Of a stretch of 64,000 nucleotides of DNA, positions 1-64,000 are shown in pieces. Every line of letters starts with the position of its first letter. Position 1 is the stretch's first letter. A program made the position numbers and the translations under genes. Where the stretch lies: contig JAEACG010000007.1 of NCBI GenBank assembly GCA_016401345.1, positions 1,147 to 65,146 on the forward strand. Reading direction: 5' to 3'. Under the pieces are notes generated by a model. That model had not been told where the DNA came from, did no database searches, and was given only the letters and a program-made list of their open reading frames with translations. This DNA comes from Fictibacillus nanhaiensis (GTDB taxonomy: Bacteria > Bacillota > Bacilli > Bacillales > Fictibacillaceae).

Positions 1-126
1 AATATAATCATATTCAATTTCTTCATCAGAGATTACAAGTTGCTTCCTTCCATAAATCATTAATTTCTTATTCGCTCCCGTAAGTAAAACAATAGAACCA
101 TTAGGTAATAAGTTTTGATTTTTCAT
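1..126 (-). CDS. DUF4176 family protein, 5' part only
   Basis: The 42 N-terminal residues are visible; the rest lies before the window start. The pattern LPNGSIVLL followed by KKLMIYGRKQ matches my memory of DUF4176, a small family that recurs in type VII (LXG) secretion loci. An AGGAG lies about 11 bases upstream of the chosen ATG; another ATG three codons further upstream is too close to it. The gene is the last visible member of the minus-strand LXG operon, which supports the assignment. Its function is unknown. Confidence 0.6.
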   Translation of the reverse strand, partial: MKNQNLLPNGSIVLLTGANKKLMIYGRKQLVISDEEIEYDYI

Positions 127-182
127 AAATCGCATCACTCCTATATATGAAGTTTAAAAAGTTCAGTAATAATAATACTAAG

Positions 183-905
183 TCATACTCGTTTAGCTCC
201 ACCTGGATTCTCTTTAATTTTTGTTTTCAAATAGGCAGTTTTTAATAAATGCATGTTAGCTTTCATAAACAAATATCTATGAATAAATTTCACTGACATA
301 TATGTAAAAAAAGTTGAGAGAATAACATAAACAATAATCATTAATGAACTTATAGCCATCTGAGATTTATTCATAAAATATTGTCCAATAATATAACCTG
401 CTGGAGGAGCAATTGCTAGCAACTTATAATGCCAAGGTAAGTTTTTAAATTTTCCAAAATTGGAATTTAATGATGTATATTTTTTATTATGAAACCAAAC
501 TTGAAAATAAAGGAAAGATAAGAACATTATTATGGATATAATTAAAAAGTACGGTGACTGTATATTCAAATTTATATAAGCAGTTTTTTGAATTAGAACA
601 AAATAACAAATTGAACCAACTGCTCCAACAGTTCCTAAGAATAAGATAAATTCGAATTGTAAGCTTTCAACTTTTCTAATTAACATAGATAAAGCCCAAA
701 TGTTAACAATAAATAACAATGGCATAGTTATCCATACCGTTAGAGTGTGATAGGGGTACAATATTGGCAATATTATTAAAAGATCTAACATTATATAAGT
801 GACTATTACTATGCTAGATTTTATCGATCCTGGATACGTAAAAGACAGGTGTTCTTTAAAATGTTCTGGCAATTCTCTTCGTTTAATAGTTGAGTCTATT
901 TTCAT
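183..905 (-). CDS. Multi-pass membrane protein next to LXG toxin; candidate immunity protein
   Basis: A 240-residue protein with about six hydrophobic segments (roughly residues 30-50, 55-75, 85-105, 120-140, 160-180 and 185-205) and a basic C-terminal tail. I recognise no family. It starts 32 bases after the LXG toxin gene, on the same strand, with a strong GGGGGT ribosome site four bases before ATG. In LXG operons the gene directly after the toxin usually encodes the immunity factor, and membrane-active toxins tend to have membrane immunity proteins. Immunity is therefore inferred from position and from the hydrophobic toxin C-terminus. The base composition is visibly more AT-rich than the core genes, as is usual for polymorphic toxin loci. 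Confidence 0.6.
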   Translation of the reverse strand: MKIDSTIKRRELPEHFKEHLSFTYPGSIKSSIVIVTYIMLDLLIILPILYPYHTLTVWITMPLLFIVNIWALSMLIRKVESLQFEFILFLGTVGAVGSICYFVLIQKTAYINLNIQSPYFLIISIIMFLSFLYFQVWFHNKKYTSLNSNFGKFKNLPWHYKLLAIAPPAGYIIGQYFMNKSQMAISSLMIIVYVILSTFFTYMSVKFIHRYLFMKANMHLLKTAYLKTKIKENPGGAKRV

Positions 906-936
906 TTTTACCCCCGGTTATAATTTACATCATCAA

Positions 937-2307
937 TTACGAAAACCAATTGGCAATCGTTTTAACACTTTTTTGTACTTTATCCTTTATTTTGTCAGAA
1001 ATGTTCTTTTGACCCTTGCCGGTTTTTATTCCTTCCAAAATGTATGAAACACCAATCGAGACTGCCAACCCCACAGTAGCACCTGCAAGTACAGGTGCAC
1101 CAACTGTACCTACAACAAATGCTGCTGTTGCTGAACCTAACCCCAATGTCACAGCACCCAGACCCACATCAACCCCTGCATCACCCACTATTTTTGATGT
1201 AGATTCATTATTTTGGATATTTTCATATGCATTTTCAGTAGTTGTAATCCCTACTCCAACCCAGGCTAGTCCTCCTCTAACAGAACTCTTTAGGGCAGAA
1301 CTTGGCTTTACATTTTTAGCTATTTCTGGTATGTTACCTCTTTTTAATTGCGAATCAATCCACTTACTATGGTACCTTTTCCCCTTAATATTTACTACAT
1401 TACCATTTTTAACGCGGAATACATCACCGTCCTTTTTAATTCCAAACCCTTTGACCTGAGTATTTATAGCTGTATTATAATAAGATACCGCTTCAGTTCC
1501 TGTACTAAACTTATTTCCGGTTGAACTTACAGGAGCAGATAAATCAAAAACTGTACTTGAATCACCATTGGTATACTCTAGTTCCCACCACTCTAATTCT
1601 TTATCTTTTACTGGATTTTTAAGCTTTGATTCTTTTGATTTTGAATTTCCATTCCCTACTTTAGCTTTATTCTGGCTCCACAATTGACCAGGTTTATAAC
1701 TAGCTAGACTTAGTTGACCGCTTTGAAACATTGATTGAATTTGTTCAATGAATTGGTTCATTTTAAGTATTTGTTGTTCAATAGAACTAAGAGCATTGGT
1801 TTGCATTGTATCAAACTCTATTAATTTCTCTATTGTTTGAATAGATGATCTGTTAGCCTCTTCTACTTGATTCACAAACTCTAATTCATTTAGCCTAGGA
1901 AGAAAGACGATATCACTTACACTTTGCATGCTTTGATTGGCATCTTGAGTTAATTCAATTGTATTTTCTTTTACTTTCCGCAAGCCGTTTGTTAACTCAT
2001 TTTCTAAAAAACTTTGCCTGATAAATGCATTGGGTAAAGCATCTAGAGATTTTAACGCACTTTCAATATTCTTTAATGTGTTTCCGTAGTTCGTTAAACA
2101 TGAAATACAAAAGGTAAGAAATGGCTCATGACAATCTTGGAAGAACGCCCTTATCGAAGTTCCTCCTTTTCCTTTTAGAGAATCTTCTAAAGAAACAAGT
2201 TCATTTATTGCTGATTGAATTTGTCTTAGCTGATCTGTAAAACTAGACAAGTTTAATTCTAACTCATATACCACTTTGTACAGGGAATCTGCATCAAGCG
2301 TTTTCAT
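937..2307 (-). CDS. LXG-domain polymorphic toxin (type VII secretion substrate)
   Basis: A 456-residue protein. Residues 1 to about 200 are almost wholly alpha-helical and match the LXG layout: an N-terminal LDADSLYKVV segment, long amphipathic helices and a conserved AFFQDCHEPFL region. Residues 200-360 are a polar linker. Residues about 370-435 form a Gly/Ala/Val-rich hydrophobic stretch (GVDVGLGAVTLGLGSATAAF and onward) followed by a basic amphipathic tail. Such glycine-rich C-termini suggest a membrane-inserting or depolarising toxin rather than a nuclease; no nuclease motif is visible. It follows two small helical partner genes in the ywqH-ywqI-ywqJ order of Bacillus subtilis. AAGGAGG lies 12 bases before the ATG. 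No T7SS machinery genes are in the window. Confidence 0.82.
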   Translation of the reverse strand: MKTLDADSLYKVVYELELNLSSFTDQLRQIQSAINELVSLEDSLKGKGGTSIRAFFQDCHEPFLTFCISCLTNYGNTLKNIESALKSLDALPNAFIRQSFLENELTNGLRKVKENTIELTQDANQSMQSVSDIVFLPRLNELEFVNQVEEANRSSIQTIEKLIEFDTMQTNALSSIEQQILKMNQFIEQIQSMFQSGQLSLASYKPGQLWSQNKAKVGNGNSKSKESKLKNPVKDKELEWWELEYTNGDSSTVFDLSAPVSSTGNKFSTGTEAVSYYNTAINTQVKGFGIKKDGDVFRVKNGNVVNIKGKRYHSKWIDSQLKRGNIPEIAKNVKPSSALKSSVRGGLAWVGVGITTTENAYENIQNNESTSKIVGDAGVDVGLGAVTLGLGSATAAFVVGTVGAPVLAGATVGLAVSIGVSYILEGIKTGKGQKNISDKIKDKVQKSVKTIANWFS

Positions 2308-2324
2308 TAATTTCCATATCCTCC

Positions 2325-2600
2325 TTACCTTTGTATCATAGTTGTTACTAGTCCCTCATCAGTCTCTTGCATCATTTTTACAGATTTTTGAGTACCTTCT
2401 AAATTCTTAATAATTAATTGTTGATAAGTCATTAAAGTTTGTTGGAGAATAAGATTTAAGCTATTTAATTTGTCTATTGAATCTAAAACATTTCCTTCTC
2501 CAGTAGATGTAGGTATATTGGGCCGAAATGATTGAACAGCAGATTGTATTTTGGACAAAGACTCTTCAACATCACTATATTTAATTCTGATTTCACCCAA
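2325..2600 (-). CDS. YwqI-like (DUF5344) small helical T7SS partner
   Basis: A 91-residue helical protein counted from a TTG start, which sits 8 bases after AAGGAG; the upstream GTG (2609) touches the ribosome site and is unlikely. The GEIRIKYSDVEESLSKIQSA opening and all-helical composition fit YwqI/DUF5344, a WXG100-like family encoded just before LXG toxins. Such proteins pair with the LXG domain and help target it for export by the type VII apparatus. It lies 17 bases upstream of the toxin gene, in an operon. The family call is from pattern memory, supported by gene order. Confidence 0.7.
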   Translation of the reverse strand: MGEIRIKYSDVEESLSKIQSAVQSFRPNIPTSTGEGNVLDSIDKLNSLNLILQQTLMTYQQLIIKNLEGTQKSVKMMQETDEGLVTTMIQR

Positions 2601-2623
2601 GTTAATCACTCCTTAAGAATACG

Positions 2624-2974
2624 TTAACTTTTTATACTAGCTTGTTTAGCAGCAGAAATTGAGTCCTGAATAGATTTAATCTCAGATTGAATATCCATTA
2701 TTTTATTACTAATTACACTAAAAACAGATTCAAATTGATTACTTTCCATATCTTCGTATTCTATCAACATTCCATTTTCTCGAATATCCTCAAATTGATT
2801 TGCTAGAATCCCAGCCCAAGTTACAGAAGATAATTCAGGATTTAAACACAAGTATCTGTCATTTTGAAATGCTTGTTGATGTTGTCGCATTTCACTTTGA
2901 CATCTAATCAAGCGTTCCAACTGTTCCTCTTTAATCCTTAACGAACTATATAGGGATGATAAATAAGCATCCAT
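2624..2974 (-). CDS. YwqH-like (DUF5082) small helical T7SS partner
   Basis: A 116-residue protein, first gene of the LXG operon. It has an N-terminal helix with KEEQLERLIRCQSEM, a central CLNPELSSVTWAGILANQFE motif in which the W-x-G occurs between helices, and a C-terminal coiled-coil helix. This matches YwqH/DUF5082, the second small partner of LXG toxins. GGCGGTG lies 7 bases before ATG. The 167 bases upstream are AT-rich and probably hold the operon promoter, but I cannot mark a clear -35/-10 pair. Confidence 0.7.
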   Translation of the reverse strand: MDAYLSSLYSSLRIKEEQLERLIRCQSEMRQHQQAFQNDRYLCLNPELSSVTWAGILANQFEDIRENGMLIEYEDMESNQFESVFSVISNKIMDIQSEIKSIQDSISAAKQASIKS

Positions 2975-3141
2975 GAAATTTCACCGCCTTACATTAAATA
3001 TTGATATAGGCACTATATCACAATTAATTGGATATTTTTTCTACTTTTACAAATACCCTTCAAAATTAGGACTTTAAACCTTATTTCAATATTTTTCTAG
3101 TAGTAAGAACGTTTTAATTTCAAGTGTGATTATGAATACAC

Positions 3142-3399
3142 TTAAACTTGTTCAACTTTTCTTAAGTATTTAGTAAAATAAGCACCTAACAGTAAAAGAA
3201 CAACCGAAGTTCCCCAGCTCCATATCCCAAGGAAATCAAACCAGTAGGCTAAAAGATTAACTATCGCGATTAAGAAAAAACAGATTGATGTTAATGCTGT
3301 CCTCAGACCTGTAATTCCTTGATCTCGCCTTTGCCGTATGACGTATGTAATCGAGAATATCAACGTTATGAGAACAAGAACGGATAAAATGGATTCCAT
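3142..3399 (-). CDS. Small three-helix membrane protein, unknown function
   Basis: An 85-residue protein with three hydrophobic segments (about 3-20, 35-53, 58-76) separated by an RQRRDQG loop. A strong GGAGGG ribosome site precedes the ATG. It is transcribed divergently from the arsR-type gene at 3528 and convergently towards the LXG operon promoter region. No family is recognised and the context gives no function. Confidence 0.6.
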   Translation of the reverse strand: MESILSVLVLITLIFSITYVIRQRRDQGITGLRTALTSICFFLIAIVNLLAYWFDFLGIWSWGTSVVLLLLGAYFTKYLRKVEQV

Positions 3400-3527
3400 C
3401 TTTACTTCCCTCCTATTTGGTTTCTACTTAATAATACGATTCATATTTCCGATATGTTTCATTTTTTCCAATTTTCAGGAGTGTTAACAAATTGACATAT
3501 CGAGAAAAACCGATTAGAGTTTAAAAC

Positions 3528-3845
3528 ATGAACAATCCAATCGATGTATTTAAGGCGCTTTCCAACGACATTCGTCTCGATATTCTGAAATGGCTCAAAG
3601 ATCCACATCAACACTTTGATAAACCTACTGCTCATCTATCAAAAACGATTAATGAGAAAGTTGGTATCTGTGTGGGAGATATACAGGAAAAAGCGAATCT
3701 ATCGCAATCCACTGTATCCCAATATTTATCGATGATGCAGAAAGCTGGTTTGCTGGAATCAGATCGTCACGGCAAATGGACGTACTATCGGAGAAATGAA
3801 AAAAACATACAAGAGTTAGCTACCTATCTAAAAGAAGAATTATAG
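3528..3845 (+). CDS. ArsR/SmtB-family transcriptional regulator
   Basis: A 105-residue winged-helix protein. The opening IDVFKALSNDIRLDILKWL is a typical ArsR start, and the recognition helix region NLSQSTVSQYLSMMQKAGLL lies at about residues 60-80, followed by the wing RHGKWTYYRRNE. A Cys (VGICVGDIQ) is present, but there is no ELCVCDL-type metal-binding motif, so it may sense something other than metal. It sits immediately upstream of two DMT-family membrane genes on the same strand and probably regulates them. Confidence 0.85.
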   Translation: MNNPIDVFKALSNDIRLDILKWLKDPHQHFDKPTAHLSKTINEKVGICVGDIQEKANLSQSTVSQYLSMMQKAGLLESDRHGKWTYYRRNEKNIQELATYLKEEL

Positions 3846-3859
3846 GTTCTTCTTTTTTT
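3831..3859 (+). terminator. Hairpin with T-run at the end of the arsR-type gene
   Basis: AAAGAAGAA and TTCTTCTTT pair around a 7-base loop and run into T residues. The left arm lies within the last codons of the regulator gene. It may separate the regulator from, or attenuate read-through into, the transporter genes. Confidence 0.55.
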
Positions 3860-3908
3860 GTTTTTATATCGATAATTTTAAATATGTAAATATGAAGGAG
3901 TTTTGTTT

Positions 3909-4337
3909 ATGAAAATATGGACTTATCTTTTAGCATTACTTGCTGGTGTTTCGCTAAGTGTTGAAGGGGCGATATACGGCGAGCTTGGAAAAACAATCGG
4001 AAAATTAGAAAGCAGCTTTTACAACTTTTTTGTTGGTGCCATTATACTTGGAATCGTCGTTCTGTTCTTAGGTAAAGGTTCTCTAAGCTATACGTTTCAA
4101 GCTCCTAAATGGGAACTTTCTGGTGGTGCCCTGGGTACCATCTATCTGACAATCTTAATCATAGCGATACCGATTGTTGGTGTAGGCATTGCTATGATTT
4201 CTGTTATCATCGGTCAGATTGCTATGAGTATACTTATCGAGCACAAGGGCTGGTTAGGGAGTTCAAAGGCTTCCGTTAACAAAGAAAAACTTATAGCAGT
4301 ATCGCTCATGACCATCTCACTGCTGCTCATTTTTTAA
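3909..4337 (+). CDS. YdcZ/DUF606-type DMT membrane protein (first of a pair)
   Basis: A 142-residue, four- to five-helix membrane protein with the pattern LSVEGAIYGELGKTIGKLES followed by FYNFFVGAI, typical of the DMT superfamily YdcZ (DUF606) group. ATG 3909 is preferred because AAGGAG lies eight bases upstream; an in-frame TTG two codons earlier is too close. It is paired with a paralogue 18 bases downstream, suggesting a heteromeric small transporter, and both follow an ArsR-type regulator. The substrate is unknown. Confidence 0.78.
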   Translation: MKIWTYLLALLAGVSLSVEGAIYGELGKTIGKLESSFYNFFVGAIILGIVVLFLGKGSLSYTFQAPKWELSGGALGTIYLTILIIAIPIVGVGIAMISVIIGQIAMSILIEHKGWLGSSKASVNKEKLIAVSLMTISLLLIF

Positions 4338-4355
4338 GAAAGAAGGGATATCAAC

Positions 4356-4817
4356 ATGCACATATTAATACTTCTTGGATCAGTCATAGGCGGTGTGCTC
4401 CTTAGTGCTCAATCCTCTATTAATGGAGCATTTAGCAGAAAATCCGGTACGTACGAAGCTGCGTTTTTAACATTTTTCTCAGGTGCACTCCTTCTAGCCA
4501 TTCTTATTCTTTTCTTTGGTGAAGGTAACATCTTAAAGGTCTTTGAAGCGCCTAAGTGGCAGCTTGCAGCCGTTTGGTTCGGGGTTGGTTACTTATTTTT
4601 AACAGTAGTTGCTGTACCACGCATTGGTGTCATCGCTACTAACATTGCTACCGTCATTGGACAGCTTACCGCGGGTATGGTTATCGACCATTTTGGATTT
4701 TTTGGAGGACTATCCGTTCCCTTCACTTGGGAACGCATGCTCGCGATTCTTTTGATGTTCATTGCACTTCGTTTTATATATATCGGTAATAAAAAACAGA
4801 AGGATGATACGAAGTAA
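4356..4817 (+). CDS. YdcZ/DUF606-type DMT membrane protein (second of a pair)
   Basis: A 153-residue membrane protein paralogous to the preceding one: LLSAQSSINGAFSRKSGTYE, then AAFLTFFSGALLL and the shared EAPKWQL segment. It has five hydrophobic helices and a short basic C-terminus. GAAGGG precedes the ATG. The two-gene arrangement matches known paired DMT/YdcZ systems in Firmicutes. The cargo cannot be read from the sequence. Confidence 0.78.
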   Translation: MHILILLGSVIGGVLLSAQSSINGAFSRKSGTYEAAFLTFFSGALLLAILILFFGEGNILKVFEAPKWQLAAVWFGVGYLFLTVVAVPRIGVIATNIATVIGQLTAGMVIDHFGFFGGLSVPFTWERMLAILLMFIALRFIYIGNKKQKDDTK

Positions 4818-4840
4818 ATATAAGCTACGTAAGCGTTTGT

Positions 4841-4880
4841 ATCACATTTCTATCACATAAACCTCACAGAACGTTCACAA
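4841..4880. promoter_or_regulatory. Four helically phased TCACA direct repeats upstream of ctaB
   Basis: TCACA begins at 4842, 4853, 4864 and 4875, an exact 11-bp period. On the plus strand the hexamers approach the PhoP box (TT[ACT]ACA, repeated about every 11 bp). On the minus strand the last one reads TTTGTGAAC, one base from the ResD consensus TTTGTGAAT. ctaB starts about 120 bases downstream, so this is a good candidate binding site for a response regulator. Confidence 0.5.
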
Positions 4881-4997
4881 AACCGTTGTGTAAAGTGTCT
4901 TGAGGTGTTCTATTATTTGAACTGGGAATTCATTTAGTGCTTTAATAGAAGTGGATTTAAGGTTACACTATATGGATAATATAGAGAGAGAATTATT

Positions 4998-5933
4998 GTG
5001 AAGATGGTGTCTTATAGTATGGAAAAAACGTTGAAAGTAGAAAAACAAAAACGGTCAGCGATTCTGTCACAAACTGTGAAAACGGGAATCATTAAATCTA
5101 ACCTCGTTCCTATGTTTGCCGGACTTACGCTGGCATTATATACGTACGATATCGATCCTGGCACTAAGTTACTTGATGTTGTATTCGCATTGATCGGAAC
5201 CATTTTAGTAATAGGTGCAGCTGGTACGTTAAATAATGTATATGACCGCGATATTGATGCAATCATGGAGAGAACGAAGAGCAGACCTACGGTTACTGGT
5301 GAGATCGATACAAAATTTGCGATTACACTCGCTGGCATTATGGCTGTGCTTGGTATTATCGCTCTAGCGTTCACCACACCGCTTGCGGCATTACTAGGTT
5401 TCTTAGGTCTTTTCTTTTATGTCGTTCCTTATACGATGTGGACGAAACGAAGAACGATTTATAACACTGAGGTAGGCAGTATTTCAGGTGCGATGCCTCC
5501 CCTTATTGGTTGGGCAGCAATGACAGGGACGCTTGCACACCCCGCGATTGCCGCACTGTTCATCATTCAGGTCATCTGGCAGATGCCTCACTTTTATGCC
5601 ATCGCCATTCGCCGACACGATGAATATAAGGCAGCTCGTATACCGATGCTCCCTGTTGTAAAAGGTGTTAAAAGAACCTATACACAAACAAACATCTATC
5701 TAGTGTTATTAAGTTTAACGAGCTTTTTGTTCCTGCCGTTAAGCTTAGGGTTAACGCTAGTTGCTCTTCTTATGAACGTGGGTTGGCTCGTATTGAGCAT
5801 CTATGGCTACAAAAAAAACAAGGATTCTGAGAAATGGGCAAAGCTGCTCTTTATCTATTCTCTAATCCACATGACGATCCTGTTTTCAACAGTCATCGTC
5901 TACTCGTTGGTTGGTATTTTTATATTAAGTTAG
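4998..5933 (+). CDS. ctaB: Protoheme IX farnesyltransferase (heme O synthase)
   Basis: A 311-residue UbiA-family prenyltransferase that adds a farnesyl group to heme B to give heme O, the precursor of heme A for terminal oxidases. The first Asp-rich prenyl-diphosphate site NNVYDRDIDAIMERT lies near residue 90, and the second conserved region (YTMWTKRRTIYNTEVGSISG) near 150-170, with about eight or nine transmembrane helices. The GTG start follows an AGAGAGAG-type site. No ctaA or ctaCDEF genes are nearby, so this is an unlinked copy, possibly a second ctaB. Phased upstream repeats suggest ResD- or PhoP-type control. Confidence 0.93.
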   Translation: MKMVSYSMEKTLKVEKQKRSAILSQTVKTGIIKSNLVPMFAGLTLALYTYDIDPGTKLLDVVFALIGTILVIGAAGTLNNVYDRDIDAIMERTKSRPTVTGEIDTKFAITLAGIMAVLGIIALAFTTPLAALLGFLGLFFYVVPYTMWTKRRTIYNTEVGSISGAMPPLIGWAAMTGTLAHPAIAALFIIQVIWQMPHFYAIAIRRHDEYKAARIPMLPVVKGVKRTYTQTNIYLVLLSLTSFLFLPLSLGLTLVALLMNVGWLVLSIYGYKKNKDSEKWAKLLFIYSLIHMTILFSTVIVYSLVGIFILS

Positions 5934-5966
5934 AAAAAAGGTTCGGAATTGCTCCGTACCTTTTTC
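5934..5966 (+). terminator. ctaB terminator
   Basis: The hairpin AAGGTTCGGA / TCCGTACCTT (one mismatch) is followed by a T-run directly after the ctaB stop codon. Confidence 0.75.
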
Positions 5967-6046
5967 ATTTGTTGGTCCTCTTATTTTGACTGAGCAGTAA
6001 GTGCTTGGAAACGACCATTAAAGTCGAATGGTGTCGAGAATTGTAG

Positions 6047-6172
6047 ACTCGAGGATAAACTGCATAAACTTTTGGATTCAGGACCAAAACTCGAGGATAA
6101 ACTGCATAAACTTTTGGATTCAGAATCAAAACTCGTGGATTAATCCCTTAAACTCCTGAATTCGTTCATCCA
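6047..6172. repeat. Intergenic tandem array, six degenerate 21-bp units
   Basis: Six 21-base units begin at 6047, 6068, 6089, 6110, 6131 and 6152, each starting ACT with a GGAT or GAAT near position 7. Units 1 and 3 are identical and units 2 and 4 nearly so, giving an obvious 42-base higher-order repeat; units 5 and 6 are diverged. It lies between the convergent ctaB and MFS genes. Confidence 0.8.
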
Positions 6173-6180
6173 CCACACAT

Positions 6181-6215
6181 AAAAGCCTGCCCCAACTATT
6201 GGAGCAGGCTTTTTT
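6181..6215 (-). terminator. MFS gene terminator (bidirectional)
   Basis: AAAAGCCTGC / GCAGGCTTTTTT forms a strong GC-rich hairpin with A- and T-runs on both sides, between convergent genes. Confidence 0.8.
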
Positions 6216-6227
6216 CGCTACTATTTT

Positions 6228-7469
6228 TTAATGCGCCGTATCCATTCGATCTACGTGCGCTAGATGTTTGTAATTCCACCCGATAAAAATGATTGATAAA
6301 AACACGAATCCAGCAGCTACATAAAACGGTAGATGTGGATTGAAGATCTCTGCTAGTTTTGCCGCCATGTAAGGAGAGATCGCCGCCCCTAAAAATCGCA
6401 AAAAGCTATACGCTGCAGATGCTGTCGATCGCTCAACAGGTGCTGCTTCCATAACGGCTGTTGTAATTAAGGTATTCGTATTACCCAATATTGCTCCAGC
6501 AAAAACGATCGCTGAAATGATAACCCATTGAGTCGAAGTGAATAATCCCATGATTACAAGGTCAGCTACAAATAAGAGCAGCATGATTGCCATAGATTTT
6601 ACCGTTCCAAATGTTCTTTCTAGCTTTGGTGCCATAAATACGGATGTTATCGCTAGCAAAGTTCCCCAACCTAAGAACACATAACCTAGTCCCTTCGGAT
6701 GTAACCCTAGAACAAATGGTGCGTAAGCCATGATCGTGAAAAATCCAATGTTATAAAGTGCCGCAACGATTCCGAGTACTAAGAGCGAACGATGCTTCAT
6801 CGCTTTAAACGGAGCAGATAACGGTGTTTTTTTCTTTTTCACAGCTAACTGCGCATTCGGTTTAGGCATCAATACCAACAGTATCATGAATGCAAGAATC
6901 ATAAGAGTCGAAACTCCTATGAAAGGCGATCTCCACGAAATACTCCCTAAGGTACCTCCGAGTAGAGGTCCGATTGAGATTCCTAAACCAACTGCTGCTT
7001 CATACAAAATAATAGCCTTAGCAGTACCGCTGCTCGAAAGGGATACGATCGCAGCTAATGCATTTGCTACAAACAGAGCATTACCTAATCCCCAACCTGC
7101 ACGAAGACCAACTAGTGTCCATATGTTATCAGCAAATCCTCCTAGTGCGGATACTGTCGCAATAATGAAGACCCCTGCCAAGAGAGTTCCTTTATTGCCA
7201 AGTCTAGAAGACACGCTACTCGTTATAAGCATGGCAAAAGCCATCACTGCATTATAACTCGTATAAAGTAACGTCACTTCACTTGGTGATGCTTGAAGAT
7301 TTTCAGCGATAGAAGGTAAAACAGGATTGACCAATCCCATCCCCATGAAAGCTGTTATACAAGCGAAAAAAACAGCCCATACGGAGATCGGCTGATGAAA
7401 TAAACTTTGTTTATCAAGCGTAACTCCTGAAACCTTAGCGCCGCCAACACTTTGTGTGCTTGATGACAT
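6228..7469 (-). CDS. MFS drug/metabolite efflux transporter
   Basis: A 413-residue, 12-helix major facilitator. The signature SSRLGNKGTLLAG between helices 2 and 3 and RAGWGLGNALFVANALA in helix 4, followed by LYEAAVGLGISIGPLLGG, match drug:H+ antiporters of the DHA1 group. ATG 7469 lies 8 bases after AAGGAG; the in-frame GTG at 7475 is too close. It is divergent from a marR-type gene with palindromic operators in the 167-bp gap, the usual layout of a MarR-repressed efflux pump. Confidence 0.85.
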   Translation of the reverse strand: MSSSTQSVGGAKVSGVTLDKQSLFHQPISVWAVFFACITAFMGMGLVNPVLPSIAENLQASPSEVTLLYTSYNAVMAFAMLITSSVSSRLGNKGTLLAGVFIIATVSALGGFADNIWTLVGLRAGWGLGNALFVANALAAIVSLSSSGTAKAIILYEAAVGLGISIGPLLGGTLGSISWRSPFIGVSTLMILAFMILLVLMPKPNAQLAVKKKKTPLSAPFKAMKHRSLLVLGIVAALYNIGFFTIMAYAPFVLGLHPKGLGYVFLGWGTLLAITSVFMAPKLERTFGTVKSMAIMLLLFVADLVIMGLFTSTQWVIISAIVFAGAILGNTNTLITTAVMEAAPVERSTASAAYSFLRFLGAAISPYMAAKLAEIFNPHLPFYVAAGFVFLSIIFIGWNYKHLAHVDRMDTAH

Positions 7470-7509
7470 TCTCACATCTCCTTTTCAATTTTATTATGAC
7501 TACAATTTA

Positions 7510-7543
7510 TTGTATAATACAACTATATAATTGTATAGTACAA
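7510..7543. promoter_or_regulatory. Two MarR-type palindromic operators
   Basis: TTGTATAATACAA (7510-7522) and TTGTATAGTACAA (7531-7543) are near-perfect palindromes with centres 21 bp apart, two helical turns. They sit in the gap between the divergent MFS and marR genes, so both promoters could be repressed from one site. Confidence 0.7.
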
Positions 7544-7636
7544 CTACTTTGCTGTCAAACCCACATCCTGTTGTTGAAACATGTTCTAATCGGTTATTAT
7601 GTTGGTAGAGTTTTGAATGTAAAGGTGGCAAATACG

Positions 7637-8065
7637 ATGAAGAATCCCTTACTTGAAAAGATCGAACTTGAAATGGCCGTGCTTGTAAGGCGTGTCACTT
7701 CGATCACATCCAAAAATAAAATCGGTAATCTTGACAGATCAGCCTATCTCCTTCTGCATCAATTGTCTGTTCATGGCCCTCTTGGAGTGAAAACGCTCGC
7801 TGATAACTTGCAGCTGGATACCTCTACAGTCAGTAGACAAGCTGCTTCACTTGAGAAAAAAGGATATGTGTACAAAGTTCCAGATCATGTGGATCGTCGA
7901 GCTTACTTTCTACAGTTAACAGAATCAGGGACTGAAGATTTTAATGAGTATAAAAAAGCTCGGCTAGATCGTTTTGAAGTACTTACAGTTGATTGGACGG
8001 AGGAAGAACGCAAACAGTTTGGTCATCTCCTAAAAAAATTTAATAAGGCAATTTTAGAAAAATAA
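7637..8065 (+). CDS. MarR-family regulator of the divergent MFS gene
   Basis: A 142-residue winged-helix protein. The DNA-binding part is LGVKTLADNLQLDTSTVSRQ followed by AASLEKKGYVYK, with the wing DHVDRRAYFLQLTESG, all standard MarR features. ATG 7637 is preferred: AAAGGTGG lies eight bases upstream, and the 61 extra in-frame codons upstream run through the operator region. It probably represses itself and the MFS pump. Confidence 0.85.
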   Translation: MKNPLLEKIELEMAVLVRRVTSITSKNKIGNLDRSAYLLLHQLSVHGPLGVKTLADNLQLDTSTVSRQAASLEKKGYVYKVPDHVDRRAYFLQLTESGTEDFNEYKKARLDRFEVLTVDWTEEERKQFGHLLKKFNKAILEK

Positions 8066-8096
8066 ACCCCGCTAAAGCATGTTTAGCGGGGTTTTC
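8066..8096. terminator. Bidirectional terminator
   Basis: AACCCCGCTAAA / TTTAGCGGGGTT hairpin directly after the marR-type stop, ending in TTTT; also serves the convergent gene ending at 8104. Confidence 0.8.
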
Positions 8097-8103
8097 CTTA
8101 TCC

Positions 8104-8967
8104 TTATTTACCTTTTTTCATGGAGATATATTCTTTTACAACTTCATAAACATAGTCTTGATTAGCAGCTGCTGTTGTAGGATCGTATTGGCCACCGTTG
8201 GTTTTATTGTTGGAAAGGACACGGATACCGAGGAATGCCACATCATAAGCTTTTGAGATTTGTGCTGCTGATGCACCTTCCATCTCTTCAACAGAAGTTC
8301 CAAAGTTCTCATGGAACCATTTGATACGGTCAACTTCATTGTTCCAAACGTCTGCAGAACCGATCGTACCCTCTACTACTTTTCCTTTTGTATACTTATC
8401 TTTCACTGCGTGAGCAGCTTTTAACAGCTTTGCATCACCTTCAAAGAAACGTGCTTTTTCCGCATTCGGATCTTCCCCAGCACTACCTTCTGATGCCATC
8501 AAGTCCATAGGAATCCATGATGTGGGGTGTATCCCTTCATTCGCTTCTTTATGAGGTGTCTTTAAAGACCCAAGATTTACCGTTCTTTTTCCTAATACGA
8601 TATCAAATACGTTTAAGCTTGGATCATGTCCACCAGATGTACCTTGATTGATGATAGCAACAGGTTTATATTTTTCGATTGCAATAGCAGTAGCTGCTGC
8701 TGTGTTTTCCATACCCTTACCTGTTTTGGCCACAATTACCGGATAGTTATTCAGTGTTCCTTTATAGAAAACAAAGTTCCCAGACGTTTCTTCTCTAACG
8801 TTCTTTAAGCGCTTTGCAAAATTCTCAGCCTCAATCGGCATTGGTCCTTGAATGATGATCGGACGTTTTACTTTTCCTTTTCCGGATGCTGTTTGGTTGA
8901 AATTAAACCCAGCTAATGCAGATAAAAATAAAACTGCTGCGATTGCTAATAATCCGTATTTCTTCAT
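8104..8967 (-). CDS. Exported purine nucleosidase/phosphorylase-like protein (MTAN/PNP fold)
   Basis: A 287-residue protein with a signal peptide (KKYGLLAIAAVLFLSALAG, cleaved about residue 24-28). The body is nucleoside phosphorylase-like: GPMPIEAE near 42 for the catalytic water/sugar site, INQGTSGGHDP at 106, and VEEMEGASAA at 226, where E230 matches MTAN Glu174. The segment after it reads RVLSNNKTN, so the residue matching the MTAN base-binding Asp197 is Asn253. Asn at this site is what 6-oxopurine-specific trimeric PNPs use. GGAGGG precedes ATG. A guanine-class riboswitch upstream fits a 6-oxopurine role. Extracytoplasmic salvage of nucleosides is the inferred job. Confidence 0.75.
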   Translation of the reverse strand: MKKYGLLAIAAVLFLSALAGFNFNQTASGKGKVKRPIIIQGPMPIEAENFAKRLKNVREETSGNFVFYKGTLNNYPVIVAKTGKGMENTAAATAIAIEKYKPVAIINQGTSGGHDPSLNVFDIVLGKRTVNLGSLKTPHKEANEGIHPTSWIPMDLMASEGSAGEDPNAEKARFFEGDAKLLKAAHAVKDKYTKGKVVEGTIGSADVWNNEVDRIKWFHENFGTSVEEMEGASAAQISKAYDVAFLGIRVLSNNKTNGGQYDPTTAAANQDYVYEVVKEYISMKKGK

Positions 8968-9013
8968 TGTATATTACCCTCCAGATGTCACGGATTACAC
9001 GTATATACGCAAT

Positions 9014-9054
9014 AAAAATAGCCTAGAGAATGTAGATATGTTCTACCTCTAGAC
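9014..9054 (-). terminator. Riboswitch expression-platform terminator
   Basis: On the minus strand CTAGAGGTAGA pairs with TCTACATTCTCTAG around a short loop (one bulge), then a T-rich tract. It lies between the purine aptamer and the nucleosidase-like gene, as expected for transcriptional control. Confidence 0.65.
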
Positions 9055-9152
9055 CGACAGAGTCAAAGTATCATTAAGCAAAGGAAATTTGCTAAATCAA
9101 TGGCTGACATACTTATTTTTTATAAGTATAACTACTCAACCTGTTACTTCAA

Positions 9153-9221
9153 CTCGTAGTCCAGTTCTTTCATTGGGAACCGGGTAGAAACACTCAGACC
9201 ATATTACCGAGCATATACGAG
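9153..9221 (-). promoter_or_regulatory. Guanine-class purine riboswitch aptamer
   Basis: On the minus strand the P1 stem CTCGTA/TACGAG is perfect. Conserved core pieces are present: TAATATGGTCTGAG in P2/J2-3, GTTTCTACC in J2/3, and GGAC before the closing TAC. The base just 5' of the closing P1 strand, equivalent to xpt position 74, is C, so guanine or hypoxanthine rather than adenine is the expected ligand. A terminator hairpin follows about 100 bases on. Confidence 0.88.
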
Positions 9222-9300
9222 TAATTCGTTTTTATGTATGTTACTTTGATAATATAACAATAATTCGTTTCGTTTTCAACATAAAACTTAACATTTTTAA

Positions 9301-9861
9301 TCATAATTTAATTAATGTTCGGATTTCATCTTCTTTAAGCAATGAATAGATGAGAAGATCATCAAATTTGCCACACGTAAATTCATAATGTCTGAGCAAT
9401 CCTTCTTTAACAAAACCTATATTCTCTACTAGTTTTTGTGATGGAAAATTATCAGGTTCAATCAGTGCTTCAATCCTTTCCAGTTCCATGTGTTGAAATC
9501 CATGTATAACAACAGCTTGCAACGCTTCTTGTGCAATACCCTTACCCCAATATTCTCTATTCAGTTCAAATCCAACTTCTGTTCGAAAATGCTTTTGTGT
9601 CCTATTTAGAAATCCACAGCTTCCAATGATTGTATCTGAACTTTTTAACGTGATTCCCCACCTTATCCCTGTTTTTGCTTCTAAGATTGATTGATACCAT
9701 TCTATTTCTCCATGTACATCCTCGACTGTTTGGTAAGGTTCGAGGCCCATATGTTTTACAACTTCAGAGTCCGACAGATAAGAAAACATATCCTTCGCAT
9801 CATCCAGAGTTACCTTCCTTAAGATCAAGCGGTTCGTTTCAATTATAGGATGATCACTCAT
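9301..9861 (-). CDS. RimJ/RimL-type GNAT acetyltransferase
   Basis: A 186-residue N-acetyltransferase. The start IIETNRLILRKVTLDDAKDM is typical of the RimJ group; the acetyl-CoA loop is NREYWGKGIAQEALQAVV near residue 105, and PDNFPSQKLVENIGF is the C-terminal motif. ATG 9861 has AAGGA ten bases upstream; an ATG three codons earlier is too close to it. Last gene of a NUDIX-HIT-GNAT run with gaps of 45 and 18 bases. Substrate unknown. Confidence 0.85.
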   Translation of the reverse strand: MSDHPIIETNRLILRKVTLDDAKDMFSYLSDSEVVKHMGLEPYQTVEDVHGEIEWYQSILEAKTGIRWGITLKSSDTIIGSCGFLNRTQKHFRTEVGFELNREYWGKGIAQEALQAVVIHGFQHMELERIEALIEPDNFPSQKLVENIGFVKEGLLRHYEFTCGKFDDLLIYSLLKEDEIRTLIKL

Positions 9862-9879
9862 CTCATTCATGTCCTTTCT

Positions 9880-10350
9880 TTAACGAATTGTCACAGAAAT
9901 CAATTTGCTTAGTTCGGCATACAAACGGTTCTTCATTTCTTCCAACTCATCTTGAGACGGTCTTATTTCATCTGCAAACATCTCTTCTCTATCTACCCAC
10001 CATACAGGACCTTTAACAGGTGAGTCGTTTTCTCTTCGAGGAAACAAATGCCAGTGAAGATGTGAATCACCATTTCCTAATAATTCATAGTTTAGTTTTT
10101 CAGCATTAAACGCGTTATAAACCGCCTCAGCTACTAAACTCATCTCATTTAAGAATGTCTTCTTCATATCTGACTCTAAAAAATGCAGTTCTGTCTTATG
10201 TTGTTTTGAAAGAAATAGCGTATACCCTTTAAAATATTGATGATCTCCAATCACGACAAAACCTGTCTCTAGCTCTGCTACAAAATAAGGATTTGTTCTG
10301 TTATTGATCATCTCAATCCGTTCACATATTAAACAACCTGTATGAGTCAT
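9880..10350 (-). CDS. HIT-family hydrolase
   Basis: A 156-residue histidine-triad protein. The HxHxHxx active site is HLHWHLFPR at about residues 97-105, and CLICERIE near the start gives a Cys-x-x-Cys as in many HIT proteins. These enzymes hydrolyse nucleotidyl phosphoramidates, AMP-lysine or dinucleoside polyphosphates. ATG 10350 follows AAGGAGGT with ideal spacing; the six-codon upstream extension does not have this. It is in an operon with NUDIX and GNAT genes. Confidence 0.88.
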   Translation of the reverse strand: MTHTGCLICERIEMINNRTNPYFVAELETGFVVIGDHQYFKGYTLFLSKQHKTELHFLESDMKKTFLNEMSLVAEAVYNAFNAEKLNYELLGNGDSHLHWHLFPRRENDSPVKGPVWWVDREEMFADEIRPSQDELEEMKNRLYAELSKLISVTIR

Positions 10351-10395
10351 TCTTATGACCTCCTTCAACTTTCATAGTTTAACATAATTTTCCTT

Positions 10396-10848
10396 TTAAC
10401 TGTTTATTTTGTTTAATCTTGTATGTAGTTCCCATAGCGCCGTTTTGTTGCTATCCCATTTTAGAGCGGAGACAGCTTCTTCATAGCTAACCCATTTGTA
10501 GGCAGTGTGCTCATTCGATAGATTCAATTTCTGATCATAGACTTCTAACCCAAATGAATACTCAGGTATAACGAACACTTCTTCACCCCAAAGAAAGTGA
10601 CCTACTACGTGTTCTACTGGCAAAGAAGTTTTTGAATCTAAATGGATTAACCGGCAATCTTCACCTAGACCTGTTTCTTCACAGGCTTCTCTCCTGGCAG
10701 ACTGTTCAGGGGTCTCACCCAATTCCCCGCCACCAGCAATCGCTTGCCAGTAATCCATATCTGAACGTTTTAAAATAGCATATTCAATACCAAGTGCTCT
10801 AAATACGAAAGGAATAACCAAAACCTGGTAAGGTGCTCTCATTCCCAT
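10396..10848 (-). CDS. NUDIX hydrolase
   Basis: A 150-residue protein with an intact NUDIX box: GGGELGETPEQ, then SARREACEETGL (G-x5-E-x7-R-E-x2-E-E-x-G). It would hydrolyse a nucleoside diphosphate linked to another moiety; the substrate is not readable. The start at 10848 is chosen because GGAGG lies seven bases upstream; a longer in-frame reading to 10929 lacks such a site. First gene of a three-gene operon with HIT and GNAT genes, divergent from nos. Confidence 0.85.
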   Translation of the reverse strand: MGMRAPYQVLVIPFVFRALGIEYAILKRSDMDYWQAIAGGGELGETPEQSARREACEETGLGEDCRLIHLDSKTSLPVEHVVGHFLWGEEVFVIPEYSFGLEVYDQKLNLSNEHTAYKWVSYEEAVSALKWDSNKTALWELHTRLNKINS

Positions 10849-10952
10849 CAACTCTCCTCCTGCATGTTCTATTTTTGTAACACTTACAAGCGGTAATTCT
10901 TCGAAAACTAGGCTATTATAATAATACACTTATTTTTGTTGGGGGCTTTATT

Positions 10953-12044
10953 TTGGAAATGAATCTTTTACAAGAAGCAACAGAATTTATCACTTCCTGT
11001 TATCAGGAATTAAATAGAACGCAGATTGAAATTGATGATCGAATTTCAGAAATCGCACAAGAAATTCAATTAATAGGTACATACAGTCACTTAGCTTTTG
11101 AAATTGATTACGGCGCAAAAGTAGCGTGGAGAAACAGCAATCGATGTATCGGAAGATTGTTTTGGGACCAGATGACCACGTTCGATCAAAGACATGTTGA
11201 AACAGAAGAAGAAATCTTTATGGCAATCGTGGAGCACATGAACTATGCGACCAACCATGGACGAATTCGTCCAACGATAACCATTTTCCCTCCCCAAACT
11301 AAGAAACACCATGTCCGAATATGGAATCATCAATTGATACGATATGCTGGGTATCAGACAGAAGCTGGAATTATTGGAGATCCATCATCCGTTGAATTTA
11401 CTGAAAAGTGCATAGAGCTCGGTTGGGAACCCAAATACGGAAAATTTGATATCTTGCCCATTGTAATTCAAGTAAACGATAATCATCCTAAGTTATTTGA
11501 ACTCCCAAAGTCTTCAACGCTTGAAGTAGAGATTCGTCACCCTGAGTTTGAATGGTTTCAAGATCTTCAGTTAAAATGGTACGGTGTTCCCCTCATTTCA
11601 GATATGGCTTTAGAGATTGGCGGGCTCCGTTACACGGCAGCTCCTTTCAATGGATGGTATATGGGGACAGAGATCGGTGCAAGAAATCTAGCTGATGAAG
11701 ATCGTTACAATATGCTTCCACAGATTGCTTCATGCATGGGCATAGATACGAAAAGTTCGATCTCTTTATGGAAAGATAAAGCGCTTGTGGAGTTAAACAT
11801 CGCAGTGCTTCATTCCTTCCGAGAAGATGGTGTTAGTATCGTAGATCACCATACGGCAGCTCAACAGTTCAAAAAGTTCGAAGAAAAAGAGTCAGAGAGT
11901 GGCCGAAATGTAACGGGTAACTGGGCGTGGCTCATTCCACCTATGAGTCCTGCAACAACTCACATTTTTCATAAACCTTACAAAAATGATATCGTAAAAC
12001 CCAATTATTTTTACCAGCCTAAACCGTATTCGAAAGAAAAATAG
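10953..12044 (+). CDS. nos: Nitric oxide synthase, oxygenase domain
   Basis: 363 residues, the same length as the Bacillus subtilis enzyme. It makes NO from L-arginine with heme, tetrahydrobiopterin or tetrahydrofolate and external reductases; there is no fused reductase. The heme-thiolate Cys is in [11 protein letters not shown] (C65), and the substrate region [20 protein letters not shown] with its Glu is intact, as is [17 protein letters not shown] near the C-terminus. A TTG start 8 bases after GGGGG is preferred; an ATG two codons on is the alternative. Monocistronic, with its own terminator. Bacterial NO protects against oxidative stress and antibiotics. Confidence 0.95.
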
Positions 12045-12056
12045 ACGATATAACAA

Positions 12057-12090
12057 AACGTTCAGAACGTGTTTTCTGGACGTTTTTTCA
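12057..12090 (+). terminator. nos terminator
   Basis: AACGTTCAGAA pairs with TTCTGGACGTT around CGTGTT and is followed by a T-run. Confidence 0.75.
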
Positions 12091-12155
12091 TACGATTCTC
12101 TAATACCCAATATAATAGCTTATAGGATTTCGGTTCTCCGAAAGGAGCTGTTAGG

Positions 12156-13079
12156 ATGTCGATCAAACCGCAGCAATTAAAGCAAGGCGATACTATTGGA
12201 ATTGTAACATTGGGTAGCCCGCTCGAAGCGAACATAATTAATCAAGGAATCACAATGTTAAAAAATATGGGTTTTCAGGTGATTGTAGGAGACTATGTAT
12301 ACGCGACGAATGGTTTCTTGTCAGGAACCCCACAGCAACGTGCTTCAGATTTGATGAAGATGTTTCAGAACGATCAGGTGAAAATGATTCTTCCAACGCG
12401 AGGTGGTGTGGGAGTAGCAGGCATTCTACCCTATCTCGATTACAATATTATCAGAACCAATCCAAAGATCATCTCAGGTTACAGTGATATAACCATTCTC
12501 ATAAATGTGCTGTATCAACTATCGGATCTCGTTACGTTTCAAAGCTTGATGCTCTTAGATTTTCGGTCCGGTACTCCTTCTTATAATTTCAATCAATTCT
12601 TTAATAGCATCACCCGAACAACTGCACCATGGCAGATCATGAATCCATCAAATATTCCGCTTGTAAGTAAAGTTGCAGGCAACGTTACAGGAGTTATTGT
12701 AGGTGGAAACCTAACATCGTTCGTAGATTGTTTAGGCACACCTTATGAAATTGACACAAAGGGTAAAATATTATTTCTTGAAGAAACTCACGAGCCCGTA
12801 AACACCGTCCATAGATACTTAAACCACTTAAAGCTCGCAGGTAAATTTGAAGATTGTATCGGAATCATCATAGGAGAATGTACAAAATGTGAACCTGCAT
12901 ATGGAGTAACATTTGAAAATGTAATCGATGAATTTCTTGTTCCACTCGGCAAACCACTCATGACCAATATAACAAGTGCTCACGGCTATTATAAAGCGGC
13001 GATTCCACTAGGTGTAAATGTGAACATGAATACAGTGAATCGTACTTTGACTGTTATGGAGCCGACGGTTATTCAATAA
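12156..13079 (+). CDS. Peptidase S66 (LD-carboxypeptidase / MccF-like)
   Basis: A 307-residue cytoplasmic serine peptidase. The nucleophile is S110 in ISGYSDITILIN; FLEETHEP near 205 supplies the Glu and TSAHGYYKAAIPLG near 273 the His of the Ser-Glu-His triad. LILPTRGG at 78-84 builds the oxyanion region. Family members trim murein tetrapeptides (LdcA, YkfA) or inactivate microcin C-like peptides (MccF); this sequence does not tell which. AAGGAG precedes the ATG. Standalone gene. Confidence 0.85.
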   Translation: MSIKPQQLKQGDTIGIVTLGSPLEANIINQGITMLKNMGFQVIVGDYVYATNGFLSGTPQQRASDLMKMFQNDQVKMILPTRGGVGVAGILPYLDYNIIRTNPKIISGYSDITILINVLYQLSDLVTFQSLMLLDFRSGTPSYNFNQFFNSITRTTAPWQIMNPSNIPLVSKVAGNVTGVIVGGNLTSFVDCLGTPYEIDTKGKILFLEETHEPVNTVHRYLNHLKLAGKFEDCIGIIIGECTKCEPAYGVTFENVIDEFLVPLGKPLMTNITSAHGYYKAAIPLGVNVNMNTVNRTLTVMEPTVIQ

Positions 13080-13167
13080 ATAAATTTCTCATTCTTAGGC
13101 TTATTACTTGAATGAGTAGATTGAACTTATTTAATATCCTCCAACTATTTGAATATAGTTTTTTAAA

Positions 13168-13209
13168 AAACACAAGGCTACTCCTCGACAGAAAGTAGCC
13201 TTGTGTTTA
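13168..13209. terminator. Bidirectional terminator
   Basis: AAACACAAGGCTACT / AGTAGCCTTGTGTTT, a 15-bp perfect stem between convergent genes. Confidence 0.85.
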
Positions 13210-13247
13210 ATTGTTTTATCAATTGCTAGAGAAAACACTCCCTCATT

Positions 13248-13946
13248 TCAATCACAAAACAAATCATGTTTCTCCAAATTCATCTTCCTGTATGAACGAG
13301 TTAGAACCTCTTTTGCAATACCATTACCATGATGATACTTTTCCACATACATAGCTTTAACTATTCGTTTCACTTCAGACTTCGATATTTCTTGTTCTGT
13401 TCGCTGTTTCATGAATAAATGAAGAGGTACATCTACGCCATCATCATGTATAGGTGGCTGAAAATACAGAAAATCCTCCACTTTATAAAAGCCGTTTTTT
13501 ATAAAGAAGTTCGTTCGCTTTACGCAGTCTTCCTTTTCTTTTTCGCTGTGTACCATCTCTTCTGTCTCAGTCTCAAGAACAATTGCTTTTAATGACTCAT
13601 TTCCAGCATGAATACTATCTTGTTGTAGAACGTCTTCAATCTTTTGAAGAGATTTTGCTCCTAACCCTTTACTTCTTATTTGAGGATTTGTTACTAGATA
13701 CACGATAAATCCTGCATTTACGTCAGCTAAATAGTGAGCTGTTACAACACTGATTAACTCATCTTCCAGATATCCAACTAGAAAACGATAATGATTTGGT
13801 AGATTAGCTTCAGCATTCTTCAGACTTTGAAGAAAAACCGATTCTGGTTCCCGAACCTCAATCGGAAAAGAGTTGTGATACAAAGTAAGTGCTTCTTTCA
13901 AATTTTCTTGATTTGAAAAAGTGACTTCTTTCCAAGTGATTTCCAT
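13248..13946 (-). CDS. GNAT-family acetyltransferase
   Basis: A 232-residue protein. The acetyl-CoA binding segment is VTNPQIRSKGLGAKSLQKIE near residue 87, preceded by the beta strand GFIVYLV. It has an extra C-terminal region of about 60 residues rich in Lys and Glu that is not part of the usual GNAT fold. AAGGCGG precedes the ATG. The gene is convergent with the S66 peptidase and just downstream of tyrS on the same strand. Confidence 0.75.
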   Translation of the reverse strand: MEITWKEVTFSNQENLKEALTLYHNSFPIEVREPESVFLQSLKNAEANLPNHYRFLVGYLEDELISVVTAHYLADVNAGFIVYLVTNPQIRSKGLGAKSLQKIEDVLQQDSIHAGNESLKAIVLETETEEMVHSEKEKEDCVKRTNFFIKNGFYKVEDFLYFQPPIHDDGVDVPLHLFMKQRTEQEISKSEVKRIVKAMYVEKYHHGNGIAKEVLTRSYRKMNLEKHDLFCD

Positions 13947-13995
13947 TTTTGATAACCGCCTTTTTCTTTTAAAGCATGTTATAATATCTATTACT

Positions 13996-15246
13996 TTATT
14001 TATTCAATGTAATTTTGACAAACTTTCGCTTCCCAACTTGAATGACCATACCCTCAGATAAGATGAGGCAAGAACTTGCATCTTCCACTTTCTCATTATC
14101 TACTTTAACACCACGGTTGAGGATCATTCTACGAGCTTCGCTTTTTGATGAAAGCATCTTCAACTCAACAATTAAGTCTATGATTGAAATTTCTAAAGAA
14201 CCGTTCCATTGGATGACTGGAATATCAGATGGTAGAGAGCCTTGTTGAAACACGGAGATAAAATGCTTCTCTGACTCTTTCGCTGCTTCTTGGCCATGGT
14301 ACATCCGGACGATCGTTCGAGCAAGAAGCATCTTTGCATCTCGAGGGTGAAGCTTCCCACTAGCAACATCTGACTTTATTGTATCAATCTCTTCTTTGTC
14401 TAAGTCCGTTACGAGTTCGAAGTACTTGACCATCAGCGTATCTGGAATGGACATCGACTTTCCGTACATTTCATTGGGAGCTTCATCAATACCAATATAG
14501 TTTCTCTTGGATTTAGACATTTTTTCAACGCCATCTAAACCTTCTAAAAGGGGCATAAGCATAGCAACCTGCTTTTCTTTTCCAAACTTCTCTTGGTAGT
14601 GTCTTCCCATTAAAATATTGAAGTGCTGATCCGTTCCACCTAATTCAATATCACATTCCAACATAACAGAATCGTACCCTTGCATGAGCGGGTAGAAGAA
14701 TTCATGCAGCGAGATCGGCTTACCTGTTGAGATCCGCTCATCAAAATCATCCCGCTCCAACAGTCTTGCCACTGTAATTTTACCAGCAAGGTTTATTACA
14801 TCTTCAAAATTCAGCTTAGAAAGCCATTTAGAATTGTAGTGCAGCTCTACTTTTTCCATATCTATGATTTTTCCAAACTGTTCGAAGTATGTTTTCGCGT
14901 TGTGCTCCACTTCTTCTGTTGTCAATTGTTTTCTCGCAACAGACTTTCCTGTAGGGTCACCGATTTTTCCTGTAAAATCTCCAATGATCAATTGAATGAC
15001 ATGACCGTTTTGTTGAAACTGTCTTAACTTATTCAACACCACTGTGTGACCAAGATGTACATCTGGTGCTGAAGGATCAAGTCCAAGTTTAATTTTCAGT
15101 GGACGATTCTCTAAAATGGACTTCGCCACTTTTGTTTCTAACTCTTCGGTAGGGATTATATCCTGAACGCCATGCTTATAGATTGCCATTTGCTTCTTCA
15201 CTTCATTTTGCTGTTGCTCTGTTAGTTGTTCTAAAACCGGAATCAT
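13996..15246 (-). CDS. tyrS: Tyrosyl-tRNA synthetase, TyrZ-type
   Basis: A 416-residue class I synthetase that charges tRNA-Tyr. The HIGH motif appears as [15 protein letters not shown] near residue 43, and the KMSKS loop as [12 protein letters not shown] near 228. A strict KMSKS and the C-terminal S4 domain ([12 protein letters not shown]) fit the TyrZ subtype rather than the main TyrS of Bacillus. It is preceded by a T-box leader and then a MarR gene, the same order as ywaE-tyrZ in B. subtilis. GGAGG lies eight bases before ATG. TyrZ enzymes are noted for rejecting D-tyrosine better than TyrS. Confidence 0.93.
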
Positions 15247-15300
15247 CCTTTTTTCCTCCTCTAATTATTGTAAAAACTTAATTCTCAAGAAATTATAAAA

Positions 15301-15545
15301 AGACCACATCCCTATAACACAAGGGACGTGGTCTAAATTTACACGCGGTACCACCCTAATTGAAGAACAAATATTCTTCCACTCAAGTTAAATAACGGTT
15401 TTCCCGTTCTTCGTCTGTTTCTAATATAAGTAACGAAGAAAGCTCTTGGAAATGTAATTCACATGATCTTTGTACTGATTCACACCAACCACCAGCTCTC
15501 TAAAACAGGGAGATCATTGCTACTGCGTTTCCTGTCATCGCATTT
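15301..15545 (-). promoter_or_regulatory. T-box leader with Tyr (TAC) specifier and terminator
   Basis: Minus-strand T-box AGGGTGGTACCGCG lies at 15344-15357. The specifier loop GTGAATTACATTTCC contains TAC (15454-15456), matching tRNA-Tyr, and AGAGAGCTGGTGGTTGGTGTG is stem I. The terminator at 15301-15334 is AGACCACGTCCCT / AGGGATGTGGTCT followed by TTTTT. The leader opens tyrS when uncharged tRNA-Tyr accumulates. Confidence 0.95.
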
Positions 15546-15556
15546 TTTTATTAAAT

Positions 15557-16078
15557 TTAAAAGTCGTTCTCTCGAATAACTCTTCTTAGCAAGCCTGAGA
15601 TTAATTTCTGCTCTTCAACGGACAAGGAAGAAACGACTTCAACCTCACCTTCATGAAACCTTGGATACAGTTCCTCCATCACTTTTCTACCTTTATTGGT
15701 CAGAACAACACACGTGATGCGTCGATCGCGATTATCCACCTTACGAAAGCACAATTCTTTTCTTTCCAATGTATTCGTAATGTTACTTATGGTTGCTTTT
15801 GAAACTCCAGCGGATAATGCTAGTTTTTTTGTTTCAACGGATTCCCATATCCACAGATCATACAGAATAGAAAATGACGTCCAAGATAATCCATGCTTTG
15901 CTAATACTTCTCGCTCCATCTTATTACGCAATCCTTGAGCAGCTCGATACAGATTTGTAACCACTGTAATAGAGTGCAGATTGAGTGATTCGATCGGTGC
16001 TTTAGTCAATTGATTGATGGTGTCCTTCTCTTCCGGCAACAATTCACCGTACTCATCAAAAGAATAGATATGATCCAC
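15557..16078 (-). CDS. MarR-family regulator, YwaE-like
   Basis: A 173-residue regulator. The N-terminal helices SLNLHSITVVTNLYRAAQGL lead to the winged helix (LSAGVSKATISNITNTLERK, wing VDNRDRRITCVVLTNKG). Gene order (marR then T-box then tyrS) matches ywaE-tyrZ of B. subtilis. The only start in this frame is GTG at 16078, which touches its AAGGAG; a stop lies two codons further upstream, so the exact start is uncertain. It may control the tyrosine-responsive downstream gene in addition to the T-box. Confidence 0.82.
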   Translation of the reverse strand: MDHIYSFDEYGELLPEEKDTINQLTKAPIESLNLHSITVVTNLYRAAQGLRNKMEREVLAKHGLSWTSFSILYDLWIWESVETKKLALSAGVSKATISNITNTLERKELCFRKVDNRDRRITCVVLTNKGRKVMEELYPRFHEGEVEVVSSLSVEEQKLISGLLRRVIRENDF

Positions 16079-16156
16079 TCCTTATCAATTTTCATAATCG
16101 TTAGCATTGAAACGATAGTAACAGATAAAAATAGTAAATGCAAGATGTTATTCAAT

Positions 16157-17254
16157 TCAAACTGATTTTCTTTTACTATAGGGTTTTCCATACTTCACCA
16201 GCACATGCCATAGAAGTTTAAGCTCTTGTACTATTTCTTTCTGCGTTCCTCTGTCGCTCCATGTCACTGAATTTCTCGTTAAATCCATTACAGCTTCACC
16301 TATAAGATGTGCATCAATCACCTGATTTTTAGCGATTCTTTTTGCTAAGGACGGCATTTCAGATCCTCGAAAATCTGAAGGAACATGATCTACAGCCAAT
16401 TGAAATCCAGAATGATAATAAAGCTTAATATCATATTTTGCACAAAGACTTGTAAGCGTAACTCCGACCTTTGTTCCAATAAATGAGGGGTCTGCAACAA
16501 GAATTTCCACATCTTCTTTTAATACAAGATCACCGTGAACTTGTGCTTCGATATAATGATTTAGATTTCGATACACTTGTTTCTCAGCTGGGTCTTCAAA
16601 CGGTAATTTTATTTTTTGAACAAGATGCTGGACCAATGAACCTATCATAAGATTTGATTCTCCGAGCGCATAATCTCTCGTGAAGATTTCCTCAAATAAT
16701 GCTGCAAGTATCATATCGAACTCTCTAATAGTCCCTTTTTCTTTTGGATTTTGATGAGAATCAAGGTATGTAAAAGTAGCTCGCTTTGAAACTTCAGGCT
16801 TGAGTAAGAAGTAGCACGAACCAAACCGTGGCGCTGGCCCATCGGCATGCATCATAATGTTTAACGCACCATATTTTGCTCGCTCATTAAGGGTCGTTCC
16901 TTTTATCTGGTAAGCTCCTCCAAATAATTGTTCTTCCCACCGATCACGCAAACCTCCGGGATAGGCAGATACACTTCCGTTTGAAAGCAACGTTTCAAAC
17001 TGACTCTTGTATATTCCTTCTTGATGTAAAGCTTCGGCAATACAATTCATTGAAGAGTTTGGCCGATCCGGATGAAAGTGAAGAGCGATTCGGGCATGCT
17101 CTTTAACTTTTTGGACTGCCTTATGAAAGACTTCAGTGGTTATGTTAGACATTCTTAATAAATGTTGAATCGTTGCTTGAGCATCGTCCTTATGTCTTGC
17201 AGCGTAACGCTCAACATAATCTATTGCAGATTGTTGGGCACCAGTTAATTTCAT
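16157..17254 (-). CDS. DUF3626 protein
   Basis: A 365-residue soluble protein. Family-like landmarks are RIALHFHPDRP near residue 55, GIYKSQFETLLSNGSVSAYP near 82, GGAYQIKGTT, and the YGALNIMMHADGPAPRFGSC segment near 130 followed by YFLLKP. This matches the DUF3626 family, whose biochemical role is not known to me. There is no signal peptide or membrane segment. GGAG lies eight bases before ATG. It is monocistronic, upstream of the YwaE-like gene. Confidence 0.7.
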   Translation of the reverse strand: MKLTGAQQSAIDYVERYAARHKDDAQATIQHLLRMSNITTEVFHKAVQKVKEHARIALHFHPDRPNSSMNCIAEALHQEGIYKSQFETLLSNGSVSAYPGGLRDRWEEQLFGGAYQIKGTTLNERAKYGALNIMMHADGPAPRFGSCYFLLKPEVSKRATFTYLDSHQNPKEKGTIREFDMILAALFEEIFTRDYALGESNLMIGSLVQHLVQKIKLPFEDPAEKQVYRNLNHYIEAQVHGDLVLKEDVEILVADPSFIGTKVGVTLTSLCAKYDIKLYYHSGFQLAVDHVPSDFRGSEMPSLAKRIAKNQVIDAHLIGEAVMDLTRNSVTWSDRGTQKEIVQELKLLWHVLVKYGKPYSKRKSV

Positions 17255-17373
17255 ATAATAATCTCCGTTTCCATCTGTAAATGATGTTATTCAAGAACCA
17301 ATGAAGTGACTCTTCACGCTCATGAATAGTGGTTTAGCTTTAAGGAATATATTTTATAAAGGAGAGGATCATT

Positions 17374-17937
17374 ATGGGTTATCGAAAAAAGAAAAGAATT
17401 ACAGGATCTCGAAGCTTTAGGACCCCGAGTACAATTCCTCTCATCTTACTTTTGGTGATTCTGCTATTCTCTGCTATAAGTTTATTTTTATCTTCGACAG
17501 TATTTCAAGATCACCTTGTTCTGACGGAGCTTTTCCTTTTTTTAGCTATGTCTCTGCTATCATTATTTATTGGAGTTGTTGCCAGTTATTCAAGAATACA
17601 CAACTGGATAGAACGCCTACTTATTCCGGTTGTAATCATTGGAACCATTGCAGCTGCGATTGCTTTTGCACACACCGTATTTCAACTCTACGAAGATATT
17701 GGTGACTATGAAGCTAGAAAATTCAACGTGGTAGAAGGAATTCCTTCCTCCTTAACGTATGGCTCGAAAAATGGTCCTGACTATGTCTCTTCCATAATGA
17801 TTGATAATAAAAAAGTTTATTTAGCACATTTGAATATAACAGCTAAGTCTTACAAAGATCATTTCAAAGGCAAATCCATTCGATTGAAATACCTTTCTCA
17901 TAGTAAATTTGCGGTAAGTATAGAAAAAAACGAATAA
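17374..17937 (+). CDS. Three-helix membrane protein with C-terminal soluble domain
   Basis: A 187-residue protein. A basic N-terminus (GYRKKKRITGSRSF) precedes three hydrophobic segments (about 23-42, 50-70, 85-105), followed by an 80-residue domain with beta character (YVSSIMIDNKKVYLAHLN). No family recognised. AAAGGAGAGG precedes the ATG. Monocistronic with its own terminator, divergent from the DUF3626 gene. Confidence 0.6.
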   Translation: MGYRKKKRITGSRSFRTPSTIPLILLLVILLFSAISLFLSSTVFQDHLVLTELFLFLAMSLLSLFIGVVASYSRIHNWIERLLIPVVIIGTIAAAIAFAHTVFQLYEDIGDYEARKFNVVEGIPSSLTYGSKNGPDYVSSIMIDNKKVYLAHLNITAKSYKDHFKGKSIRLKYLSHSKFAVSIEKNE

Positions 17938-17964
17938 GTATTTCACATGGATTTTGAACTAAAA

Positions 17965-17998
17965 AAACACAGCACTCTTTAGAGAAGCTGTGTTTTCT
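17965..17998 (+). terminator. Terminator
   Basis: AAAACACAGC / GCTGTGTTTTCTTT hairpin about 25 bases after the preceding stop codon. Confidence 0.75.
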
Positions 17999-18088
17999 TT
18001 ATTCACTGGTTATAATTCTAAAGCCGAACCGCTTGCCATACCCATGTTTGTAGTTTCAAAATACAATCATTACAGATTCTTTTTTCTG

Positions 18089-18745
18089 CTAAGCTTTTAT
18101 GCGATTTACAGCGACTAACATTAAAAAGGATATACCTATAACACTTCCTACCCACATCCATGCAAGATCCATATTTCCTGATTCGATCGCGATATAGATT
18201 GCGGTGGAAATCGTCTGTGTTTTTCCAGGTATGTTTCCGGCAAACATTAATGTTGCACCAAACTCACCTAATGCACGAGCAAAACTTAGAATAGCACCTG
18301 ATGTGATAGCTCTAACAGATAATGGAACAGAGATTTTTCGCAATACATCCCACTCGTTGGCTCCATCTACTCGCGCTGCGTTTTCGATGTCTGCGTCAAT
18401 AGATCCGAACCCCGCTTTTGCGGATTGGTACATGAGTGGAAATGCCACAACTGCAGACGCAATAACGGCTGCCCACCATGTAAACATGATCGGCTGATTA
18501 AAGAGCCACTCTACGAGCTGTCCCCCTGGACCATTTCGACCGAACAAAACGATTAACAAGAAACCTACTACAGTTGGGGGTAGTACGAGCGGAAGTAGGA
18601 ATATTGTTTCGATTAACGTTTTCCCTTTAAACTTCTGGTGAGCCATGATCCTTCCGAAAAATAAGCCGGCTAGGATCACAATCAGTGAAGCTGTCACCGC
18701 TATGCCAAGTGATAATTTGACCGGTGACCAAAAATCTATTGCCAT
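18089..18745 (-). CDS. modB: Molybdate ABC transporter permease ModB
   Basis: A 218-residue, five-helix permease. The coupling EAA loop is ENAARVDGANEWDVLRKISVP, and FLLPLVLPPTVVGFLLIVLF and FARALGEFGATLMFAGN are the ModB/CysT-type signatures. ATG 18745 is preferred over an in-frame GTG at 18757 on ribosome-site grounds. Neither modA nor modC is adjacent: the upstream 300 bases hold only repeats and the downstream gene is unrelated and on the other strand. The complete transporter must be completed from elsewhere or the locus is a remnant. Confidence 0.88.
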   Translation of the reverse strand: MAIDFWSPVKLSLGIAVTASLIVILAGLFFGRIMAHQKFKGKTLIETIFLLPLVLPPTVVGFLLIVLFGRNGPGGQLVEWLFNQPIMFTWWAAVIASAVVAFPLMYQSAKAGFGSIDADIENAARVDGANEWDVLRKISVPLSVRAITSGAILSFARALGEFGATLMFAGNIPGKTQTISTAIYIAIESGNMDLAWMWVGSVIGISFLMLVAVNRIKA

Positions 18746-18870
18746 TTCCTTTTCCACCCGCTTATTCCATTGATTTATATGCTGTATTCATCTGCCTTCA
18801 TCATATCATATCGCTCATTGCTGGTGATGAAAGATGCTGATATTGTCGAAAGGCCTTTATTTTTGAGTTT

Positions 18871-18961
18871 AGACTTAATTCAAGTATAGTTTGACTTAAT
18901 CAATGATCAGAACGACTTAATTTTTCTGAGTAAGACTTAATTTTTCTTATTTAGACTTAAT
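18871..18961. repeat. Five GACTTAAT repeats at 20-21 bp period
   Basis: GACTTAAT starts at 18872, 18893, 18914, 18934 and 18954. The flanking unit sequence is degenerate, with TTTTTCT after several copies. It lies between the metQ terminator and the modB start. It belongs to the same 21-bp-period class as arrays at 6047, 25110 and 53344, but the sequence is different. Confidence 0.75.
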
Positions 18962-19009
18962 ATTCAAAAAAAGGTGCTCATCGGATGCCTTAAAAACATC
19001 TGTAAATGA

Positions 19010-19052
19010 AAAAAGCTGCTTAGATGAGTGGATTTCACCCATCTAGTCAGCT
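19010..19052 (-). terminator. metQ terminator
   Basis: On the minus strand GAGCTGACTAGATGGGTG pairs with CACTCATCTAAGCAGCTT with small mismatches and ends in TTTTTT, starting nine bases after the metQ stop. Confidence 0.75.
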
Positions 19053-19061
19053 CATTCATCC

Positions 19062-19883
19062 TTATTCTTTAACAGCTAGCACTGAACCTTTGTACTCTTT
19101 ATCAATAAAATCGGTAATTTCTTTTGAATGAAGCACTTCTAACAACGTTTTGATAGATTTCTTCTCTTTGTCGCCTTCACGAACTGTGATGATATTCGCA
19201 AATGGTGAATCTGAACCTTCAAGTGCGATGGAATCTTTCTTCGGGTTCAAATCCGCATCGATTGCATAATTTGTGTTGATCACAATCGCATCACCTTCAT
19301 CATTCTCGTACGCTTTAGTCAATAGCCCTGGATCAATGTCTGCCACAAACTCTAAGTTTTTCGGATTTTCTACAATATCGCTTATTTGCGCTTCATATCC
19401 CTTTCCTTCTTTTAGTTTGATCAGTCCCTCTGCTTCAAAGATTGACAGGATACGCCCGTGCTCAGCAATTGAATTACTTAAGATAACCTTCCCGCCTTCT
19501 GGTAGGTCTTTTAATGACTTATGTCTCTTCGAATAAACGCCCATCGGCTCTAAGTGAACAGCTCCTGCATTTTCAAATTTATACTTCGGGTTATCTTTCA
19601 CTTGCTGTGTTAGATATGGAATGTGCTGAAAATAGTTCGCATCAATTTCTTTTTCATATAAAGACTTATTCGGTAAGATATAGTCTTGGAATTTCACAAT
19701 TTCTAATTCTATGCCCTTTTCCTCTAAAAGCGGCTTCGCTTCTTCTAATATTTCAGCATGCGGTACATTTGATGCTCCAACTACTAGCTTTTCTGTATTT
19801 TCTCCACCACTTGTAGATGAGCCACAAGCTGCTAATACGAATACTGCCAAACTTGCGAGTAATACTTGGATGATTCTTTTCAT
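19062..19883 (-). CDS. metQ: Methionine-binding lipoprotein MetQ
   Basis: A 273-residue lipoprotein: signal peptide with lipobox VLAAC (C20), then LVVGASNVPHAEILEEAKPL and KFQDYILPNKSLYEKEIDAN, the standard NlpA/MetQ ligand-binding sequence. It captures methionine for the MetNP ABC importer. AGGGG lies a few bases before ATG. Unusually, metN and metP are not adjacent; the gene is alone behind a SAM-I riboswitch, so it is repressed when SAM is plentiful and must work with an importer encoded elsewhere. Confidence 0.93.
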   Translation of the reverse strand: MKRIIQVLLASLAVFVLAACGSSTSGGENTEKLVVGASNVPHAEILEEAKPLLEEKGIELEIVKFQDYILPNKSLYEKEIDANYFQHIPYLTQQVKDNPKYKFENAGAVHLEPMGVYSKRHKSLKDLPEGGKVILSNSIAEHGRILSIFEAEGLIKLKEGKGYEAQISDIVENPKNLEFVADIDPGLLTKAYENDEGDAIVINTNYAIDADLNPKKDSIALEGSDSPFANIITVREGDKEKKSIKTLLEVLHSKEITDFIDKEYKGSVLAVKE

Positions 19884-19946
19884 GTTCTGATCCCCTATCC
19901 ATTAGTTTCTATATATTCTTTGATAAAAGCTCTTGTAAGAGGTGGT

Positions 19947-19985
19947 AAAAAAAAAACCTCCTGATCTCATAAAAGAGACAGAAGG
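19947..19985 (-). terminator. SAM riboswitch terminator (metQ leader)
   Basis: On the minus strand GCCTTCTGTCTC pairs with GAGATCAGGAGG (one mismatch or bulge) and is followed by ten T residues. Confidence 0.8.
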
Positions 19986-20010
19986 CTTCTCGAAAAAAAT
20001 TTCCGATTAT

Positions 20011-20128
20011 CCTCTCATCTCTCAGTGTGACCACTGTTAGATTTAGCACCGTTTTCATGTTGGCTGTTCAACATGAATGGTTGCCGGGCTTCATAGGGCT
20101 AATTCCCTCCACCTGCTCTCAATAAGAG
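20011..20128 (-). promoter_or_regulatory. SAM-I (S-box) riboswitch controlling metQ
   Basis: The minus strand shows the S-box core in order: CTCTTATTGAGAGCAGGTGG (P1/P2), GAGGGAATTAGCCC, GAAGCCCGGCAACC (P3), GGTGCTAAATC, and CTGAGAGATGAGAG closing P1. It is followed by a terminator and metQ. High SAM should end transcription early. Confidence 0.96.
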
Positions 20129-20175
20129 TATTCCTATCAAATTACTTTGTATTATTACAATAATTCTGTGAAATG

Positions 20176-20982
20176 TCAAACACTTTTTTTCAAATTATTC
20201 TGAACAGAAACTTTAACATTCTTTACTAACCATTCAGAAGTAGAAGAAATTAATTTATCGAAGTGGACAATAGAAGAATACGTATGATTGGCACCTTCTA
20301 TTAGTACTATTGAGCTTCCACCATTCTTCCTCTTTCTTGATTCTTCAAAATAGTGAGAGCAATATCTTGAAGATATTACTGGATCGTCCGAGCCATGGAT
20401 GAACAGTGCGTTACCACGATACTGTTTGATGTCTTCTAATGGAGAATAAGCTTGAAGGGAAAGTAAAAATTCTTCTGTTATGGCATACCCTAGATGATCA
20501 ATCACAGGGTGCTCTCCGTTATAACCAACTATTTCTTTAATATCTTCAAATGGATTACCTACAGCAGACCACGTAATTACATTTCGAACTCGATCATCAT
20601 CAGCTACAGTGCAAATCGCTACCGCACCACCTAAACTATGACCGATTAGTGTTATGGCATCTTGATCAACATTGGAGATTCTGCTACCAAAAGAAATCAC
20701 TTCCTTCGTCTGATCGATAAAACAAGCAAATTCATTATCTCCATATTGTCCTTCACTCTCGCCACAGCCAGCGTAATCGAACCGCAATACAGCAAATCCA
20801 AGTTTAACAAGTTCCTGAGCGGTTTTTACAAATAAACGATCTACTCCAATTCGTGTACTCGTAAAACCGTGACAAATGATGATCAACGGAAACTTCTCTT
20901 CACCTACACCACTCCAATTAGGAAAATGAATGGTGTGAGCCAATTTTCTGCCCTTCCACCATATATAATCCGACGTAACCAT
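20176..20982 (-). CDS. Alpha/beta hydrolase under SAM riboswitch control
   Basis: A 268-residue alpha/beta hydrolase of the esterase/dienelactone-hydrolase-like group. Nucleophile S116 in LIGHSLGGAVA, acid in HGSDDPV (D199/D200), His in EGANHTYSS (H233), and oxyanion motif ICHGF at 37-41. ATG 20982 has GGAG eight bases upstream; the in-frame GTG at 20991 does not. No signal peptide. It sits behind its own SAM-I riboswitch, directly upstream of the metQ unit, so a role linked to methionine, SAM or sulfur metabolism (for example hydrolysis of a thioester or ester precursor) is inferred. The substrate is unknown. Confidence 0.85.
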   Translation of the reverse strand: MVTSDYIWWKGRKLAHTIHFPNWSGVGEEKFPLIIICHGFTSTRIGVDRLFVKTAQELVKLGFAVLRFDYAGCGESEGQYGDNEFACFIDQTKEVISFGSRISNVDQDAITLIGHSLGGAVAICTVADDDRVRNVITWSAVGNPFEDIKEIVGYNGEHPVIDHLGYAITEEFLLSLQAYSPLEDIKQYRGNALFIHGSDDPVISSRYCSHYFEESRKRKNGGSSIVLIEGANHTYSSIVHFDKLISSTSEWLVKNVKVSVQNNLKKSV

Positions 20983-21033
20983 ATCACCCACTCCATTTCT
21001 CTATTGAAATTCACTTATTCTGCATGATAAACA

Positions 21034-21066
21034 CAAAAAAACCGTGTTCACTTAGAGAACACGGTT
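21034..21066 (-). terminator. SAM riboswitch terminator (hydrolase leader)
   Basis: On the minus strand AACCGTGTTC pairs with GAACACGGTT around TCTAAGT and ends in a T-run. Confidence 0.88.
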
Positions 21067-21088
21067 CCATACTTAAAATCCGTTCGTT

Positions 21089-21204
21089 CTCTCATCTCTC
21101 AGCAAAACTGCTGTTAGATTTAGCACCGTTTCGGTAAAACATAGTTCATCCGATGGTTGCCGGGCTTCATTGGGCTAATTCCCTCCGCCTGCTCTTAATA
21201 AGAG
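21089..21204 (-). promoter_or_regulatory. SAM-I (S-box) riboswitch controlling an alpha/beta hydrolase
   Basis: The minus strand carries CTCTTATTAAGAGCAGG, GAGGGAATTAGCCC, GAAGCCCGGCAACC, GGTGCTAAATC and GCTGAGAGATGAGAG, all core S-box elements in order, followed by a perfect terminator. The controlled gene is a hydrolase not normally listed among S-box genes of Bacillus subtilis. Confidence 0.96.
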
Positions 21205-21363
21205 TTTCATTATTAATTTAAGGATAATCATAGGCTACTTGCTTATTGTTGTCAATAAAAAAAGAAAACCATAATCAATTTTACCTACAGAATATTATTA
21301 AATGACGAGGAGATGATAAAGAAATGTAGTAGTTCACGACGTAACAACGAACGGGTGATTTCA

Positions 21364-22875
21364 ATGATATTTTTTAAGAAAAAAAAGAAAAAACAACAAG
21401 AAACAAATACCGATCCTACAAAAGGTACATTGACATTCCCAGAGCTCATGAAAAAGCTAAGAGCTTCAGCCGACTTTTCTACCGTTAAGCAATCATCTCT
21501 CAGCACATTTTATATCTCTTATTATAAAACACTTGTAAATCCTGAATTTGTTCATCGGGATTTATTACCCTATATAACAGACATTCAATTAAAGAACTTA
21601 GATGATATTCAAAAACATCTTCCTTTAGATGGAATGGTCAAAACGAATGATGTGCATGACATCGCTAACAAAGTAACAGAAGGCTTTATTCTTATTCAAA
21701 TGAATAAAGAGGACCCGGAAGGATTGCTTGTTCCCAGTCTATCGACCGAAAACAGGCAGATTTCTATCCCAGAAACTGAGTTTAGCGTTGTAGGTCCAAA
21801 GGAAGCTTTTGTTGAATCACTAGACACAAACTTAAACCTTATTCGTAAACGACTTCCTATTCCTGAATTCACAGTTAAGGAAGTACGGGTTGGGAAACTC
21901 TCAAAAACGAGAGTAGCCATCATTTATATTGACGGGATTGCGGATGAAGAAAATGTGAACACAGCGATTCAACGAGTCAATGATATTGAGTACGATCATA
22001 TTGTAGATAGTTCTTATATCAATCAAATGATCTCAGACAATGAGAACTCTCCTTTTCCACAGCTCATTGATACAGAACGACCAGACCGAGTAGCTAGTGT
22101 TTTATCTGAGGGAAAAGTGGCGATTATGGCTGACGGATCACCACATGCATTAACTGGCCCGACAACTATCGTAGAGTTCTTTTCGGCATTTGAAGATTAT
22201 TTTCTCAATTGGACGCTCGCTTCTGTTATTCGATTGATCCGGCTGATGGGTGTAATATTTTCTGTGTTATCTTCGCCGCTTTATGTAGCAGTATTAACGT
22301 TTCATTATGAGATGATTCCGGAAAATCTATTAGCTACACTCGTTGCTTCACGTAATGATATTCCATTCCCACCTATACTGGAAGCTATCGTACTAGAACT
22401 TTCCATCGAGTTGCTTCGAGAAGCTGGTGCCAGGCTGCCTTCTAAGGTCGGTCAGACGATCGGGATCGTGGGAGGTATCGTTATTGGAACGGCAGCGGTA
22501 CAAGCTGGATTAACAAGTAATGTTTTGTTAATCATTGTTGCTTTAGCCGCTCTTGCTTCTTTTACAACACCTGTCTATCAGATGAGTAACACGATTCGTT
22601 TATTGCGTTTTCCCTTTTTATTGTTTGCCCAGTTTTTAGGGGTTCTCGGTGTTGGTATCTGTTTCGCTTTTATCGTTTCTCATCTGCTGAAGTTAACATC
22701 TCTAGGAAGACCTTATATCGCACCATTATATCCGCTTCGTGCAAATGATCTGAAAGATGCTCTTGTACGACTGCCGTTCAGTATGCAAAATAGCCGACCA
22801 TCTTTATTAAGACCACAGGATAAAGCAAGGATGAATAAAAAGCGGGCAACAGCAAAGCATGACATTGAGGACTAA
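21364..22875 (+). CDS. Spore germination protein, GerA family A subunit
   Basis: About 503 residues. The N-terminal hydrophilic part begins FFKKKKKKQQETNTDPTKG, and the C-terminal half has five to six membrane segments with IRLIRLMGVIFSVLSSPLYV and PFPPILEAIVLELSIELLRE, the hallmark of GerAA-type receptor subunits. These sit in the spore inner membrane and detect nutrients together with B and C subunits. A longer start at ATG 21313 touches its ribosome site; 21364 follows GGGTGA. First gene of a complete three-gene receptor operon (A-B-C). Confidence 0.92.
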   Translation: MIFFKKKKKKQQETNTDPTKGTLTFPELMKKLRASADFSTVKQSSLSTFYISYYKTLVNPEFVHRDLLPYITDIQLKNLDDIQKHLPLDGMVKTNDVHDIANKVTEGFILIQMNKEDPEGLLVPSLSTENRQISIPETEFSVVGPKEAFVESLDTNLNLIRKRLPIPEFTVKEVRVGKLSKTRVAIIYIDGIADEENVNTAIQRVNDIEYDHIVDSSYINQMISDNENSPFPQLIDTERPDRVASVLSEGKVAIMADGSPHALTGPTTIVEFFSAFEDYFLNWTLASVIRLIRLMGVIFSVLSSPLYVAVLTFHYEMIPENLLATLVASRNDIPFPPILEAIVLELSIELLREAGARLPSKVGQTIGIVGGIVIGTAAVQAGLTSNVLLIIVALAALASFTTPVYQMSNTIRLLRFPFLLFAQFLGVLGVGICFAFIVSHLLKLTSLGRPYIAPLYPLRANDLKDALVRLPFSMQNSRPSLLRPQDKARMNKKRATAKHDIED

Positions 22876-22891
22876 AAAATGAGGGGTATGT

Positions 22892-23986
22892 ATGTCTCAG
22901 ATCAGTGAAAACAAGCAGATATCACCTTATATGGCTTTTTATATGGTTACAACCATGCAAATTGGAGTGGGCATTCTAGGATTTGAGCGTTATATCGCTA
23001 AATCAGCAGGACATGATGCATGGATTTCTGTAATCATCGGAGGTCTTTCATTTAATGTACTGATCTGGATGATCTATCGTATTCTTTCAAAAGAGAACGC
23101 TGATATCATTGGCGTTCATAAAAACTTGTTCGGCAGATGGATTGGCGGCGCATTAAGTTTTCTTCTCTTGATTTATTTTAGTTCTACGATTCTAACCGTA
23201 CTTAGGACTTATATTGAAGTAATCCAAATCTGGGTGTTTCCCGAGCTGAATACGGCTGTTATAGCCATCATCCTCTTAGGATTAGCTTATTCGTATGTTA
23301 TTGGAGGAATCCGCGTTGTCGCAGGATTATCCGTACTAGGCTTTTTTATTACCCTCCCTCTATTTTTATTAAAATATTACGCACTTAAAAATGCACACTA
23401 TACAAATCTTTTACCTATTTTAGATCATTCATTTAGCGACCTCATGGCTGCTACTAAAGGGGTTACTCTTGATTATTTAGGATTCGAGCTCATACTGTTG
23501 TATTTACCTTTTTTAAAACAACCTGAAAAATCACAAAAGTGGGCTCACTTAGGAAATTTATTTACCATGTTCACTTACCTCATTACTGTTTTCGTATCTT
23601 TTGTCTATTTTAATCAAGAACAACTTCAACATACAATTTGGGCGACTTTGACATTATGGAAAATTGTAGACCTCCCTTTCGCACAGCGATTTGAATATGC
23701 CGGTATTGCTCTTTGGCTTTTCGTCGTTCTTCCTAACATCTGTATAGGTTTGTGGTCTGTGAGCCGCGGAATTCACCGTTTATATAAGATCAAACAAAAA
23801 AGTGCGCTGCGCACAATGCTTTTTGTTATTTTCATATGTTGCATCTTAGTCGTTGATCGCCAACAAGTAGACATACTAAATACGAAAGTTTCTCAAGTTG
23901 GTTTTTATATTCTCTATGCTTATATACCGTTTTTATTTGTGATCCAACTGATTTCAGGAAAAGTGAGGAAAACAAAAAATGGCTAA
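22892..23986 (+). CDS. Spore germination protein, GerA family B subunit
   Basis: A 364-residue, ten-helix transporter-like protein of the APC superfamily. ISPYMAFYMVTTMQIGVGIL is the typical GerAB opening and FEYAGIALWLFVVLPN lies in the C-terminal half. B subunits bind the germinant, often an amino acid. It begins 16 bases after the A subunit, with GAGGGG before ATG, and overlaps the C subunit by eight bases, showing translational coupling. Confidence 0.92.
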   Translation: MSQISENKQISPYMAFYMVTTMQIGVGILGFERYIAKSAGHDAWISVIIGGLSFNVLIWMIYRILSKENADIIGVHKNLFGRWIGGALSFLLLIYFSSTILTVLRTYIEVIQIWVFPELNTAVIAIILLGLAYSYVIGGIRVVAGLSVLGFFITLPLFLLKYYALKNAHYTNLLPILDHSFSDLMAATKGVTLDYLGFELILLYLPFLKQPEKSQKWAHLGNLFTMFTYLITVFVSFVYFNQEQLQHTIWATLTLWKIVDLPFAQRFEYAGIALWLFVVLPNICIGLWSVSRGIHRLYKIKQKSALRTMLFVIFICCILVVDRQQVDILNTKVSQVGFYILYAYIPFLFVIQLISGKVRKTKNG

Positions 23987-25058
23987 AAAAAAGCTGCTCA
24001 TCATCTTCACATTAATGCTATTAACTGGCTGCTTTCCAAGCAAAAAAATCCTAGAAGATGTTCAACTCGTATCAGCAGTTGGATATGATTATAAATCGAA
24101 TAACCAAGTAGAGTTGAACGGGATGGTAGCCATTCCACAGCGAGGAGAAGATGTTCCTCCAATTTCTCAAGTGTTTACAGCAACCACGAATACGAGCAAG
24201 ATGGCAAGAGCTTTAGAACAAGCTGAATCTCCAAAACCATTTGAGATCGGTCGCTTAGAAATTGCTCTTTATAATGACCGATTAGCTGAAAAAGGCATTT
24301 ATGATCTAGTTGACACACTTCAACGTGATCCTTCTTTAGGTCGAGACCTATATTTGGCAGTCGTTAAAGGAAGTACGAAAACATTGTTAAAAGAGCAGTA
24401 TCCGCTTAGTGAAACGCCATCTAAGTATTTGCTCCAGCTTCTAAATCAAAATATGAACGCGAACATACCAAAGTCAAATCTACATGATTTTTTGTATACG
24501 TATTACGGAAAAGGCATGGATCCCAACTTGCCACTCTTGGAAATGCAGGGGGATCGAATACGAGTAAAAGGTACAGCCCTCTTAAAAGACGACAAAATGG
24601 TCGGGCAACTGAAGCTCGAAGATTCCTTTCTCTTAAAGCTGCTGATGGAACCTTTTGAAAAAGGCATCTATGAAGTGAAATTTAAAAACGATCAATTCTT
24701 TACGATTCAAAATTTGTCATCTAAAGTAGAATATCGTTTTAAAGACGTGAAACGATCTCCATCCGTAGACATTTTCGTTAAAATAAAAGGACGCGTAAGT
24801 GAAGCGCCGAAGATTCCTGTAAGTGATCCGTCACTCATCGAACAACTAGAAAGAGCATCTGAGAAAGCAATGGATAGGCGAACCAACAAGATTGTAGAAA
24901 AACTTCAAAAATTGAATGTAGATACGATCGGATTAGGCGATTTGGCGAGGAGCAGAACAAGAGGATTTGATTTTAAACGGTGGGACGAACAGTACACTGA
25001 CATTCCGATTAATGTTAAGGTGAAGGTGGAAATTACTCAAGCAGGGATTACAGAGTAA
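23979..25058 (+). CDS. Spore germination lipoprotein, GerC family
   Basis: A 359-residue lipoprotein with lipobox LTGC (C18), followed by the Ger(x)C pattern LVSAVGYDYKSNNQVEL and domain 3 near residue 250-350. GerC subunits are anchored to the outer face of the spore inner membrane and complete the receptor. Overlaps the B subunit gene by eight bases. It is the last gene of the operon and is followed by a 21-bp-period repeat array and a bidirectional terminator. Confidence 0.92.
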   Translation: MAKKKLLIIFTLMLLTGCFPSKKILEDVQLVSAVGYDYKSNNQVELNGMVAIPQRGEDVPPISQVFTATTNTSKMARALEQAESPKPFEIGRLEIALYNDRLAEKGIYDLVDTLQRDPSLGRDLYLAVVKGSTKTLLKEQYPLSETPSKYLLQLLNQNMNANIPKSNLHDFLYTYYGKGMDPNLPLLEMQGDRIRVKGTALLKDDKMVGQLKLEDSFLLKLLMEPFEKGIYEVKFKNDQFFTIQNLSSKVEYRFKDVKRSPSVDIFVKIKGRVSEAPKIPVSDPSLIEQLERASEKAMDRRTNKIVEKLQKLNVDTIGLGDLARSRTRGFDFKRWDEQYTDIPINVKVKVEITQAGITE

Positions 25059-25109
25059 CTTGGTTAATTTTAATGTACATTTCTTGAGTGGGGAAATGGC
25101 TGTTTTTGT

Positions 25110-25214
25110 CGAAAATCGTTTAAAAGATTTTATCCGTGAATATATAGCGGTTATCCGTGAATTTATAAGCGTTTACCCTGAAATTATTTCCAATTACCGT
25201 GGATATTTGATTGA
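25110..25214. repeat. Intergenic tandem array, 21-bp units
   Basis: Units start at 25131, 25152, 25173 and 25194, with TATCCGTGAA in the first two and related TTACCCTGAA and TTACCGTGGA in the next two; a degraded unit precedes at about 25110. The array fills the gap after the germination operon. Because 21 is a multiple of three it stays open in one frame and gives a spurious seven-residue-periodic reading. Confidence 0.75.
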
Positions 25215-25289
25215 CAACTATCAAAGTGTTTTTATCGTGTGCACATTTCTTGCTGATGTCTACTTCATATGGACATCACGATATAAAAT

Positions 25290-25338
25290 AAAAAGCTTTT
25301 ATTCAACATATTAGTTTAGTTGAATAAAAGCTTTTTTT
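25290..25338. terminator. Bidirectional terminator
   Basis: AAAAAGCTTTTATTCAAC pairs with GTTGAATAAAAGCTTTTT around an 11-base loop, between the germination operon and the convergent gene at 25351. Confidence 0.85.
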
Positions 25339-25350
25339 AATTAATCAATA

Positions 25351-25860
25351 TTAACTCCCAGCCCCTGCTCCTGCAGAAGATTGCTTGCGTTTCTCGATCG
25401 CGTTGACACCCATTACAACAGCGATTAACTCTTCTGTTAATAAAGCATCTGAGTTGTTTTTCAGCTCATAAGCAGGAGCTTGGAAAAATCCATTTACTTT
25501 ATTAAACGTCGCAATTTCTGACTTACTTTCATCAAAGATGGTATATTCTTTTGAAAAAGCGGGAGCTTCAATTTCATATGTATGGCCATTCGCTATATAC
25601 CGGTAACGTTTGGAGAAGAATGCAAATGCAGATTTTACCACGCCTAATTCCTTACCATCAGATTGCTTCACGATCCATTTTCCTGACATGAAAGGAAAAC
25701 TACCTTCAACGACGACCCTTCCAGATTCATTCTCGATACTCACGCCTGAAGAAAAAGCACTTTTTAGATCGAGAACTCCTCGTTTCTCTTGCTCTGCATT
25801 ATAAATATCCGTTCTGCCTGACGAGAAAAAGGTATCTTTAAAATACACACATCTTTCCAT
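25351..25860 (-). CDS. LURP-one-related / YxjI-like protein
   Basis: A 169-residue protein of mainly beta strands: DIYNAEQEKRGVLDLKS, GSFPFMSGKWIVKQSDGKEL, FFSKRYRYIANGHTYEIEAP, EYTIFDESKSEIATFNKV. This meandering beta pattern matches the tubby-like LURP-one/phospholipid-scramblase-related family, to which B. subtilis YxjI belongs. The C-terminus ends in an Ala/Gly/Ser tail. ATG 25860 has GGGGTGG six bases upstream. Function unknown; membrane phospholipid association is only a family-level idea. Confidence 0.7.
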   Translation of the reverse strand: MERCVYFKDTFFSSGRTDIYNAEQEKRGVLDLKSAFSSGVSIENESGRVVVEGSFPFMSGKWIVKQSDGKELGVVKSAFAFFSKRYRYIANGHTYEIEAPAFSKEYTIFDESKSEIATFNKVNGFFQAPAYELKNNSDALLTEELIAVVMGVNAIEKRKQSSAGAGAGS

Positions 25861-25887
25861 TACATCCACCCCGCTTCAATATCGATC

Positions 25888-26004
25888 TTATTTTTGTTGT
25901 TCCTCCAACTGCTGTAGTCGTTTTTCAATTTTCTTTCGCTTTTCAATTTCTTGAAACACAAAAATGAAGGCTGTTGCAGCCATTAAAAACGTTAACCATT
26001 CCAT
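25888..26004 (-). CDS. 38-residue membrane-anchored coiled-coil microprotein
   Basis: A short gene: MEWLTFLMAATAFIFVFQEI, then a charged Lys/Glu/Arg heptad-like tail ending LQQLEEQQK. One N-terminal transmembrane helix plus a short coiled coil. GGGGTG lies six bases before ATG, a good ribosome site. It follows the metallophosphatase gene on the same strand, and the annotated end of that gene overlaps it by 62 bases in another frame, which may reflect a slipped stop. Function unknown. Confidence 0.6.
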   Translation of the reverse strand: MEWLTFLMAATAFIFVFQEIEKRKKIEKRLQQLEEQQK

Positions 26005-27319
26005 CTTGTTCACCCCTTAATTTTGAGTAGTTCTTTCGGTAGAACTCATTTCGGTTGTGGGCTAGTGAAGGATAGCCTGATCCACGCTGAAGATAATCTG
26101 AAGATGCAACGGAATACCATCTTTCTTTCTCTATTCGTTCACCGCCAATCCTCATTTCGACCACTTTCAATCCATCATAAACGACTTGTGCACCTGAAAT
26201 ATGCAGTCTCCCTATATACTTCCCTCTGAAGCCAGGCCCTCTTCCATCTAGTAAGCAGTGTTGAACATCAAGTGATTGTTGAATGGCTTCCAATATGTAT
26301 TTACCTTGAATCTCGAAGGAAGTTGGATTTAAAGGAGATGGACAGATCTCAATCAATTTTTTATTAGAAACGTAAGAAAAGATTCCTGCGTTAACAATGC
26401 CACTGTTTATCAATCCTATGTCGGTATTCAGCATGTCTTTTAATCCATCTGCGATAAGGTTTGTGATCGGATTCTCACCGATCACATCGTGCCATAACGG
26501 TTCACTAATCGTATATAGTGGTTTTCCTAAGATTTCGATCGCTGTTTCTTTATTTCTCTTAAGAATAGTTACAATTTCTTCATCTGGCTTGGAATCTTTT
26601 GTGCTATATACGGCAGATTGTAAGAGGGTTTTATATGATTTCTTCACTTCAATTTCTAATACACCAATATGTTCACCAAAGTTTCCAGCACTTACGATGA
26701 ATGTATCATTAACAACCTTCGCTTCTTGATAGAGAACATGATCATGTGAGGACACGATTACATCAATGCCAGATATCTCTTTTGCTAGATCCATATCCGC
26801 TACCGTTCCGACATGATTCAGAAGGATGCACAGATCGTACTTTCCTCGATTACGCTCCAACTCTTCTGCAATGGCGATGATATAGTTTTCACTATGAAAC
26901 CCTAAGCCTTCATTAAAAGCACCTAAGTCAGGTGATGCGCCAGTTACGAAAATTCGAAGTCCATTTTTAGAAAGGATTACACTCGAACGAACACCAGGAA
27001 TCGCAGTCTCGTCTTTTCTAAATAGGTTATTGCTGATAAACGGAACGGAACTTTGAACAGCCATATATTCTAACGTCTCTGCCCCATTAAACATTTCATT
27101 GTTGCCGATTGTTAATGCATCATAGCCAACTGCATCTAGAAGCTCGACCGCGGCCATTCCTCTTGTTCCTTGTAGTTCAATACTTTTAAAATCTGCAAAA
27201 TCACCTGCATCAACTAGTATAGTGTTTTCGTCTTTATGCTGATTAATCATCGTTGCTGCTTTCGCAAAGTTATCAAAATGACTGTGAAGATCGTTCGTAT
27301 GTATGATTTTTAATTTCAT
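25943..27319 (-). CDS. Metallophosphatase / 5'-nucleotidase-like protein, YunD family
   Basis: A 458-residue cytoplasmic UshA-type protein. Metal site motifs in order: IIHTNDLHSHFDN (D/H pair), VDAGDFADF, IGNNEMF (GNNE in place of GNHE), and SSHDHVLYQEA. The C-terminal 5'-nucleotidase domain includes ENPITNLIADGL and YLQRGSGYPSLAH. ATG 27319 has GGGGGA three bases before ATT/ATG context; an in-frame upstream extension lacks one. The last 25 residues do not look like the family, and a stop codon lies one base out of frame at 26017-26019, just before the next gene's ribosome site, so the 3' end may be frameshifted. Confidence 0.82.
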   Translation of the reverse strand: MKLKIIHTNDLHSHFDNFAKAATMINQHKDENTILVDAGDFADFKSIELQGTRGMAAVELLDAVGYDALTIGNNEMFNGAETLEYMAVQSSVPFISNNLFRKDETAIPGVRSSVILSKNGLRIFVTGASPDLGAFNEGLGFHSENYIIAIAEELERNRGKYDLCILLNHVGTVADMDLAKEISGIDVIVSSHDHVLYQEAKVVNDTFIVSAGNFGEHIGVLEIEVKKSYKTLLQSAVYSTKDSKPDEEIVTILKRNKETAIEILGKPLYTISEPLWHDVIGENPITNLIADGLKDMLNTDIGLINSGIVNAGIFSYVSNKKLIEICPSPLNPTSFEIQGKYILEAIQQSLDVQHCLLDGRGPGFRGKYIGRLHISGAQVVYDGLKVVEMRIGGERIEKERWYSVASSDYLQRGSGYPSLAHNRNEFYRKNYSKLRGEQDGMVNVFNGCNSLHFCVSRN

Positions 27320-27407
27320 AAATCCCCCAAAATTATATAAGATTACCTTTACAAATAATGGTATCATAAAATAAAAAGTAAATGTTCAATAAATACGGAG
27401 GAATTGA

Positions 27408-27956
27408 ATGTCATATCAAGATAACGATTTAAAGATTCGACCGATTACTAACGAAGACCTTCCAAGACTTTGGGAACTCATATATAAAGACAAAGCACCT
27501 GAATGGAAAAAATGGGACGCTCCATATTTTGAGCACAAACAAATTCCTTTAGATGAATTTATGTGGAACAAAGATCACTATGTCAATCACGATCAGCGCT
27601 GGGCGATTGAAGTGGCTGGTGAGTTGATCGGAACAGTGAGTTACTATTGGGAGCATGAGCCTTCCCACTGGTTAGAGATGGGCATCGGTATCTACAATCC
27701 TACCTATTGGAGCGGTGGATATGGAACAAGAGCTATTATTCTGTGGATCAATCATCTGTTTAACTCGCTACCACTCGTCCGTGTTGGTTACACAACATGG
27801 TCAGGAAATGAGCGAATGATTAAAGTTGGCGAAAAGCTTGGCATGAAAATGGAAGGCAGAATGAGAAAGTGCCGCTATTATAACGGAGAATATTATGACT
27901 CGATTCGGATGGGAATTCTGCGAGAAGAGTGGGAGTCAACCATACTAGGAGGATAA
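27408..27956 (+). CDS. GNAT-family acetyltransferase
   Basis: A 182-residue RimJ/RimL-like N-acetyltransferase: LKIRPITNEDLPRLWELIYK at the start, EMGIGIYNPTYWSGGYGTRA as the acetyl-CoA segment near residue 98, and SGNERMIKVGEKLGMKMEGR near the end. CGGAGGAATTG precedes the ATG. It starts a run with a small membrane gene and a NUDIX gene downstream. Substrate unknown. Confidence 0.85.
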   Translation: MSYQDNDLKIRPITNEDLPRLWELIYKDKAPEWKKWDAPYFEHKQIPLDEFMWNKDHYVNHDQRWAIEVAGELIGTVSYYWEHEPSHWLEMGIGIYNPTYWSGGYGTRAIILWINHLFNSLPLVRVGYTTWSGNERMIKVGEKLGMKMEGRMRKCRYYNGEYYDSIRMGILREEWESTILGG

Positions 27957-27966
27957 GACCAGGGAG

Positions 27967-28164
27967 ATTCTAATAGCGCAATCCGGTTATTTCATTGTAT
28001 TTTTCGTGATTTATCTAGCCGTGAGGACTGCAATTAATGACTCCAAAAATCTTACTTTAATAAGAAATGAGCTGTCTACAATAAAAAAGGAGTTAGAATC
28101 GTTACGCAAGCACGCTGCAAACCATGAGGAGGGACAAAATTCTTGGCAAAATGGAAAACCATAA
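27967..28164 (+). CDS. Putative 65-residue membrane microprotein with non-canonical start
   Basis: An open frame between the GNAT and NUDIX genes encodes one hydrophobic helix (ILIAQSGYFIVFFVIYLAV) followed by a charged coiled coil (LIRNELSTIKKELESLRKH). This composition looks like a genuine microprotein. There is no ATG, GTG or TTG at the right place; ATT at 27967 directly after AGGGAG is the likeliest start, which is why gene callers may miss it. It overlaps the NUDIX gene start by 22 bases. Translation is inferred. Confidence 0.42.
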   Translation: MLIAQSGYFIVFFVIYLAVRTAINDSKNLTLIRNELSTIKKELESLRKHAANHEEGQNSWQNGKP

Positions 28165-28697
28165 CATCAGATTATATCTACAAAACGCCGTTTGGTCATT
28201 TAAGAAAAGACAGTTGTGAACTACCGAACGGGCAGAAAATCGATAACTATTATGTTCATGAGTATCCAAATTGGGTAAATGCATTTGTTCTAACTAAAAA
28301 TAAACAAGTCGTACTTGTAGAACAATACCGTCATCCAGGTAAAGACTTCTTTTTAGAAGTTCCAGCTGGAAAAGTCGAACAAAGTGAATCCTTTGAGGAA
28401 GGCATTATCAGAGAGGTTCAAGAGGAAACAGGTTTTACTTCCCTTAACAAACCAATTGTACTCGGAGAATTCATGGTGAACCCTGCTACCCAAACCAACA
28501 AGGTTATAACATTTCTAATCTTGGATGCCTTCCAGTCTTCTTCTCAAAACTTAGATGAAAATGAAGATTTAACGCTTAAGCTGATCCCTTTTCATGAGAT
28601 GGAAGGATTAATAGAAGATAAAAAAATTACACAGTTGTTTACAATAAGTGCGTATTTTTTAGCAAAGAACTACCTTTCCAAAGAAAAACTAGCTTAG
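28143..28697 (+). CDS. ADP-ribose pyrophosphatase-like NUDIX hydrolase
   Basis: A 184-residue protein. NUDIX box: AGKVEQSESFEEGIIREVQE, then ETGF. The preceding QVVLVEQYRHPGKDFFLEVP matches the NudF/ADP-ribose pyrophosphatase group (VEQYR..p....EvPAGk). A TTG start eight bases after GAGGAGG is used. It likely breaks ADP-ribose to AMP and ribose 5-phosphate. Terminated by a hairpin right after the stop. Confidence 0.85.
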   Translation: MAKWKTITSDYIYKTPFGHLRKDSCELPNGQKIDNYYVHEYPNWVNAFVLTKNKQVVLVEQYRHPGKDFFLEVPAGKVEQSESFEEGIIREVQEETGFTSLNKPIVLGEFMVNPATQTNKVITFLILDAFQSSSQNLDENEDLTLKLIPFHEMEGLIEDKKITQLFTISAYFLAKNYLSKEKLA

Positions 28698-28726
28698 TAA
28701 TATTACATCTAAGCTAGTCCTCTTTT
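28688..28726. terminator. Bidirectional terminator
   Basis: ACTAGCTTAG / CTAAGCTAGT with an 11-base loop, then TCCTCTTTTC; lies at the 3' ends of two convergent genes. Confidence 0.75.
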
Positions 28727-28728
28727 CT

Positions 28729-29511
28729 TTATTCAACCTTCATTTTTACAGCACGTGTTGCAACGAAACTTTTAATATAGGTATCAATCGGTCTTCTTCC
28801 ACCAAAGTCATCTTCATATAATCCAGCAATCACAAAGCCTGCATCAATCTGTCCTTGTATTTGATCCTCTAAGGTATGCCCGAATTCTATCGTTTCATCA
28901 GACATAAGATAGTCAGACTTCTCTTTTTCAGTCATAGAATCGAGCGTTGAATAAGGAATCCTGTTACTGACGACTAGATTTCCCTTTTGATCTTCTTCAT
29001 CATCAAAAATAAACAACAATGGATTTGTAAAACCAGATATGAGTACCCCTCTATCTTTTAACACACGTGATGCTTCTTTCCATACAGGAGAAATATCCTC
29101 TACAAATACATTGGCCACTGGATGAACGATCAAGTCAAACTCCCCTTCGCTAAACATGGAGAGATCACACATATCTCCTTGGATAGCCGTCAGACTCAAA
29201 TTATTTGCTTTTGCTACCATCTCATCATTTTCTAACTGTTTCTTTGAGATATCCATAACAGTAACGTCTGCACCTGCCGCTGCTAACACGGGACCTTGTT
29301 GTCCGCCTCCAGAAGCGAGGCAGAGAACCTTTAGTCCTATCAACGATTCCGGAAACCAACGTCTAGGAACTGGTTTTTCTGTTGTAACGGTAATACACCA
29401 ATCTCCTAACTTACTTCTGTCAATAATGTCCTTAGATACAGCCTTCGTATAGCTCACACCATCTTCAACTTTTTTGTCCCAAGCTTTGCTATTGTGTTTA
29501 ACGGTATTCAT
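28729..29511 (-). CDS. Class I SAM-dependent methyltransferase
   Basis: A 260-residue methyltransferase. Motif I is VLCLASGGGQQGPVLAAAG near residue 60, with an acidic VTVMDIS strand after it and GDMCDLSMFSEGEFDLIVHP for motifs II and III. The ASGGGQQ loop is typical of the YxjB/ubiE-like Firmicutes group. ATG 29511 has TAGGAG eight bases upstream; an in-frame extension to 29550 lacks a good site. Substrate unknown. Separated from mqo upstream by a terminator. Confidence 0.8.
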   Translation of the reverse strand: MNTVKHNSKAWDKKVEDGVSYTKAVSKDIIDRSKLGDWCITVTTEKPVPRRWFPESLIGLKVLCLASGGGQQGPVLAAAGADVTVMDISKKQLENDEMVAKANNLSLTAIQGDMCDLSMFSEGEFDLIVHPVANVFVEDISPVWKEASRVLKDRGVLISGFTNPLLFIFDDEEDQKGNLVVSNRIPYSTLDSMTEKEKSDYLMSDETIEFGHTLEDQIQGQIDAGFVIAGLYEDDFGGRRPIDTYIKSFVATRAVKMKVE

Positions 29512-29610
29512 ATTTAGATCTCCTACTCTTTGTATAGTCATAGTAAACATTCCATAATAAGGTATAAAACTCCTTCATTAGCCATATATGAACAGGCGTA
29601 TAATGGCAGA

Positions 29611-29646
29611 AAAAAAAGAGCCTATAAAAATGAATGGCTCTTTTTG
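29611..29646 (-). terminator. mqo terminator
   Basis: AAAGAGCC / GGCTCTTT hairpin with long A and T runs; on the minus strand it ends in eight T residues, between mqo and the methyltransferase gene. Confidence 0.75.
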
Positions 29647-29720
29647 GAGTACTATTTAAAAACTTGGAAAAAGGAAGCACTTGAAATGGAAATTAACCGA
29701 TTTCAAGTACATAAATAATC

Positions 29721-31268
29721 CTAAATCTTTTCTTGTAACACTGTAGCATCAATATGCGAAAAGTCCGCTAAGGTAGGTTCTTTCGTATCAAGTTTAAGAG
29801 AAAGGGCTGTATAAGCATGAACTTTCTTCAACAAATCAGGATTGTTCATTAATCGCTGACCATAAGAAGGAATCATCTCTTTGATCTTTGGTTCCCATTT
29901 ACCAATCTCTTGCGGGAAGCATTTGTTTAATACCTCTAACATAACGTGAACAGCTGTTGAAGCTCCAGGTGATGCGCCGAGTAATGCAGCGATCGAACCA
30001 TCAGCTGCCGTAATAACTTCCGTACCAAACTGAAGCGTTCCCTTACCACCTGTTTCAGTATCTTTAATTACCTGAACACGTTGCCCTGCTACGACGAGAT
30101 CCCAATCTTCACTCTTAGCAGTTGGGATGAACTCTCTTAGTTCTTCCATACGCTGTTCTTTTGACAATAATACTTGTTGAATCAAGTATTTGGTTAATGA
30201 CATTTCTTTAGCACCAGCTGCCAACATAGTCAACACGTTATTTGGTTTTACTGAAGTCACTAAATCGAGCATCGACCCTGTTTTTAAAAATTTTGGTGAA
30301 AAGCCAGCAAACGGTCCAAAAAGCAAAGATTTTTTATTGTCGATATACCTTGTATCAAGGTGAGGAACAGACATCGGTGGAGCACCGACTTTAGCTTTTC
30401 CGTAAACTTTCGCGTGTTGCTGCTCAATCACATCTGGATTTTTACATACCATAAAGATTCCGCTTACCGGAAATCCACCGATATGCTTTCCTTCAGGAAT
30501 ACCGGATTTTTGGAGCAAATGAAGGCTTCCACCACCACCGCCGATAAACACAAACTTCGCTGTATGGCGTTCAATTGAACCTGTGTTATGATTTTTCACC
30601 TTCAGTTCCCATAAGTCATCGGGCGTACGCTTCAGGTTTTCTACACTGTGTTTGTATTTAACATCTACATTCTTATTTTGAAGATGACTAAATAACATAC
30701 GAGTAAGAGAACCAAAATTAACATCCGTTCCTGTATCAATCTTTGTAGCAGCGATACTTTCGTCTAACGAACGTCCTTCCATGATTAGTGGAATCCATTC
30801 CATCAATTTCTCTGGAGAATCCGAGAATTCCATCCCTTGAAAAAGAGGATTCTCTGTTAGCGCTTCCATTCGTTTCTTTAAAAACTGAACGTTATTTTCA
30901 CCTTGAACCATACTCATATGTGGCAATGGCATGATGAAGTCTTCTGGATTATGAATCAACTTTTGATCAACAAGGTAGGACCAAAACTGCATTGACACTT
31001 GAAACTGTTCATTAATTTCAATAGCTTTCGATATATCGATAGATCCATCCGGTTTTTCCGATGTGTAATTTAGTTCACAAAGTGCAGCATGCCCAGTTCC
31101 AGCATTGTTCCACTCGTTTGAACTTTCCTCTCCTGCTTTATCAAGTTTCTCAAATACTTTAATTTTCATTTCTGGAGCTATTTCTTTTAAGATCGTTCCT
31201 AATGTAGCACTCATGATTCCAGCGCCAATTAAAAGGACGTCTGTGTTCGTTTCTCTGTTGCTCATCAT
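29721..31268 (-). CDS. mqo: Malate:quinone oxidoreductase
   Basis: A 515-residue membrane-associated FAD enzyme that oxidises malate to oxaloacetate and passes electrons to quinone. The FAD motif [20 protein letters not shown] is near the start; [40 protein letters not shown] and [19 protein letters not shown] are characteristic Mqo segments. ATG 31268 follows AAAAGG by seven bases; a GTG five codons earlier has no ribosome site. The leader carries a sigma-A-like promoter and a terminator-like hairpin close to the ribosome site. Confidence 0.95.
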
Positions 31269-31296
31269 TATCAACCTTTTCACCTAAAATTTACAG

Positions 31297-31335
31297 AAAA
31301 AAGCCATCGTCTCATGTATAAGAAGAGACAACTTG
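31297..31335 (-). promoter_or_regulatory. Terminator-like hairpin in the mqo leader
   Basis: On the minus strand CCAAGTTGTCTC pairs with GAGACGATGG (GTCTC/GAGAC core plus CCA/TGG) and runs into TTTTTT, about 28 bases before the mqo start. It could attenuate transcription. No known riboswitch class is recognised. Confidence 0.35.
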
Positions 31336-31407
31336 GTTACTGCTTTTCCTGTTTCCATGAAAACCATATCAACTAGTATTGCTAAAATTCAAGTCTTTAA
31401 TATCTTT

Positions 31408-31436
31408 ATTATATGATAATTATAAATTATTTGAAA
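31408..31436 (-). promoter_or_regulatory. Sigma-A-like promoter of mqo
   Basis: Minus strand TTTCAA (31431-31436), a 17-base spacer, then TATAAT (31408-31413). It would give a leader of about 130 bases containing the terminator-like hairpin. Confidence 0.5.
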
Positions 31437-31569
31437 GCCGATAAATAGTGATAATTATATGAATAGTGTGCCCAAACTCTCTAACCATCAGAGTTTATAT
31501 AGGATTTCAGGAAAATTTTTAACAGAAGATCACATACTAATATATGTAACTTTAACATTTTCGCATATC

Positions 31570-31598
31570 AAAAACGCCTGAATTACTTCATCAGGCGC
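31570..31598 (-). terminator. comK terminator
   Basis: CGCCTGA / TCAGGCG hairpin followed by TTTTTG on the minus strand, about 17 bases after the comK stop. Confidence 0.8.
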
Positions 31599-31614
31599 TC
31601 ACGCTTAAAATGAT

Positions 31615-32157
31615 CTAAGTTAAGAGTAAATCACTGTTTTTCAATCCTTTTTCACTATCCTTTTCTAGACTTCGGTTCGTTCGAGTTATTAGTACACTTC
31701 TGTAATGAGCGGCTCGATGGAGTTTCCCTTTTAGGGATGTGGAGGTACTTTCAATAGGTAGATCCATTCCGTTTGAAAAAATGACTCTAACCTTTTTTCG
31801 GTCAATGGATACAATATCATCAATGTGTGGCTGTGAGAGCCAGATGCAGGAGTCTTTTCGTGGTGATTTCGTGGGAAAGAAGAATATATCAAGTTTCGTG
31901 TCAATCATGATCGGAGGGAAGCACATCCTTCCTAATATGATCTGTGTTGCATCTTTCTTGCCATCGTATGTACTTCCATAATAAGGACAGGAATCTTTGA
32001 TGATTCGAAAAGGCTTTTTCTCTACAAGAAAGACAGCATCTTCTTCATAAATTTCTGCGCATACCCTTCCCCATTGATTAATAAATGGATGAATAGCAAT
32101 GGTCCTATTCGTAATTAAATACTTTTCCACTTTCTCGTGCACAATTCTACGCTTCAT
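31615..32157 (-). CDS. comK: Competence transcription factor ComK
   Basis: A 180-residue protein that matches ComK throughout: INQWGRVCAEIYEEDAVFLV, KPFRIIKDSCPYYGSTYDGK, then GRMCFPPIMIDTKLDIFFFP and WLSQPHIDDIVSIDRKKVRV. ComK activates DNA-uptake and recombination genes and binds paired AT-rich K-boxes. It is slightly shorter than the 192-residue B. subtilis protein. The 296 bases upstream are very AT-rich, as expected for an autoregulated comK promoter, with CAAAATATTTTG near 32289-32300, but I cannot define canonical K-boxes. GAGGAGG precedes ATG. Confidence 0.9.
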   Translation of the reverse strand: MKRRIVHEKVEKYLITNRTIAIHPFINQWGRVCAEIYEEDAVFLVEKKPFRIIKDSCPYYGSTYDGKKDATQIILGRMCFPPIMIDTKLDIFFFPTKSPRKDSCIWLSQPHIDDIVSIDRKKVRVIFSNGMDLPIESTSTSLKGKLHRAAHYRSVLITRTNRSLEKDSEKGLKNSDLLLT

Positions 32158-32380
32158 TCAATACCTCCTCAATATTTTAATCCCCATTGAAATGAATGAC
32201 AGTACAAATGTCCCTAGTATTTATACTGAGTAGTAATATTTTACCATTTAAATATATAACTATCTATATATTTAGCGAAATTTGTCAAAATATTTTGTTA
32301 TTTTAAATATAGGAGTTGCATGATTGATGAATTCATCTATTTTAACTGAAGTGGTTATTCTATTTATTATTTTGTCATTA

Positions 32381-32411
32381 AAAAAAAAGGAACTCCCCAA
32401 AAGGAAGTTCC
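32381..32411 (-). terminator. Terminator of the giant repeat-protein gene
   Basis: GGAACT / AGTTCC hairpin with a loop of about 11 bases and eight T residues on the minus strand, 43 bases after the stop. Confidence 0.8.
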
Positions 32412-32453
32412 CTACTAAAACAATTTCATGTTGATAACTTACTTTATATTATC

Positions 32454-35400
32454 TCAATCGATAAATCGGATTAAATCAATACAAGAAAGGTCAAAAGTGA
32501 TAAACCTTCTGATAGTTCCTTCTGGTACCTCTGCCTCATAAGAAAATGTAGCACAATTATTGTTTGAATCTATACGCTCTAAAGTAAATAGAGTTGGTGA
32601 TGTTAAGCTGTCTAAAGATAACGGTTTACCTCCGATTAAAATTAAGAATTGTGCTTCACCAAACGGAGGAAGCGGATTCGGAGTAGTTGAAATAAGTGAA
32701 ATTGGAATAAGCAGTTCTTCCCCCTCTCGCACACTTACAGCCACCGAAAACGGTTCAAACCCGTTTGCAACAACACGCAGTTCATAAGAGCCAGAAGGAA
32801 TGCCTGTTATTGAAAATACTCCTGCATCATTAGAGATTACTTCCCTAACCAAAACCCCTCTTAGATCAAACAACTGGATGACCGCTCCACTAACTGGCCG
32901 ACCTGTTCGACGATCAGATACTTGACCCGAAATATCTCCATCCGCTCCAGGACTTAAAGCAAAGTCAACACCTGTTAAACGCTCTCCCTCTGCAAGGGAA
33001 ATAATAAGTGTTTCTTGCTGAAACCCTTGGGCATCCACTGTTATTACATATCTTCCTGATCCAAGATTACTTATGAAATACGTTCCATCATTACCCGTTC
33101 TCGCACTTCCTGCAAGAGCACCATTTTCATCAAATACATTTATTTCAGCATTTGGTAATGGTCCATTTCCTAAAATGATGACTGTACCCGTTAATGAAGA
33201 AGCTTGACGTTGACCAGGTAATGCAAAATTCTGCTCAACAGTTGTATTAACAGGCAATACCGATAGTCTGCTATCTGTACCATATCCTAATGCAGATGCT
33301 CGTAACGTATAAGAGCCATTACTCAATCCAGGAATCGTGTAAAAACCGTCGATGTTTGTTAAGGCTACCGCTACCGGGCGTCCATTAACTGCTAAAGCAT
33401 TAACTTCAGCATTTAGTAAACTTCCTTCAACTGGACCGCTTATTTGATCAAATGTTTCTACAATCGCCCCTACAATCGGCTGTCCTGTACCTGCATCCGT
33501 AACAAAGCCGGTAAACAAACTTGGGACTGCAACTAAATTAAAGTTCACAACGCTTTGAACATTGGGAACAGCGGTAAAATCCAGTACGCTGCTTCTATAA
33601 TCTGCATTGATGGCAGCAAGGCTAAAATCACCTGGTAGAAGACCTTCTATTAAATAATTTCCATCATTGTCTGTCTGTACCTCTGCAATCACAACACCGT
33701 TATTGTCCGCTAAACGAAGCAAGGTATTAACGAGAGGCTGTGAATCGCCAGCATTTCGAACCGTTCCTCTAACACTTGAAGTAACAGCTGCCAATTGAAG
33801 ATCTGCGAAAGTCGTGTCTCCAGGTATAACCGCAATTTCAGCAGAGTCGTTTCCAAACCCTTGTTTAGTAGAAATAATCGTGTAGTTTCCGTTTCTCACT
33901 TGGCTAAAACGATATCTACCTTGTTCGTCAGTAAGCGTTGAGGCAACGACTGGACCTGACGGACTTATTAAACGAAGTTCAACACTAGCTCTAGCTATAA
34001 AAGAACCTGACCCTTCATTTGTAACGAAACCTTCTACACTGCCCGGTTCAAAAGCTAATGGTAAATTCGTAATCGTAGTCTCATTCGCTACAATAAAAAC
34101 ACTTAGTGAACGCTGTTCAAAACCGCGTGCACTCACGATCATTGTATAAATCCCAGGCCGCAAGTCCAAAACACTATAAGCACCATCTGACTGCGTTAGA
34201 ACAGTGGTAACAACAGCTCGAGTGGCATCCAGGATTTGCACCACTGCCCCAGCAATTGAAACACCATTGAAATCGGAGATCGTTCCTAATAGTTTACCTG
34301 TATCCAAAGTAAGAGCCAGAGTGACCTCTGTAGTGGTACCATTCACAATAATTCCGCCTTGTGAAAGACTTCCATAGCCCCCCTTGATAGTTGAAATAAC
34401 TATCGTGCCTTCTTCCAAGTTCTGCTGAATAAATACACCATTTTGGTCAGTTATACCCGAAGTAATAGTTATACCTGTTTCGTTAAAAATGTTCGTTATA
34501 ACTCCTGATATCGGATTGTTAGTTGCAGCATCAATGACCCTAATCGTAACCGTACCTCCAAGAGTAATAAGTTGGAGATCAAGAGAAACCTCTTCTCCTC
34601 CATTAATTGTTACAGCAAAAGTAGCTGCATTATAACCTTCAGCTGTAACAGTAACAAGATAATTACCTTCAGGAACTTCTGGAATAACATAGGTTCCGTT
34701 TGATTGTGCTAGTACGGTAGTTACTAAACTGTTATTGAGATCAAAAAGATTAATTTTAATACTTTGTTGAGTGATGAGATTTCCATCTTCATCTGTAACC
34801 GTTCCAAAAATACTGCCATAAAGACTTGATAAAAATAGATTCGTAGTTGTTACTATGTTACTGCTCACAACTGCTCCAATTGACGATACAGCGTACCCTG
34901 AGAGATTTGCAGTCACTTGGTAAGAGTTTGGCTTCAAACTTCTAAAGGTAAAGCTTCCATTCTGTTCAGTAACGGTAGATGCGATAATAATATTGTTTAA
35001 CAGGACGTTCATTACAACCCCTGGTAAACTAATTCCACTTTCATCAGTAACGATTCCTGTTATAGCTCCAGGTTCAGGGATCAGATTTATTGAAACGTTT
35101 AGTGTCTCCCCTGGTGTAATGGTTATCCCTTCTGTTTCACTTTGGAAGTCAAGTGCCACAATCGTTAAGGCATATGTTCCAACAGGTAGATTTCCAATAA
35201 AGAACGTCCCATCATCATTTGAGACAGCAAATCCGACAACCGTTCCATTCACATCGATAACCTTAATACTTGCTCCACCTATTACACCATTTGGACCATT
35301 AACTGTACCTGTTAATACCCCTGGATTAGATAGTAAGAAGCCATCAACTGTAGTTGTTTCATTCGCTTGAATCGTTGCTCCAGCTGAAAACGTATTATAG

Positions 35401-38400
35401 TTAGGTGTTGTCATGGATACGGTATATTGCCCTGGAGAAAGTCCGTTAATCACATACACACCTGCATTATTTGTAACTGCTCTGCCAGCAGGCTGAACAC
35501 TCGTTCCAAAAAACAACTGAACGATCGCTCCAACGTTCAATATACCTGTTTCTTGATCTATTATTGTTCCAGTTAGAATTCCTGGAAGTGCAGTGAGCTC
35601 AATATCAACAATTTGTGTTTGACCAGGATCCACCGAAAAGCCAACTGTATTCGTTTCATAATCCGGATTAGAAGTTCCTAACGAATAGATGCCTGATACA
35701 AAATTCTCGATTAAATACATTCCTTGATCATCTGTTTGAACTTCTGCTAGTTCTGCACCCGTTTCATCAATTAATCTAATAACCGTATTGATAAGTGGAA
35801 TGACAACGTCTTGAGCCGATATAGTAGTTGACAAACTCTCATTTTGAATGATCCTTGCAGAAATGGTGCCTCGAACATTCGAGAGACTTGGTGTAAGAGC
35901 AAAGTTCTGAAATGTTGTTAAGCCATTTTCAATAAGAACAGAGCCTGTCACGGTTCCAAAATTTTCTTTTGTAATGGTTAAAGTGAAAGTTCCTACTGTT
36001 ATTAATCCAGAGCTATAATTACCATTACTATCTGTTAAAAGCGTATTGATTACAGGACCGAATGGTGAAATTGCCCTAATCTCAATAGAAGCTCCAATTA
36101 ATGGATCACCTGTTGCTGAATTTGTAACGTTACCTGAGATGATTCCACCTTCTGGAATAAGGATAATGTCCACAACAGTTTCTTGGTCGGGTAAAACAAC
36201 ACCACTGCCAATTCCTATTCCCGTTCCATTTCCTTTAGCAGTTACCGTATACTGGCCTTCAACCAAATTATCAACCTCGTAAGAGCCATTTCCATTCGTA
36301 ATAACCGTTGAAATGGGTGTGTTTTTTCGATCTAATATCTGAACGGTGGTATTGCCAATCGGTGTACCATTGGGATTTTTTATCGTTCCAATGATTGTGC
36401 CAGGATCCGGCTGCAGGTTAAGGGTTACATTTGATAGAGACAAAGAATTGATTATGACTCCAATGGACGCTGCACCATATCCATTTGCTATTGCACGAAT
36501 GTTTAGTGGACCAGTTTGGAGGTTACCTAGTCTAAAAAATCCGTTCTGGTCTGTTGTAATCGTTGCAACAAGAATGCCACTCACATCAGATACTTCAATG
36601 AAACTTCCTGATATCGGTAAACCTGTTACAACATCTTGAATAACGCCCTCCAAAGCACCACGATCTTCTGTAAGCGGGACTAATAGATTTGTTGTTTCCC
36701 CGTTCACTACGCTTGCACCTATTGTTGCTGTTTGATATCCGTCTGCTATTACGTTCACTTGATACGTTCCTGCTGATAAGTTCTGGAATGCAAAGCTTCC
36801 ATCTGAGAGAGCGATCAGCGTCTGTAGCAATACACCACCATCATTGAGAAGTCGAATAGAGATTGTTCTATCTGAAATCGGATTTCCCGATTGATCAGTA
36901 ACAGTTCCAGCAATCGATCCTCCTACTTCCGACAATTCAAAAGATACCGCAGAAGTTTGATTCGGTAGTACAATAACTCCGATTTGATCCTGTATATAAT
37001 AAGGTGAACTTGCAATAACGGTATACGTTCCAGGTGACAGAAGGATGGATGTAAAACTACCCGCAGTGTCTGAATTGGTTGATATAATTGGAATTCCTTC
37101 AGGTGTAAGAATAGAAATGAGGATGCCTGGTAATCCTTCTCCCGTTTCTGCACTTACTATTGTCCCAAAGATCAATCCTCCTACCGGGGTTAAGATCACA
37201 TTTAGACCCGTCAGCTGCTCTCCCGGCTGCAACGAAACTCCGGCAGTCGATGATGAATAATTTTCTACTCCAGCAATTACTGTATAAGACCCTTCTGGCA
37301 AGTTTCCGATAACATAGTTTCCTTCAAAATCTGTGATTCCGTTTCCAATTTCACTATCATTTTCATCAACCACTCTTACACTAGCATTCGATAAAGGTAT
37401 TCCATTACCATCAGTTACTGTTCCTGAAATCGATGCTGGATCAGGCACTAAAGCGACCTGTACATTAGTTGTAGCATTCGAAGTTACGATTACACCTGTA
37501 GAGCGAATACTATAGTTTAGCTGAAAAGCGTTTACCGTATATGATCTTGGTGCCACGCCTTCTATTAAGAAGTCCCCTGCTGCACCTGTCGTTCTTCTTG
37601 CTATTGGTGTAACACCACTTGGTGCATACACTTCTACCTGTGCACCAACGAGTGGAGCAAGAGTTTGTTCATCGAGAATCACCCCTGAAATTTGACCCGG
37701 TTCTGGAACTAAGCTGATATTAGCTGTTAGTGTCTCGCCTGGTCCGGCATTAATCGAAACTTGCCGTCTCTGGTAATCAGGGATAATAGCAGTAACTAGA
37801 TATTGTCCTTCCGTAAAACCTAGTATTCTATAAAATCCGTTAGAGTCGGTGTTAACAACTCGAACAGTAAAACCGTACACATCTAAAAGCCTTACTGAAA
37901 CATTAACTAACAGATCACCAGAATCTGAAGTGATCGTACCTTCAACTGTAGCTGGGAACGGTTCAAGTGCAAAATCAACGACTCTCGTATCGTTTGGAGG
38001 TACAAAAACTGAGGCACTCGATGATCCATAGCCGTCGTCAGTAAAAGCAACTATAGTATATGGGCCAGAATACACACCTTGCGTTACATAATTGCCTTGC
38101 TGATCCGTTACAGTATTCGCAATAACGGGGCCAGTTGGTGATAAATAACGGACTTGAACCATGACTTGAGAAATCGGAAGCCCTGTTACAGCGTCTGTGA
38201 TGGTTCCCGAAACAGTCCCAGGTTCAGGAGTTAAAATAAAGCTCAAGGAAGTTGTTTCATCAGGTAAAACGGTAAAGGTTGCACTCTGACTCGAATAACC
38301 ATCAGCACTAACGATCGCACGATACGTGTCAGGTGACAGATCTGCAAATATAAATTGACCGAAACTATCCGAGACTCCTTTTCGATCTAGTGGCTTTCCT

Positions 38401-41400
38401 GAAGATGAAACGATAATGATGGCATTAGATAATGGATCTCCTGTTAACTGATTTGTGACATACCCTGTAACCGCTCCTGGGTTTTGAGTTAATGAAATCG
38501 CAATGTTAAACCCAGTGATCGGCACAGTAACCGTAATAATCTCATTTCCATAATTCACTGCATTAACATTTAACAGATAATTTCCCGGTGCAATCGAGTC
38601 GAACGTGAAAGTGCCATCGATACCTGGATACTGCTTTGCCACAAACATGCCTGTATTATTTGTTAAAGTAACAGAAACGGCAGTACCACTGATCGGATTT
38701 CCAGTTGCAGAATCTGCTATCGATCCTGTTAGTGTTGTAAGAATTTGCGATAATGGTATTGTAGTAATGCTTACTGCACTGCTATTAACGATAACTGCTG
38801 TCATATTTGGAGAATAACCGTCTAATTCTGCACTTACAAAATATGTGCCAATCGACAGTTCAGGAATTTGAAACGTACCATCAGTGTGTGCAATTAAAGC
38901 TTGCAGCAATTCACCGCTAGCTCCAAACAATTTTAATTGAATATTGTCTCCAGACAGCGGATTCCCATCTTCGTCAGTCACTTGCCCTGAAATGCTTCCT
39001 ACAGTACTTGTTAATCGAATATCAGCTCCCGCAGTCTCATCACTTTGGACGATCACACCTGTAATTTCTGTAGAGTAGTTTTGTGCAGATGAAGTAACAG
39101 CATAGGAACCAGGAACAAAATTCCGGAGTAAAAAGTTACCGAATTGATCAGTTGTTGAAAAACGAACCAAAATTCCAAGACTATCACGCACAAGTATGGC
39201 CGCACCTGGAATTGGTGCACCTGTTATTAAATCTGAAACCGTTCCAGAGATAGAACCACGGATCGTCACTAACTCAAAATTCAGCGCAGTGATGTCCTGA
39301 CCTGGGGCGACCGCAACGTTCCCAGTCGCGTTTGCATAGCCCCCTGCTCGTATGACGACTGCATAAGAACCTGCGGGAATATTGCTGAGCGTGTAATTTC
39401 CATCAGCATCAGTTGTTCCATTTCCAATAGGTGTTTCATTTACATCGAGAAGAGAAACGGTACCGTTAGCTACCGGCGTACCAAGATCAGAAATTAACGT
39501 ACCTGAAACAGTTCCAGGATTCGGTTGGATCGATAAAGAGATGTTCGTTGTTTGACCAGAAACCACAAAGGCTCCCGTACTTCCAACTGAATAATTTAGT
39601 GCAACAGCTTTTACAATATAGTTACCCGGAGCCAAACTCTGAAACAAAAAGTTTCCTTCCGGAGTAGCTGCAACTGTGTTTACGAACTGGTTATCCATTG
39701 TGTACAGCTGAAGCACAAGTCCTTCAGCGGCAGGAGCTACTATTCCTGTAATAGTCCCAGGATTAGGTTGAAGTTCAAAGTCAACAAACTTAGTTAATCC
39801 AGCGGGAACAACTACACCTATAATCCTAGTTTCATATCCTTCTGCAACTGCAGTAAGTGAATAAACTCCTCCAGGCAATCCAAGCGAAATGAACGTTCCA
39901 TCCGCACTCGTTAAGGCTGAATCAACAAATGCTCCTAGTGTGTTGCTGATATTAATAGTTGCACCAACTACCGGCTGACCTGAAAGAGAATCGATTAATC
40001 TGCCCGTAACAAACCCCGGAGACGGAACAAGGCTAATCGTGATAGAAGAAACGTTTCCAGGTGATAACGTAACTGATGCAGAGGAAGTTTGGAAACTTTC
40101 TGCAGCAACGATGACTGTATATGTGCTCGGCATTAAATCTTCAACTATGAACACACCATCATTGTCTGAAAAAGTTGTATTTATGATAAGACCGTTAGCA
40201 TCCAGCAGCTGCACTTCTACGGATGCACCTGCAAGAGGATCTCCAGTCTCACTATTAATAACCGTTCCCGAGATAGAAGAAGGATTTGGCATTAATGAGA
40301 AATTAACAACAGAAGTCACACCAGCTGTAATGATTGCTCCACTTAAGTTTGTTTGATAATCAATAATATTTGCTGTAACAACATAGCTTCCAGGGAGCAA
40401 TTCACCAATCACATAATTTCCATTTGTATCTGTTACAACTCTAGAGATAAGCACATCAGAATCTGCATTTTTCACAAGTATGACTGCACCCGGAAGAATG
40501 TTTCCTTCGTTATCAAGTACATTTCCTGCAAGCAAACCAAAAATAGGCTGAAGTTCTGTGCTGATCGTTGTTGTTTCATTATCCTGAATAACAGCACCAA
40601 GCGTAACCGGTGAAAACCCGTCTGCTCCAACAATAACGGTATATCGATCTGGTGCTAACCCACTTATCGTATAATTTCCATTGCTGTCAGTAATGGTCTT
40701 CGCTACCACGATGTTATTGAGAACGACATCCACTGAAGCACCACTAATTGTACTTCCACCTGAAGAAACATCACCTGTTAGAACACCTGCTAGTCTTCTA
40801 AGTGTGACATCTACCGTTGTAGTTTGATCAGACTGAACATACGTACCGATCGTTTTTGTACCATGACCATCAGAAGAAAAGGTGATTACATACGTACCGG
40901 GAGCTAGAGAATCTACTGAGAATTGTCCGTTTACATCAGTTGTTACAGAGGCATCCGTAATTCCAGAGCTGTTTACAACTTTTAGACTTGCACCTGGAAG
41001 TGGAACACCGCTATCTTCATCAATGACTGTTCCGATGATTGAACCTGGATTTGCTAATAGATTCACATCTACTACCACAGTTTGACCGGCACTCACCGAG
41101 AAACCGACAACAAATGTTTGAAAAGCAGGTGCACTCACGCGTATTCTGTAAGAACCTGGTGCAAGACGATTTATTGTGTACTGTCCTGCCCCATTCGTCG
41201 TTGCGATTGCCACGGCGATCCCTGTACCGCTAAGAGCTTCAACTATTGCACCAGCTATAGGTCCTCCACTTCCTGTTATCGATCCACTTACCGTTCCAGG
41301 ATTCGGCTGCAGTACAAAGTTTGCTATCGTTGTCTGATTAGATGGCACATTTTGCCCAATTGTTGCAGCCTGAAAATTATTAGCAGAGACCGTGAGTGTA

Positions 41401-42866
41401 TAATGTCCTGGGATTACAGCTCCAAATGTGTAAGCTCCTGTTGGAGAAGTTGTTACACTTGCAATAACTGTACCAAGGTTATCTGATAACAAGACGGTCG
41501 CTCCACTAACAGCAGAACCTGCGTTTGAGGTAACCGTTCCTTGAAGAATTCCTGGAATAGCTACAAGGACAGGATTGATGACCGTTATCGTGCCAGATTG
41601 AATAACCACCGATTGCGCCAAGGTCGTGTAATTTGCTTTTGAGAATTCAATCGTATAAGTACCTGGTGCTATATTCGTAAGACTATACTTTCCGAATAGA
41701 TCTGTTTGCGTAACGGTCACTTGTGTTTGACCCATTAAAAGTCTTACAGTTGCAGCATTTACTGGCTGAGCGTTTGAACTATCCAGTAACGTACCTGCAG
41801 CTCCACCTGTTGCTTGAACATTTACGGAAATAGAGGCAGAAGCAGGGGGCAGATCTCCTCCAGTAAAGCTATCTATACCTGTTGCCCTTACTGTATTAAG
41901 TGCTTTCGTTCCTGCTGTATAAAAGATTCCATTCTGTGCAAACTGAAGAGTCGCACTAGCGCCAGGAGCGATATTACCAACGGACCACGTAAGTGTTTTC
42001 GTTGAAGAGTTGTATGCTGTTGTCCCTTGCGAAACACTAAGAACTGAAAAGAGTGACACTACATCTAATGAAACAATATCAGTTACATTAATGATATTTG
42101 CAGCACTTTTTCCTGTATTCGTTAAGGTAATTCTTCCCGTCCACTCCCCAACCTGACCGGCTAAAGGTGATTGTGGTCCTGAAAGCAGTACTTTTGAAAC
42201 CTGCAGGTTAGCTCGGACATTACCGGAATTTATTGTAACTGGATTGGAAAGTGCATTTTGAAATTGAAATTCCTCTGATTCACGTAAAGAGTCTTTATTG
42301 TAGTTGTTGTTATTTGAAGCAGTAAAAGCGACCATCCGTACAGAACTTAGAGCAGTAATACCGAGCAAGGAGAAAAATGTAGAAGCTGGAACTAGAAAAT
42401 CGATAAAATAGTTTTGTGTATTATCCAATGTAGAGTCAGCCTGAACGACCCGTGCGACGTCAAAATTGATGATGGACCGAGAATAGTTTGGATTCCCTTT
42501 ACCATCCGTCCCTTCAGCAGGATCACTCCAAGAGTTCACTTGTTTAGTTGTGTTCTGAACCAAATTCACTCTTTTATTTAAACCATTAACTGCAAGAAGC
42601 CAGTCATAAGTCCCCGCTACGCCGGTCGTATTTAACAAAACACCCCATGCAAAGTTTGCAAAAGCGGTTTTGGCGCTATTTCTTGGATCTGATCGTACAC
42701 GCATTCTAAAGTACACATTGATTTCATCATAAGCGAAGTAAAAGGAAGGAAAACTGGCACTCCCTACGATGTCTGTTCCTGCAGGAGAGATATCACGTAT
42801 CACATCTGCATAAGGAACACCGCCTACAGTAATGGCAGTAAACTGACTATTTGTGGGAAAAGACAT
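32454..42866 (-). CDS. Giant protein of 35 carboxypeptidase-regulatory-like repeats
   Basis: A 3,470-residue protein. Residues 1-220 are an unrecognised beta-rich domain beginning SFPTNSQFTAITVGGVPYAD; 225-350 resemble a DUF11-type domain (ANLQVSKVLLSG, LTNTGKSAANI, WSVGNIAPGASATLQF). About 351-3390 hold 35 repeats of about 85 residues, each G-T-V followed by G-x-P-x-x-G-A, T-D-x-x-G-x-Y/F, L-x-P-G-x-Y-x-V and a closing N-P-G, the CarboxypepD_reg/CnaB-like beta-sandwich. Repeats recur with a period of eight. The last 60 residues (FTLERIDSNNNCATFSYEAE, then RRFITFDLSCIDLIRFID) resemble the C-terminus of CotY/CotZ-type coat proteins. No signal peptide, LPXTG or SLH domain. GGAGGTG precedes ATG. 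A spore-surface filament is inferred. Confidence 0.85.
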   Translation of the reverse strand: MSFPTNSQFTAITVGGVPYADVIRDISPAGTDIVGSASFPSFYFAYDEINVYFRMRVRSDPRNSAKTAFANFAWGVLLNTTGVAGTYDWLLAVNGLNKRVNLVQNTTKQVNSWSDPAEGTDGKGNPNYSRSIINFDVARVVQADSTLDNTQNYFIDFLVPASTFFSLLGITALSSVRMVAFTASNNNNYNKDSLRESEEFQFQNALSNPVTINSGNVRANLQVSKVLLSGPQSPLAGQVGEWTGRITLTNTGKSAANIINVTDIVSLDVVSLFSVLSVSQGTTAYNSSTKTLTWSVGNIAPGASATLQFAQNGIFYTAGTKALNTVRATGIDSFTGGDLPPASASISVNVQATGGAAGTLLDSSNAQPVNAATVRLLMGQTQVTVTQTDLFGKYSLTNIAPGTYTIEFSKANYTTLAQSVVIQSGTITVINPVLVAIPGILQGTVTSNAGSAVSGATVLLSDNLGTVIASVTTSPTGAYTFGAVIPGHYTLTVSANNFQAATIGQNVPSNQTTIANFVLQPNPGTVSGSITGSGGPIAGAIVEALSGTGIAVAIATTNGAGQYTINRLAPGSYRIRVSAPAFQTFVVGFSVSAGQTVVVDVNLLANPGSIIGTVIDEDSGVPLPGASLKVVNSSGITDASVTTDVNGQFSVDSLAPGTYVITFSSDGHGTKTIGTYVQSDQTTTVDVTLRRLAGVLTGDVSSGGSTISGASVDVVLNNIVVAKTITDSNGNYTISGLAPDRYTVIVGADGFSPVTLGAVIQDNETTTISTELQPIFGLLAGNVLDNEGNILPGAVILVKNADSDVLISRVVTDTNGNYVIGELLPGSYVVTANIIDYQTNLSGAIITAGVTSVVNFSLMPNPSSISGTVINSETGDPLAGASVEVQLLDANGLIINTTFSDNDGVFIVEDLMPSTYTVIVAAESFQTSSASVTLSPGNVSSITISLVPSPGFVTGRLIDSLSGQPVVGATINISNTLGAFVDSALTSADGTFISLGLPGGVYSLTAVAEGYETRIIGVVVPAGLTKFVDFELQPNPGTITGIVAPAAEGLVLQLYTMDNQFVNTVAATPEGNFLFQSLAPGNYIVKAVALNYSVGSTGAFVVSGQTTNISLSIQPNPGTVSGTLISDLGTPVANGTVSLLDVNETPIGNGTTDADGNYTLSNIPAGSYAVVIRAGGYANATGNVAVAPGQDITALNFELVTIRGSISGTVSDLITGAPIPGAAILVRDSLGILVRFSTTDQFGNFLLRNFVPGSYAVTSSAQNYSTEITGVIVQSDETAGADIRLTSTVGSISGQVTDEDGNPLSGDNIQLKLFGASGELLQALIAHTDGTFQIPELSIGTYFVSAELDGYSPNMTAVIVNSSAVSITTIPLSQILTTLTGSIADSATGNPISGTAVSVTLTNNTGMFVAKQYPGIDGTFTFDSIAPGNYLLNVNAVNYGNEIITVTVPITGFNIAISLTQNPGAVTGYVTNQLTGDPLSNAIIIVSSSGKPLDRKGVSDSFGQFIFADLSPDTYRAIVSADGYSSQSATFTVLPDETTSLSFILTPEPGTVSGTITDAVTGLPISQVMVQVRYLSPTGPVIANTVTDQQGNYVTQGVYSGPYTIVAFTDDGYGSSSASVFVPPNDTRVVDFALEPFPATVEGTITSDSGDLLVNVSVRLLDVYGFTVRVVNTDSNGFYRILGFTEGQYLVTAIIPDYQRRQVSINAGPGETLTANISLVPEPGQISGVILDEQTLAPLVGAQVEVYAPSGVTPIARRTTGAAGDFLIEGVAPRSYTVNAFQLNYSIRSTGVIVTSNATTNVQVALVPDPASISGTVTDGNGIPLSNASVRVVDENDSEIGNGITDFEGNYVIGNLPEGSYTVIAGVENYSSSTAGVSLQPGEQLTGLNVILTPVGGLIFGTIVSAETGEGLPGILISILTPEGIPIISTNSDTAGSFTSILLSPGTYTVIASSPYYIQDQIGVIVLPNQTSAVSFELSEVGGSIAGTVTDQSGNPISDRTISIRLLNDGGVLLQTLIALSDGSFAFQNLSAGTYQVNVIADGYQTATIGASVVNGETTNLLVPLTEDRGALEGVIQDVVTGLPISGSFIEVSDVSGILVATITTDQNGFFRLGNLQTGPLNIRAIANGYGAASIGVIINSLSLSNVTLNLQPDPGTIIGTIKNPNGTPIGNTTVQILDRKNTPISTVITNGNGSYEVDNLVEGQYTVTAKGNGTGIGIGSGVVLPDQETVVDIILIPEGGIISGNVTNSATGDPLIGASIEIRAISPFGPVINTLLTDSNGNYSSGLITVGTFTLTITKENFGTVTGSVLIENGLTTFQNFALTPSLSNVRGTISARIIQNESLSTTISAQDVVIPLINTVIRLIDETGAELAEVQTDDQGMYLIENFVSGIYSLGTSNPDYETNTVGFSVDPGQTQIVDIELTALPGILTGTIIDQETGILNVGAIVQLFFGTSVQPAGRAVTNNAGVYVINGLSPGQYTVSMTTPNYNTFSAGATIQANETTTVDGFLLSNPGVLTGTVNGPNGVIGGASIKVIDVNGTVVGFAVSNDDGTFFIGNLPVGTYALTIVALDFQSETEGITITPGETLNVSINLIPEPGAITGIVTDESGISLPGVVMNVLLNNIIIASTVTEQNGSFTFRSLKPNSYQVTANLSGYAVSSIGAVVSSNIVTTTNLFLSSLYGSIFGTVTDEDGNLITQQSIKINLFDLNNSLVTTVLAQSNGTYVIPEVPEGNYLVTVTAEGYNAATFAVTINGGEEVSLDLQLITLGGTVTIRVIDAATNNPISGVITNIFNETGITITSGITDQNGVFIQQNLEEGTIVISTIKGGYGSLSQGGIIVNGTTTEVTLALTLDTGKLLGTISDFNGVSIAGAVVQILDATRAVVTTVLTQSDGAYSVLDLRPGIYTMIVSARGFEQRSLSVFIVANETTITNLPLAFEPGSVEGFVTNEGSGSFIARASVELRLISPSGPVVASTLTDEQGRYRFSQVRNGNYTIISTKQGFGNDSAEIAVIPGDTTFADLQLAAVTSSVRGTVRNAGDSQPLVNTLLRLADNNGVVIAEVQTDNDGNYLIEGLLPGDFSLAAINADYRSSVLDFTAVPNVQSVVNFNLVAVPSLFTGFVTDAGTGQPIVGAIVETFDQISGPVEGSLLNAEVNALAVNGRPVAVALTNIDGFYTIPGLSNGSYTLRASALGYGTDSRLSVLPVNTTVEQNFALPGQRQASSLTGTVIILGNGPLPNAEINVFDENGALAGSARTGNDGTYFISNLGSGRYVITVDAQGFQQETLIISLAEGERLTGVDFALSPGADGDISGQVSDRRTGRPVSGAVIQLFDLRGVLVREVISNDAGVFSITGIPSGSYELRVVANGFEPFSVAVSVREGEELLIPISLISTTPNPLPPFGEAQFLILIGGKPLSLDSLTSPTLFTLERIDSNNNCATFSYEAEVPEGTIRRFITFDLSCIDLIRFID

Positions 42867-42960
42867 CCCAACACCTCCGGCAAAAAATTAACATCGATTT
42901 AATATACGCGGAGAAACCTTGCAATGATTACCATTTTTTTCAATAGCGTATCTTCACACG

Positions 42961-42991
42961 AAAAAAGAAGCTATTCAAAGAATCAGCTTCT
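42961..42991 (-). terminator. Terminator
   Basis: GAAGCT / AGCTTC hairpin (minus strand AGAAGCTGATTC...) followed by TTTTTT, after the GNAT gene ending at 43020. Confidence 0.75.
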
Positions 42992-43019
42992 CATTGTTTT
43001 AGATTGGATTCATATCACA

Positions 43020-43550
43020 TTATTTAACTAACTTATACATCAACACATCATCCACATACTCGTCGTTGCTAAACTTGAACTCTCTTATCTTTCGCCCTTC
43101 CTCTATGAATCCAAGTTTTTTATACAATTCTATTGCCCTAGTATTGGTAGAGAACGTCCCTAACGTAACCTTTTCAATGACCGGATGTTTTTCGGCCCAA
43201 GATAATAGCTCGTGAATCAATAGCTTGCCAATCCCTTTATTTCTAAATCCTTTACGAAGCATGATGGCAAATGAGCCAGTGTGGTGCATTCTCATTCTTT
43301 CTTGTGACCGAAAAACGATCCATCCAACCACATTGTTTTCATATTCTGCCACAAGCATCGTCTCACGTTCATGCTCAAGAATGTTTCGTATCCATTCTTC
43401 ATGATCTTCTGTTGCCTTATTAAATTCTTTAGATACCGCAATAAAATAATTCTGTTCAGAAATTACTTCACGTTGAATCTGAAGAATAGCTTCTGCATCC
43501 TCAACACGGACAGTCCTGATGTTTGATTTCATTTCTTGTTTAGTCGACAT
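43020..43550 (-). CDS. GNAT-family acetyltransferase
   Basis: A 176-residue N-acetyltransferase: IRTVRVEDAEAILQIQREVI at the start, then IMLRKGFRNKGIGKLLIHEL as the acetyl-CoA loop near residue 98, and TFSTNTRAIELYKKLGFIEE near 130. AGAGG lies nine bases before ATG. It starts 26 bases after the metallo-beta-lactamase-fold gene and is probably cotranscribed with it. Substrate unknown. Confidence 0.85.
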   Translation of the reverse strand: MSTKQEMKSNIRTVRVEDAEAILQIQREVISEQNYFIAVSKEFNKATEDHEEWIRNILEHERETMLVAEYENNVVGWIVFRSQERMRMHHTGSFAIMLRKGFRNKGIGKLLIHELLSWAEKHPVIEKVTLGTFSTNTRAIELYKKLGFIEEGRKIREFKFSNDEYVDDVLMYKLVK

Positions 43551-43576
43551 CGTGTTAACCTCTTTTTCTTAAATAA

Positions 43577-44401
43577 TTATGAGTTAATGACATGATTCTC
43601 ATTCATGATGGAATGAACAATATGGATAGAATCCCACTCACCGCGAGAAAATTTGATGATAGGGAATCTTCTAGGAAACAGTTTTTGACGAATTTCTTCA
43701 GGGCTATCCCCTTTATGATGTAATGTTAATACTTGATTCTGTATACCTAATAGGTAGTCGAGCTTTCGTTGTAGTGCCCTTCTTCCGTCTGGAATAAAAC
43801 CTGCATGATTACAAAACACTTCCTGAAAATCATATGTTAAAACACGTTCCAATGATTGAATAATGGAAGGAATGCTCTCTTCTTCGAGAACCACTTTAGT
43901 CTTTTCCATTACATATAGGTCACCTGTGAAAAGCTGGCCTGTCTCACGGTTAAGAAATGCATGATGATCCATTGCATGACCAGGAGTAGGTATTACATGC
44001 CAACGTGCATTCCTAGATTGAAATTCACTTGGCATCATTTGCGCATGAAATGGTTTTCTTCTTCCCCAAAAGAACTGCCTATATATTGGGTAATGTGCTC
44101 GTTTACCGCAATAATCAATTGTTTTTTCATCTAAATAGATTGGGACTTTCTTCGTTTTTTCAATATAACTAGCACAACCTGTATGATCTTCGTGAAAGTG
44201 CGTTATGAATACGTGATCGAAATCAGCTTGATCAATAAAAGGTTTGAAGTATTGATGTAAAGATTGCGCGCCAGTATCAATTAATACACCATCAACAAGA
44301 AAACTATATACATTCAGAGAGACGCCTTGAAAACGCACCTGTCCATTTAGATAAGTAACATTGTGAATGTCTCCAGATTGAGATGATTTTTTTAAAAACA
44401 A
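43577..44401 (-). CDS. Metallo-beta-lactamase fold hydrolase
   Basis: A 274-residue MBL-fold protein. Zinc site: FITHFHEDHTGCASYIEK (HxHxDH) near residue 68, HVIPTPGHAMDHHAFLN near 134, LFTGDLYV near 153 and VFCNHAGFIPDG near 190. The arrangement fits glyoxalase II-like or lactonase-like hydrolases; the substrate is not evident. A TTG start at 44401 is chosen because GAGGAG lies nine bases upstream, while a TTG at 44410 touches it. Probably in an operon with the GNAT gene. Confidence 0.82.
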   Translation of the reverse strand: MFLKKSSQSGDIHNVTYLNGQVRFQGVSLNVYSFLVDGVLIDTGAQSLHQYFKPFIDQADFDHVFITHFHEDHTGCASYIEKTKKVPIYLDEKTIDYCGKRAHYPIYRQFFWGRRKPFHAQMMPSEFQSRNARWHVIPTPGHAMDHHAFLNRETGQLFTGDLYVMEKTKVVLEEESIPSIIQSLERVLTYDFQEVFCNHAGFIPDGRRALQRKLDYLLGIQNQVLTLHHKGDSPEEIRQKLFPRRFPIIKFSRGEWDSIHIVHSIMNENHVINS

Positions 44402-44551
44402 AACTTCCAACTCCTCGCTACTCTCTTTTTCTATCGTTACTATTTAGACTCTATGAACTTTAATTCCATAAAAGCCATTATAGTCCTTCCACCCTCATAA
44501 TCATGTTTTCATTAAACGAAACAATAAGGTATCCACTACAGTGTCAGATTA

Positions 44552-44612
44552 TTGGGAAAATTGATGAAAAAGATGTCACTTAATGCTACCCTCTAGCACG
44601 GAATTTTCCCAA
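44552..44612. promoter_or_regulatory. Long-spaced inverted repeat upstream of rap
   Basis: TTGGGAAAATT (44552-44562) and AATTTTCCCAA (44602-44612) are perfect inverted copies. The nine-base core TTGGGAAAA is separated from TTTTCCCAA by exactly 43 bases. The same arrangement with the same spacing is found at 63337-63397. It ends 60 bases before the rap start codon. Confidence 0.55.
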
Positions 44613-44672
44613 GTTTTATTTTTCCATTTTATGTTAGATTTAAATTACAAGTCTTATAGAAAGGAGTTTTCC

Positions 44673-45752
44673 ATGAACGTCGGAACTAGAGAGCCCATCA
44701 CACAGTCACTCGAGCGGTGGCATACAGCCATTCGGACAAATCACATACAACAATCAGAGAGTATACATAACGAGATTAAGAGTGAGATCTCACAGATCAA
44801 AGACCCGTCTACACAATTGTATTATCAATTGTTAAACAGCCGTTACTTGATCCTGAAGAAAGAGCTAACTTCTGCACACGCCATTTTAGATACGCTAAAT
44901 GATGTTCATTTAAATCGAACAGATATTTTTGGGTACTATATGAACTTAATTACCGGAATGCTATTAACAGCTGAAGGAAATTATGAAGTAGCAGAATTGC
45001 GTTTTATCAGGGCATTTAACTTATTAAATGTATTAAGCAGCATGACGGATGATATCGTGCGAGCAGACTTTTATCATAAAGCTGCTGTTCTGTATTATCA
45101 CATTCGTCAGCCACTCACTGCTCTGGATTATGCAAACGAAGCTTTGAAAACGTTATCTGAAGCGGAAGATTTCGAACTGCTTCAATCCGGTTGTGAAAAT
45201 ATTCTGGGTCTTGCTTCTCTATCTTTGAAACAATACGGGAAAGCAGAAGAACATTTTCTGTGCGCACTTGATCTCGCTAAACGCATTGATCAGTCATATA
45301 CTTCACTGATCAAATACAATATTGGTTATCTGTATGCTGAACAAAACATGTCCGAACTGGCAGTACGCTATTTGTTAGAGGTATTTGAAGAAGAAGAAGC
45401 CTTTTATAAGACACACTTCTTATTGTCTCGAGAATTCTATCGATTGAATATTGAAGAAAAAGCGATACCTTTCTACAATAAAGGAATCGAGCTCGCGAAT
45501 GAAGAATATTTGCATCACTTCAAAATTCTGAACGCCTTAAATCAGGCAACAGATATAAACGAGCTTGAACGTATTGTTAAAGAAGGAAATGACTATTTTA
45601 AACAACACGAACTCTTTGGTTTCGTAGAAGATTATGCTGGAGAACTTGCACAGGTCTTCTTCAACAAAGAGAACCACAATAAAGCTAGTTATTATTTTAA
45701 AGAGTCTTACGAAGCAAAACGCGCTTTACAAAAAAAGGAGGCACTAAAATGA
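44673..45752 (+). CDS. rap: Rap-family TPR regulator
   Basis: A 359-residue, all-helical protein with an N-terminal three-helix bundle (EPITQSLERWHTAIRTNHIQ) and repeated TPR helices (for example GLASLSLKQYGKAEEHFLCA, YNIGYLYAEQNMSELAVRYL, FFNKENHNKASYYFKESYEA). Rap proteins dephosphorylate Spo0F or block DNA binding by ComA, and are inhibited by Phr peptides. ATG 44673 follows AAAGGAG; upstream in-frame codons run through the inverted repeat. The stop overlaps the phr start (ATGA). The specific target (Spo0F, ComA or another) cannot be told. Confidence 0.88.
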   Translation: MNVGTREPITQSLERWHTAIRTNHIQQSESIHNEIKSEISQIKDPSTQLYYQLLNSRYLILKKELTSAHAILDTLNDVHLNRTDIFGYYMNLITGMLLTAEGNYEVAELRFIRAFNLLNVLSSMTDDIVRADFYHKAAVLYYHIRQPLTALDYANEALKTLSEAEDFELLQSGCENILGLASLSLKQYGKAEEHFLCALDLAKRIDQSYTSLIKYNIGYLYAEQNMSELAVRYLLEVFEEEEAFYKTHFLLSREFYRLNIEEKAIPFYNKGIELANEEYLHHFKILNALNQATDINELERIVKEGNDYFKQHELFGFVEDYAGELAQVFFNKENHNKASYYFKESYEAKRALQKKEALK

Positions 45753-45877
45753 AAAAATTCGCTGCAGGTATTATCATCACTTCACTAGCACTAACGGCTG
45801 TATTTGTTGGACTATCCACAAATTCAGTTGAGCAAGCTGAGCATGGCAGAACGTTCTCCCTTTCTCAAAAATTATAA
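45749..45877 (+). CDS. phr: Phr signalling peptide precursor
   Basis: A 42-residue precursor: MKKFAAGIIITSLALTAVFV, then a polar tail ending VEQAEHGRTFSLSQKL. An N-terminal signal-type helix followed by a short charged tail is the Phr pattern. The segment EHGRT resembles mature Phr pentapeptides such as ERGMT of PhrC, but which residues are released is a guess. The start overlaps the rap stop as ATGA, with AAAGGAGG in the end of rap. It is secreted, processed and re-imported by Opp to inhibit the cognate Rap. Confidence 0.82.
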   Translation: MKKFAAGIIITSLALTAVFVGLSTNSVEQAEHGRTFSLSQKL

Positions 45878-45889
45878 AACAAGCTGTTA

Positions 45890-45929
45890 ACAAAAAAAAA
45901 CGATCAGAGGTTTTCTGATCGTTTTTTTG
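45890..45929 (+). terminator. rap-phr terminator
   Basis: AACGATCAGA / TCTGATCGTT hairpin with a T-run. Confidence 0.85.
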
Positions 45930-45984
45930 TGTTGCCGAAATGGGAATGAAAAGCATCTTAATTCAAAACCCTAGAGTAGTTCAA

Positions 45985-46464
45985 TCACTTAAGATTTTTA
46001 GTCATTTTAAAATTAATTAAGGAAACACCTTTGCGGACTACACTTTGAGGACAAACTACTTGGTAGCCTCGCTGTTCAAAGAAAGGTTTAGCTGTAATAC
46101 TGGCATAAGTATCCAAACACACTAAATCTAATTTCCTTGCTTCAGATTCTATCAAATTAACTAATGTCGTAGCTATACCTTGCCGTTGGTAATGCTTATG
46201 AACATACAGTCTATCTAAATGTCCACTATATGTTAAATCGCAAAAGCCAACAATTTTATCCTTATTCTTAGCTACAAAAGTTATGTTTTGACTCAATGAT
46301 TCCTTCCACGATTCCACTTTAGATTCTAATTCATCAAAGGATACCCAAGCATACAACTCTAGTGAAGAATAATCTTTGGCATTTACGGTATGTACAGTTT
46401 CATAAAACAGATTGATGATCTCCTCTGTATCAGTTTCCTTGTATTTTACAATTTTCAATTTCAT
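45985..46464 (-). CDS. GNAT-family acetyltransferase
   Basis: A 159-residue protein. DTEEIINLFYETVHTVNAKD at the start, YSGHLDRLYVHKHYQRQGIA with TTLVNLIE as the acetyl-CoA loop near residue 95, and ITAKPFFEQRGYQVV near 125 match the YafP-like GNAT group. GAGGTG lies a few bases before ATG. Substrate unknown; standalone, minus strand. Confidence 0.85.
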   Translation of the reverse strand: MKLKIVKYKETDTEEIINLFYETVHTVNAKDYSSLELYAWVSFDELESKVESWKESLSQNITFVAKNKDKIVGFCDLTYSGHLDRLYVHKHYQRQGIATTLVNLIESEARKLDLVCLDTYASITAKPFFEQRGYQVVCPQSVVRKGVSLINFKMTKNLK

Positions 46465-46500
46465 CTACACACCTCTGTGGGGTAAACGTTATTCCTTTAT

Positions 46501-46986
46501 TCACAATTCCTTAATCCAAACCGTTCCCATAGTGCCGATGCATGTAAGGAAAGGTATGGATAGACTTATTAACGCATCATACCATATAATTACTTTATCT
46601 CTTCTTTTTAATATCCTATCAGTAATAAAATACAAGACAGCGGCCATTAGACTATACCAAAGCAAGATTAACCCGAAAATCATATGCAATGCGCCAGAAA
46701 TAATGAGTTCTGCGTTTTTATTTTCAGATTTAGTTGAAATAAATTCACCAACTTTATCACTAATAACAGAAGTTATTACACCATAGATTAATATTGCGGG
46801 AAAACTATACATCATATAAACAGGGATTATTCCAATACTAGCAAATACATAACTTAGAACTGAATTGTATGATTCATCTCCAAAGGGATTAGGCATAGAG
46901 AACCCTAAAATGATGGCATAAATCGTACCTGACAAAGAAGCCGCTACTAATTTTCTTTGTATAATAACTTTTGTCTCCTCTTCCAT
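46501..46986 (-). CDS. Four-helix membrane protein, unknown function
   Basis: A 161-residue protein with about four hydrophobic segments (15-32, 42-72, 90-122, 135-155). It begins EEETKVIIQRKLVAASLSGT. No family recognised. No strong ribosome site is visible. It lies 21 bases after the sensor kinase gene on the same strand, so it may be co-transcribed with it. Confidence 0.5.
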   Translation of the reverse strand: MEEETKVIIQRKLVAASLSGTIYAIILGFSMPNPFGDESYNSVLSYVFASIGIIPVYMMYSFPAILIYGVITSVISDKVGEFISTKSENKNAELIISGALHMIFGLILLWYSLMAAVLYFITDRILKRRDKVIIWYDALISLSIPFLTCIGTMGTVWIKEL

Positions 46987-47007
46987 TGAAAATTTTACTG
47001 CGCAACA

Positions 47008-48246
47008 TCACTTAGATGGTAGTTTAATTGTAAATGTTGTTCCTTTTTTCAACTCGCTATGAATCGTAATTTTTCCTCCCATCTGTTTTACAATTTGGTG
47101 GCAAACAGTTAAACCCAGTCCTGTTCCTTTTTCTTTAGTAGAGTAATACGGACTGCCTAGTTTTTTTAATTGTTCTTTAGACATGCCTACGCCGTTATCT
47201 TTAATTTCGATACAAACAAAATTGTTTATATCTTTATAGGCCAATATCCTGATTTCGCCTTTCGACTTAATTGCTTCAATAGCATTCTTGATGATGTTGA
47301 TCAATACTTGTTGAATCTCCAATTTAAGTCCTTCAATTTTAAGAGAGGATTCTACGTGTTGGGCAATATGTATACTGTTCAAAATGGCATAAGAGTGCAT
47401 CACATCAATTGATTGTTGAATAGTTGATGTGAGATCGATGGTTTCATATTGATCTGTTTGAGGTTTAGCCAACGCCAAATACTGATTGATAATTTCCTGT
47501 GCCCGATCCAATTCTTCAATCGAGATACTTATGTACATCTGCTGTTCCTTCGTTAAATCTTCTTTTTGCATAAGTTGCATAAACCCTCGTACGGAAGTCA
47601 TGGGGTTTCTAATTTCGTGAGCAACTGAAGCAGCAAGCTGACTGACGACATTCATTTTTTCCGTTCGAAGAAGCTCTTGTCTCAATTCCATCTGCTCTTT
47701 CATATTCTCAATTAAGTGCACAACTGCAATTAACGTTGCCAATACGATAAGCGAAGAACTCAACTCGAAAAAGAGTTCCTGCTCATCCCCATTTATTAGT
47801 AGTGAGATTCCTCTAGTAATGGGTATCAATGAATAGAATAAACTAATTACGGTAACCTTGCCTTTGATACCGTAGCGATGAAAAAGCTTTGTAATGGGCA
47901 ATAACAATAAGCAGAGCACCATGTAGTTTCCTAGCAAAATAGCTAGATTCTGATCAGTGAAGTAACCCACCATAATAAGTGCTAAAAGACTCGAAAACCC
48001 CACCCTTTTTCCTCCGTATAAGAAGGACAAAATAATAGCAACCGATTTAAAGTCGTACTTATAGATTTCAGAATAAACGACTGGCTGACTCATCGTGAAA
48101 ACTAAAATGATCAGCATAAGCAGAAAGAACTTCGAAGTAATTCGTTTTCGTTCGTCATCTCTTTCATTAAAGAATACTTGATAAATAAGGATGGTAAAAA
48201 GTATGAAGACCACGTGTAAGCACATGCTTTGGATAGACTCTAACAT
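47008..48246 (-). CDS. Membrane sensor histidine kinase, KinB-like (phosphorelay type)
   Basis: A 412-residue kinase. About six N-terminal membrane helices (residues 8-185) with the 5TM/LYT-like pattern ILSFLYGGKRVGFSSLLALI. The H-box is QLAASVAHEIRNPMTSVRGF (His near 210), N-box NIIKNAIEAIK, G1 IKDNGVGM, G2 KGTGLGLTVCHQIV. No response regulator gene is adjacent, as for the orphan kinases that feed Spo0F; the layout is like KinB. A sporulation role is inferred. AGGG precedes ATG. Confidence 0.78.
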   Translation of the reverse strand: MLESIQSMCLHVVFILFTILIYQVFFNERDDERKRITSKFFLLMLIILVFTMSQPVVYSEIYKYDFKSVAIILSFLYGGKRVGFSSLLALIMVGYFTDQNLAILLGNYMVLCLLLLPITKLFHRYGIKGKVTVISLFYSLIPITRGISLLINGDEQELFFELSSSLIVLATLIAVVHLIENMKEQMELRQELLRTEKMNVVSQLAASVAHEIRNPMTSVRGFMQLMQKEDLTKEQQMYISISIEELDRAQEIINQYLALAKPQTDQYETIDLTSTIQQSIDVMHSYAILNSIHIAQHVESSLKIEGLKLEIQQVLINIIKNAIEAIKSKGEIRILAYKDINNFVCIEIKDNGVGMSKEQLKKLGSPYYSTKEKGTGLGLTVCHQIVKQMGGKITIHSELKKGTTFTIKLPSK

Positions 48247-48356
48247 TCTGTTCCCTACTTCCTAAATTTACCTGACTAACATGATTTTCGACAACTTTTA
48301 AGCATATCCTTGTCAAAAAGACGAATTTTCTAGGTATTAGTATCTATTACTTCATA

Positions 48357-48392
48357 ATAAAAAGCACTTCTCCCGCTAAGAAGAAATGCTCT
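48357..48392 (-). terminator. Terminator of the NUDIX gene
   Basis: On the minus strand AGCATTTCTTCTT pairs with GAGAAGTGCT (GCA..TGC core) and is followed by TTTTATT, about 20 bases after the stop. Confidence 0.65.
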
Positions 48393-48410
48393 AATATATA
48401 ATCGTCAGCA

Positions 48411-48815
48411 TTAGAAAGCTCTACTGTATACCTGCCCCTTAAAACGCATTGCGTCCTCAGCTCGAACTCGCTGACTCTCACTTAATTCTGTTAGATCGGT
48501 CCATCTTAGGGCAGAGTGTTCGGAGCTAAGAACGATCTCGTCATCATCTGAAATCACACATCGGAATATTGCTGCATGTGTGTTAATTGAACGGTGATAA
48601 TACAACCCTGTTAAAACAGGATCGATTACATTAATCCCAAGCTCTTCTCTACACTCACGAAACAATGCCTGATGTATCGTTTCACCAGGGTCGACAGCAC
48701 CTCCAGGCAAACTCCAACCTTTGTTACCGTAAGTTCGTTTTAACAAAAGCACCTTATTCTCTGCATTAAATACCATAGCATGAGAACCAAATCGAAACGT
48801 ATCATGAATTCCCAA
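48411..48815 (-). CDS. NUDIX hydrolase
   Basis: A 134-residue protein with NUDIX box GGAVDPGETIHQALFREC, then REELGI (Gly, Glu, Arg-Glu-x-x-Glu-Glu present). KVLLLKRTYGNKGWSLPGGA precedes it. A TTG start six bases after GAGGG fits. Substrate not readable; a nucleotide house-cleaning role is likely. Standalone. Confidence 0.82.
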   Translation of the reverse strand: MGIHDTFRFGSHAMVFNAENKVLLLKRTYGNKGWSLPGGAVDPGETIHQALFRECREELGINVIDPVLTGLYYHRSINTHAAIFRCVISDDDEIVLSSEHSALRWTDLTELSESQRVRAEDAMRFKGQVYSRAF

Positions 48816-48882
48816 GGTAATCCCTCTTCTACTTAAAATGTATAGCGAGTTATATTCTACTTAAGAGCACAGATATCCTTCC

Positions 48883-49197
48883 TTAGCTAATGAGTTTAAG
48901 TCCAACTGCGGCACTGAGTACCATTGCCATAAAAAGAATTCTTAATCCATTTTTTGATTCACCATAAAACAAAATTCCTACGAGTCCAGAACCTACTGTA
49001 CCGATCCCTGTCCAGATTGCATACGCTGTACCCATAGGCAAAGATTGCATAGCGAGACTCAACAGAAGAAAACTGCTGCTGAACCCTAGAACAAGAACAA
49101 GAAAAGATAGGATGTTTCTCTTCTTAGCAACAAGGTTCATGCCTGTTACACCAACTACTTCAAATAGACCTGCAAACACCAGAAAGATCCAGCCCAT
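48883..49197 (-). CDS. SMR-family exporter subunit, YvdR-like
   Basis: A 104-residue, four-helix small multidrug resistance protein. The essential Glu is in VFAGLFEVVGVTG (E13), and PMGTAYAIWTGIGTVGSG carries the W-x-G-x-G motif of the guanidinium-exporter (Gdx) branch. It is the second of two overlapping SMR genes, starting at the last base of the preceding stop, so the two probably form a heterodimer. Gene order with the TetR gene is as in yvdT-yvdS-yvdR of B. subtilis. Confidence 0.85.
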   Translation of the reverse strand: MGWIFLVFAGLFEVVGVTGMNLVAKKRNILSFLVLVLGFSSSFLLLSLAMQSLPMGTAYAIWTGIGTVGSGLVGILFYGESKNGLRILFMAMVLSAAVGLKLIS

Positions 49198-49538
49198 TAT
49201 TGAACCCCTCCTTCTGATATCGGTTCACCTGTCACTAATTTAAGTCCCATTACTCCTACTAGAAGAACGAGAATGAGTATAATTTTCAGTATTCTAAACG
49301 GTTCACCGAATACAAGCATTTCCATCAAAACTGTTCCACTTGCTCCTAATCCCGTGAATACGGCATACACTGTACCTACAGGAAGATGTTTGGTTGCTAA
49401 GATGAGTAGCGAAAAGGAAAAGATAATAGCGATCGTTGTTCCCGACCACGTCAAAAAATCATAAGAATGCTTTAAGCCGATTACCCAACACACTTCAAAC
49501 ACTGAACCTATTAATACATAAGCCCAAGCACGATTCAT
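49197..49538 (-). CDS. SMR-family exporter subunit, YvdS-like
   Basis: A 113-residue, four-helix SMR protein with the conserved Glu in [15 protein letters not shown] (E15) and [17 protein letters not shown]. It lies between the TetR gene and the second SMR gene; TAATG overlaps join all three genes. No guanidine (ykkC) riboswitch is present; control appears to pass through the TetR protein. The substrate could be guanidinium-like or a quaternary cation. Confidence 0.85.
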
Positions 49539-50125
49539 TACAATTCACCACTTTCTATACTAATACCACGCCAGAACACGGACCACGATTGTTTAGACCT
49601 TTTTTGCAGACGTTCTGGAATACCATAGATTAATTCAACTAGAAGTCCGTCTAACATTGTAAGAAATGCTAGAGCTGCAGTTTCCGGAGTAACATCGTGT
49701 CTCAACTCATCCGAATATTGTTCAAAAAGTGCAGTAAATAAACTTTCCAAACGATCAACAAACCTATTACTTCCAGCTTTTATCACTTCTTCATGCTTCA
49801 CTGGCGGATAAAAAGACGTTCGCATAAAAAATTTCATATTATTGTTTTTCTCAAATCGCTCTAAATACTCCGTTAAAAATTTGGACAAAACTTCTCTTAA
49901 TTGAAGAGATTCCTGATCTTCAATAAATTGTTTTACAAAATCAATTTCACAGTCTGTTGCTTCATGAAACGTTTGTATATAGAGATCATCCTTACTCTTA
50001 AAGTGAGTGTAGATCGATTGTTTTTTTATTCCCACTTCGTTTGCGATTACAGATAAAGAAGCACCTTCATACCCTAGTTGGGCAAACTGAATGAGTGCTG
50101 TTTGTTTCAATTGATCATACGTCAT
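49538..50125 (-). CDS. TetR-family repressor of the SMR pair, YvdT-like
   Basis: A 195-residue regulator. The N-terminal helix-turn-helix reads [20 protein letters not shown] followed by [15 protein letters not shown], the TetR hallmark. The C-terminal helical ligand domain is of the QacR-like size. GGTGG lies seven bases before ATG. A near-palindrome directly upstream of the start is the likely operator, giving autoregulation of the TetR-SMR-SMR operon. Confidence 0.85.
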
Positions 50126-50134
50126 TGGTTAACC

Positions 50135-50156
50135 ACCTTCCGAACGGTCGTAAGGT
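50135..50156. promoter_or_regulatory. TetR operator candidate
   Basis: A 22-bp imperfect palindrome: ACCTTcCGAAC / GGTCGtAAGGT, two mismatched pairs, with a CGAACGGTCG centre. It lies 10 bases upstream of the TetR start codon. Confidence 0.65.
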
Positions 50157-50277
50157 AATCTTATCACACTATTTTTTGAAGTCAACATATCGAAATGACT
50201 TAATCTTGTATCAACCCATCCAAAATGTGGTATCATTATTTTTGGTAAAATAATGAAAACAGGAAGAAGTGCGGTAC

Positions 50278-51459
50278 ATGGAGACTCCAAAAAGTAAAAC
50301 TTTTATAGATAAATTGGATTATGGAATTCTATTTATACTCTTCTTACTAGCAATTATTAGCCTTATGTTCATATATAGCGGCCAACAGTCTGGTCAATAT
50401 AACGGTAATTTTGTTCCTAAACAGATTTTCTGGTACACCTTAAGTACCATTTTAATGCTAGCTATAGCGCGCTTAGATTTTGAGCAGCTTAAAAGAATGT
50501 CTTGGTATTTTTATGGCATCGTATTATTTTTTATTGTGATGTTAATTTTCGCACCAGAAAGTATAGCAAAACCGATCAACGGCTCAAAAGCGTGGTATCA
50601 ATTACCTTTTCTTGGCTCTTTTCAGCCATCTGAATTCATGAAGATTGCTTTGATCTTAGTTCTTAGTAATATCGTTGAATCACATAATTATCAATATATT
50701 CAACGTACGATTAAATCGGATCTGTATCTCATCTACAAAATGGGACTAGCTAGTCTTGCCCCGATTGTATTTGTCGCCATCCAGCCCGATTCCGGAATGA
50801 TTATGCTCTACCTATCCATCATTCTGTCCATCATCTTCATATCAGGTGTTAGCTGGAAGATTATTTTGACCGTTATTTCACTGCCATCTATCGTCATAAC
50901 AGCATTAATCGTCATCTATTTTAAATTTAATGACTTTTTTCAGACGAAACTGCTCGTCTTACTTCTTCCTCACCAAAGAAGTAGAATAAATGGCTGGTTA
51001 AATCCATTTGAATACACAGACCAAGGGTATCAAACGAAACAAGCCATTACAGCGATCGGTTCAGGTTGGTATTCTGGTAAAGGCTGGATGGAAGGTATCA
51101 TGTATGTACCTGAAGCACATACAGACTTCATCTTTTCCATTATTGGCGAAGATACTGGTTTTCTAGGGACATCCATCGTAGTCAGTCTGTTTTTCTTATT
51201 AATCTACAAAATTGTGATATTAGGTGTGAAGTCAAACTATTCTTTTGGCGGATATATGTGTTCAGGGATAATTGGACTTCTTTCTTTTCAAATCTTTCAG
51301 AATGTGGGAATGAATATAGGGTTGTTGCCGGTAACAGGAGTCACCCTCCCGTTCTTAAGTTATGGAGGGAGTTCGTTATTATCCAATATGATGTTAATGG
51401 GGATCGTACTTGGAGTAAGTGTGCAAACGAATCGTTATATGTTTGAGATTGATCAATAA
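50278..51459 (+). CDS. RodA/FtsW/SpoVE-family SEDS protein
   Basis: A 393-residue, about ten-helix protein. Family signatures: NGSKAWYQLPFLGSFQPSEF with MKIALIL near residue 105, VAIQPDSGMIMLYLSII, YVPEAHTDFIFSIIGEDTGF near 275, and GLLPVTGVTLPFLSYGGSSL near 350. SEDS proteins polymerise peptidoglycan with class B PBPs; this standalone RodA-like copy may serve sporulation or cell elongation. ATG 50278 follows AGGAAG by about 11 bases; an in-frame GTG at 50269 is the alternative. Confidence 0.88.
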   Translation: METPKSKTFIDKLDYGILFILFLLAIISLMFIYSGQQSGQYNGNFVPKQIFWYTLSTILMLAIARLDFEQLKRMSWYFYGIVLFFIVMLIFAPESIAKPINGSKAWYQLPFLGSFQPSEFMKIALILVLSNIVESHNYQYIQRTIKSDLYLIYKMGLASLAPIVFVAIQPDSGMIMLYLSIILSIIFISGVSWKIILTVISLPSIVITALIVIYFKFNDFFQTKLLVLLLPHQRSRINGWLNPFEYTDQGYQTKQAITAIGSGWYSGKGWMEGIMYVPEAHTDFIFSIIGEDTGFLGTSIVVSLFFLLIYKIVILGVKSNYSFGGYMCSGIIGLLSFQIFQNVGMNIGLLPVTGVTLPFLSYGGSSLLSNMMLMGIVLGVSVQTNRYMFEIDQ

Positions 51460-51467
51460 GATATATA

Positions 51468-51507
51468 AACAACGACGAGTAGAATTAATCTAGTCGTCGT
51501 TGTTTTT
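51468..51507 (+). terminator. SEDS gene terminator
   Basis: AACAACGACGA / TCGTCGTTGTT hairpin followed by TTT. Confidence 0.8.
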
Positions 51508-51532
51508 GAGATATTCTTCGTAATATTTGTTA

Positions 51533-52690
51533 CTATCTGTAGACAAGATAGCGAATGAGGGTTTCGAGTGGTCCATTCAGCTGATATTTTTCCAAGAGAG
51601 AAGCCATGTATATACCCGTTAACCATATCAAAAAGGCAAGCCCAGTCACACTAATGATGCTTAATTCTCCTCCTAAACCAAAAGCGGCTGGTGATAGTAA
51701 GAGCACTAATAATGTTTCGTTCAAGACGTAAAATGTAAGCGAGCGTTTTCCTAGAGCAATGAGTGAATTTGTTAAGAGACCCTGCTTTTTAATTTGGCTG
51801 CCAAACAGCCCAAATAACGCTGCATATCCAAAACCACCTGCAATACCTGTAATAATTTGAAAGCCGTAAATGTTTCCTGCTGTAAATAAACTTGGTTTCC
51901 ATACTTCATCAATCAGTACTAATGGGATCGAACCTATTAACGATATTGAGATTCCCACTAAAGTAATCATTTTTAATTCTCTTGTATATTTATGTGACTC
52001 TGTTAAAAGTCGTATTCTTCCCATCCAAATCCCTATAAGTACAGAAGGAAGGATTGGGAAAAGGAAATGAATAAGAACAGGAATAGTCGGAAAATAGATG
52101 ATAGTTTCCAAAAACAACTGACTATATGACTGATCTGAAGAAAATTCATTGCCAAATCCGTAACTACCTATTTCCTTTAGGAAAAAGCCCCAAATGACCG
52201 GTATATAAAGAATAAAGACTATGGTCAAAGAAACAGTAACCTTTGCTAAGACCTTGTTATTACACATAAGTAGTCTACTCGTGAGTAAACCAGCAATTCC
52301 ATAAGCCATTAAAATATCTTGCCCACCAACAACTACTGCTAATACGATTCCAAACAAGATTAAATATAATGAGCGTCGGTTAATCGTCTTCCTTGCTATG
52401 TTGGACGACTTTCCTTTCGATAATTGACTTTCGTACATCATGACCATTCCATAACCAAACAACACTGCAAATAATGGCCGTGCACGATTATCAATAAAAA
52501 GCTCACCTGCGGAATTAAAAATACTCTCAAGAGCACTCAAACTATCAGGACGACTCATGACTCCTGGATCAGATTCATATAAAAATAAAGGAGCATGAGC
52601 CAAAACGATCAATAAAAGCATAAATCCTCTTGCTACATCCAAGGAGATCGCTCTCTTTTTTTCCGCATTAGATTGGGTATGTGGATTCAT
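51533..52690 (-). CDS. DUF418 membrane protein
   Basis: A 385-residue, ten- to eleven-helix membrane protein. ISLDVARGFMLLLIVLAHAP at the start, RARPLFAVLFGYGMVMMYES near 70 and RSLTFYVLNETLLVLLLSP near the end are the DUF418/YeiB pattern. The family is related to acyltransferase-3 membrane proteins, but its substrate is unknown. ATG 52690 has AGGG ten bases upstream; an in-frame TTG at 52699 is less likely. It follows the XRE regulator by 26 bases and is probably cotranscribed. Confidence 0.8.
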   Translation of the reverse strand: MNPHTQSNAEKKRAISLDVARGFMLLLIVLAHAPLFLYESDPGVMSRPDSLSALESIFNSAGELFIDNRARPLFAVLFGYGMVMMYESQLSKGKSSNIARKTINRRSLYLILFGIVLAVVVGGQDILMAYGIAGLLTSRLLMCNNKVLAKVTVSLTIVFILYIPVIWGFFLKEIGSYGFGNEFSSDQSYSQLFLETIIYFPTIPVLIHFLFPILPSVLIGIWMGRIRLLTESHKYTRELKMITLVGISISLIGSIPLVLIDEVWKPSLFTAGNIYGFQIITGIAGGFGYAALFGLFGSQIKKQGLLTNSLIALGKRSLTFYVLNETLLVLLLSPAAFGLGGELSIISVTGLAFLIWLTGIYMASLLEKYQLNGPLETLIRYLVYR

Positions 52691-52716
52691 TTTTTCCAAA
52701 CCCTACTTTCTAATAT

Positions 52717-53169
52717 TTATTCCACCTTATATCTTTCTTTAACGATTCCGGATCCAATTCCTCCACCAACCATAAATAGCAAAGGTCCAAAGTTCCACAG
52801 AAATTTCCCTCCAGGCAATGAAGAATCTACATTTGTAAATTTATTAAGACCTAGAAATCCTAGTTTAATGATTAACAAGCTAACACCGAGTAAGAACACT
52901 ACATCAAACAGAAACTTTAATTTAGGATGAGCTAGTTGTTTACTATCTTTTATCACTTTCTCTTTTAGTTCTTCATCCGTTCTAAGTAATTCATCAATCG
53001 TTACTTCAAACAGATCACTTAGCTTTATGATAACTTCAATGCTCGGATAATTTTGTCCGTTCTCCCATTTTGAAACAGATTGCCTGCTCACAAACAGCTT
53101 TTCTGCTAATTCTTCCTGAGACCAGCCTCTCGCCTTCCTCACGCTTTTCAATTTCTCACCAAAAACCAT
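52717..53169 (-). CDS. XRE-family regulator with C-terminal membrane helices
   Basis: A 150-residue protein. Residues 1-65 are a Cro/C1-type helix-turn-helix (KARGWSQEELAEKLFVSRQS, then VSKWENGQNYPSIEVIIKLS). Residues about 83-105 and 120-140 are hydrophobic, so it is a membrane-bound regulator. Such proteins often control an adjacent membrane gene, here the DUF418 gene 26 bases downstream. A TAGTTGCATAG repeat upstream may be its operator. Confidence 0.82.
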   Translation of the reverse strand: MVFGEKLKSVRKARGWSQEELAEKLFVSRQSVSKWENGQNYPSIEVIIKLSDLFEVTIDELLRTDEELKEKVIKDSKQLAHPKLKFLFDVVFLLGVSLLIIKLGFLGLNKFTNVDSSLPGGKFLWNFGPLLFMVGGGIGSGIVKERYKVE

Positions 53170-53240
53170 CGATAGTAGCCACCTTTTTGTATGTATAGAC
53201 TCATTATTGTGAATTTATGGTCAAAAAGTAAAGATAACTT

Positions 53241-53274
53241 TAGTTGCATAGATGCGCAACTCCTAGTTGCATAG
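53241..53274. promoter_or_regulatory. Operator-like repeats upstream of the XRE gene
   Basis: TAGTTGCATAG occurs at 53241-53251 and 53264-53274, and the intervening GCGCAACT makes an inverted pair with the first AGTTGC. It lies about 70 bases upstream of the membrane-anchored XRE regulator, so autoregulation is plausible. Confidence 0.4.
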
Positions 53275-53343
53275 TGAAATCTCCCTGTTTATGGCCGAAA
53301 TGATGTGAATATCGCATTCTTAATCCATACCACACGGGGTATG

Positions 53344-53427
53344 TTTACACTTAAATTTAGAAGTTTTGGACATAATTCTAGAAATTCCGGATATATTCCG
53401 GCGAGTTTTAAACATATATCTGCGAGT
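53344..53427. repeat. Intergenic tandem array, four 21-bp units
   Basis: Units start at 53344, 53365, 53386 and 53407. Each has a central CAT/TATA-like segment and ends in A-G-x-A-x-T or G-C-G-A-G-T. It lies between the small peptide gene and the XRE gene. Same period as, but unlike in sequence, the arrays at 6047, 18871 and 25110. Confidence 0.65.
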
Positions 53428-53488
53428 CGACATTTCTGACAACAACACACTTCTATAATACCCTCACATCATTATGCGAACAAACATA

Positions 53489-53520
53489 ATAAAAAGCACT
53501 CCTCCATTTGAAGAAGTGCT
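53489..53520 (-). terminator. Terminator of the two-component/peptide operon
   Basis: On the minus strand AGCACTTCTTC pairs with GGAGGAGTGCT (one mismatch) followed by TTTTTATT, eight bases after the small gene. Confidence 0.75.
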
Positions 53521-53527
53521 AACCAAC

Positions 53528-53662
53528 CTATTCACTTGTTTGAAGTATCTCAGTTACTTTAACCGATTCTTTCAATTTAGGACTACCCGCGTTATCCGCA
53601 AATCCAAAAATACTAATCAACACAATCGTCATACCAAGTAAGAATTTCTTGTTTATTTTCAT
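53528..53662 (-). CDS. 44-residue exported-peptide-like gene coupled to sensor kinase
   Basis: A small gene whose ATG overlaps the kinase TGA stop (ATGA). The product is MKINKKFLLGMTIVLISIFG, then a hydrophilic tail of about 22 residues containing DNAGSPKLKES. A basic start, hydrophobic core and polar remainder match a signal peptide with a short mature part, or a small membrane protein. It is the last gene of the regulator-kinase-peptide operon and is followed by a terminator. A signal or feedback peptide for the kinase is an inference; no family is recognised. Confidence 0.62.
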   Translation of the reverse strand: MKINKKFLLGMTIVLISIFGFADNAGSPKLKESVKVTEILQTSE

Positions 53663-55860
53663 CTTTTCACCGCGTCCAGTTCAATTGTCGCTTTAAACAG
53701 ATCACCATCAACGTCGATGTCCATGCTGCCCTCATGAAGATCTACAATGGATTTTGCGATGGCAAGACCGAGGCCAGAGCCCTCTGTATGACGTGATGTG
53801 TCTCCGCGTTTGAATCGTTCAAATAATTCTTCAAAGTTACCGCCTAGTTCGTACTTCGAGACATTCTTGAATGAAACGACGATCTTTTGATTTTCTTCTG
53901 TAACGGATATATATACTCTTGTATTGTCCATAGAATACTTTAAGACGTTGCCGATCAAATTCTCAAATACACGCCACATTTTTTGACCATCCACATGAGC
54001 AAAGATCGGATCATTAGGAGTTGCTACTCTAAAAGTTAGTGACGATTCTTTAATGGTTTCACTGTATTCAGCCATGGCTTGTTGGAGCAACTGGACGATA
54101 TCTATTTTATCTTTAATCAGTTCCAGATTCCCGCTAGCCATCTTAGATACTTCAAACAGATCGTCAATCAGAACCTTTAGACGCTTCGACTTGCGATCTA
54201 TAATTTCTAAATAAGCATTTTGATCCTCTTTTGTTACTTCTTGTGACTTTAAGAGTTCCGTATACGTAATGATTGATGTCAAAGGAGTTCTTAGGTCATG
54301 ACTGACATTCGTGATCAGCTCCGTTTTGAGCCTCTCACTTTTTGCTTCAGCTCGTTTTGAAGTTTTCACACCGTGCTTGAGTAAGTTTAAGTTTCCAGCT
54401 AAAATGGCTAGTGCTGATTTTCCCTTGTGAGGAAGATCTTGTTCCATTTGTCCTGCCGCAAGCTCATTCGTATGCTGGATGATTCTGTTAAAGTACCCGA
54501 TTCTTTTAAAAAGGTAGATTAATACAGGTACAGTAAAGAATAAAAACAGGATGAAATAAACGATGAAAGCCATGGGATGAAAGAATACGACTGCAGCACC
54601 GAAACCTGACAAGAAAATAACGATAAGTAGCAGCATGATTTGTATTGCAACACTTCTATTGTAAAAAGCGTCAGAAATTAATCGGTGAAACCATTGGGCT
54701 GACTTTGAGATAAACGCATCTCGATATAACTGTTTGTTTCTCACATCACGGTAGATCCAAGTCGTTTGGATAAGAGTGATACTCACCATAAGCGCTGTGA
54801 CCAAAAATTCGAATAGACCGTCACTATACATGAATGAGAATACCAAATTATCATAGTTTTGTGCGTTCATAACAATTGCCATGATTGCAAAAAACAAACT
54901 TAACAATAAGAAACCTAACCGAATATCAATAGGCACTTTGCGATAAATCTTTACTTTGTCTGATGAAGTAACCATCTGTAGTGGATGAAGTCTTCTGCCC
55001 CATAAAAACACAAGGAATAGAATCACAATACTGCAGATTGATATCATGTAAAACACCGTTTGTCTCTTCTCAAAATCATCTACTTGTTTTTGTAACCAAC
55101 TTCCTTGTCCAGGAAGAGTAATGATGCCCTGAAGTGTTTTTGACTTTTGAGGAAAATATTCGTAATGATATTCTATGAAAGTATCTGGCCCACTAATACG
55201 TAGGTTGCCGTTTTCGGATGATGAAGAGTATTCTTTTGTGAACAAATTTGATTGACCTTTAAGATCTTCAGGACGATCTGCTGTCGGGAGATTTGTATAC
55301 ACATCTTTTGTATTCATATCCACCAAATAGTAGTTGAAACCCAAAAGGTTAGGATCATAATCAGAAATATAACTTTGTCTTTCTTTAACAAGTGTCTCTA
55401 CTTCTTTTTCTTTTTCCTTCACGATCTTAGCTTTGATATGATCGTCACTTTTGAAGTTCTCCATGATATCTTTAACTTTTGCATCTCTTTGTTCTTCATA
55501 AAGTTTAACAACATCATCGTTCTTAGCAGCCTTCGCTTCATCAATCTGGTCTTCATACTGACTTTTGATATCGGCTATTTGCTCTGATAGACTTCCATAG
55601 CGCGTGCGATGTTCTTCAATCTCTTCTTTAGAAACTTTTATATTGTCCTTAAGCTCATCTTCAGAAAGATAATTGATTTCAGAAATACTTATATAATTGA
55701 TAAATTCCTCAAATTGTGAGTTGAATTCTTCTGTTTGAAAATAATCCTTTTTAAAATACCAATGACCATTTTCTAAGATCGAAATGATTCCACTTAACCC
55801 AAAAGTCAACAACATGATCCAAACAACCCACTTGCTTCTATTTTTCCATTTTGTATCCAA
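53659..55860 (-). CDS. Membrane sensor histidine kinase
   Basis: A 733-residue kinase. One N-terminal helix (about 12-28) and an extracellular part of about 240 residues with a long charged coiled coil (residues 70-165), then seven or so membrane helices (about 270-460) and the kinase core: H-box TNVSHDLRTPLTSIITYTEL (His near 521), N-box FENLIGNVLKYSM, and EGSGLGLAIAKSIVDLH (G2). The G1 motif is atypical: FKNVSKYEL rather than DxGxG. TTG start; overlaps the regulator gene by 23 bases. The large coiled-coil sensor is unusual and suggests a cell-envelope or peptide signal. Confidence 0.85.
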   Translation of the reverse strand: MDTKWKNRSKWVVWIMLLTFGLSGIISILENGHWYFKKDYFQTEEFNSQFEEFINYISISEINYLSEDELKDNIKVSKEEIEEHRTRYGSLSEQIADIKSQYEDQIDEAKAAKNDDVVKLYEEQRDAKVKDIMENFKSDDHIKAKIVKEKEKEVETLVKERQSYISDYDPNLLGFNYYLVDMNTKDVYTNLPTADRPEDLKGQSNLFTKEYSSSSENGNLRISGPDTFIEYHYEYFPQKSKTLQGIITLPGQGSWLQKQVDDFEKRQTVFYMISICSIVILFLVFLWGRRLHPLQMVTSSDKVKIYRKVPIDIRLGFLLLSLFFAIMAIVMNAQNYDNLVFSFMYSDGLFEFLVTALMVSITLIQTTWIYRDVRNKQLYRDAFISKSAQWFHRLISDAFYNRSVAIQIMLLLIVIFLSGFGAAVVFFHPMAFIVYFILFLFFTVPVLIYLFKRIGYFNRIIQHTNELAAGQMEQDLPHKGKSALAILAGNLNLLKHGVKTSKRAEAKSERLKTELITNVSHDLRTPLTSIITYTELLKSQEVTKEDQNAYLEIIDRKSKRLKVLIDDLFEVSKMASGNLELIKDKIDIVQLLQQAMAEYSETIKESSLTFRVATPNDPIFAHVDGQKMWRVFENLIGNVLKYSMDNTRVYISVTEENQKIVVSFKNVSKYELGGNFEELFERFKRGDTSRHTEGSGLGLAIAKSIVDLHEGSMDIDVDGDLFKATIELDAVKR

Positions 55861-56530
55861 TTCCCCATACCACCTTTAAATATCTAGGATTTTTCGGATC
55901 GATCTCAATCTTTTCTCTAATCTTTCGGATATGAACAGCCACTGTGTTTTCAGCATTGTAACTTGGTTCTTTCCAAACTCGCTCATATATGTCATTAATG
56001 GAAAAAACTCTTCCAGGATAAGACATGAGCAACTCCACAATCTTGTATTCGATCGGAGTTAATTTTACTGAGTCCCCGTTTATGGCGACTTCCTTTGCTT
56101 CCTTATCAAGTGTCAAACCATTCAGATTAACTAGATTTGTCTTTCCCTCATATGTACCAAGAGTCACATAACGCCTTAGCTGTGATTTAACACGAGCGAT
56201 CAGTTCTAAAGGATTGAACGGCTTTGTTACATAATCATCAGCACCGATCTGCAGTCCAAGTACTTTATCTGTATCTTCACTCTTTGCACTTAAGATAATA
56301 ATCGGTATGTTTTTTTGTTCTCGTATTTTAAAGGTGGTCGAGATACCATCTAATTTTGGCATCATAATATCCATGACAATTAGATGGATCGGATGTTCGT
56401 CTAATTTCTCTATTGCTTCAATGCCATCTCCAGCTTGAACAACTGTGATTCCTTCATTTTTCAGATAGATCTCTATCGCATCTCGAATTTCTTTTTCATC
56501 ATCTACAACAAGTACGTTAAATTCATTCAT
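55838..56530 (-). CDS. OmpR-family response regulator
   Basis: A 230-residue regulator. The receiver domain has VVDDEKEIRDAIE (acidic pair), LIVMDIMMPKLDG (phosphoacceptor Asp near residue 53), and GADDYVTKPFNPLELIARVK (Lys near 102); the C-terminal winged helix includes LTPIEYKIVELLMSYPGRVF and AVHIRKIREKIE. GGGAG precedes ATG. It is the first gene of a three-gene operon with a sensor kinase and a small exported-type peptide. Confidence 0.92.
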   Translation of the reverse strand: MNEFNVLVVDDEKEIRDAIEIYLKNEGITVVQAGDGIEAIEKLDEHPIHLIVMDIMMPKLDGISTTFKIREQKNIPIIILSAKSEDTDKVLGLQIGADDYVTKPFNPLELIARVKSQLRRYVTLGTYEGKTNLVNLNGLTLDKEAKEVAINGDSVKLTPIEYKIVELLMSYPGRVFSINDIYERVWKEPSYNAENTVAVHIRKIREKIEIDPKNPRYLKVVWGIGYKMEK

Positions 56531-56675
56531 TTTCTCACACTCCCTTCTGCATTATAGCATGGCATATATTTGAAATTATCTTTATTCTACACAGCAATCC
56601 TTTACATTTAGTTAGCAAAAATCTTAAGACTTTCTTAAGACTCACAAGGTTCCATTATTCAAAAGATAGGCAAAC

Positions 56676-56708
56676 AAAAAAGCGCAATTCTATTTAAAGA
56701 AATGCACT
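56676..56708 (-). terminator. Terminator of the SRPBCC gene
   Basis: On the minus strand AGTGCATTTCT pairs with AGAATTGCGCT followed by TTTTTT. Confidence 0.7.
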
Positions 56709-56724
56709 CTCTTTTAAAACACTA

Positions 56725-57153
56725 TTAGTTTTGAGCTTCACTGTATCTTTTAAAATTATCCATGAAGGCTTGCCATCCAGCTTCTTGCATCTCAACTGGA
56801 TTCGTCGCTTCGGCTTCAAATGTTTCAACGACTTTCGTCACATTTTCTAAACCGACAAAAGTAATCGTAACTTTTCTTCCATCATCTAGCGTATAAGCAA
56901 TATATTCATTTGTTTTGACTTCATCATACTTCCCGCTAAAATCAAATCCAAAGCTGCCATCTTTTGCTTCCATTCTGGTAAGAAACCTTCCGCCATCTCT
57001 CAAATCGTTTTCCGCTTTTGGTGCGTGCCACTCGTCAGAAGCAAAGCTCCAACCTGTAATATGCTGTGGTTCCGTCCAATATTTCCAAACTTCTGCAACT
57101 GGTTTGTTCACGGTTGTTTCCACCGTGATGGTTACTTTATTGCTTGTTTCCAT
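56725..57153 (-). CDS. SRPBCC/AHSA1-like domain protein
   Basis: A 142-residue protein: VTITVETTVNKPVAEVWKYW, TEPQHITGWSFASDEWHAPK, DGSFGFDFSGKYDEVKTNEY and AGWQAFMDNFKRYSEA are the START-like/AHSA1 pattern (helix-grip fold, ligand cavity). Members bind hydrophobic ligands or act in stress responses; function cannot be assigned. ATG 57153 follows AAAGGTGG by eight bases; nine further upstream in-frame codons lack a start signal. Confidence 0.82.
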   Translation of the reverse strand: METSNKVTITVETTVNKPVAEVWKYWTEPQHITGWSFASDEWHAPKAENDLRDGGRFLTRMEAKDGSFGFDFSGKYDEVKTNEYIAYTLDDGRKVTITFVGLENVTKVVETFEAEATNPVEMQEAGWQAFMDNFKRYSEAQN

Positions 57154-57232
57154 AACATAAACCACCTTTCCGTCTCGCACTATTTATAGTTATACCCCAT
57201 TCTAATTACATGATGCTCAAACCTATTTCAAC

Positions 57233-57270
57233 AAAAAGATGCATTTCCCTGCTTCAAGAAATGCATCAAA
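57233..57270 (-). terminator. Terminator of the binding-protein locus
   Basis: On the minus strand GATGCATTTCTT pairs with AAATGCATC (loop GAAGCAGGG), ending in TTTTTG, 34 bases after the last codon. Confidence 0.75.
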
Positions 57271-57303
57271 AACGAAAGTCCCTAACGTATAGATGATCTT
57301 TTA

Positions 57304-58675
57304 TTATTCAATGGCTTTCTTAGCTTCTTCATACTTTGCATTAGCAAGGTTATTAATCTGTGAAAGATAATCTTCTAACTTAATTTCACCTTTAATCGAT
57401 GCTTCAAGAAGACTATGAATATTTGCGTTTGGTTGCTCTGAAATACTTACCCCTGTTGGAGCTTCCCACCGTGACTGAACGTAGCCAGGTACTGCTTTTA
57501 CAGGTTCAATGATAGCATTATCCAAGTTATCAAACGCTGAACGAACGCCAGGAAGGTCTTGTAGTTCAAAATAGGCATCCAGCACATCTTGATCTGTTGT
57601 AACCGGCACACCATTTAGTACTTTCCCTTTTTCTGCAGCAATATCAATTCGTTTCAGATATCCTTCTTTTCCAAAAGACATCCATTTCGAAAAGATATAA
57701 GCTTCTTTTGGATGCTTCGTATTCTTTGAGATTCCCATATAATCGTTAGCAACAACGGTTCTTCCGCCGGGAATTCCAATGAAATCATAATCAAAATCGA
57801 GGTTTTCCTCAAATGCCGTTAGTGCCCATGTACCATCCCAGATTACACTCATATTTCCTGATGCCCAAACCTCTCCTGCATTACTTCCATCGAAATTACT
57901 TTTTTGTTCCTCTGTTAACGATTCATAAGCATAATCGTTCGTAACGATATCTTTTGCTATTTTTTGACCTTCTTTGAATTCAGTGCTGTCCAGTGCTGTC
58001 CAAATGATATCCTTCTTCAGTGTAAGTATACCAACCAAGTGTCTTACTTACTGCTGCAGGATACCAGTCAAGGATTGCCATTGGGTTATTAATACCCACC
58101 TTGCCTTTACTGATATTTGTTATACGTTTTACAGAATCAACGAACTCATTTATGTTTGCACCACTTTCTGGCGCATCCAAATTAGCGTCATTAAACATGT
58201 CTTTATTAACGTAATATCCTAAAAATTGCTGGCCTGCTGGTAGTGCGAATAGAGTGTCACCGTATGTTGCAGCCTTTCTTACAGCCTCAGGGACTTTTGC
58301 AAGATCAGCATCATCAGCTGACAATTTAGAAAGATCTAATAACCAGTCATTTGCTACACCTGGAGGAATTTCAGACAGCATGAATACATCAGGCATTTCA
58401 TTTGCGCTTGCCGCAGCTGCTAACCCATCATTCCATTTATCATTAGGTATCGACTCAACTAATTTTATCTCGATGTTTGAATATTTTTCTTCAAACGCTT
58501 TGATCATGAGTCTTTCTATATTTTGTTCTTTTTCTGTCCCTAATCCCCAACTTGCATAAGAAATGGTTACCTTTTTGCCGTCCGCATCATTACTTTTTCC
58601 ATCTTCGCTCGATGCGTTACATCCAAACAACATTGTAATCATTAAAATACTTAAGGCTAACTTAAGACCTTTCAT
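57304..58675 (-). pseudogene. ABC sugar-binding lipoprotein, split by a 10-bp tandem duplication
   Basis: The N-terminal part (58675 to 57980) has a lipobox LFGC (C19) and a type 1 solute-binding fold: NASSEDGKSNDADGKKVTIS, IPNDKWNDGLAAAASANEMP and GDTLFALPAGQQFLGYYVNK. It ends prematurely after GYHLDSTGQH. The C-terminal part (from about 57990 down to 57304) continues the same fold with STEFKEGQKIAKDIVTNDYA, VIWDGTWALTAFEENLDF and PKEAYIFSKWMSFG. CAGTGCTGTC is present twice in a row at 57981-58000; removing one copy restores a continuous reading frame through LDSTEFKEG. The intact protein would bind a carbohydrate for an ABC importer whose permeases are not here. Gene sits downstream of an oxidoreductase-isomerase pair. 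Confidence 0.88.
57981..58000. repeat. Exact 10-bp tandem duplication
   Basis: CAGTGCTGTC twice (57981-57990 and 57991-58000), the source of the frameshift in the binding-protein gene. Confidence 0.95.
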
Positions 58676-58710
58676 GAACACACCTCATTTCTAGTATTCT
58701 TCTTAAACGA

Positions 58711-59889
58711 TTAACTTAATTGCTCCTGATTTATTTTGTAATCGCTTACATTTTCAGTTTTAGGTATAGGGTGAAGCATTGTTGATTTAGACATTTTAAT
58801 AACTTCATCAGCCGTCACTTCTCGCTCTAATGAATCTGATAAGTAGATTCCTTCACTGATTAACATTGTTTGAAGTGCAATCTCAGCGGTCGGCAGCAGT
58901 TCCACTCTTCCTTGAAGCGCGGCGATCCAATGATCTTGTGAGGAGTCATAGGCATCCGGATTCTCTTGAAGTTGATGCCATCTATAATTCGCCGCACCTA
59001 GATCAAATGTAGAATCCATATCCATGTCACTCATCGTAGTATGATAGCTTAATGGCGTGTTTATTCCGTTTACTTGTCCGTGAAGGGATAGTCCACCTTT
59101 TTTCCCTACTAAACAGCTTCCTCCCAATCCATTCAAATGAATCGCCCAGGATTCGATAATATCAAGTGTTAGACCCCCATCGAACCGAACAAATCCTAAA
59201 CCAAGCTCTTCAACATCAAATCCACTTATCATTTTACGTTTTTCATCCATATCCATTTCTTGATACGTTTTACCTGTAATTGTTTTAACAGAAGGCATAT
59301 TCATTAAATACAGCAATTGGGATATTCGATATACACCCATATCAAACAACGCTCCACCTGATGCCTTCTCTTTTTGATTAAATTCTTTCGTACCATATCC
59401 GTCAACAAACGGTCTACCTCGTCTTCTAAATCCGGTAGAACGAGCATGATACAGTCTGCCAAGCTTTCCTTCATCTATTAACATCTTTGCGGCTTTCGTT
59501 TCGATCCCATAGAGAAAGCTTAGTTGAACATGCAGTTGTTTACCGCATTCTTTTGCAGTATCAATCATTTTCTTACCATCCTTGTAAGAGCCTGCAATCG
59601 GTTTTTCACAGTATACATGCTTACCAGCTCTTAATGCTTCGATCGTAATCCCCGCATGTAAATTATTATGCAGACAAACATCAACTGCATCCAGATCTTC
59701 ACGTGCTAACAGCTCTCGATAATCATTGTACGTGTCAGGAATATTGAACTTTTCCGCTACTTGTTTGAGTTCGATTTCATCAATATCACATGCGGCAACG
59801 ATTTCTGCACCAGATATCTTTTCATAGTTTTCTAGATGAACTTTACCAATCATGCCAACGCCAATAATACCGATTCGCACTTTTTTCAT
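58711..59889 (-). CDS. Gfo/Idh/MocA-family oxidoreductase
   Basis: A 392-residue NAD(P)-dependent dehydrogenase. N-terminal Rossmann fold RIGIIGVGMIGKVHLENYEK; the EKP motif is GKHVYCEKPIAGSYKDGKKM near residue 92; the C-terminal catalytic domain includes GGALFDMGVYRISQLLYLMN with the usual Asp/Tyr region. Members oxidise sugars, inositols or sugar acids. It starts four bases after the isomerase/epimerase gene, and both precede the frameshifted binding protein, so they form one catabolic unit. Substrate unknown. Confidence 0.88.
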   Translation of the reverse strand: MKKVRIGIIGVGMIGKVHLENYEKISGAEIVAACDIDEIELKQVAEKFNIPDTYNDYRELLAREDLDAVDVCLHNNLHAGITIEALRAGKHVYCEKPIAGSYKDGKKMIDTAKECGKQLHVQLSFLYGIETKAAKMLIDEGKLGRLYHARSTGFRRRGRPFVDGYGTKEFNQKEKASGGALFDMGVYRISQLLYLMNMPSVKTITGKTYQEMDMDEKRKMISGFDVEELGLGFVRFDGGLTLDIIESWAIHLNGLGGSCLVGKKGGLSLHGQVNGINTPLSYHTTMSDMDMDSTFDLGAANYRWHQLQENPDAYDSSQDHWIAALQGRVELLPTAEIALQTMLISEGIYLSDSLEREVTADEVIKMSKSTMLHPIPKTENVSDYKINQEQLS

Positions 59890-59893
59890 AACC

Positions 59894-60679
59894 TTATACC
59901 TCTACTTTCTTGTGCTCGGCAGATATTAGATTTCTCCACGTATTACGAGCGGTAGCTAATTGCCATTCCACTTGACTGTATTCATTTTCTCCTGAGTGAT
60001 GTTCGATGCCAAGATATCCTTGATACCCAACATCTTGCAGAATCTTGATCTTCTCTTCACAGTCAGGTATGACCCAAGCTGCTAAATGTGTATGAAAGGC
60101 ATATTTTGCACAAAGTCGATCGCCGTTCTCTTTATCCACATCCCAATTATCAAAGTGCAGAAGGATACCAAATGAAGGATGATCAACTGCCTCATAAACC
60201 TTTTTAATGTTTTCAGGATCCCTTGATGCTCCCCAATGGTTTTCTGGCCCTACTTTAAAACCGCCATTCTGTGCTATTTTTGCATATTCTTGATAACGGT
60301 TCACTGTATACTCAAATTGTTCATCTGTCATTTTCAAATCTCTTCCACCCATATCGATTCTAACGGTACGTGCTCCTAAAATTTCCGCAGCACGCAAATT
60401 TTTTAGAGCGTTTTGGTACCACTGCTCTTTAGCATTCGGATCTGGGTCCCATACCTCTGCACAGTCCACACAAAGGTTAGCGAGCGTTAAATCTTTCTCA
60501 TCCATCGCTTCTTTTATTTTCTTGAGATAATCCTCATCATAACTAGTTAACATCATGTTCCAAATATCAGCTGAGTTCAGGTGATAACGATATTTGACAC
60601 TTTCTAAATACCCAAAAAGATCTATTTTCCCTTGATTAAATAAGCCATTAAATGAATACGAAGCAACTGTATATTTCAT
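59894..60679 (-). CDS. Sugar phosphate isomerase/epimerase (AP endonuclease 2-type TIM barrel)
   Basis: A 261-residue TIM-barrel protein: ANLCVDCAEVWDPDPNAKEQ, NLRAAEILGARTVRIDMGGR, KVGPENHWGASRDPENIKKV (metal-binding Glu/His), FGILLHFDNWDVDKEN and FHTHLAAWVIPDCEEKI with YLGIEHHSGENE. These are the xylose-isomerase-like/AP-endonuclease family metal-site motifs. It is the first gene of the minus-strand catabolic operon (isomerase, dehydrogenase, binding protein), divergent from an AraC regulator. Substrate unknown. Confidence 0.85.
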   Translation of the reverse strand: MKYTVASYSFNGLFNQGKIDLFGYLESVKYRYHLNSADIWNMMLTSYDEDYLKKIKEAMDEKDLTLANLCVDCAEVWDPDPNAKEQWYQNALKNLRAAEILGARTVRIDMGGRDLKMTDEQFEYTVNRYQEYAKIAQNGGFKVGPENHWGASRDPENIKKVYEAVDHPSFGILLHFDNWDVDKENGDRLCAKYAFHTHLAAWVIPDCEEKIKILQDVGYQGYLGIEHHSGENEYSQVEWQLATARNTWRNLISAEHKKVEV

Positions 60680-60950
60680 AATGCCCTCCCGTTTAATTCA
60701 AGATTCTTGTAAAATTGAATTTGGATAATTCCAAACTCAATTTAAAAAATACCTTATACTGCTTACCTTTCAGATTCAGCTGAACAGTTAATGGTTTATT
60801 AACGCACGTAAATGTATTCGCCTCACCCCGCTTGATTATAGATATTTTCTGATTATTTTGATAATATCAACATTGAGGCTACTAATGGAATTAACAAAAC
60901 CCTATCCATTTGTATAATTCACCAGTAATTTTTTCATTGGAGTTGAATAT
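60680..60950. other. Intergenic promoter region between catabolic operon and araC-type gene
   Basis: A 271-base AT-rich gap that must hold two divergent promoters. I see a GAATTTGGATAATTCCAAACTC inverted segment near 60717-60738 (TTTGGA/TCCAAA), a possible regulator site. No cre-like sequence is clear. Confidence 0.4.
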
Positions 60951-61727
60951 ATGGAAATTCAAGGCGTTTATCATGACGTTAATCCTACTTGGAGGATCGG
61001 AAAAGACCGTGGATGCGCAACACTTGTTTATGTTACACAAGGTAAAGTGATGTATTGGATCGATGGAGTCAGTGTGGAATTGGTTAAAGGTGAGATCCTG
61101 TATATTCCATCTGGTGTAGATCGAGCATGGGAAAACCACGCCGATGAGAGTCACCAAAAATACACAGTGGTTTTTTTATGGGAAAGTGAAAATCTGCGGA
61201 AAATCTTGCACTATACAACTAAGAATGAGATGTATCGTTATAAGACTTTTAACACCCCTTATTTTGAACAAAGATTTTCATCACTTTTTACACAAATCCT
61301 GTTGAAGAAACCCTATTTTGAATGGATGGCAAGGTGTATATTGTCAGAATTACTCACTCAAATCGCGCAAGAATCATCTGAAGTAAGAACGGCTCCTTCA
61401 AAAGAGCGGATTGCAAACGAGATACAAGAATTTATTCTCCGCAACTTTAGAAGTAATATAACCATTGATGACTTGAGTTCACTTGCAGGTGTAACCCCTA
61501 ACTACGTATCAGGGATCTTTAAGGAAGTAGTGGGAAGTACACCCATACAATACTTACACCAATTAAGAATTAACACATCCTTACATCTACTACAAAATAC
61601 ACAGATGACAATCAGTGAGATCGCTGAATATCTTGGGTACTGTGATCAATCGTATTTTAATAGGATGTTTAAAAAATGGATGGGGATAACGCCGAGCAAG
61701 TATAATCATCATTACGTAATAAGTTGA
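60951..61727 (+). CDS. AraC-family regulator with cupin domain
   Basis: A 258-residue regulator. The N-terminal cupin-like domain includes VMYWIDGVSVELVKGEILYI with PSGVDRAWENH; the C-terminal pair of helix-turn-helices reads IDDLSSLAGVTPNYVSGIFK and ISEIAEYLGYCDQSYFNRMF followed by KKWMGITPSKY. GGAG lies eight bases before ATG. Divergent from the isomerase/dehydrogenase/binding-protein operon, which it most likely activates in response to the substrate. Confidence 0.9.
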   Translation: MEIQGVYHDVNPTWRIGKDRGCATLVYVTQGKVMYWIDGVSVELVKGEILYIPSGVDRAWENHADESHQKYTVVFLWESENLRKILHYTTKNEMYRYKTFNTPYFEQRFSSLFTQILLKKPYFEWMARCILSELLTQIAQESSEVRTAPSKERIANEIQEFILRNFRSNITIDDLSSLAGVTPNYVSGIFKEVVGSTPIQYLHQLRINTSLHLLQNTQMTISEIAEYLGYCDQSYFNRMFKKWMGITPSKYNHHYVIS

Positions 61728-61785
61728 AAAACGTATTCTGGTCTGCGAATGGTTAGGGTAAACTCCAGAGCGATTTTTTCAAATA

Positions 61786-61815
61786 AAAAAAGCATGACTC
61801 TGACATCATGCTTTC
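61786..61815. terminator. Bidirectional terminator
   Basis: AAAAAAGCATGA / TCATGCTTT around CTCTGACA, between the convergent AraC and DUF1801 genes. Confidence 0.75.
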
Positions 61816-61820
61816 GATCG

Positions 61821-62192
61821 TTACTCACGCCAAAATTTCGTATATTCTGCTTTGTCCTGTATATTAAACGCTATTATATCCTCAAGCAGCTCATAATTCA
61901 CTTCATCTTTCCAGCGAATACGAAACAAGCCCTTTGTTGAGCTATAACCAGACTCTTTGATACTCTCGGCAAACCGCACCATAGCTATTTCTTCAGGAGC
62001 AATGCTCATGTGTTGCTTTGCCATTGAGATACCGATGATAAATGTGCCATGATCGGTATACATCGGTGTGTTCCACTTGAATTGCGGTTCTAGATTAGGA
62101 AATTTTTGAGAGATCCACTCCAAAACCTCCTCCATTCGGTGTCTATGATCGGGGTTATCAATTCCAGCTAGGTATTGCGAAAAGATTTCCAT
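61821..62192 (-). CDS. YdhG/DUF1801 (frataxin-like) protein
   Basis: A 123-residue protein: [20 protein letters not shown], then [20 protein letters not shown] and [20 protein letters not shown] match the YdhG/DUF1801 family. B. subtilis YdhG is described as a frataxin-like iron chaperone; the role here is by family. ATG 62192 follows AAGGAG by seven to eight bases; six upstream in-frame codons are not needed. Monocistronic. Confidence 0.8.
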
Positions 62193-62379
62193 GTAATATC
62201 TCCTTATCACTGATAAAATTTACAGAGTCTCGTTACTTAACAGTTTATATCAAGATTCCTTGATAGTAAAACGCCTGTCTATTGGTTATCTGTAAAGAAA
62301 CATGGCTGTTGATATACATTATCGACTTTTTTTTATCGGTAGGAATAGCTGCTCACAATTGTTACAATTTTTATTTCAT

Positions 62380-63240
62380 TTAAGAAGAACAAGAATTACA
62401 ACCTACGCCCTTCACACGATCCTTCACCCTTGCTGTGTATTCGTCACCACATCTCTTACATCGCCACCAAACATTATTGTATGACGTAACGGAGACATCT
62501 CTAGGTGTTTTATGAACCCCGAACATTGTACCATTACGATCTGGATGCCATTCTGCTGCAATTTCAGGATACATATTGAATAGTGATTGCTCGATTTTCA
62601 CACACTCTGGACATCGCGATTTATTTTTAATTCTTTTACGAATTCTCTCTCGCCAAACATGTCCTTTTTCGCATACCCATGCCACTTCCTCGTTTGAGTT
62701 ATACACGACATCATGTGGACTTTTTCCATTGTTCACTGTAGACCATTCTTTTACAAGTTCAGGGTGGATCGTCGCCAAACAGTTCTTTTCATACGCTTTT
62801 TTGTCTGAACAATACACACATACACTTTTAGGATTATGTACTCGATCAATCACGGTTTCTTCCCACTCATGTCCTCTTTTGCAAATCCACCATCTACGAG
62901 GCCAATCTTCCTTGCTGTCAACATCTGCAGTGGTTAGATTTTTATTCAGAGTAAGATGCCATTGCTGACAGAGCTCAGGATCTGCGTCTGCTAAAGTCTC
63001 TTTTGAAATCTCATCAAACTGATACGATCTTTTTAATGCTCTTTCTTCTCTTACACAATCTGAGCACTCCAAGTTCTTTTTATATCGCTCGCGAATAGTC
63101 GCTCCCCATTCATGACCTTTTGAACAGATCCACCATATGTACTCATAGCTTCCAAAACTAGTTTGGCTAGGTTCAATACCTCGATTTTTTGTAGGATGCC
63201 ATTGTAATAAAAGCTTATCCGGTAACATAAGTTGCTTCAA
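62380..63240 (-). CDS. Protein with four treble-clef zinc domains
   Basis: A 286-residue protein made of four tandem modules of about 70 residues. Each has W-H-P-x-x-N (or EWS/QWH), then V-W-W-x-C-x-x-G-H-E-W and a closing C-x-x-C: ICSKGHEWGATIRERYKKNL with ECSDC, ICKRGHEWEETVIDRVHNPK with VCVYC, VCEKGHVWRERIRKRIKNKS with RCPEC, and RCKRCGDEYTARVKDRVKG with GCNSC. This matches the DUF4379/treble-clef zinc ribbon family, often beside nuclease domains, but no nuclease domain is fused here. TTG 63240 lies nine bases after AAAGGG. Nucleic-acid binding is inferred. Confidence 0.82.
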   Translation of the reverse strand: MKQLMLPDKLLLQWHPTKNRGIEPSQTSFGSYEYIWWICSKGHEWGATIRERYKKNLECSDCVREERALKRSYQFDEISKETLADADPELCQQWHLTLNKNLTTADVDSKEDWPRRWWICKRGHEWEETVIDRVHNPKSVCVYCSDKKAYEKNCLATIHPELVKEWSTVNNGKSPHDVVYNSNEEVAWVCEKGHVWRERIRKRIKNKSRCPECVKIEQSLFNMYPEIAAEWHPDRNGTMFGVHKTPRDVSVTSYNNVWWRCKRCGDEYTARVKDRVKGVGCNSCSS

Positions 63241-63336
63241 ATTTCTCAACCCTTTCTCTACAAATCAACTAATTATAAAGGACTATAATTAAACACTTAC
63301 AATAGTTAATTATACCTATTAATTCAGTTTGTGAAC

Positions 63337-63397
63337 TTGGGAAAATGATAGTTAAAAAGACCTTATAAACTAAGGTAAACAGTTGTTTTTTTCCCAA
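63337..63397. promoter_or_regulatory. Long-spaced inverted repeat upstream of the Cys-rich gene
   Basis: TTGGGAAAA (63337-63345) and TTTTCCCAA (63389-63397) are inverted copies separated by exactly 43 bases, the same spacing as the pair upstream of rap. The second arm ends 98 bases before the ATG at 63496. Confidence 0.55.
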
Positions 63398-63495
63398 CAT
63401 TGGAAGGATTCTGCATCTTACTGAGATATTGACCTATACACAAATTAAAATTCATCATACACTAAAGTGCCATTAATTTAGAAAGGAAAGTTCTG

Positions 63496-64000
63496 ATGAC
63501 TAACAAAGAGCATTGCATATGTGCGTGTTTGAAAGAGATAACTAGTGGACGAAGTATAATTGTTGTTACTGATCGAGGAGGTCTTTTTAATCTAACTTTT
63601 ACAGATGTTATCAATCATTGCGTTAGAGGAATTGATCCATTAGGAAGACCACAAATAATTGATTGCGAGTGTATCGCTGGAATAGATCTAAGACCAAGTA
63701 CAGGTGGGAACTTAACTCTTCAATCTGAAGCAGTAATTGTTTGTAATGGTTTTATTAGTGGAACAGTTTCGTGTAATGGCATTCCATTAGCAGGAGTACC
63801 TGTTACTTTTACCGATGATGTCGCTGCCGGTTTAACATATACGCCAAATCCAGCAATCACAAACTCATTGGGAAGAATTCTTGTAGAAGTTAATATTCCA
63901 GAAGGTACCGCTGAAATTCCCGCTAATATTATTGGTACAACTGTTATAAATGGTGAGACCATTTCGGCTATAGACAATTGCATGGTCATGTGCCCTTCCT
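63496..64000 (+). CDS. Cys-rich protein with beta-sandwich module, 3' end beyond the window
   Basis: 168 codons are visible and the frame is open to the window edge. Residues 1 to about 55 have clustered Cys (EHCICACLKE, NHCVRGIDPL, IIDCECIAGI) and short beta strands (SIIVVTDRGGLFNLTFTDV). From about 78 a repeat-like module begins, VCNGFISGTVSCNGIPLAGV with PVTFTDD and LGRILVEVNIPEG, similar in plan to the carboxypeptidase-regulatory or Ig-like repeats of the giant protein. No signal peptide. GAAAGGAAAG precedes the ATG. Cys richness without export suggests a spore-coat type protein; this is an inference. Confidence 0.7.
   Translation, partial: MTNKEHCICACLKEITSGRSIIVVTDRGGLFNLTFTDVINHCVRGIDPLGRPQIIDCECIAGIDLRPSTGGNLTLQSEAVIVCNGFISGTVSCNGIPLAGVPVTFTDDVAAGLTYTPNPAITNSLGRILVEVNIPEGTAEIPANIIGTTVINGETISAIDNCMVMCPS

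Follow-up and report, generated by a model that had tools for sequence, protein, structure and literature searches.

On its minus strand, the window (the whole stretch of 64,000 nucleotides of Fictibacillus nanhaiensis DNA analysed here) carries a gene for a protein of 3470 residues that shows no evident signal for export. This raises the question of where so large a protein is placed and what could hold it there. The original prediction described it as a fibre of the spore surface that is made in the mother cell and anchored by an ending of the CotY/CotZ/ExsY type. The following features were assigned at the locus.

32387..32413, minus strand: intrinsic-terminator-like hairpin after the giant gene (position and shape)
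32454..42866, minus strand: giant gene of 3470 aa, encoding a predicted hair protein of the spore surface (open frame; equal-length ortholog in G015)
32457..32690, minus strand: CotZ-like tail domain of aa 3393-3470, which contains C3438 and C3462 and is the predicted coat anchor (homologous to small coat-cluster proteins)
32691..41807, minus strand: chain of 35 carboxypeptidase-regulatory/transthyretin-like modules, aa 354-3392, without Cys (PF13620, 35 stretches)
41877..42173, minus strand: DUF11-like domain, aa 232-330 (PF01345, 36.3 bits, cut-off 24.6)
42234..42866, minus strand: head domain, aa 1-211, predicted distal end (conservation; model of aa 1-351)
42874..42878, minus strand: GGAGG ribosome-binding site (sequence reading)
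42900..42908, minus strand: candidate CGTATATTA element, 42 bp upstream of the giant's start

The reading frame is uninterrupted from its ATG start and is preceded by the GGAGG. An ortholog in a second genome (G015, locus L026) is also 3470 aa long and has 94% identity in the tail. The giant gene that had been predicted is therefore real. The protein consists of a conserved head of 211 aa, a DUF11-like domain, 35 carboxypeptidase-regulatory modules and a tail of 78 aa. Among all 3470 residues, C3438 and C3462 are the sole cysteines and both are located within the last 33.

The earlier claim that the protein has neither a signal peptide nor an LPXTG motif was tested by sequence reading and by hydropathy, and it held. 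No LPXTG was read in the protein, and its N-terminus has no strongly hydrophobic stretch, the best 15-residue Kyte-Doolittle mean, a crude stand-in for signal-peptide detection, being 1.29. In the 67 Bacillota frames of the relatives described below, split and truncated ones included, this proxy reached a maximum of 1.91, and 10 of the 11 non-Bacillota frames were at or above 1.89, with the remaining one at 0.19. Some relatives have called starts upstream of the probable true start, and 45 of the 67 begin about 3 aa or less from the domain. The relative L165, which is export-like in appearance, scored just 1.69. A sortase-anchored adhesin was ruled out for the giant, which is without LPXTG and without an evident signal peptide; LPxT was also found in none of 59 complete relatives. 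A collagen-like nap of the BclA type was ruled out since the GXY repeats are missing: the 25 Pfam matches listed for the giant include no collagen model, and there is no GXY run in the sequence. The Ena domain (PF13157) had no match at E<=10 in the head region or the tail, and the best Enas match in the whole genome was at E 0.26. With the Ena domain missing from the giant, an Ena-type appendage was ruled out as well.

The Pfam model CarboxypepD_reg (PF13620) matched 35 stretches of the protein, in agreement with the roughly 35 modules counted before. The HMM segmentation of the chain gave 36 segments, two of which begin just 30 aa apart and are probably one module that is split by an insertion. 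The modules had been described as beta-sandwiches, and this was borne out when residues 3300-3470 were modelled (pLDDT 90.7) and searched with Foldseek, where CnaB and the transthyretin-like folds of carboxypeptidase D were among the best of the 50 matches listed, which were to the module fold. When the chain of Fictibacillus was compared with that of Alkalihalobacillus macyae, 35 of 36 segments were collinear, so that module number and order are kept across two GTDB families. The mean mutual identity of the modules is 29%, orthologous modules pair one to one, and the giant gene showed no tandem repeat at the DNA level. For these reasons, a recent expansion by repeat copying was ruled out. Since just 17 of the 36 segments contain any lysine, it is unlikely that Lys-based isopeptide bonds run along the chain.

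The head domain is present in 23 of 299 genomes of the order, and an alignment of 11 sequences has 52 invariant columns. The structure of residues 1-351 was predicted with a pLDDT of 89.5. Foldseek with the head and DUF11 region gave diffuse matches with integrins on top and query-normalised TM values of 0.20-0.32 among the matches listed. A coat-type domain was not seen at this end in Pfam searches. Two distant relatives of the head domain, L163 and L165, have LPXTG ends and signal-peptide-like starts. Judging by the exported and LPXTG-anchored appearance of these relatives, the head as such is not specific to spores.

The motifs that had been quoted for the C-terminus were found as NCATFSYE and ITFDLSC. 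For a core shared with CotY/CotZ/ExsY, the motifs CA(T/V) and (V/F)DLxC were taken as the mark. When the tail was searched against its own genome, two Cys-rich proteins of 126 and 128 aa were found (E 2.3e-7 and 1.4e-5), and hhalign of the tails with the small Cys-rich proteins gave an E of 2.7e-17. The coat-like ending is therefore more than a chance motif. By homology, the genome carries four small CotZ-like proteins. The first Cys is shared by all 16 aligned sequences of tails and small proteins; the Cys-rich N-terminal region with its CxC is present in most of the aligned small paralogs and absent from the giant tail. The neighbours of the giant gene are comK and a GNAT gene, and the cotZ-fabI gene position is held not by the giant but by the small paralog L038:10305, which adjoins fabI. 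Among the PF10612 (CotZ) loci fetched, 12 of 25 had fabI in their flanks. A second small cotZ-like gene has a CotD gene (33.8 bits, cut-off 22) in its vicinity, together with a BMQ_0737 gene (137.6 bits, cut-off 71). The original prediction had named a C-terminus unrelated to coat proteins as the outcome that would speak against it; we observed the opposite, the tail being homologous to proteins at the cotZ-fabI position.

The relation of the tail to the curated CotY/CotZ family is remote, since PF10612 detected neither the tail nor any protein of this genome at E<=10. The bare 78-aa tail found nothing in Pfam, NCBIfam and the PDB sequences. A PDB profile search with the tail family found nothing either, and phmmer with one CotZ protein gave chance-level matches only (best E 0.25), so that no solved CotZ fold for a structural test was detected by sequence. 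An HMM iterated from the tail family reached an ExsL-like CotZ+Enas protein (L127/L088) at 1.8e-12 and the first PF10612-locus protein at 5.8e-5, and it recovered 12 of the 25 PF10612 loci before the first reversed decoy (0.12). The outcome of the direct profile comparison with CotZ by hhalign varied with the alignment used. Tails and small proteins together gave 84% in the first run and 23% in a larger rerun, above all shuffles both times (in the rerun the score was 24.7, and the highest of 100 shuffles reached 17.8). The tails alone gave 12% and 21% in the two runs and the small proteins alone 34% and 3.7%, with a rerun score of 19.35 that was not above the shuffle maximum of 19.4. The predicted ending of the CotY/CotZ/ExsY type was thus supported by the homology to the small proteins at the cotZ position and by the reach of the iterated HMM, and not by PF10612, which misses the tail in the HMM comparison that had been proposed as a check. 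Judged from its sequence, the tail is probably a diverged CotY/CotZ relative outside the curated family and without the Cys-rich N-terminal part.

The CGTATATTA element recurs unchanged in L026 and L027, and other close orthologs have a similar sequence. In one comparison, GTATA[GT]T was found upstream of both the giant and a small cotZ-like gene, which is suggestive of a common element. The exact sigma-K -10 consensus CATANNNTA was not enriched, being present in 3 of 21 upstream regions against a shuffle mean of 1.6, and 104 of 500 shuffles reached 3. The genome has sigK (370 bits). For the terminator at 32387..32413 the support is its position and shape, since terminator-like hairpins in the region are no commoner than in shuffles (6 against a mean of 7.4).

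A collection of 84,980 species was scanned for relatives, and the best 79 of 87 were retained as loci. The closest 68 of these 79 belong to Bacillota genera, except for one MAG titled Moorena; this MAG aside, we take the genera to be spore formers. After 11 non-Bacillota and 9 Bacillota loci were dropped (of the latter, 5 were open at the 3' end, 3 had frames below 1000 aa and 1 was frameless), the census comprised 59 complete giants that share the head. CotZ-like tails were found in 12 and BMQ_0737-like ends in 15 of them, and a separate BMQ_0737 gene lies next door to 3. In 29 of the 59, mostly from Paenibacillus and Brevibacillus, no coat link was found (20 Paenibacillus, 2 Cohnella and 1 Marininema with an acidic end; 5 Brevibacillus; 1 Bacillus horikoshii with a weak BMQ score, E 2.4e-4). 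The downstream DNA was shorter than 1500 bp for 9 of the 59 giants, and just L223 of these is among the 29. The 6778-aa giants L159 and L160 are without a Cys tail and have no coat gene among the neighbours listed.

The NCBIfam scan of the C-termini covered the window protein and 45 of the 59 giants, the 14 omitted being all Paenibacillus. NF052457 (BMQ_0737) was found at E<=1e-5 in 15 of these 46 C-termini. It had no match in the last 300 aa of the window protein, the genome of which has one separate BMQ_0737 copy. When nine giants were tested against the NF052457 cut-off of 71 bits, L154 reached 85 and L155 104 bits, five were under the cut-off at 54-67 bits and two were unmatched. Downstream of the giants L177, L194, L230 and L176, which are without a coat tail, a BMQ_0737 gene was found on the same strand (186-199 bits). 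A profile scan of the 2,214 frames in L166-L233 showed a BMQ_0737-type gene at four loci only and no CotZ-like gene. Relatives with the same head and chain hence end in, or adjoin, the BMQ_0737 coat domain. These ends and neighbours, as assigned by profile, lend independent support to the coat reading that had been proposed.

Taken together, the tail homology and the BMQ_0737 link of the relatives support the predicted spore-surface fibre. We consider a spore location of the protein highly probable, and it is likely that the protein is a hair made in the mother cell and docked tail-first in the outermost spore layer with its head outwards. The hair would be the single polypeptide encoded by the giant gene, synthesised late in sporulation and folded in the mother cell without export. 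The CotZ-like domain at its C-terminus would dock into the Cys-rich protein layer that lies outermost; the probable building blocks of this layer are, for this genome, the four small CotZ-like proteins. Keeping the domain core without the N-terminal CxC, the tail would insert into the lattice or cap it and would not assemble with itself, by analogy to ExsY, where the C-terminal part pairs with ExsY and not with itself (PMC9562818, available text). In the same text the C-terminal part of CotY did not pair with CotY. This counts against the hair reading, as do the miss by PF10612, the 29 giants in which no coat link was found and the lack of enrichment of the sigma-K consensus. The CotZ domain of ExsL is described to mediate integration into ExsY sheets (PMC12921279, available text). 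The 35-module chain would hold the conserved head away from the spore over roughly 0.1-0.15 micrometre when extended, estimated at about 4 nm per module, and lysis of the mother cell would expose the hair. Giants of other genera, with this head and chain, would use BMQ_0737, at the C-terminus or next door, as the anchor; BMQ_0737 is listed as one of the outermost proteins of the B. megaterium spore (PMC4656864, available text).

The coat link of the tail and of the relatives would also fit a coat or exosporium protein that, instead of pointing outwards, is laid flat or bridges coat layers as a molecular tie or ruler, and a module number that is conserved across two GTDB families is what a ruler might show. 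We regard this as unlikely, since the strong conservation of the head and the exported, wall-anchored appearance of its distant relatives L163 and L165 suit a displayed end, and the head end has no visible coat-type domain. That the protein is an adhesin of the vegetative cell surface, or a secreted one, which leaves by unconventional export and resembles coat proteins by convergence, is very unlikely. Such module chains are common in adhesins and pilins, as the Foldseek matches indicate, and the distant head relatives look exported and LPXTG-anchored. However, LPxT is missing from all 59 giants, which are mostly without a strong N-terminal hydrophobic stretch by the crude proxy. The strong homology of the tail to coat-cluster proteins, the independent appearance of a second coat domain in the relatives and the retention of close relatives from genera of known spore formers, one MAG aside, also argue against it.

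The slimmest chance is given to a spore-surface protein with a CotZ-like tail that does not dock and is held by glycosylation or other contacts. This would be in line with the weak direct profile link to CotZ in one of the two runs and with the 29 giants that came without a coat domain or coat gene, but the first Cys is invariant in the tails and the small proteins, and ExsL uses its CotZ domain for lattice integration (PMC12921279, available text).

The predicted hair, docked by its tail, invites comparison with systems already described. ExsL of the Bacillus cereus group, the L-ENA tether with a CotZ and a DUF3992/Ena domain, resembles the giant in that a CotZ-type domain is fused to a fibre-related part, and in the HMM iteration no curated relative came closer to the tail family than the ExsL-like L127/L088. 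In ExsL the CotZ domain is N-terminal and a polymeric fibre is tethered, whereas in the giant the coat domain is C-terminal, the fibre is predicted to be one polypeptide and an Ena domain is lacking. The crust and exosporium lattice proteins CotY, CotZ and ExsY, whose surface lattice is stabilised by disulfides, share a probable remote core homology with the tail, and a small paralog of the giant adjoins fabI, which is a frequent position of cotZ. The giant tail differs from them in that it is below Pfam detection, lacks the Cys-rich N-terminal region and has two Cys only. The BMQ_0737 morphogenetic spore coat family (NF052457), which forms the C-terminus or the neighbour of same-head giants elsewhere, is absent from the window protein. 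The S-, L- and F-type Ena are anchored fibres of the spore surface that carry a tip at their distal end (PMC11952670, available text). The location of Ena (DUF3992, DUF4183) is that predicted for the giant, but Ena are small-subunit polymers with collagen-like tips in Bacillus. The BclA nap consists of hairs of a single protein on the spore surface, as predicted for the giant, yet BclA combines collagen repeats with a leader at the N-terminus (PMC11952670, available text), where the giant has a predicted C-terminal anchor and a beta-sandwich rod. MSCRAMM/CnaB adhesins and LPXTG pilins contain chains of related beta-sandwich modules; unlike these, the giant is without LPXTG and an evident signal peptide.

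To our knowledge, the classes of spore-surface fibres familiar so far are small-subunit polymers or collagen-like, and in the published text available to us we found no description of a giant chain-type spore-hair protein of this kind. There is about an even chance that a widespread new class of appendages exists, with one giant polypeptide per hair, a conserved tip, no secretion machinery and exchangeable coat domains. Conceivably, its members have about 1,900 to 7,200 aa and a fixed number of transthyretin-like beads, at least in the type of the protein studied here, and their exchangeable anchors could be CotZ-like, BMQ_0737 or a separate coat protein. Such proteins may have originated from an exported adhesin that was moved inside the mother cell, the coat anchor replacing the signal peptide and the wall anchor. 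Spore-surface fibres influence the sticking, clumping and spread of spores. A giant chain with a swappable coat domain would be a simple anchoring rule that is testable. It offers a hypothesis for many proteins of Fictibacillus, Alkalihalobacillus, Rossellomorea, Priestia, Metabacillus, Halobacillus and others in which no domains but carboxypeptidase-regulatory repeats can be recognised, and it would provide natural examples of possible large-cargo display on spores.

The giant gene has an ATG start codon preceded by GGAGG and a terminator-like hairpin shortly 3' of its end, with comK downstream and a GNAT acetyltransferase gene upstream. The gene and the parts of its product are as follows.

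32454-42866, minus strand: giant gene, open frame of 3470 aa
N-terminal region of the giant: head, 211 aa
Within the giant: DUF11-like domain, 36.3 bits
Within the giant: module chain, 35 CarboxypepD_reg model matches
C-terminal region of the giant: tail, 78 aa

The 35 matches agree with the roughly 35 modules of the original prediction. No Pfam model matched the head. C3438 and C3462 are the only cysteines of the giant and both lie in the tail. The sigK gene of this genome is full-length (370 bits, cut-off 299), so the strain should sporulate; a promoter scan did not show sigma-K control, which counts against the spore-hair reading. A GTATA[GT]T element was noted at 42900-42908, upstream of the giant, and also upstream of a small cotZ-like gene (L038:10305). 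A gene for a Rap-type response-regulator phosphatase (RapH_N plus TPR; 44583-45752) is separated from the giant by the GNAT gene and a metallo-beta-lactamase-fold gene, and a short tandem repeat (42-bp unit, 2.2-2.6 copies) lies at 6047-6154.

When the bare 78-aa tail was used as a query, searches of sequence and profile libraries came back empty. Within the GTDB family it matched 14 of 34 genomes (E<=0.01), in 11 of which it lies within open frames of 2742-3517 aa; some tail-positive genomes also, or only, encode it as a small protein (frames of 123-165 aa). One genome of the family (G026) has tandem giants (L034, 5466-13682 and 13945-19479), both ending CotZ-like, and a third giant at the separate locus L031. 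The window's own genome encodes two small cysteine-rich tail relatives of 126 and 128 aa, with genes 21 kb apart, one of them directly adjoined by fabI. Also in their region are two coat genes, one of CotD type (33.8 bits against a cut-off of 22) and one of BMQ_0737 type (137.6 bits against a cut-off of 71), along with apparent sugar genes, judged from the sequence. A query alignment of tails and small proteins found two further adjacent relatives at C1:961 kb (E 6.0e-15 and 5.1e-4), giving four in this genome, and matched 25 of 397 genomes of the order. Tails and small proteins were aligned by hhalign with E 2.7e-17, and the first cysteine of the domain is invariant across 16 aligned sequences.

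In terms of sequence, tying the small proteins to CotZ is the weakest step, a point against the spore-hair reading, and it leans on gene position and on an ExsL-like bridge protein. The curated CotZ model (PF10612) has no match in the window's genome and matches 80 of 150 genomes of the order. Of 25 CotZ loci fetched, 12 have fabI in their flanking DNA (about 1.5 kb), and fabI also adjoins the small proteins in nine genomes of the window's genus. An iterated HMM search was seeded by tails and small proteins and run on 3,708 frames plus an equal number of reversed decoys. In round 4 it reached the ExsL-like protein at 1.8e-12 and the first protein of a PF10612 locus at 5.8e-5, and 12 of the 25 PF10612 loci ranked ahead of the first decoy (0.12). 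The scores of the ExsL-like protein (L127:3178-3834, in G112) are 167.7 bits for NF040827 (CotZ_rel), 48.9 bits for Enas and 34 bits for PF10612. In it a CotZ-related domain is joined to an Ena domain; an Ena gene follows downstream, and the surroundings seem rich in transposase fragments. Profile comparison is the weakest of the four ties. Tails plus small proteins scored above all shuffles against CotZ, with a probability of 84% in the first run and 23% in the second; tails alone gave 12% and 21%, and small proteins alone 34% and 3.7%, the latter with a score of 19.35 that was not above shuffles (19.4). The control families BMQ_0737 and Ena scored 11-14. On gene position, iterated search, bridge and profile comparison, we term the tail CotZ-like, a remote homologue outside the curated family. 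The predicted CotY/CotZ-type C-terminus would hold as remote homology and not as family membership.

Relatives of the head offer an independent line of evidence. In many of them the C-terminus is something other than the CotZ-like tail. When NF052457 (BMQ_0737 morphogenetic coat protein) was scanned against nine of these ends, L154 (85 bits) and L155 (104 bits) exceeded the cut-off of 71, L148, L149, L151, L153 and L161 stayed below it (54-67 bits), and L162 and L159 were missed. At E<=1e-5 the model matched 15 of 46 C-termini, namely that of the window protein and those of 45 giants out of the complete set of 59. A census of these 59 with our own profiles, the BMQ profile being built partly from such giant tails, gave 12 CotZ-like, 15 BMQ_0737-like and 32 other tails; LPxT was absent from all 59. 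Three of the 32 have a separate BMQ_0737 gene.

Metabacillus niabensis giant: BMQ_0737 gene 118 bp downstream, same strand, 186 bits
Thalassobacillus giant: BMQ_0737 gene 41 bp downstream, same strand, 199 bits
Sediminibacillus giant: BMQ_0737 gene 495 bp downstream, same strand, 189 bits

A fourth giant with an adjacent BMQ_0737 gene (L176, 191 bits) is split and stands outside the 59. On B. megaterium spores, BMQ_0737 and two CotX proteins count among the outermost proteins (PMC4656864). In all, 30 of the 59 giants have a coat domain of one of two different types, either fused or adjacent. For the remaining 29 (20 Paenibacillus, 5 Brevibacillus, 2 Cohnella, 1 Marininema and 1 Bacillus horikoshii), about half of the census, no coat link was found, which counts against the spore-hair reading. 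Scanning 2,214 frames from the 68 Bacillota-type loci with profiles brought up no more BMQ_0737- or CotZ-type genes. All the Paenibacillus, Cohnella and Marininema giants among the 29 have an acidic C-terminal end. L213, L209 and other Paenibacillus loci form a large group of giants of about 1,900 aa with the same head and a short acidic end (e.g. DEDEE). The 6778-aa giants of L158-L160 (G219 and G194, the latter labelled Metabacillus indicus) lack a cysteine tail, with no coat gene among their listed neighbours.

With the head alone as a query, 23 of 299 genomes in the order gave a match, for the most part where a long frame begins (frames reach 7162 aa), and a pattern-based scan of an 84,980-species collection yielded 87 relatives. 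Among the best 80 of the 87 (79 loci), 68 are close relatives from Bacillota genera known as spore formers, except L188, whose label of cyanobacterial MAG probably reflects mis-binning. The remaining 11 are distant MAG loci (27-36% identity), and most of these have a hydrophobic stretch at the N-terminus. Two distant relatives, L163 and L165, have signal-peptide-like starts and LPXTG ends and thus look exported and wall-anchored, so the head alone is no spore marker. One genome (G028) holds one of these two and a CotZ-tailed giant, perhaps showing the same head by two routes. In an alignment of 11 heads, taken from giants with CotZ tails, with BMQ tails and without a tail, 52 columns are invariant. 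The giants of L150, L157 and L176 lie in two frames, by sequencing error or decay.

The modules of the giant share a mean pairwise identity of 29%. When compared with the giant of Alkalihalobacillus macyae, from another GTDB family, 35 of 36 segments best matched the same chain position (mean best identity 0.53), as did 36 of 36 with F. aquaticus; with a second giant type of 27 modules, collinearity was partial. The 35-module length is therefore old and kept, as expected if reach matters. The modules have no cysteine, and lysine occurs in just 17 of 36 segments. In CnaB pilins, lysine isopeptide bonds are chained, and this scarcity speaks against the same in the giant. The predicted structure of the last module plus tail has high local confidence (pLDDT 90.7) and a pTM of 0.57, so their relative placement is loose; Foldseek returned CnaB and carboxypeptidase D folds among its best matches.

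Coat and exosporium proteins are mother-cell products that require no export. A giant with a coat domain and with neither a wall anchor nor an evident signal peptide fits this route, and we infer that it would reach the spore surface from the mother cell without export. Its tail may dock into a lattice of small CotZ-like proteins. Docking without self-assembly is predicted because the tail, like the C-terminal part of ExsY, lacks the N-terminal part, here with CxC. In PMC9562818, the 123-residue C-terminal part of ExsY pairs with full-length ExsY and not with itself, and the authors conclude that the N-terminal part is required for self-assembly. For CotY, the same assay showed no pairing of the corresponding part with CotY (PMC9562818), so the analogy does not hold throughout. 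The closest precedent for such anchoring is ExsL, which tethers L-ENA fibres and is integrated into ExsY sheets through its CotZ domain (PMC12921279). The head would be the exposed end of the hair. A literature search by titles found no description of such a giant protein, and the word carboxypeptidase is absent from the main text of the F-ENA paper (PMC11952670). Spore fibres with a coat-domain anchor are already known; a whole fibre made of one giant polypeptide with exchangeable anchors would, to our knowledge, be new.
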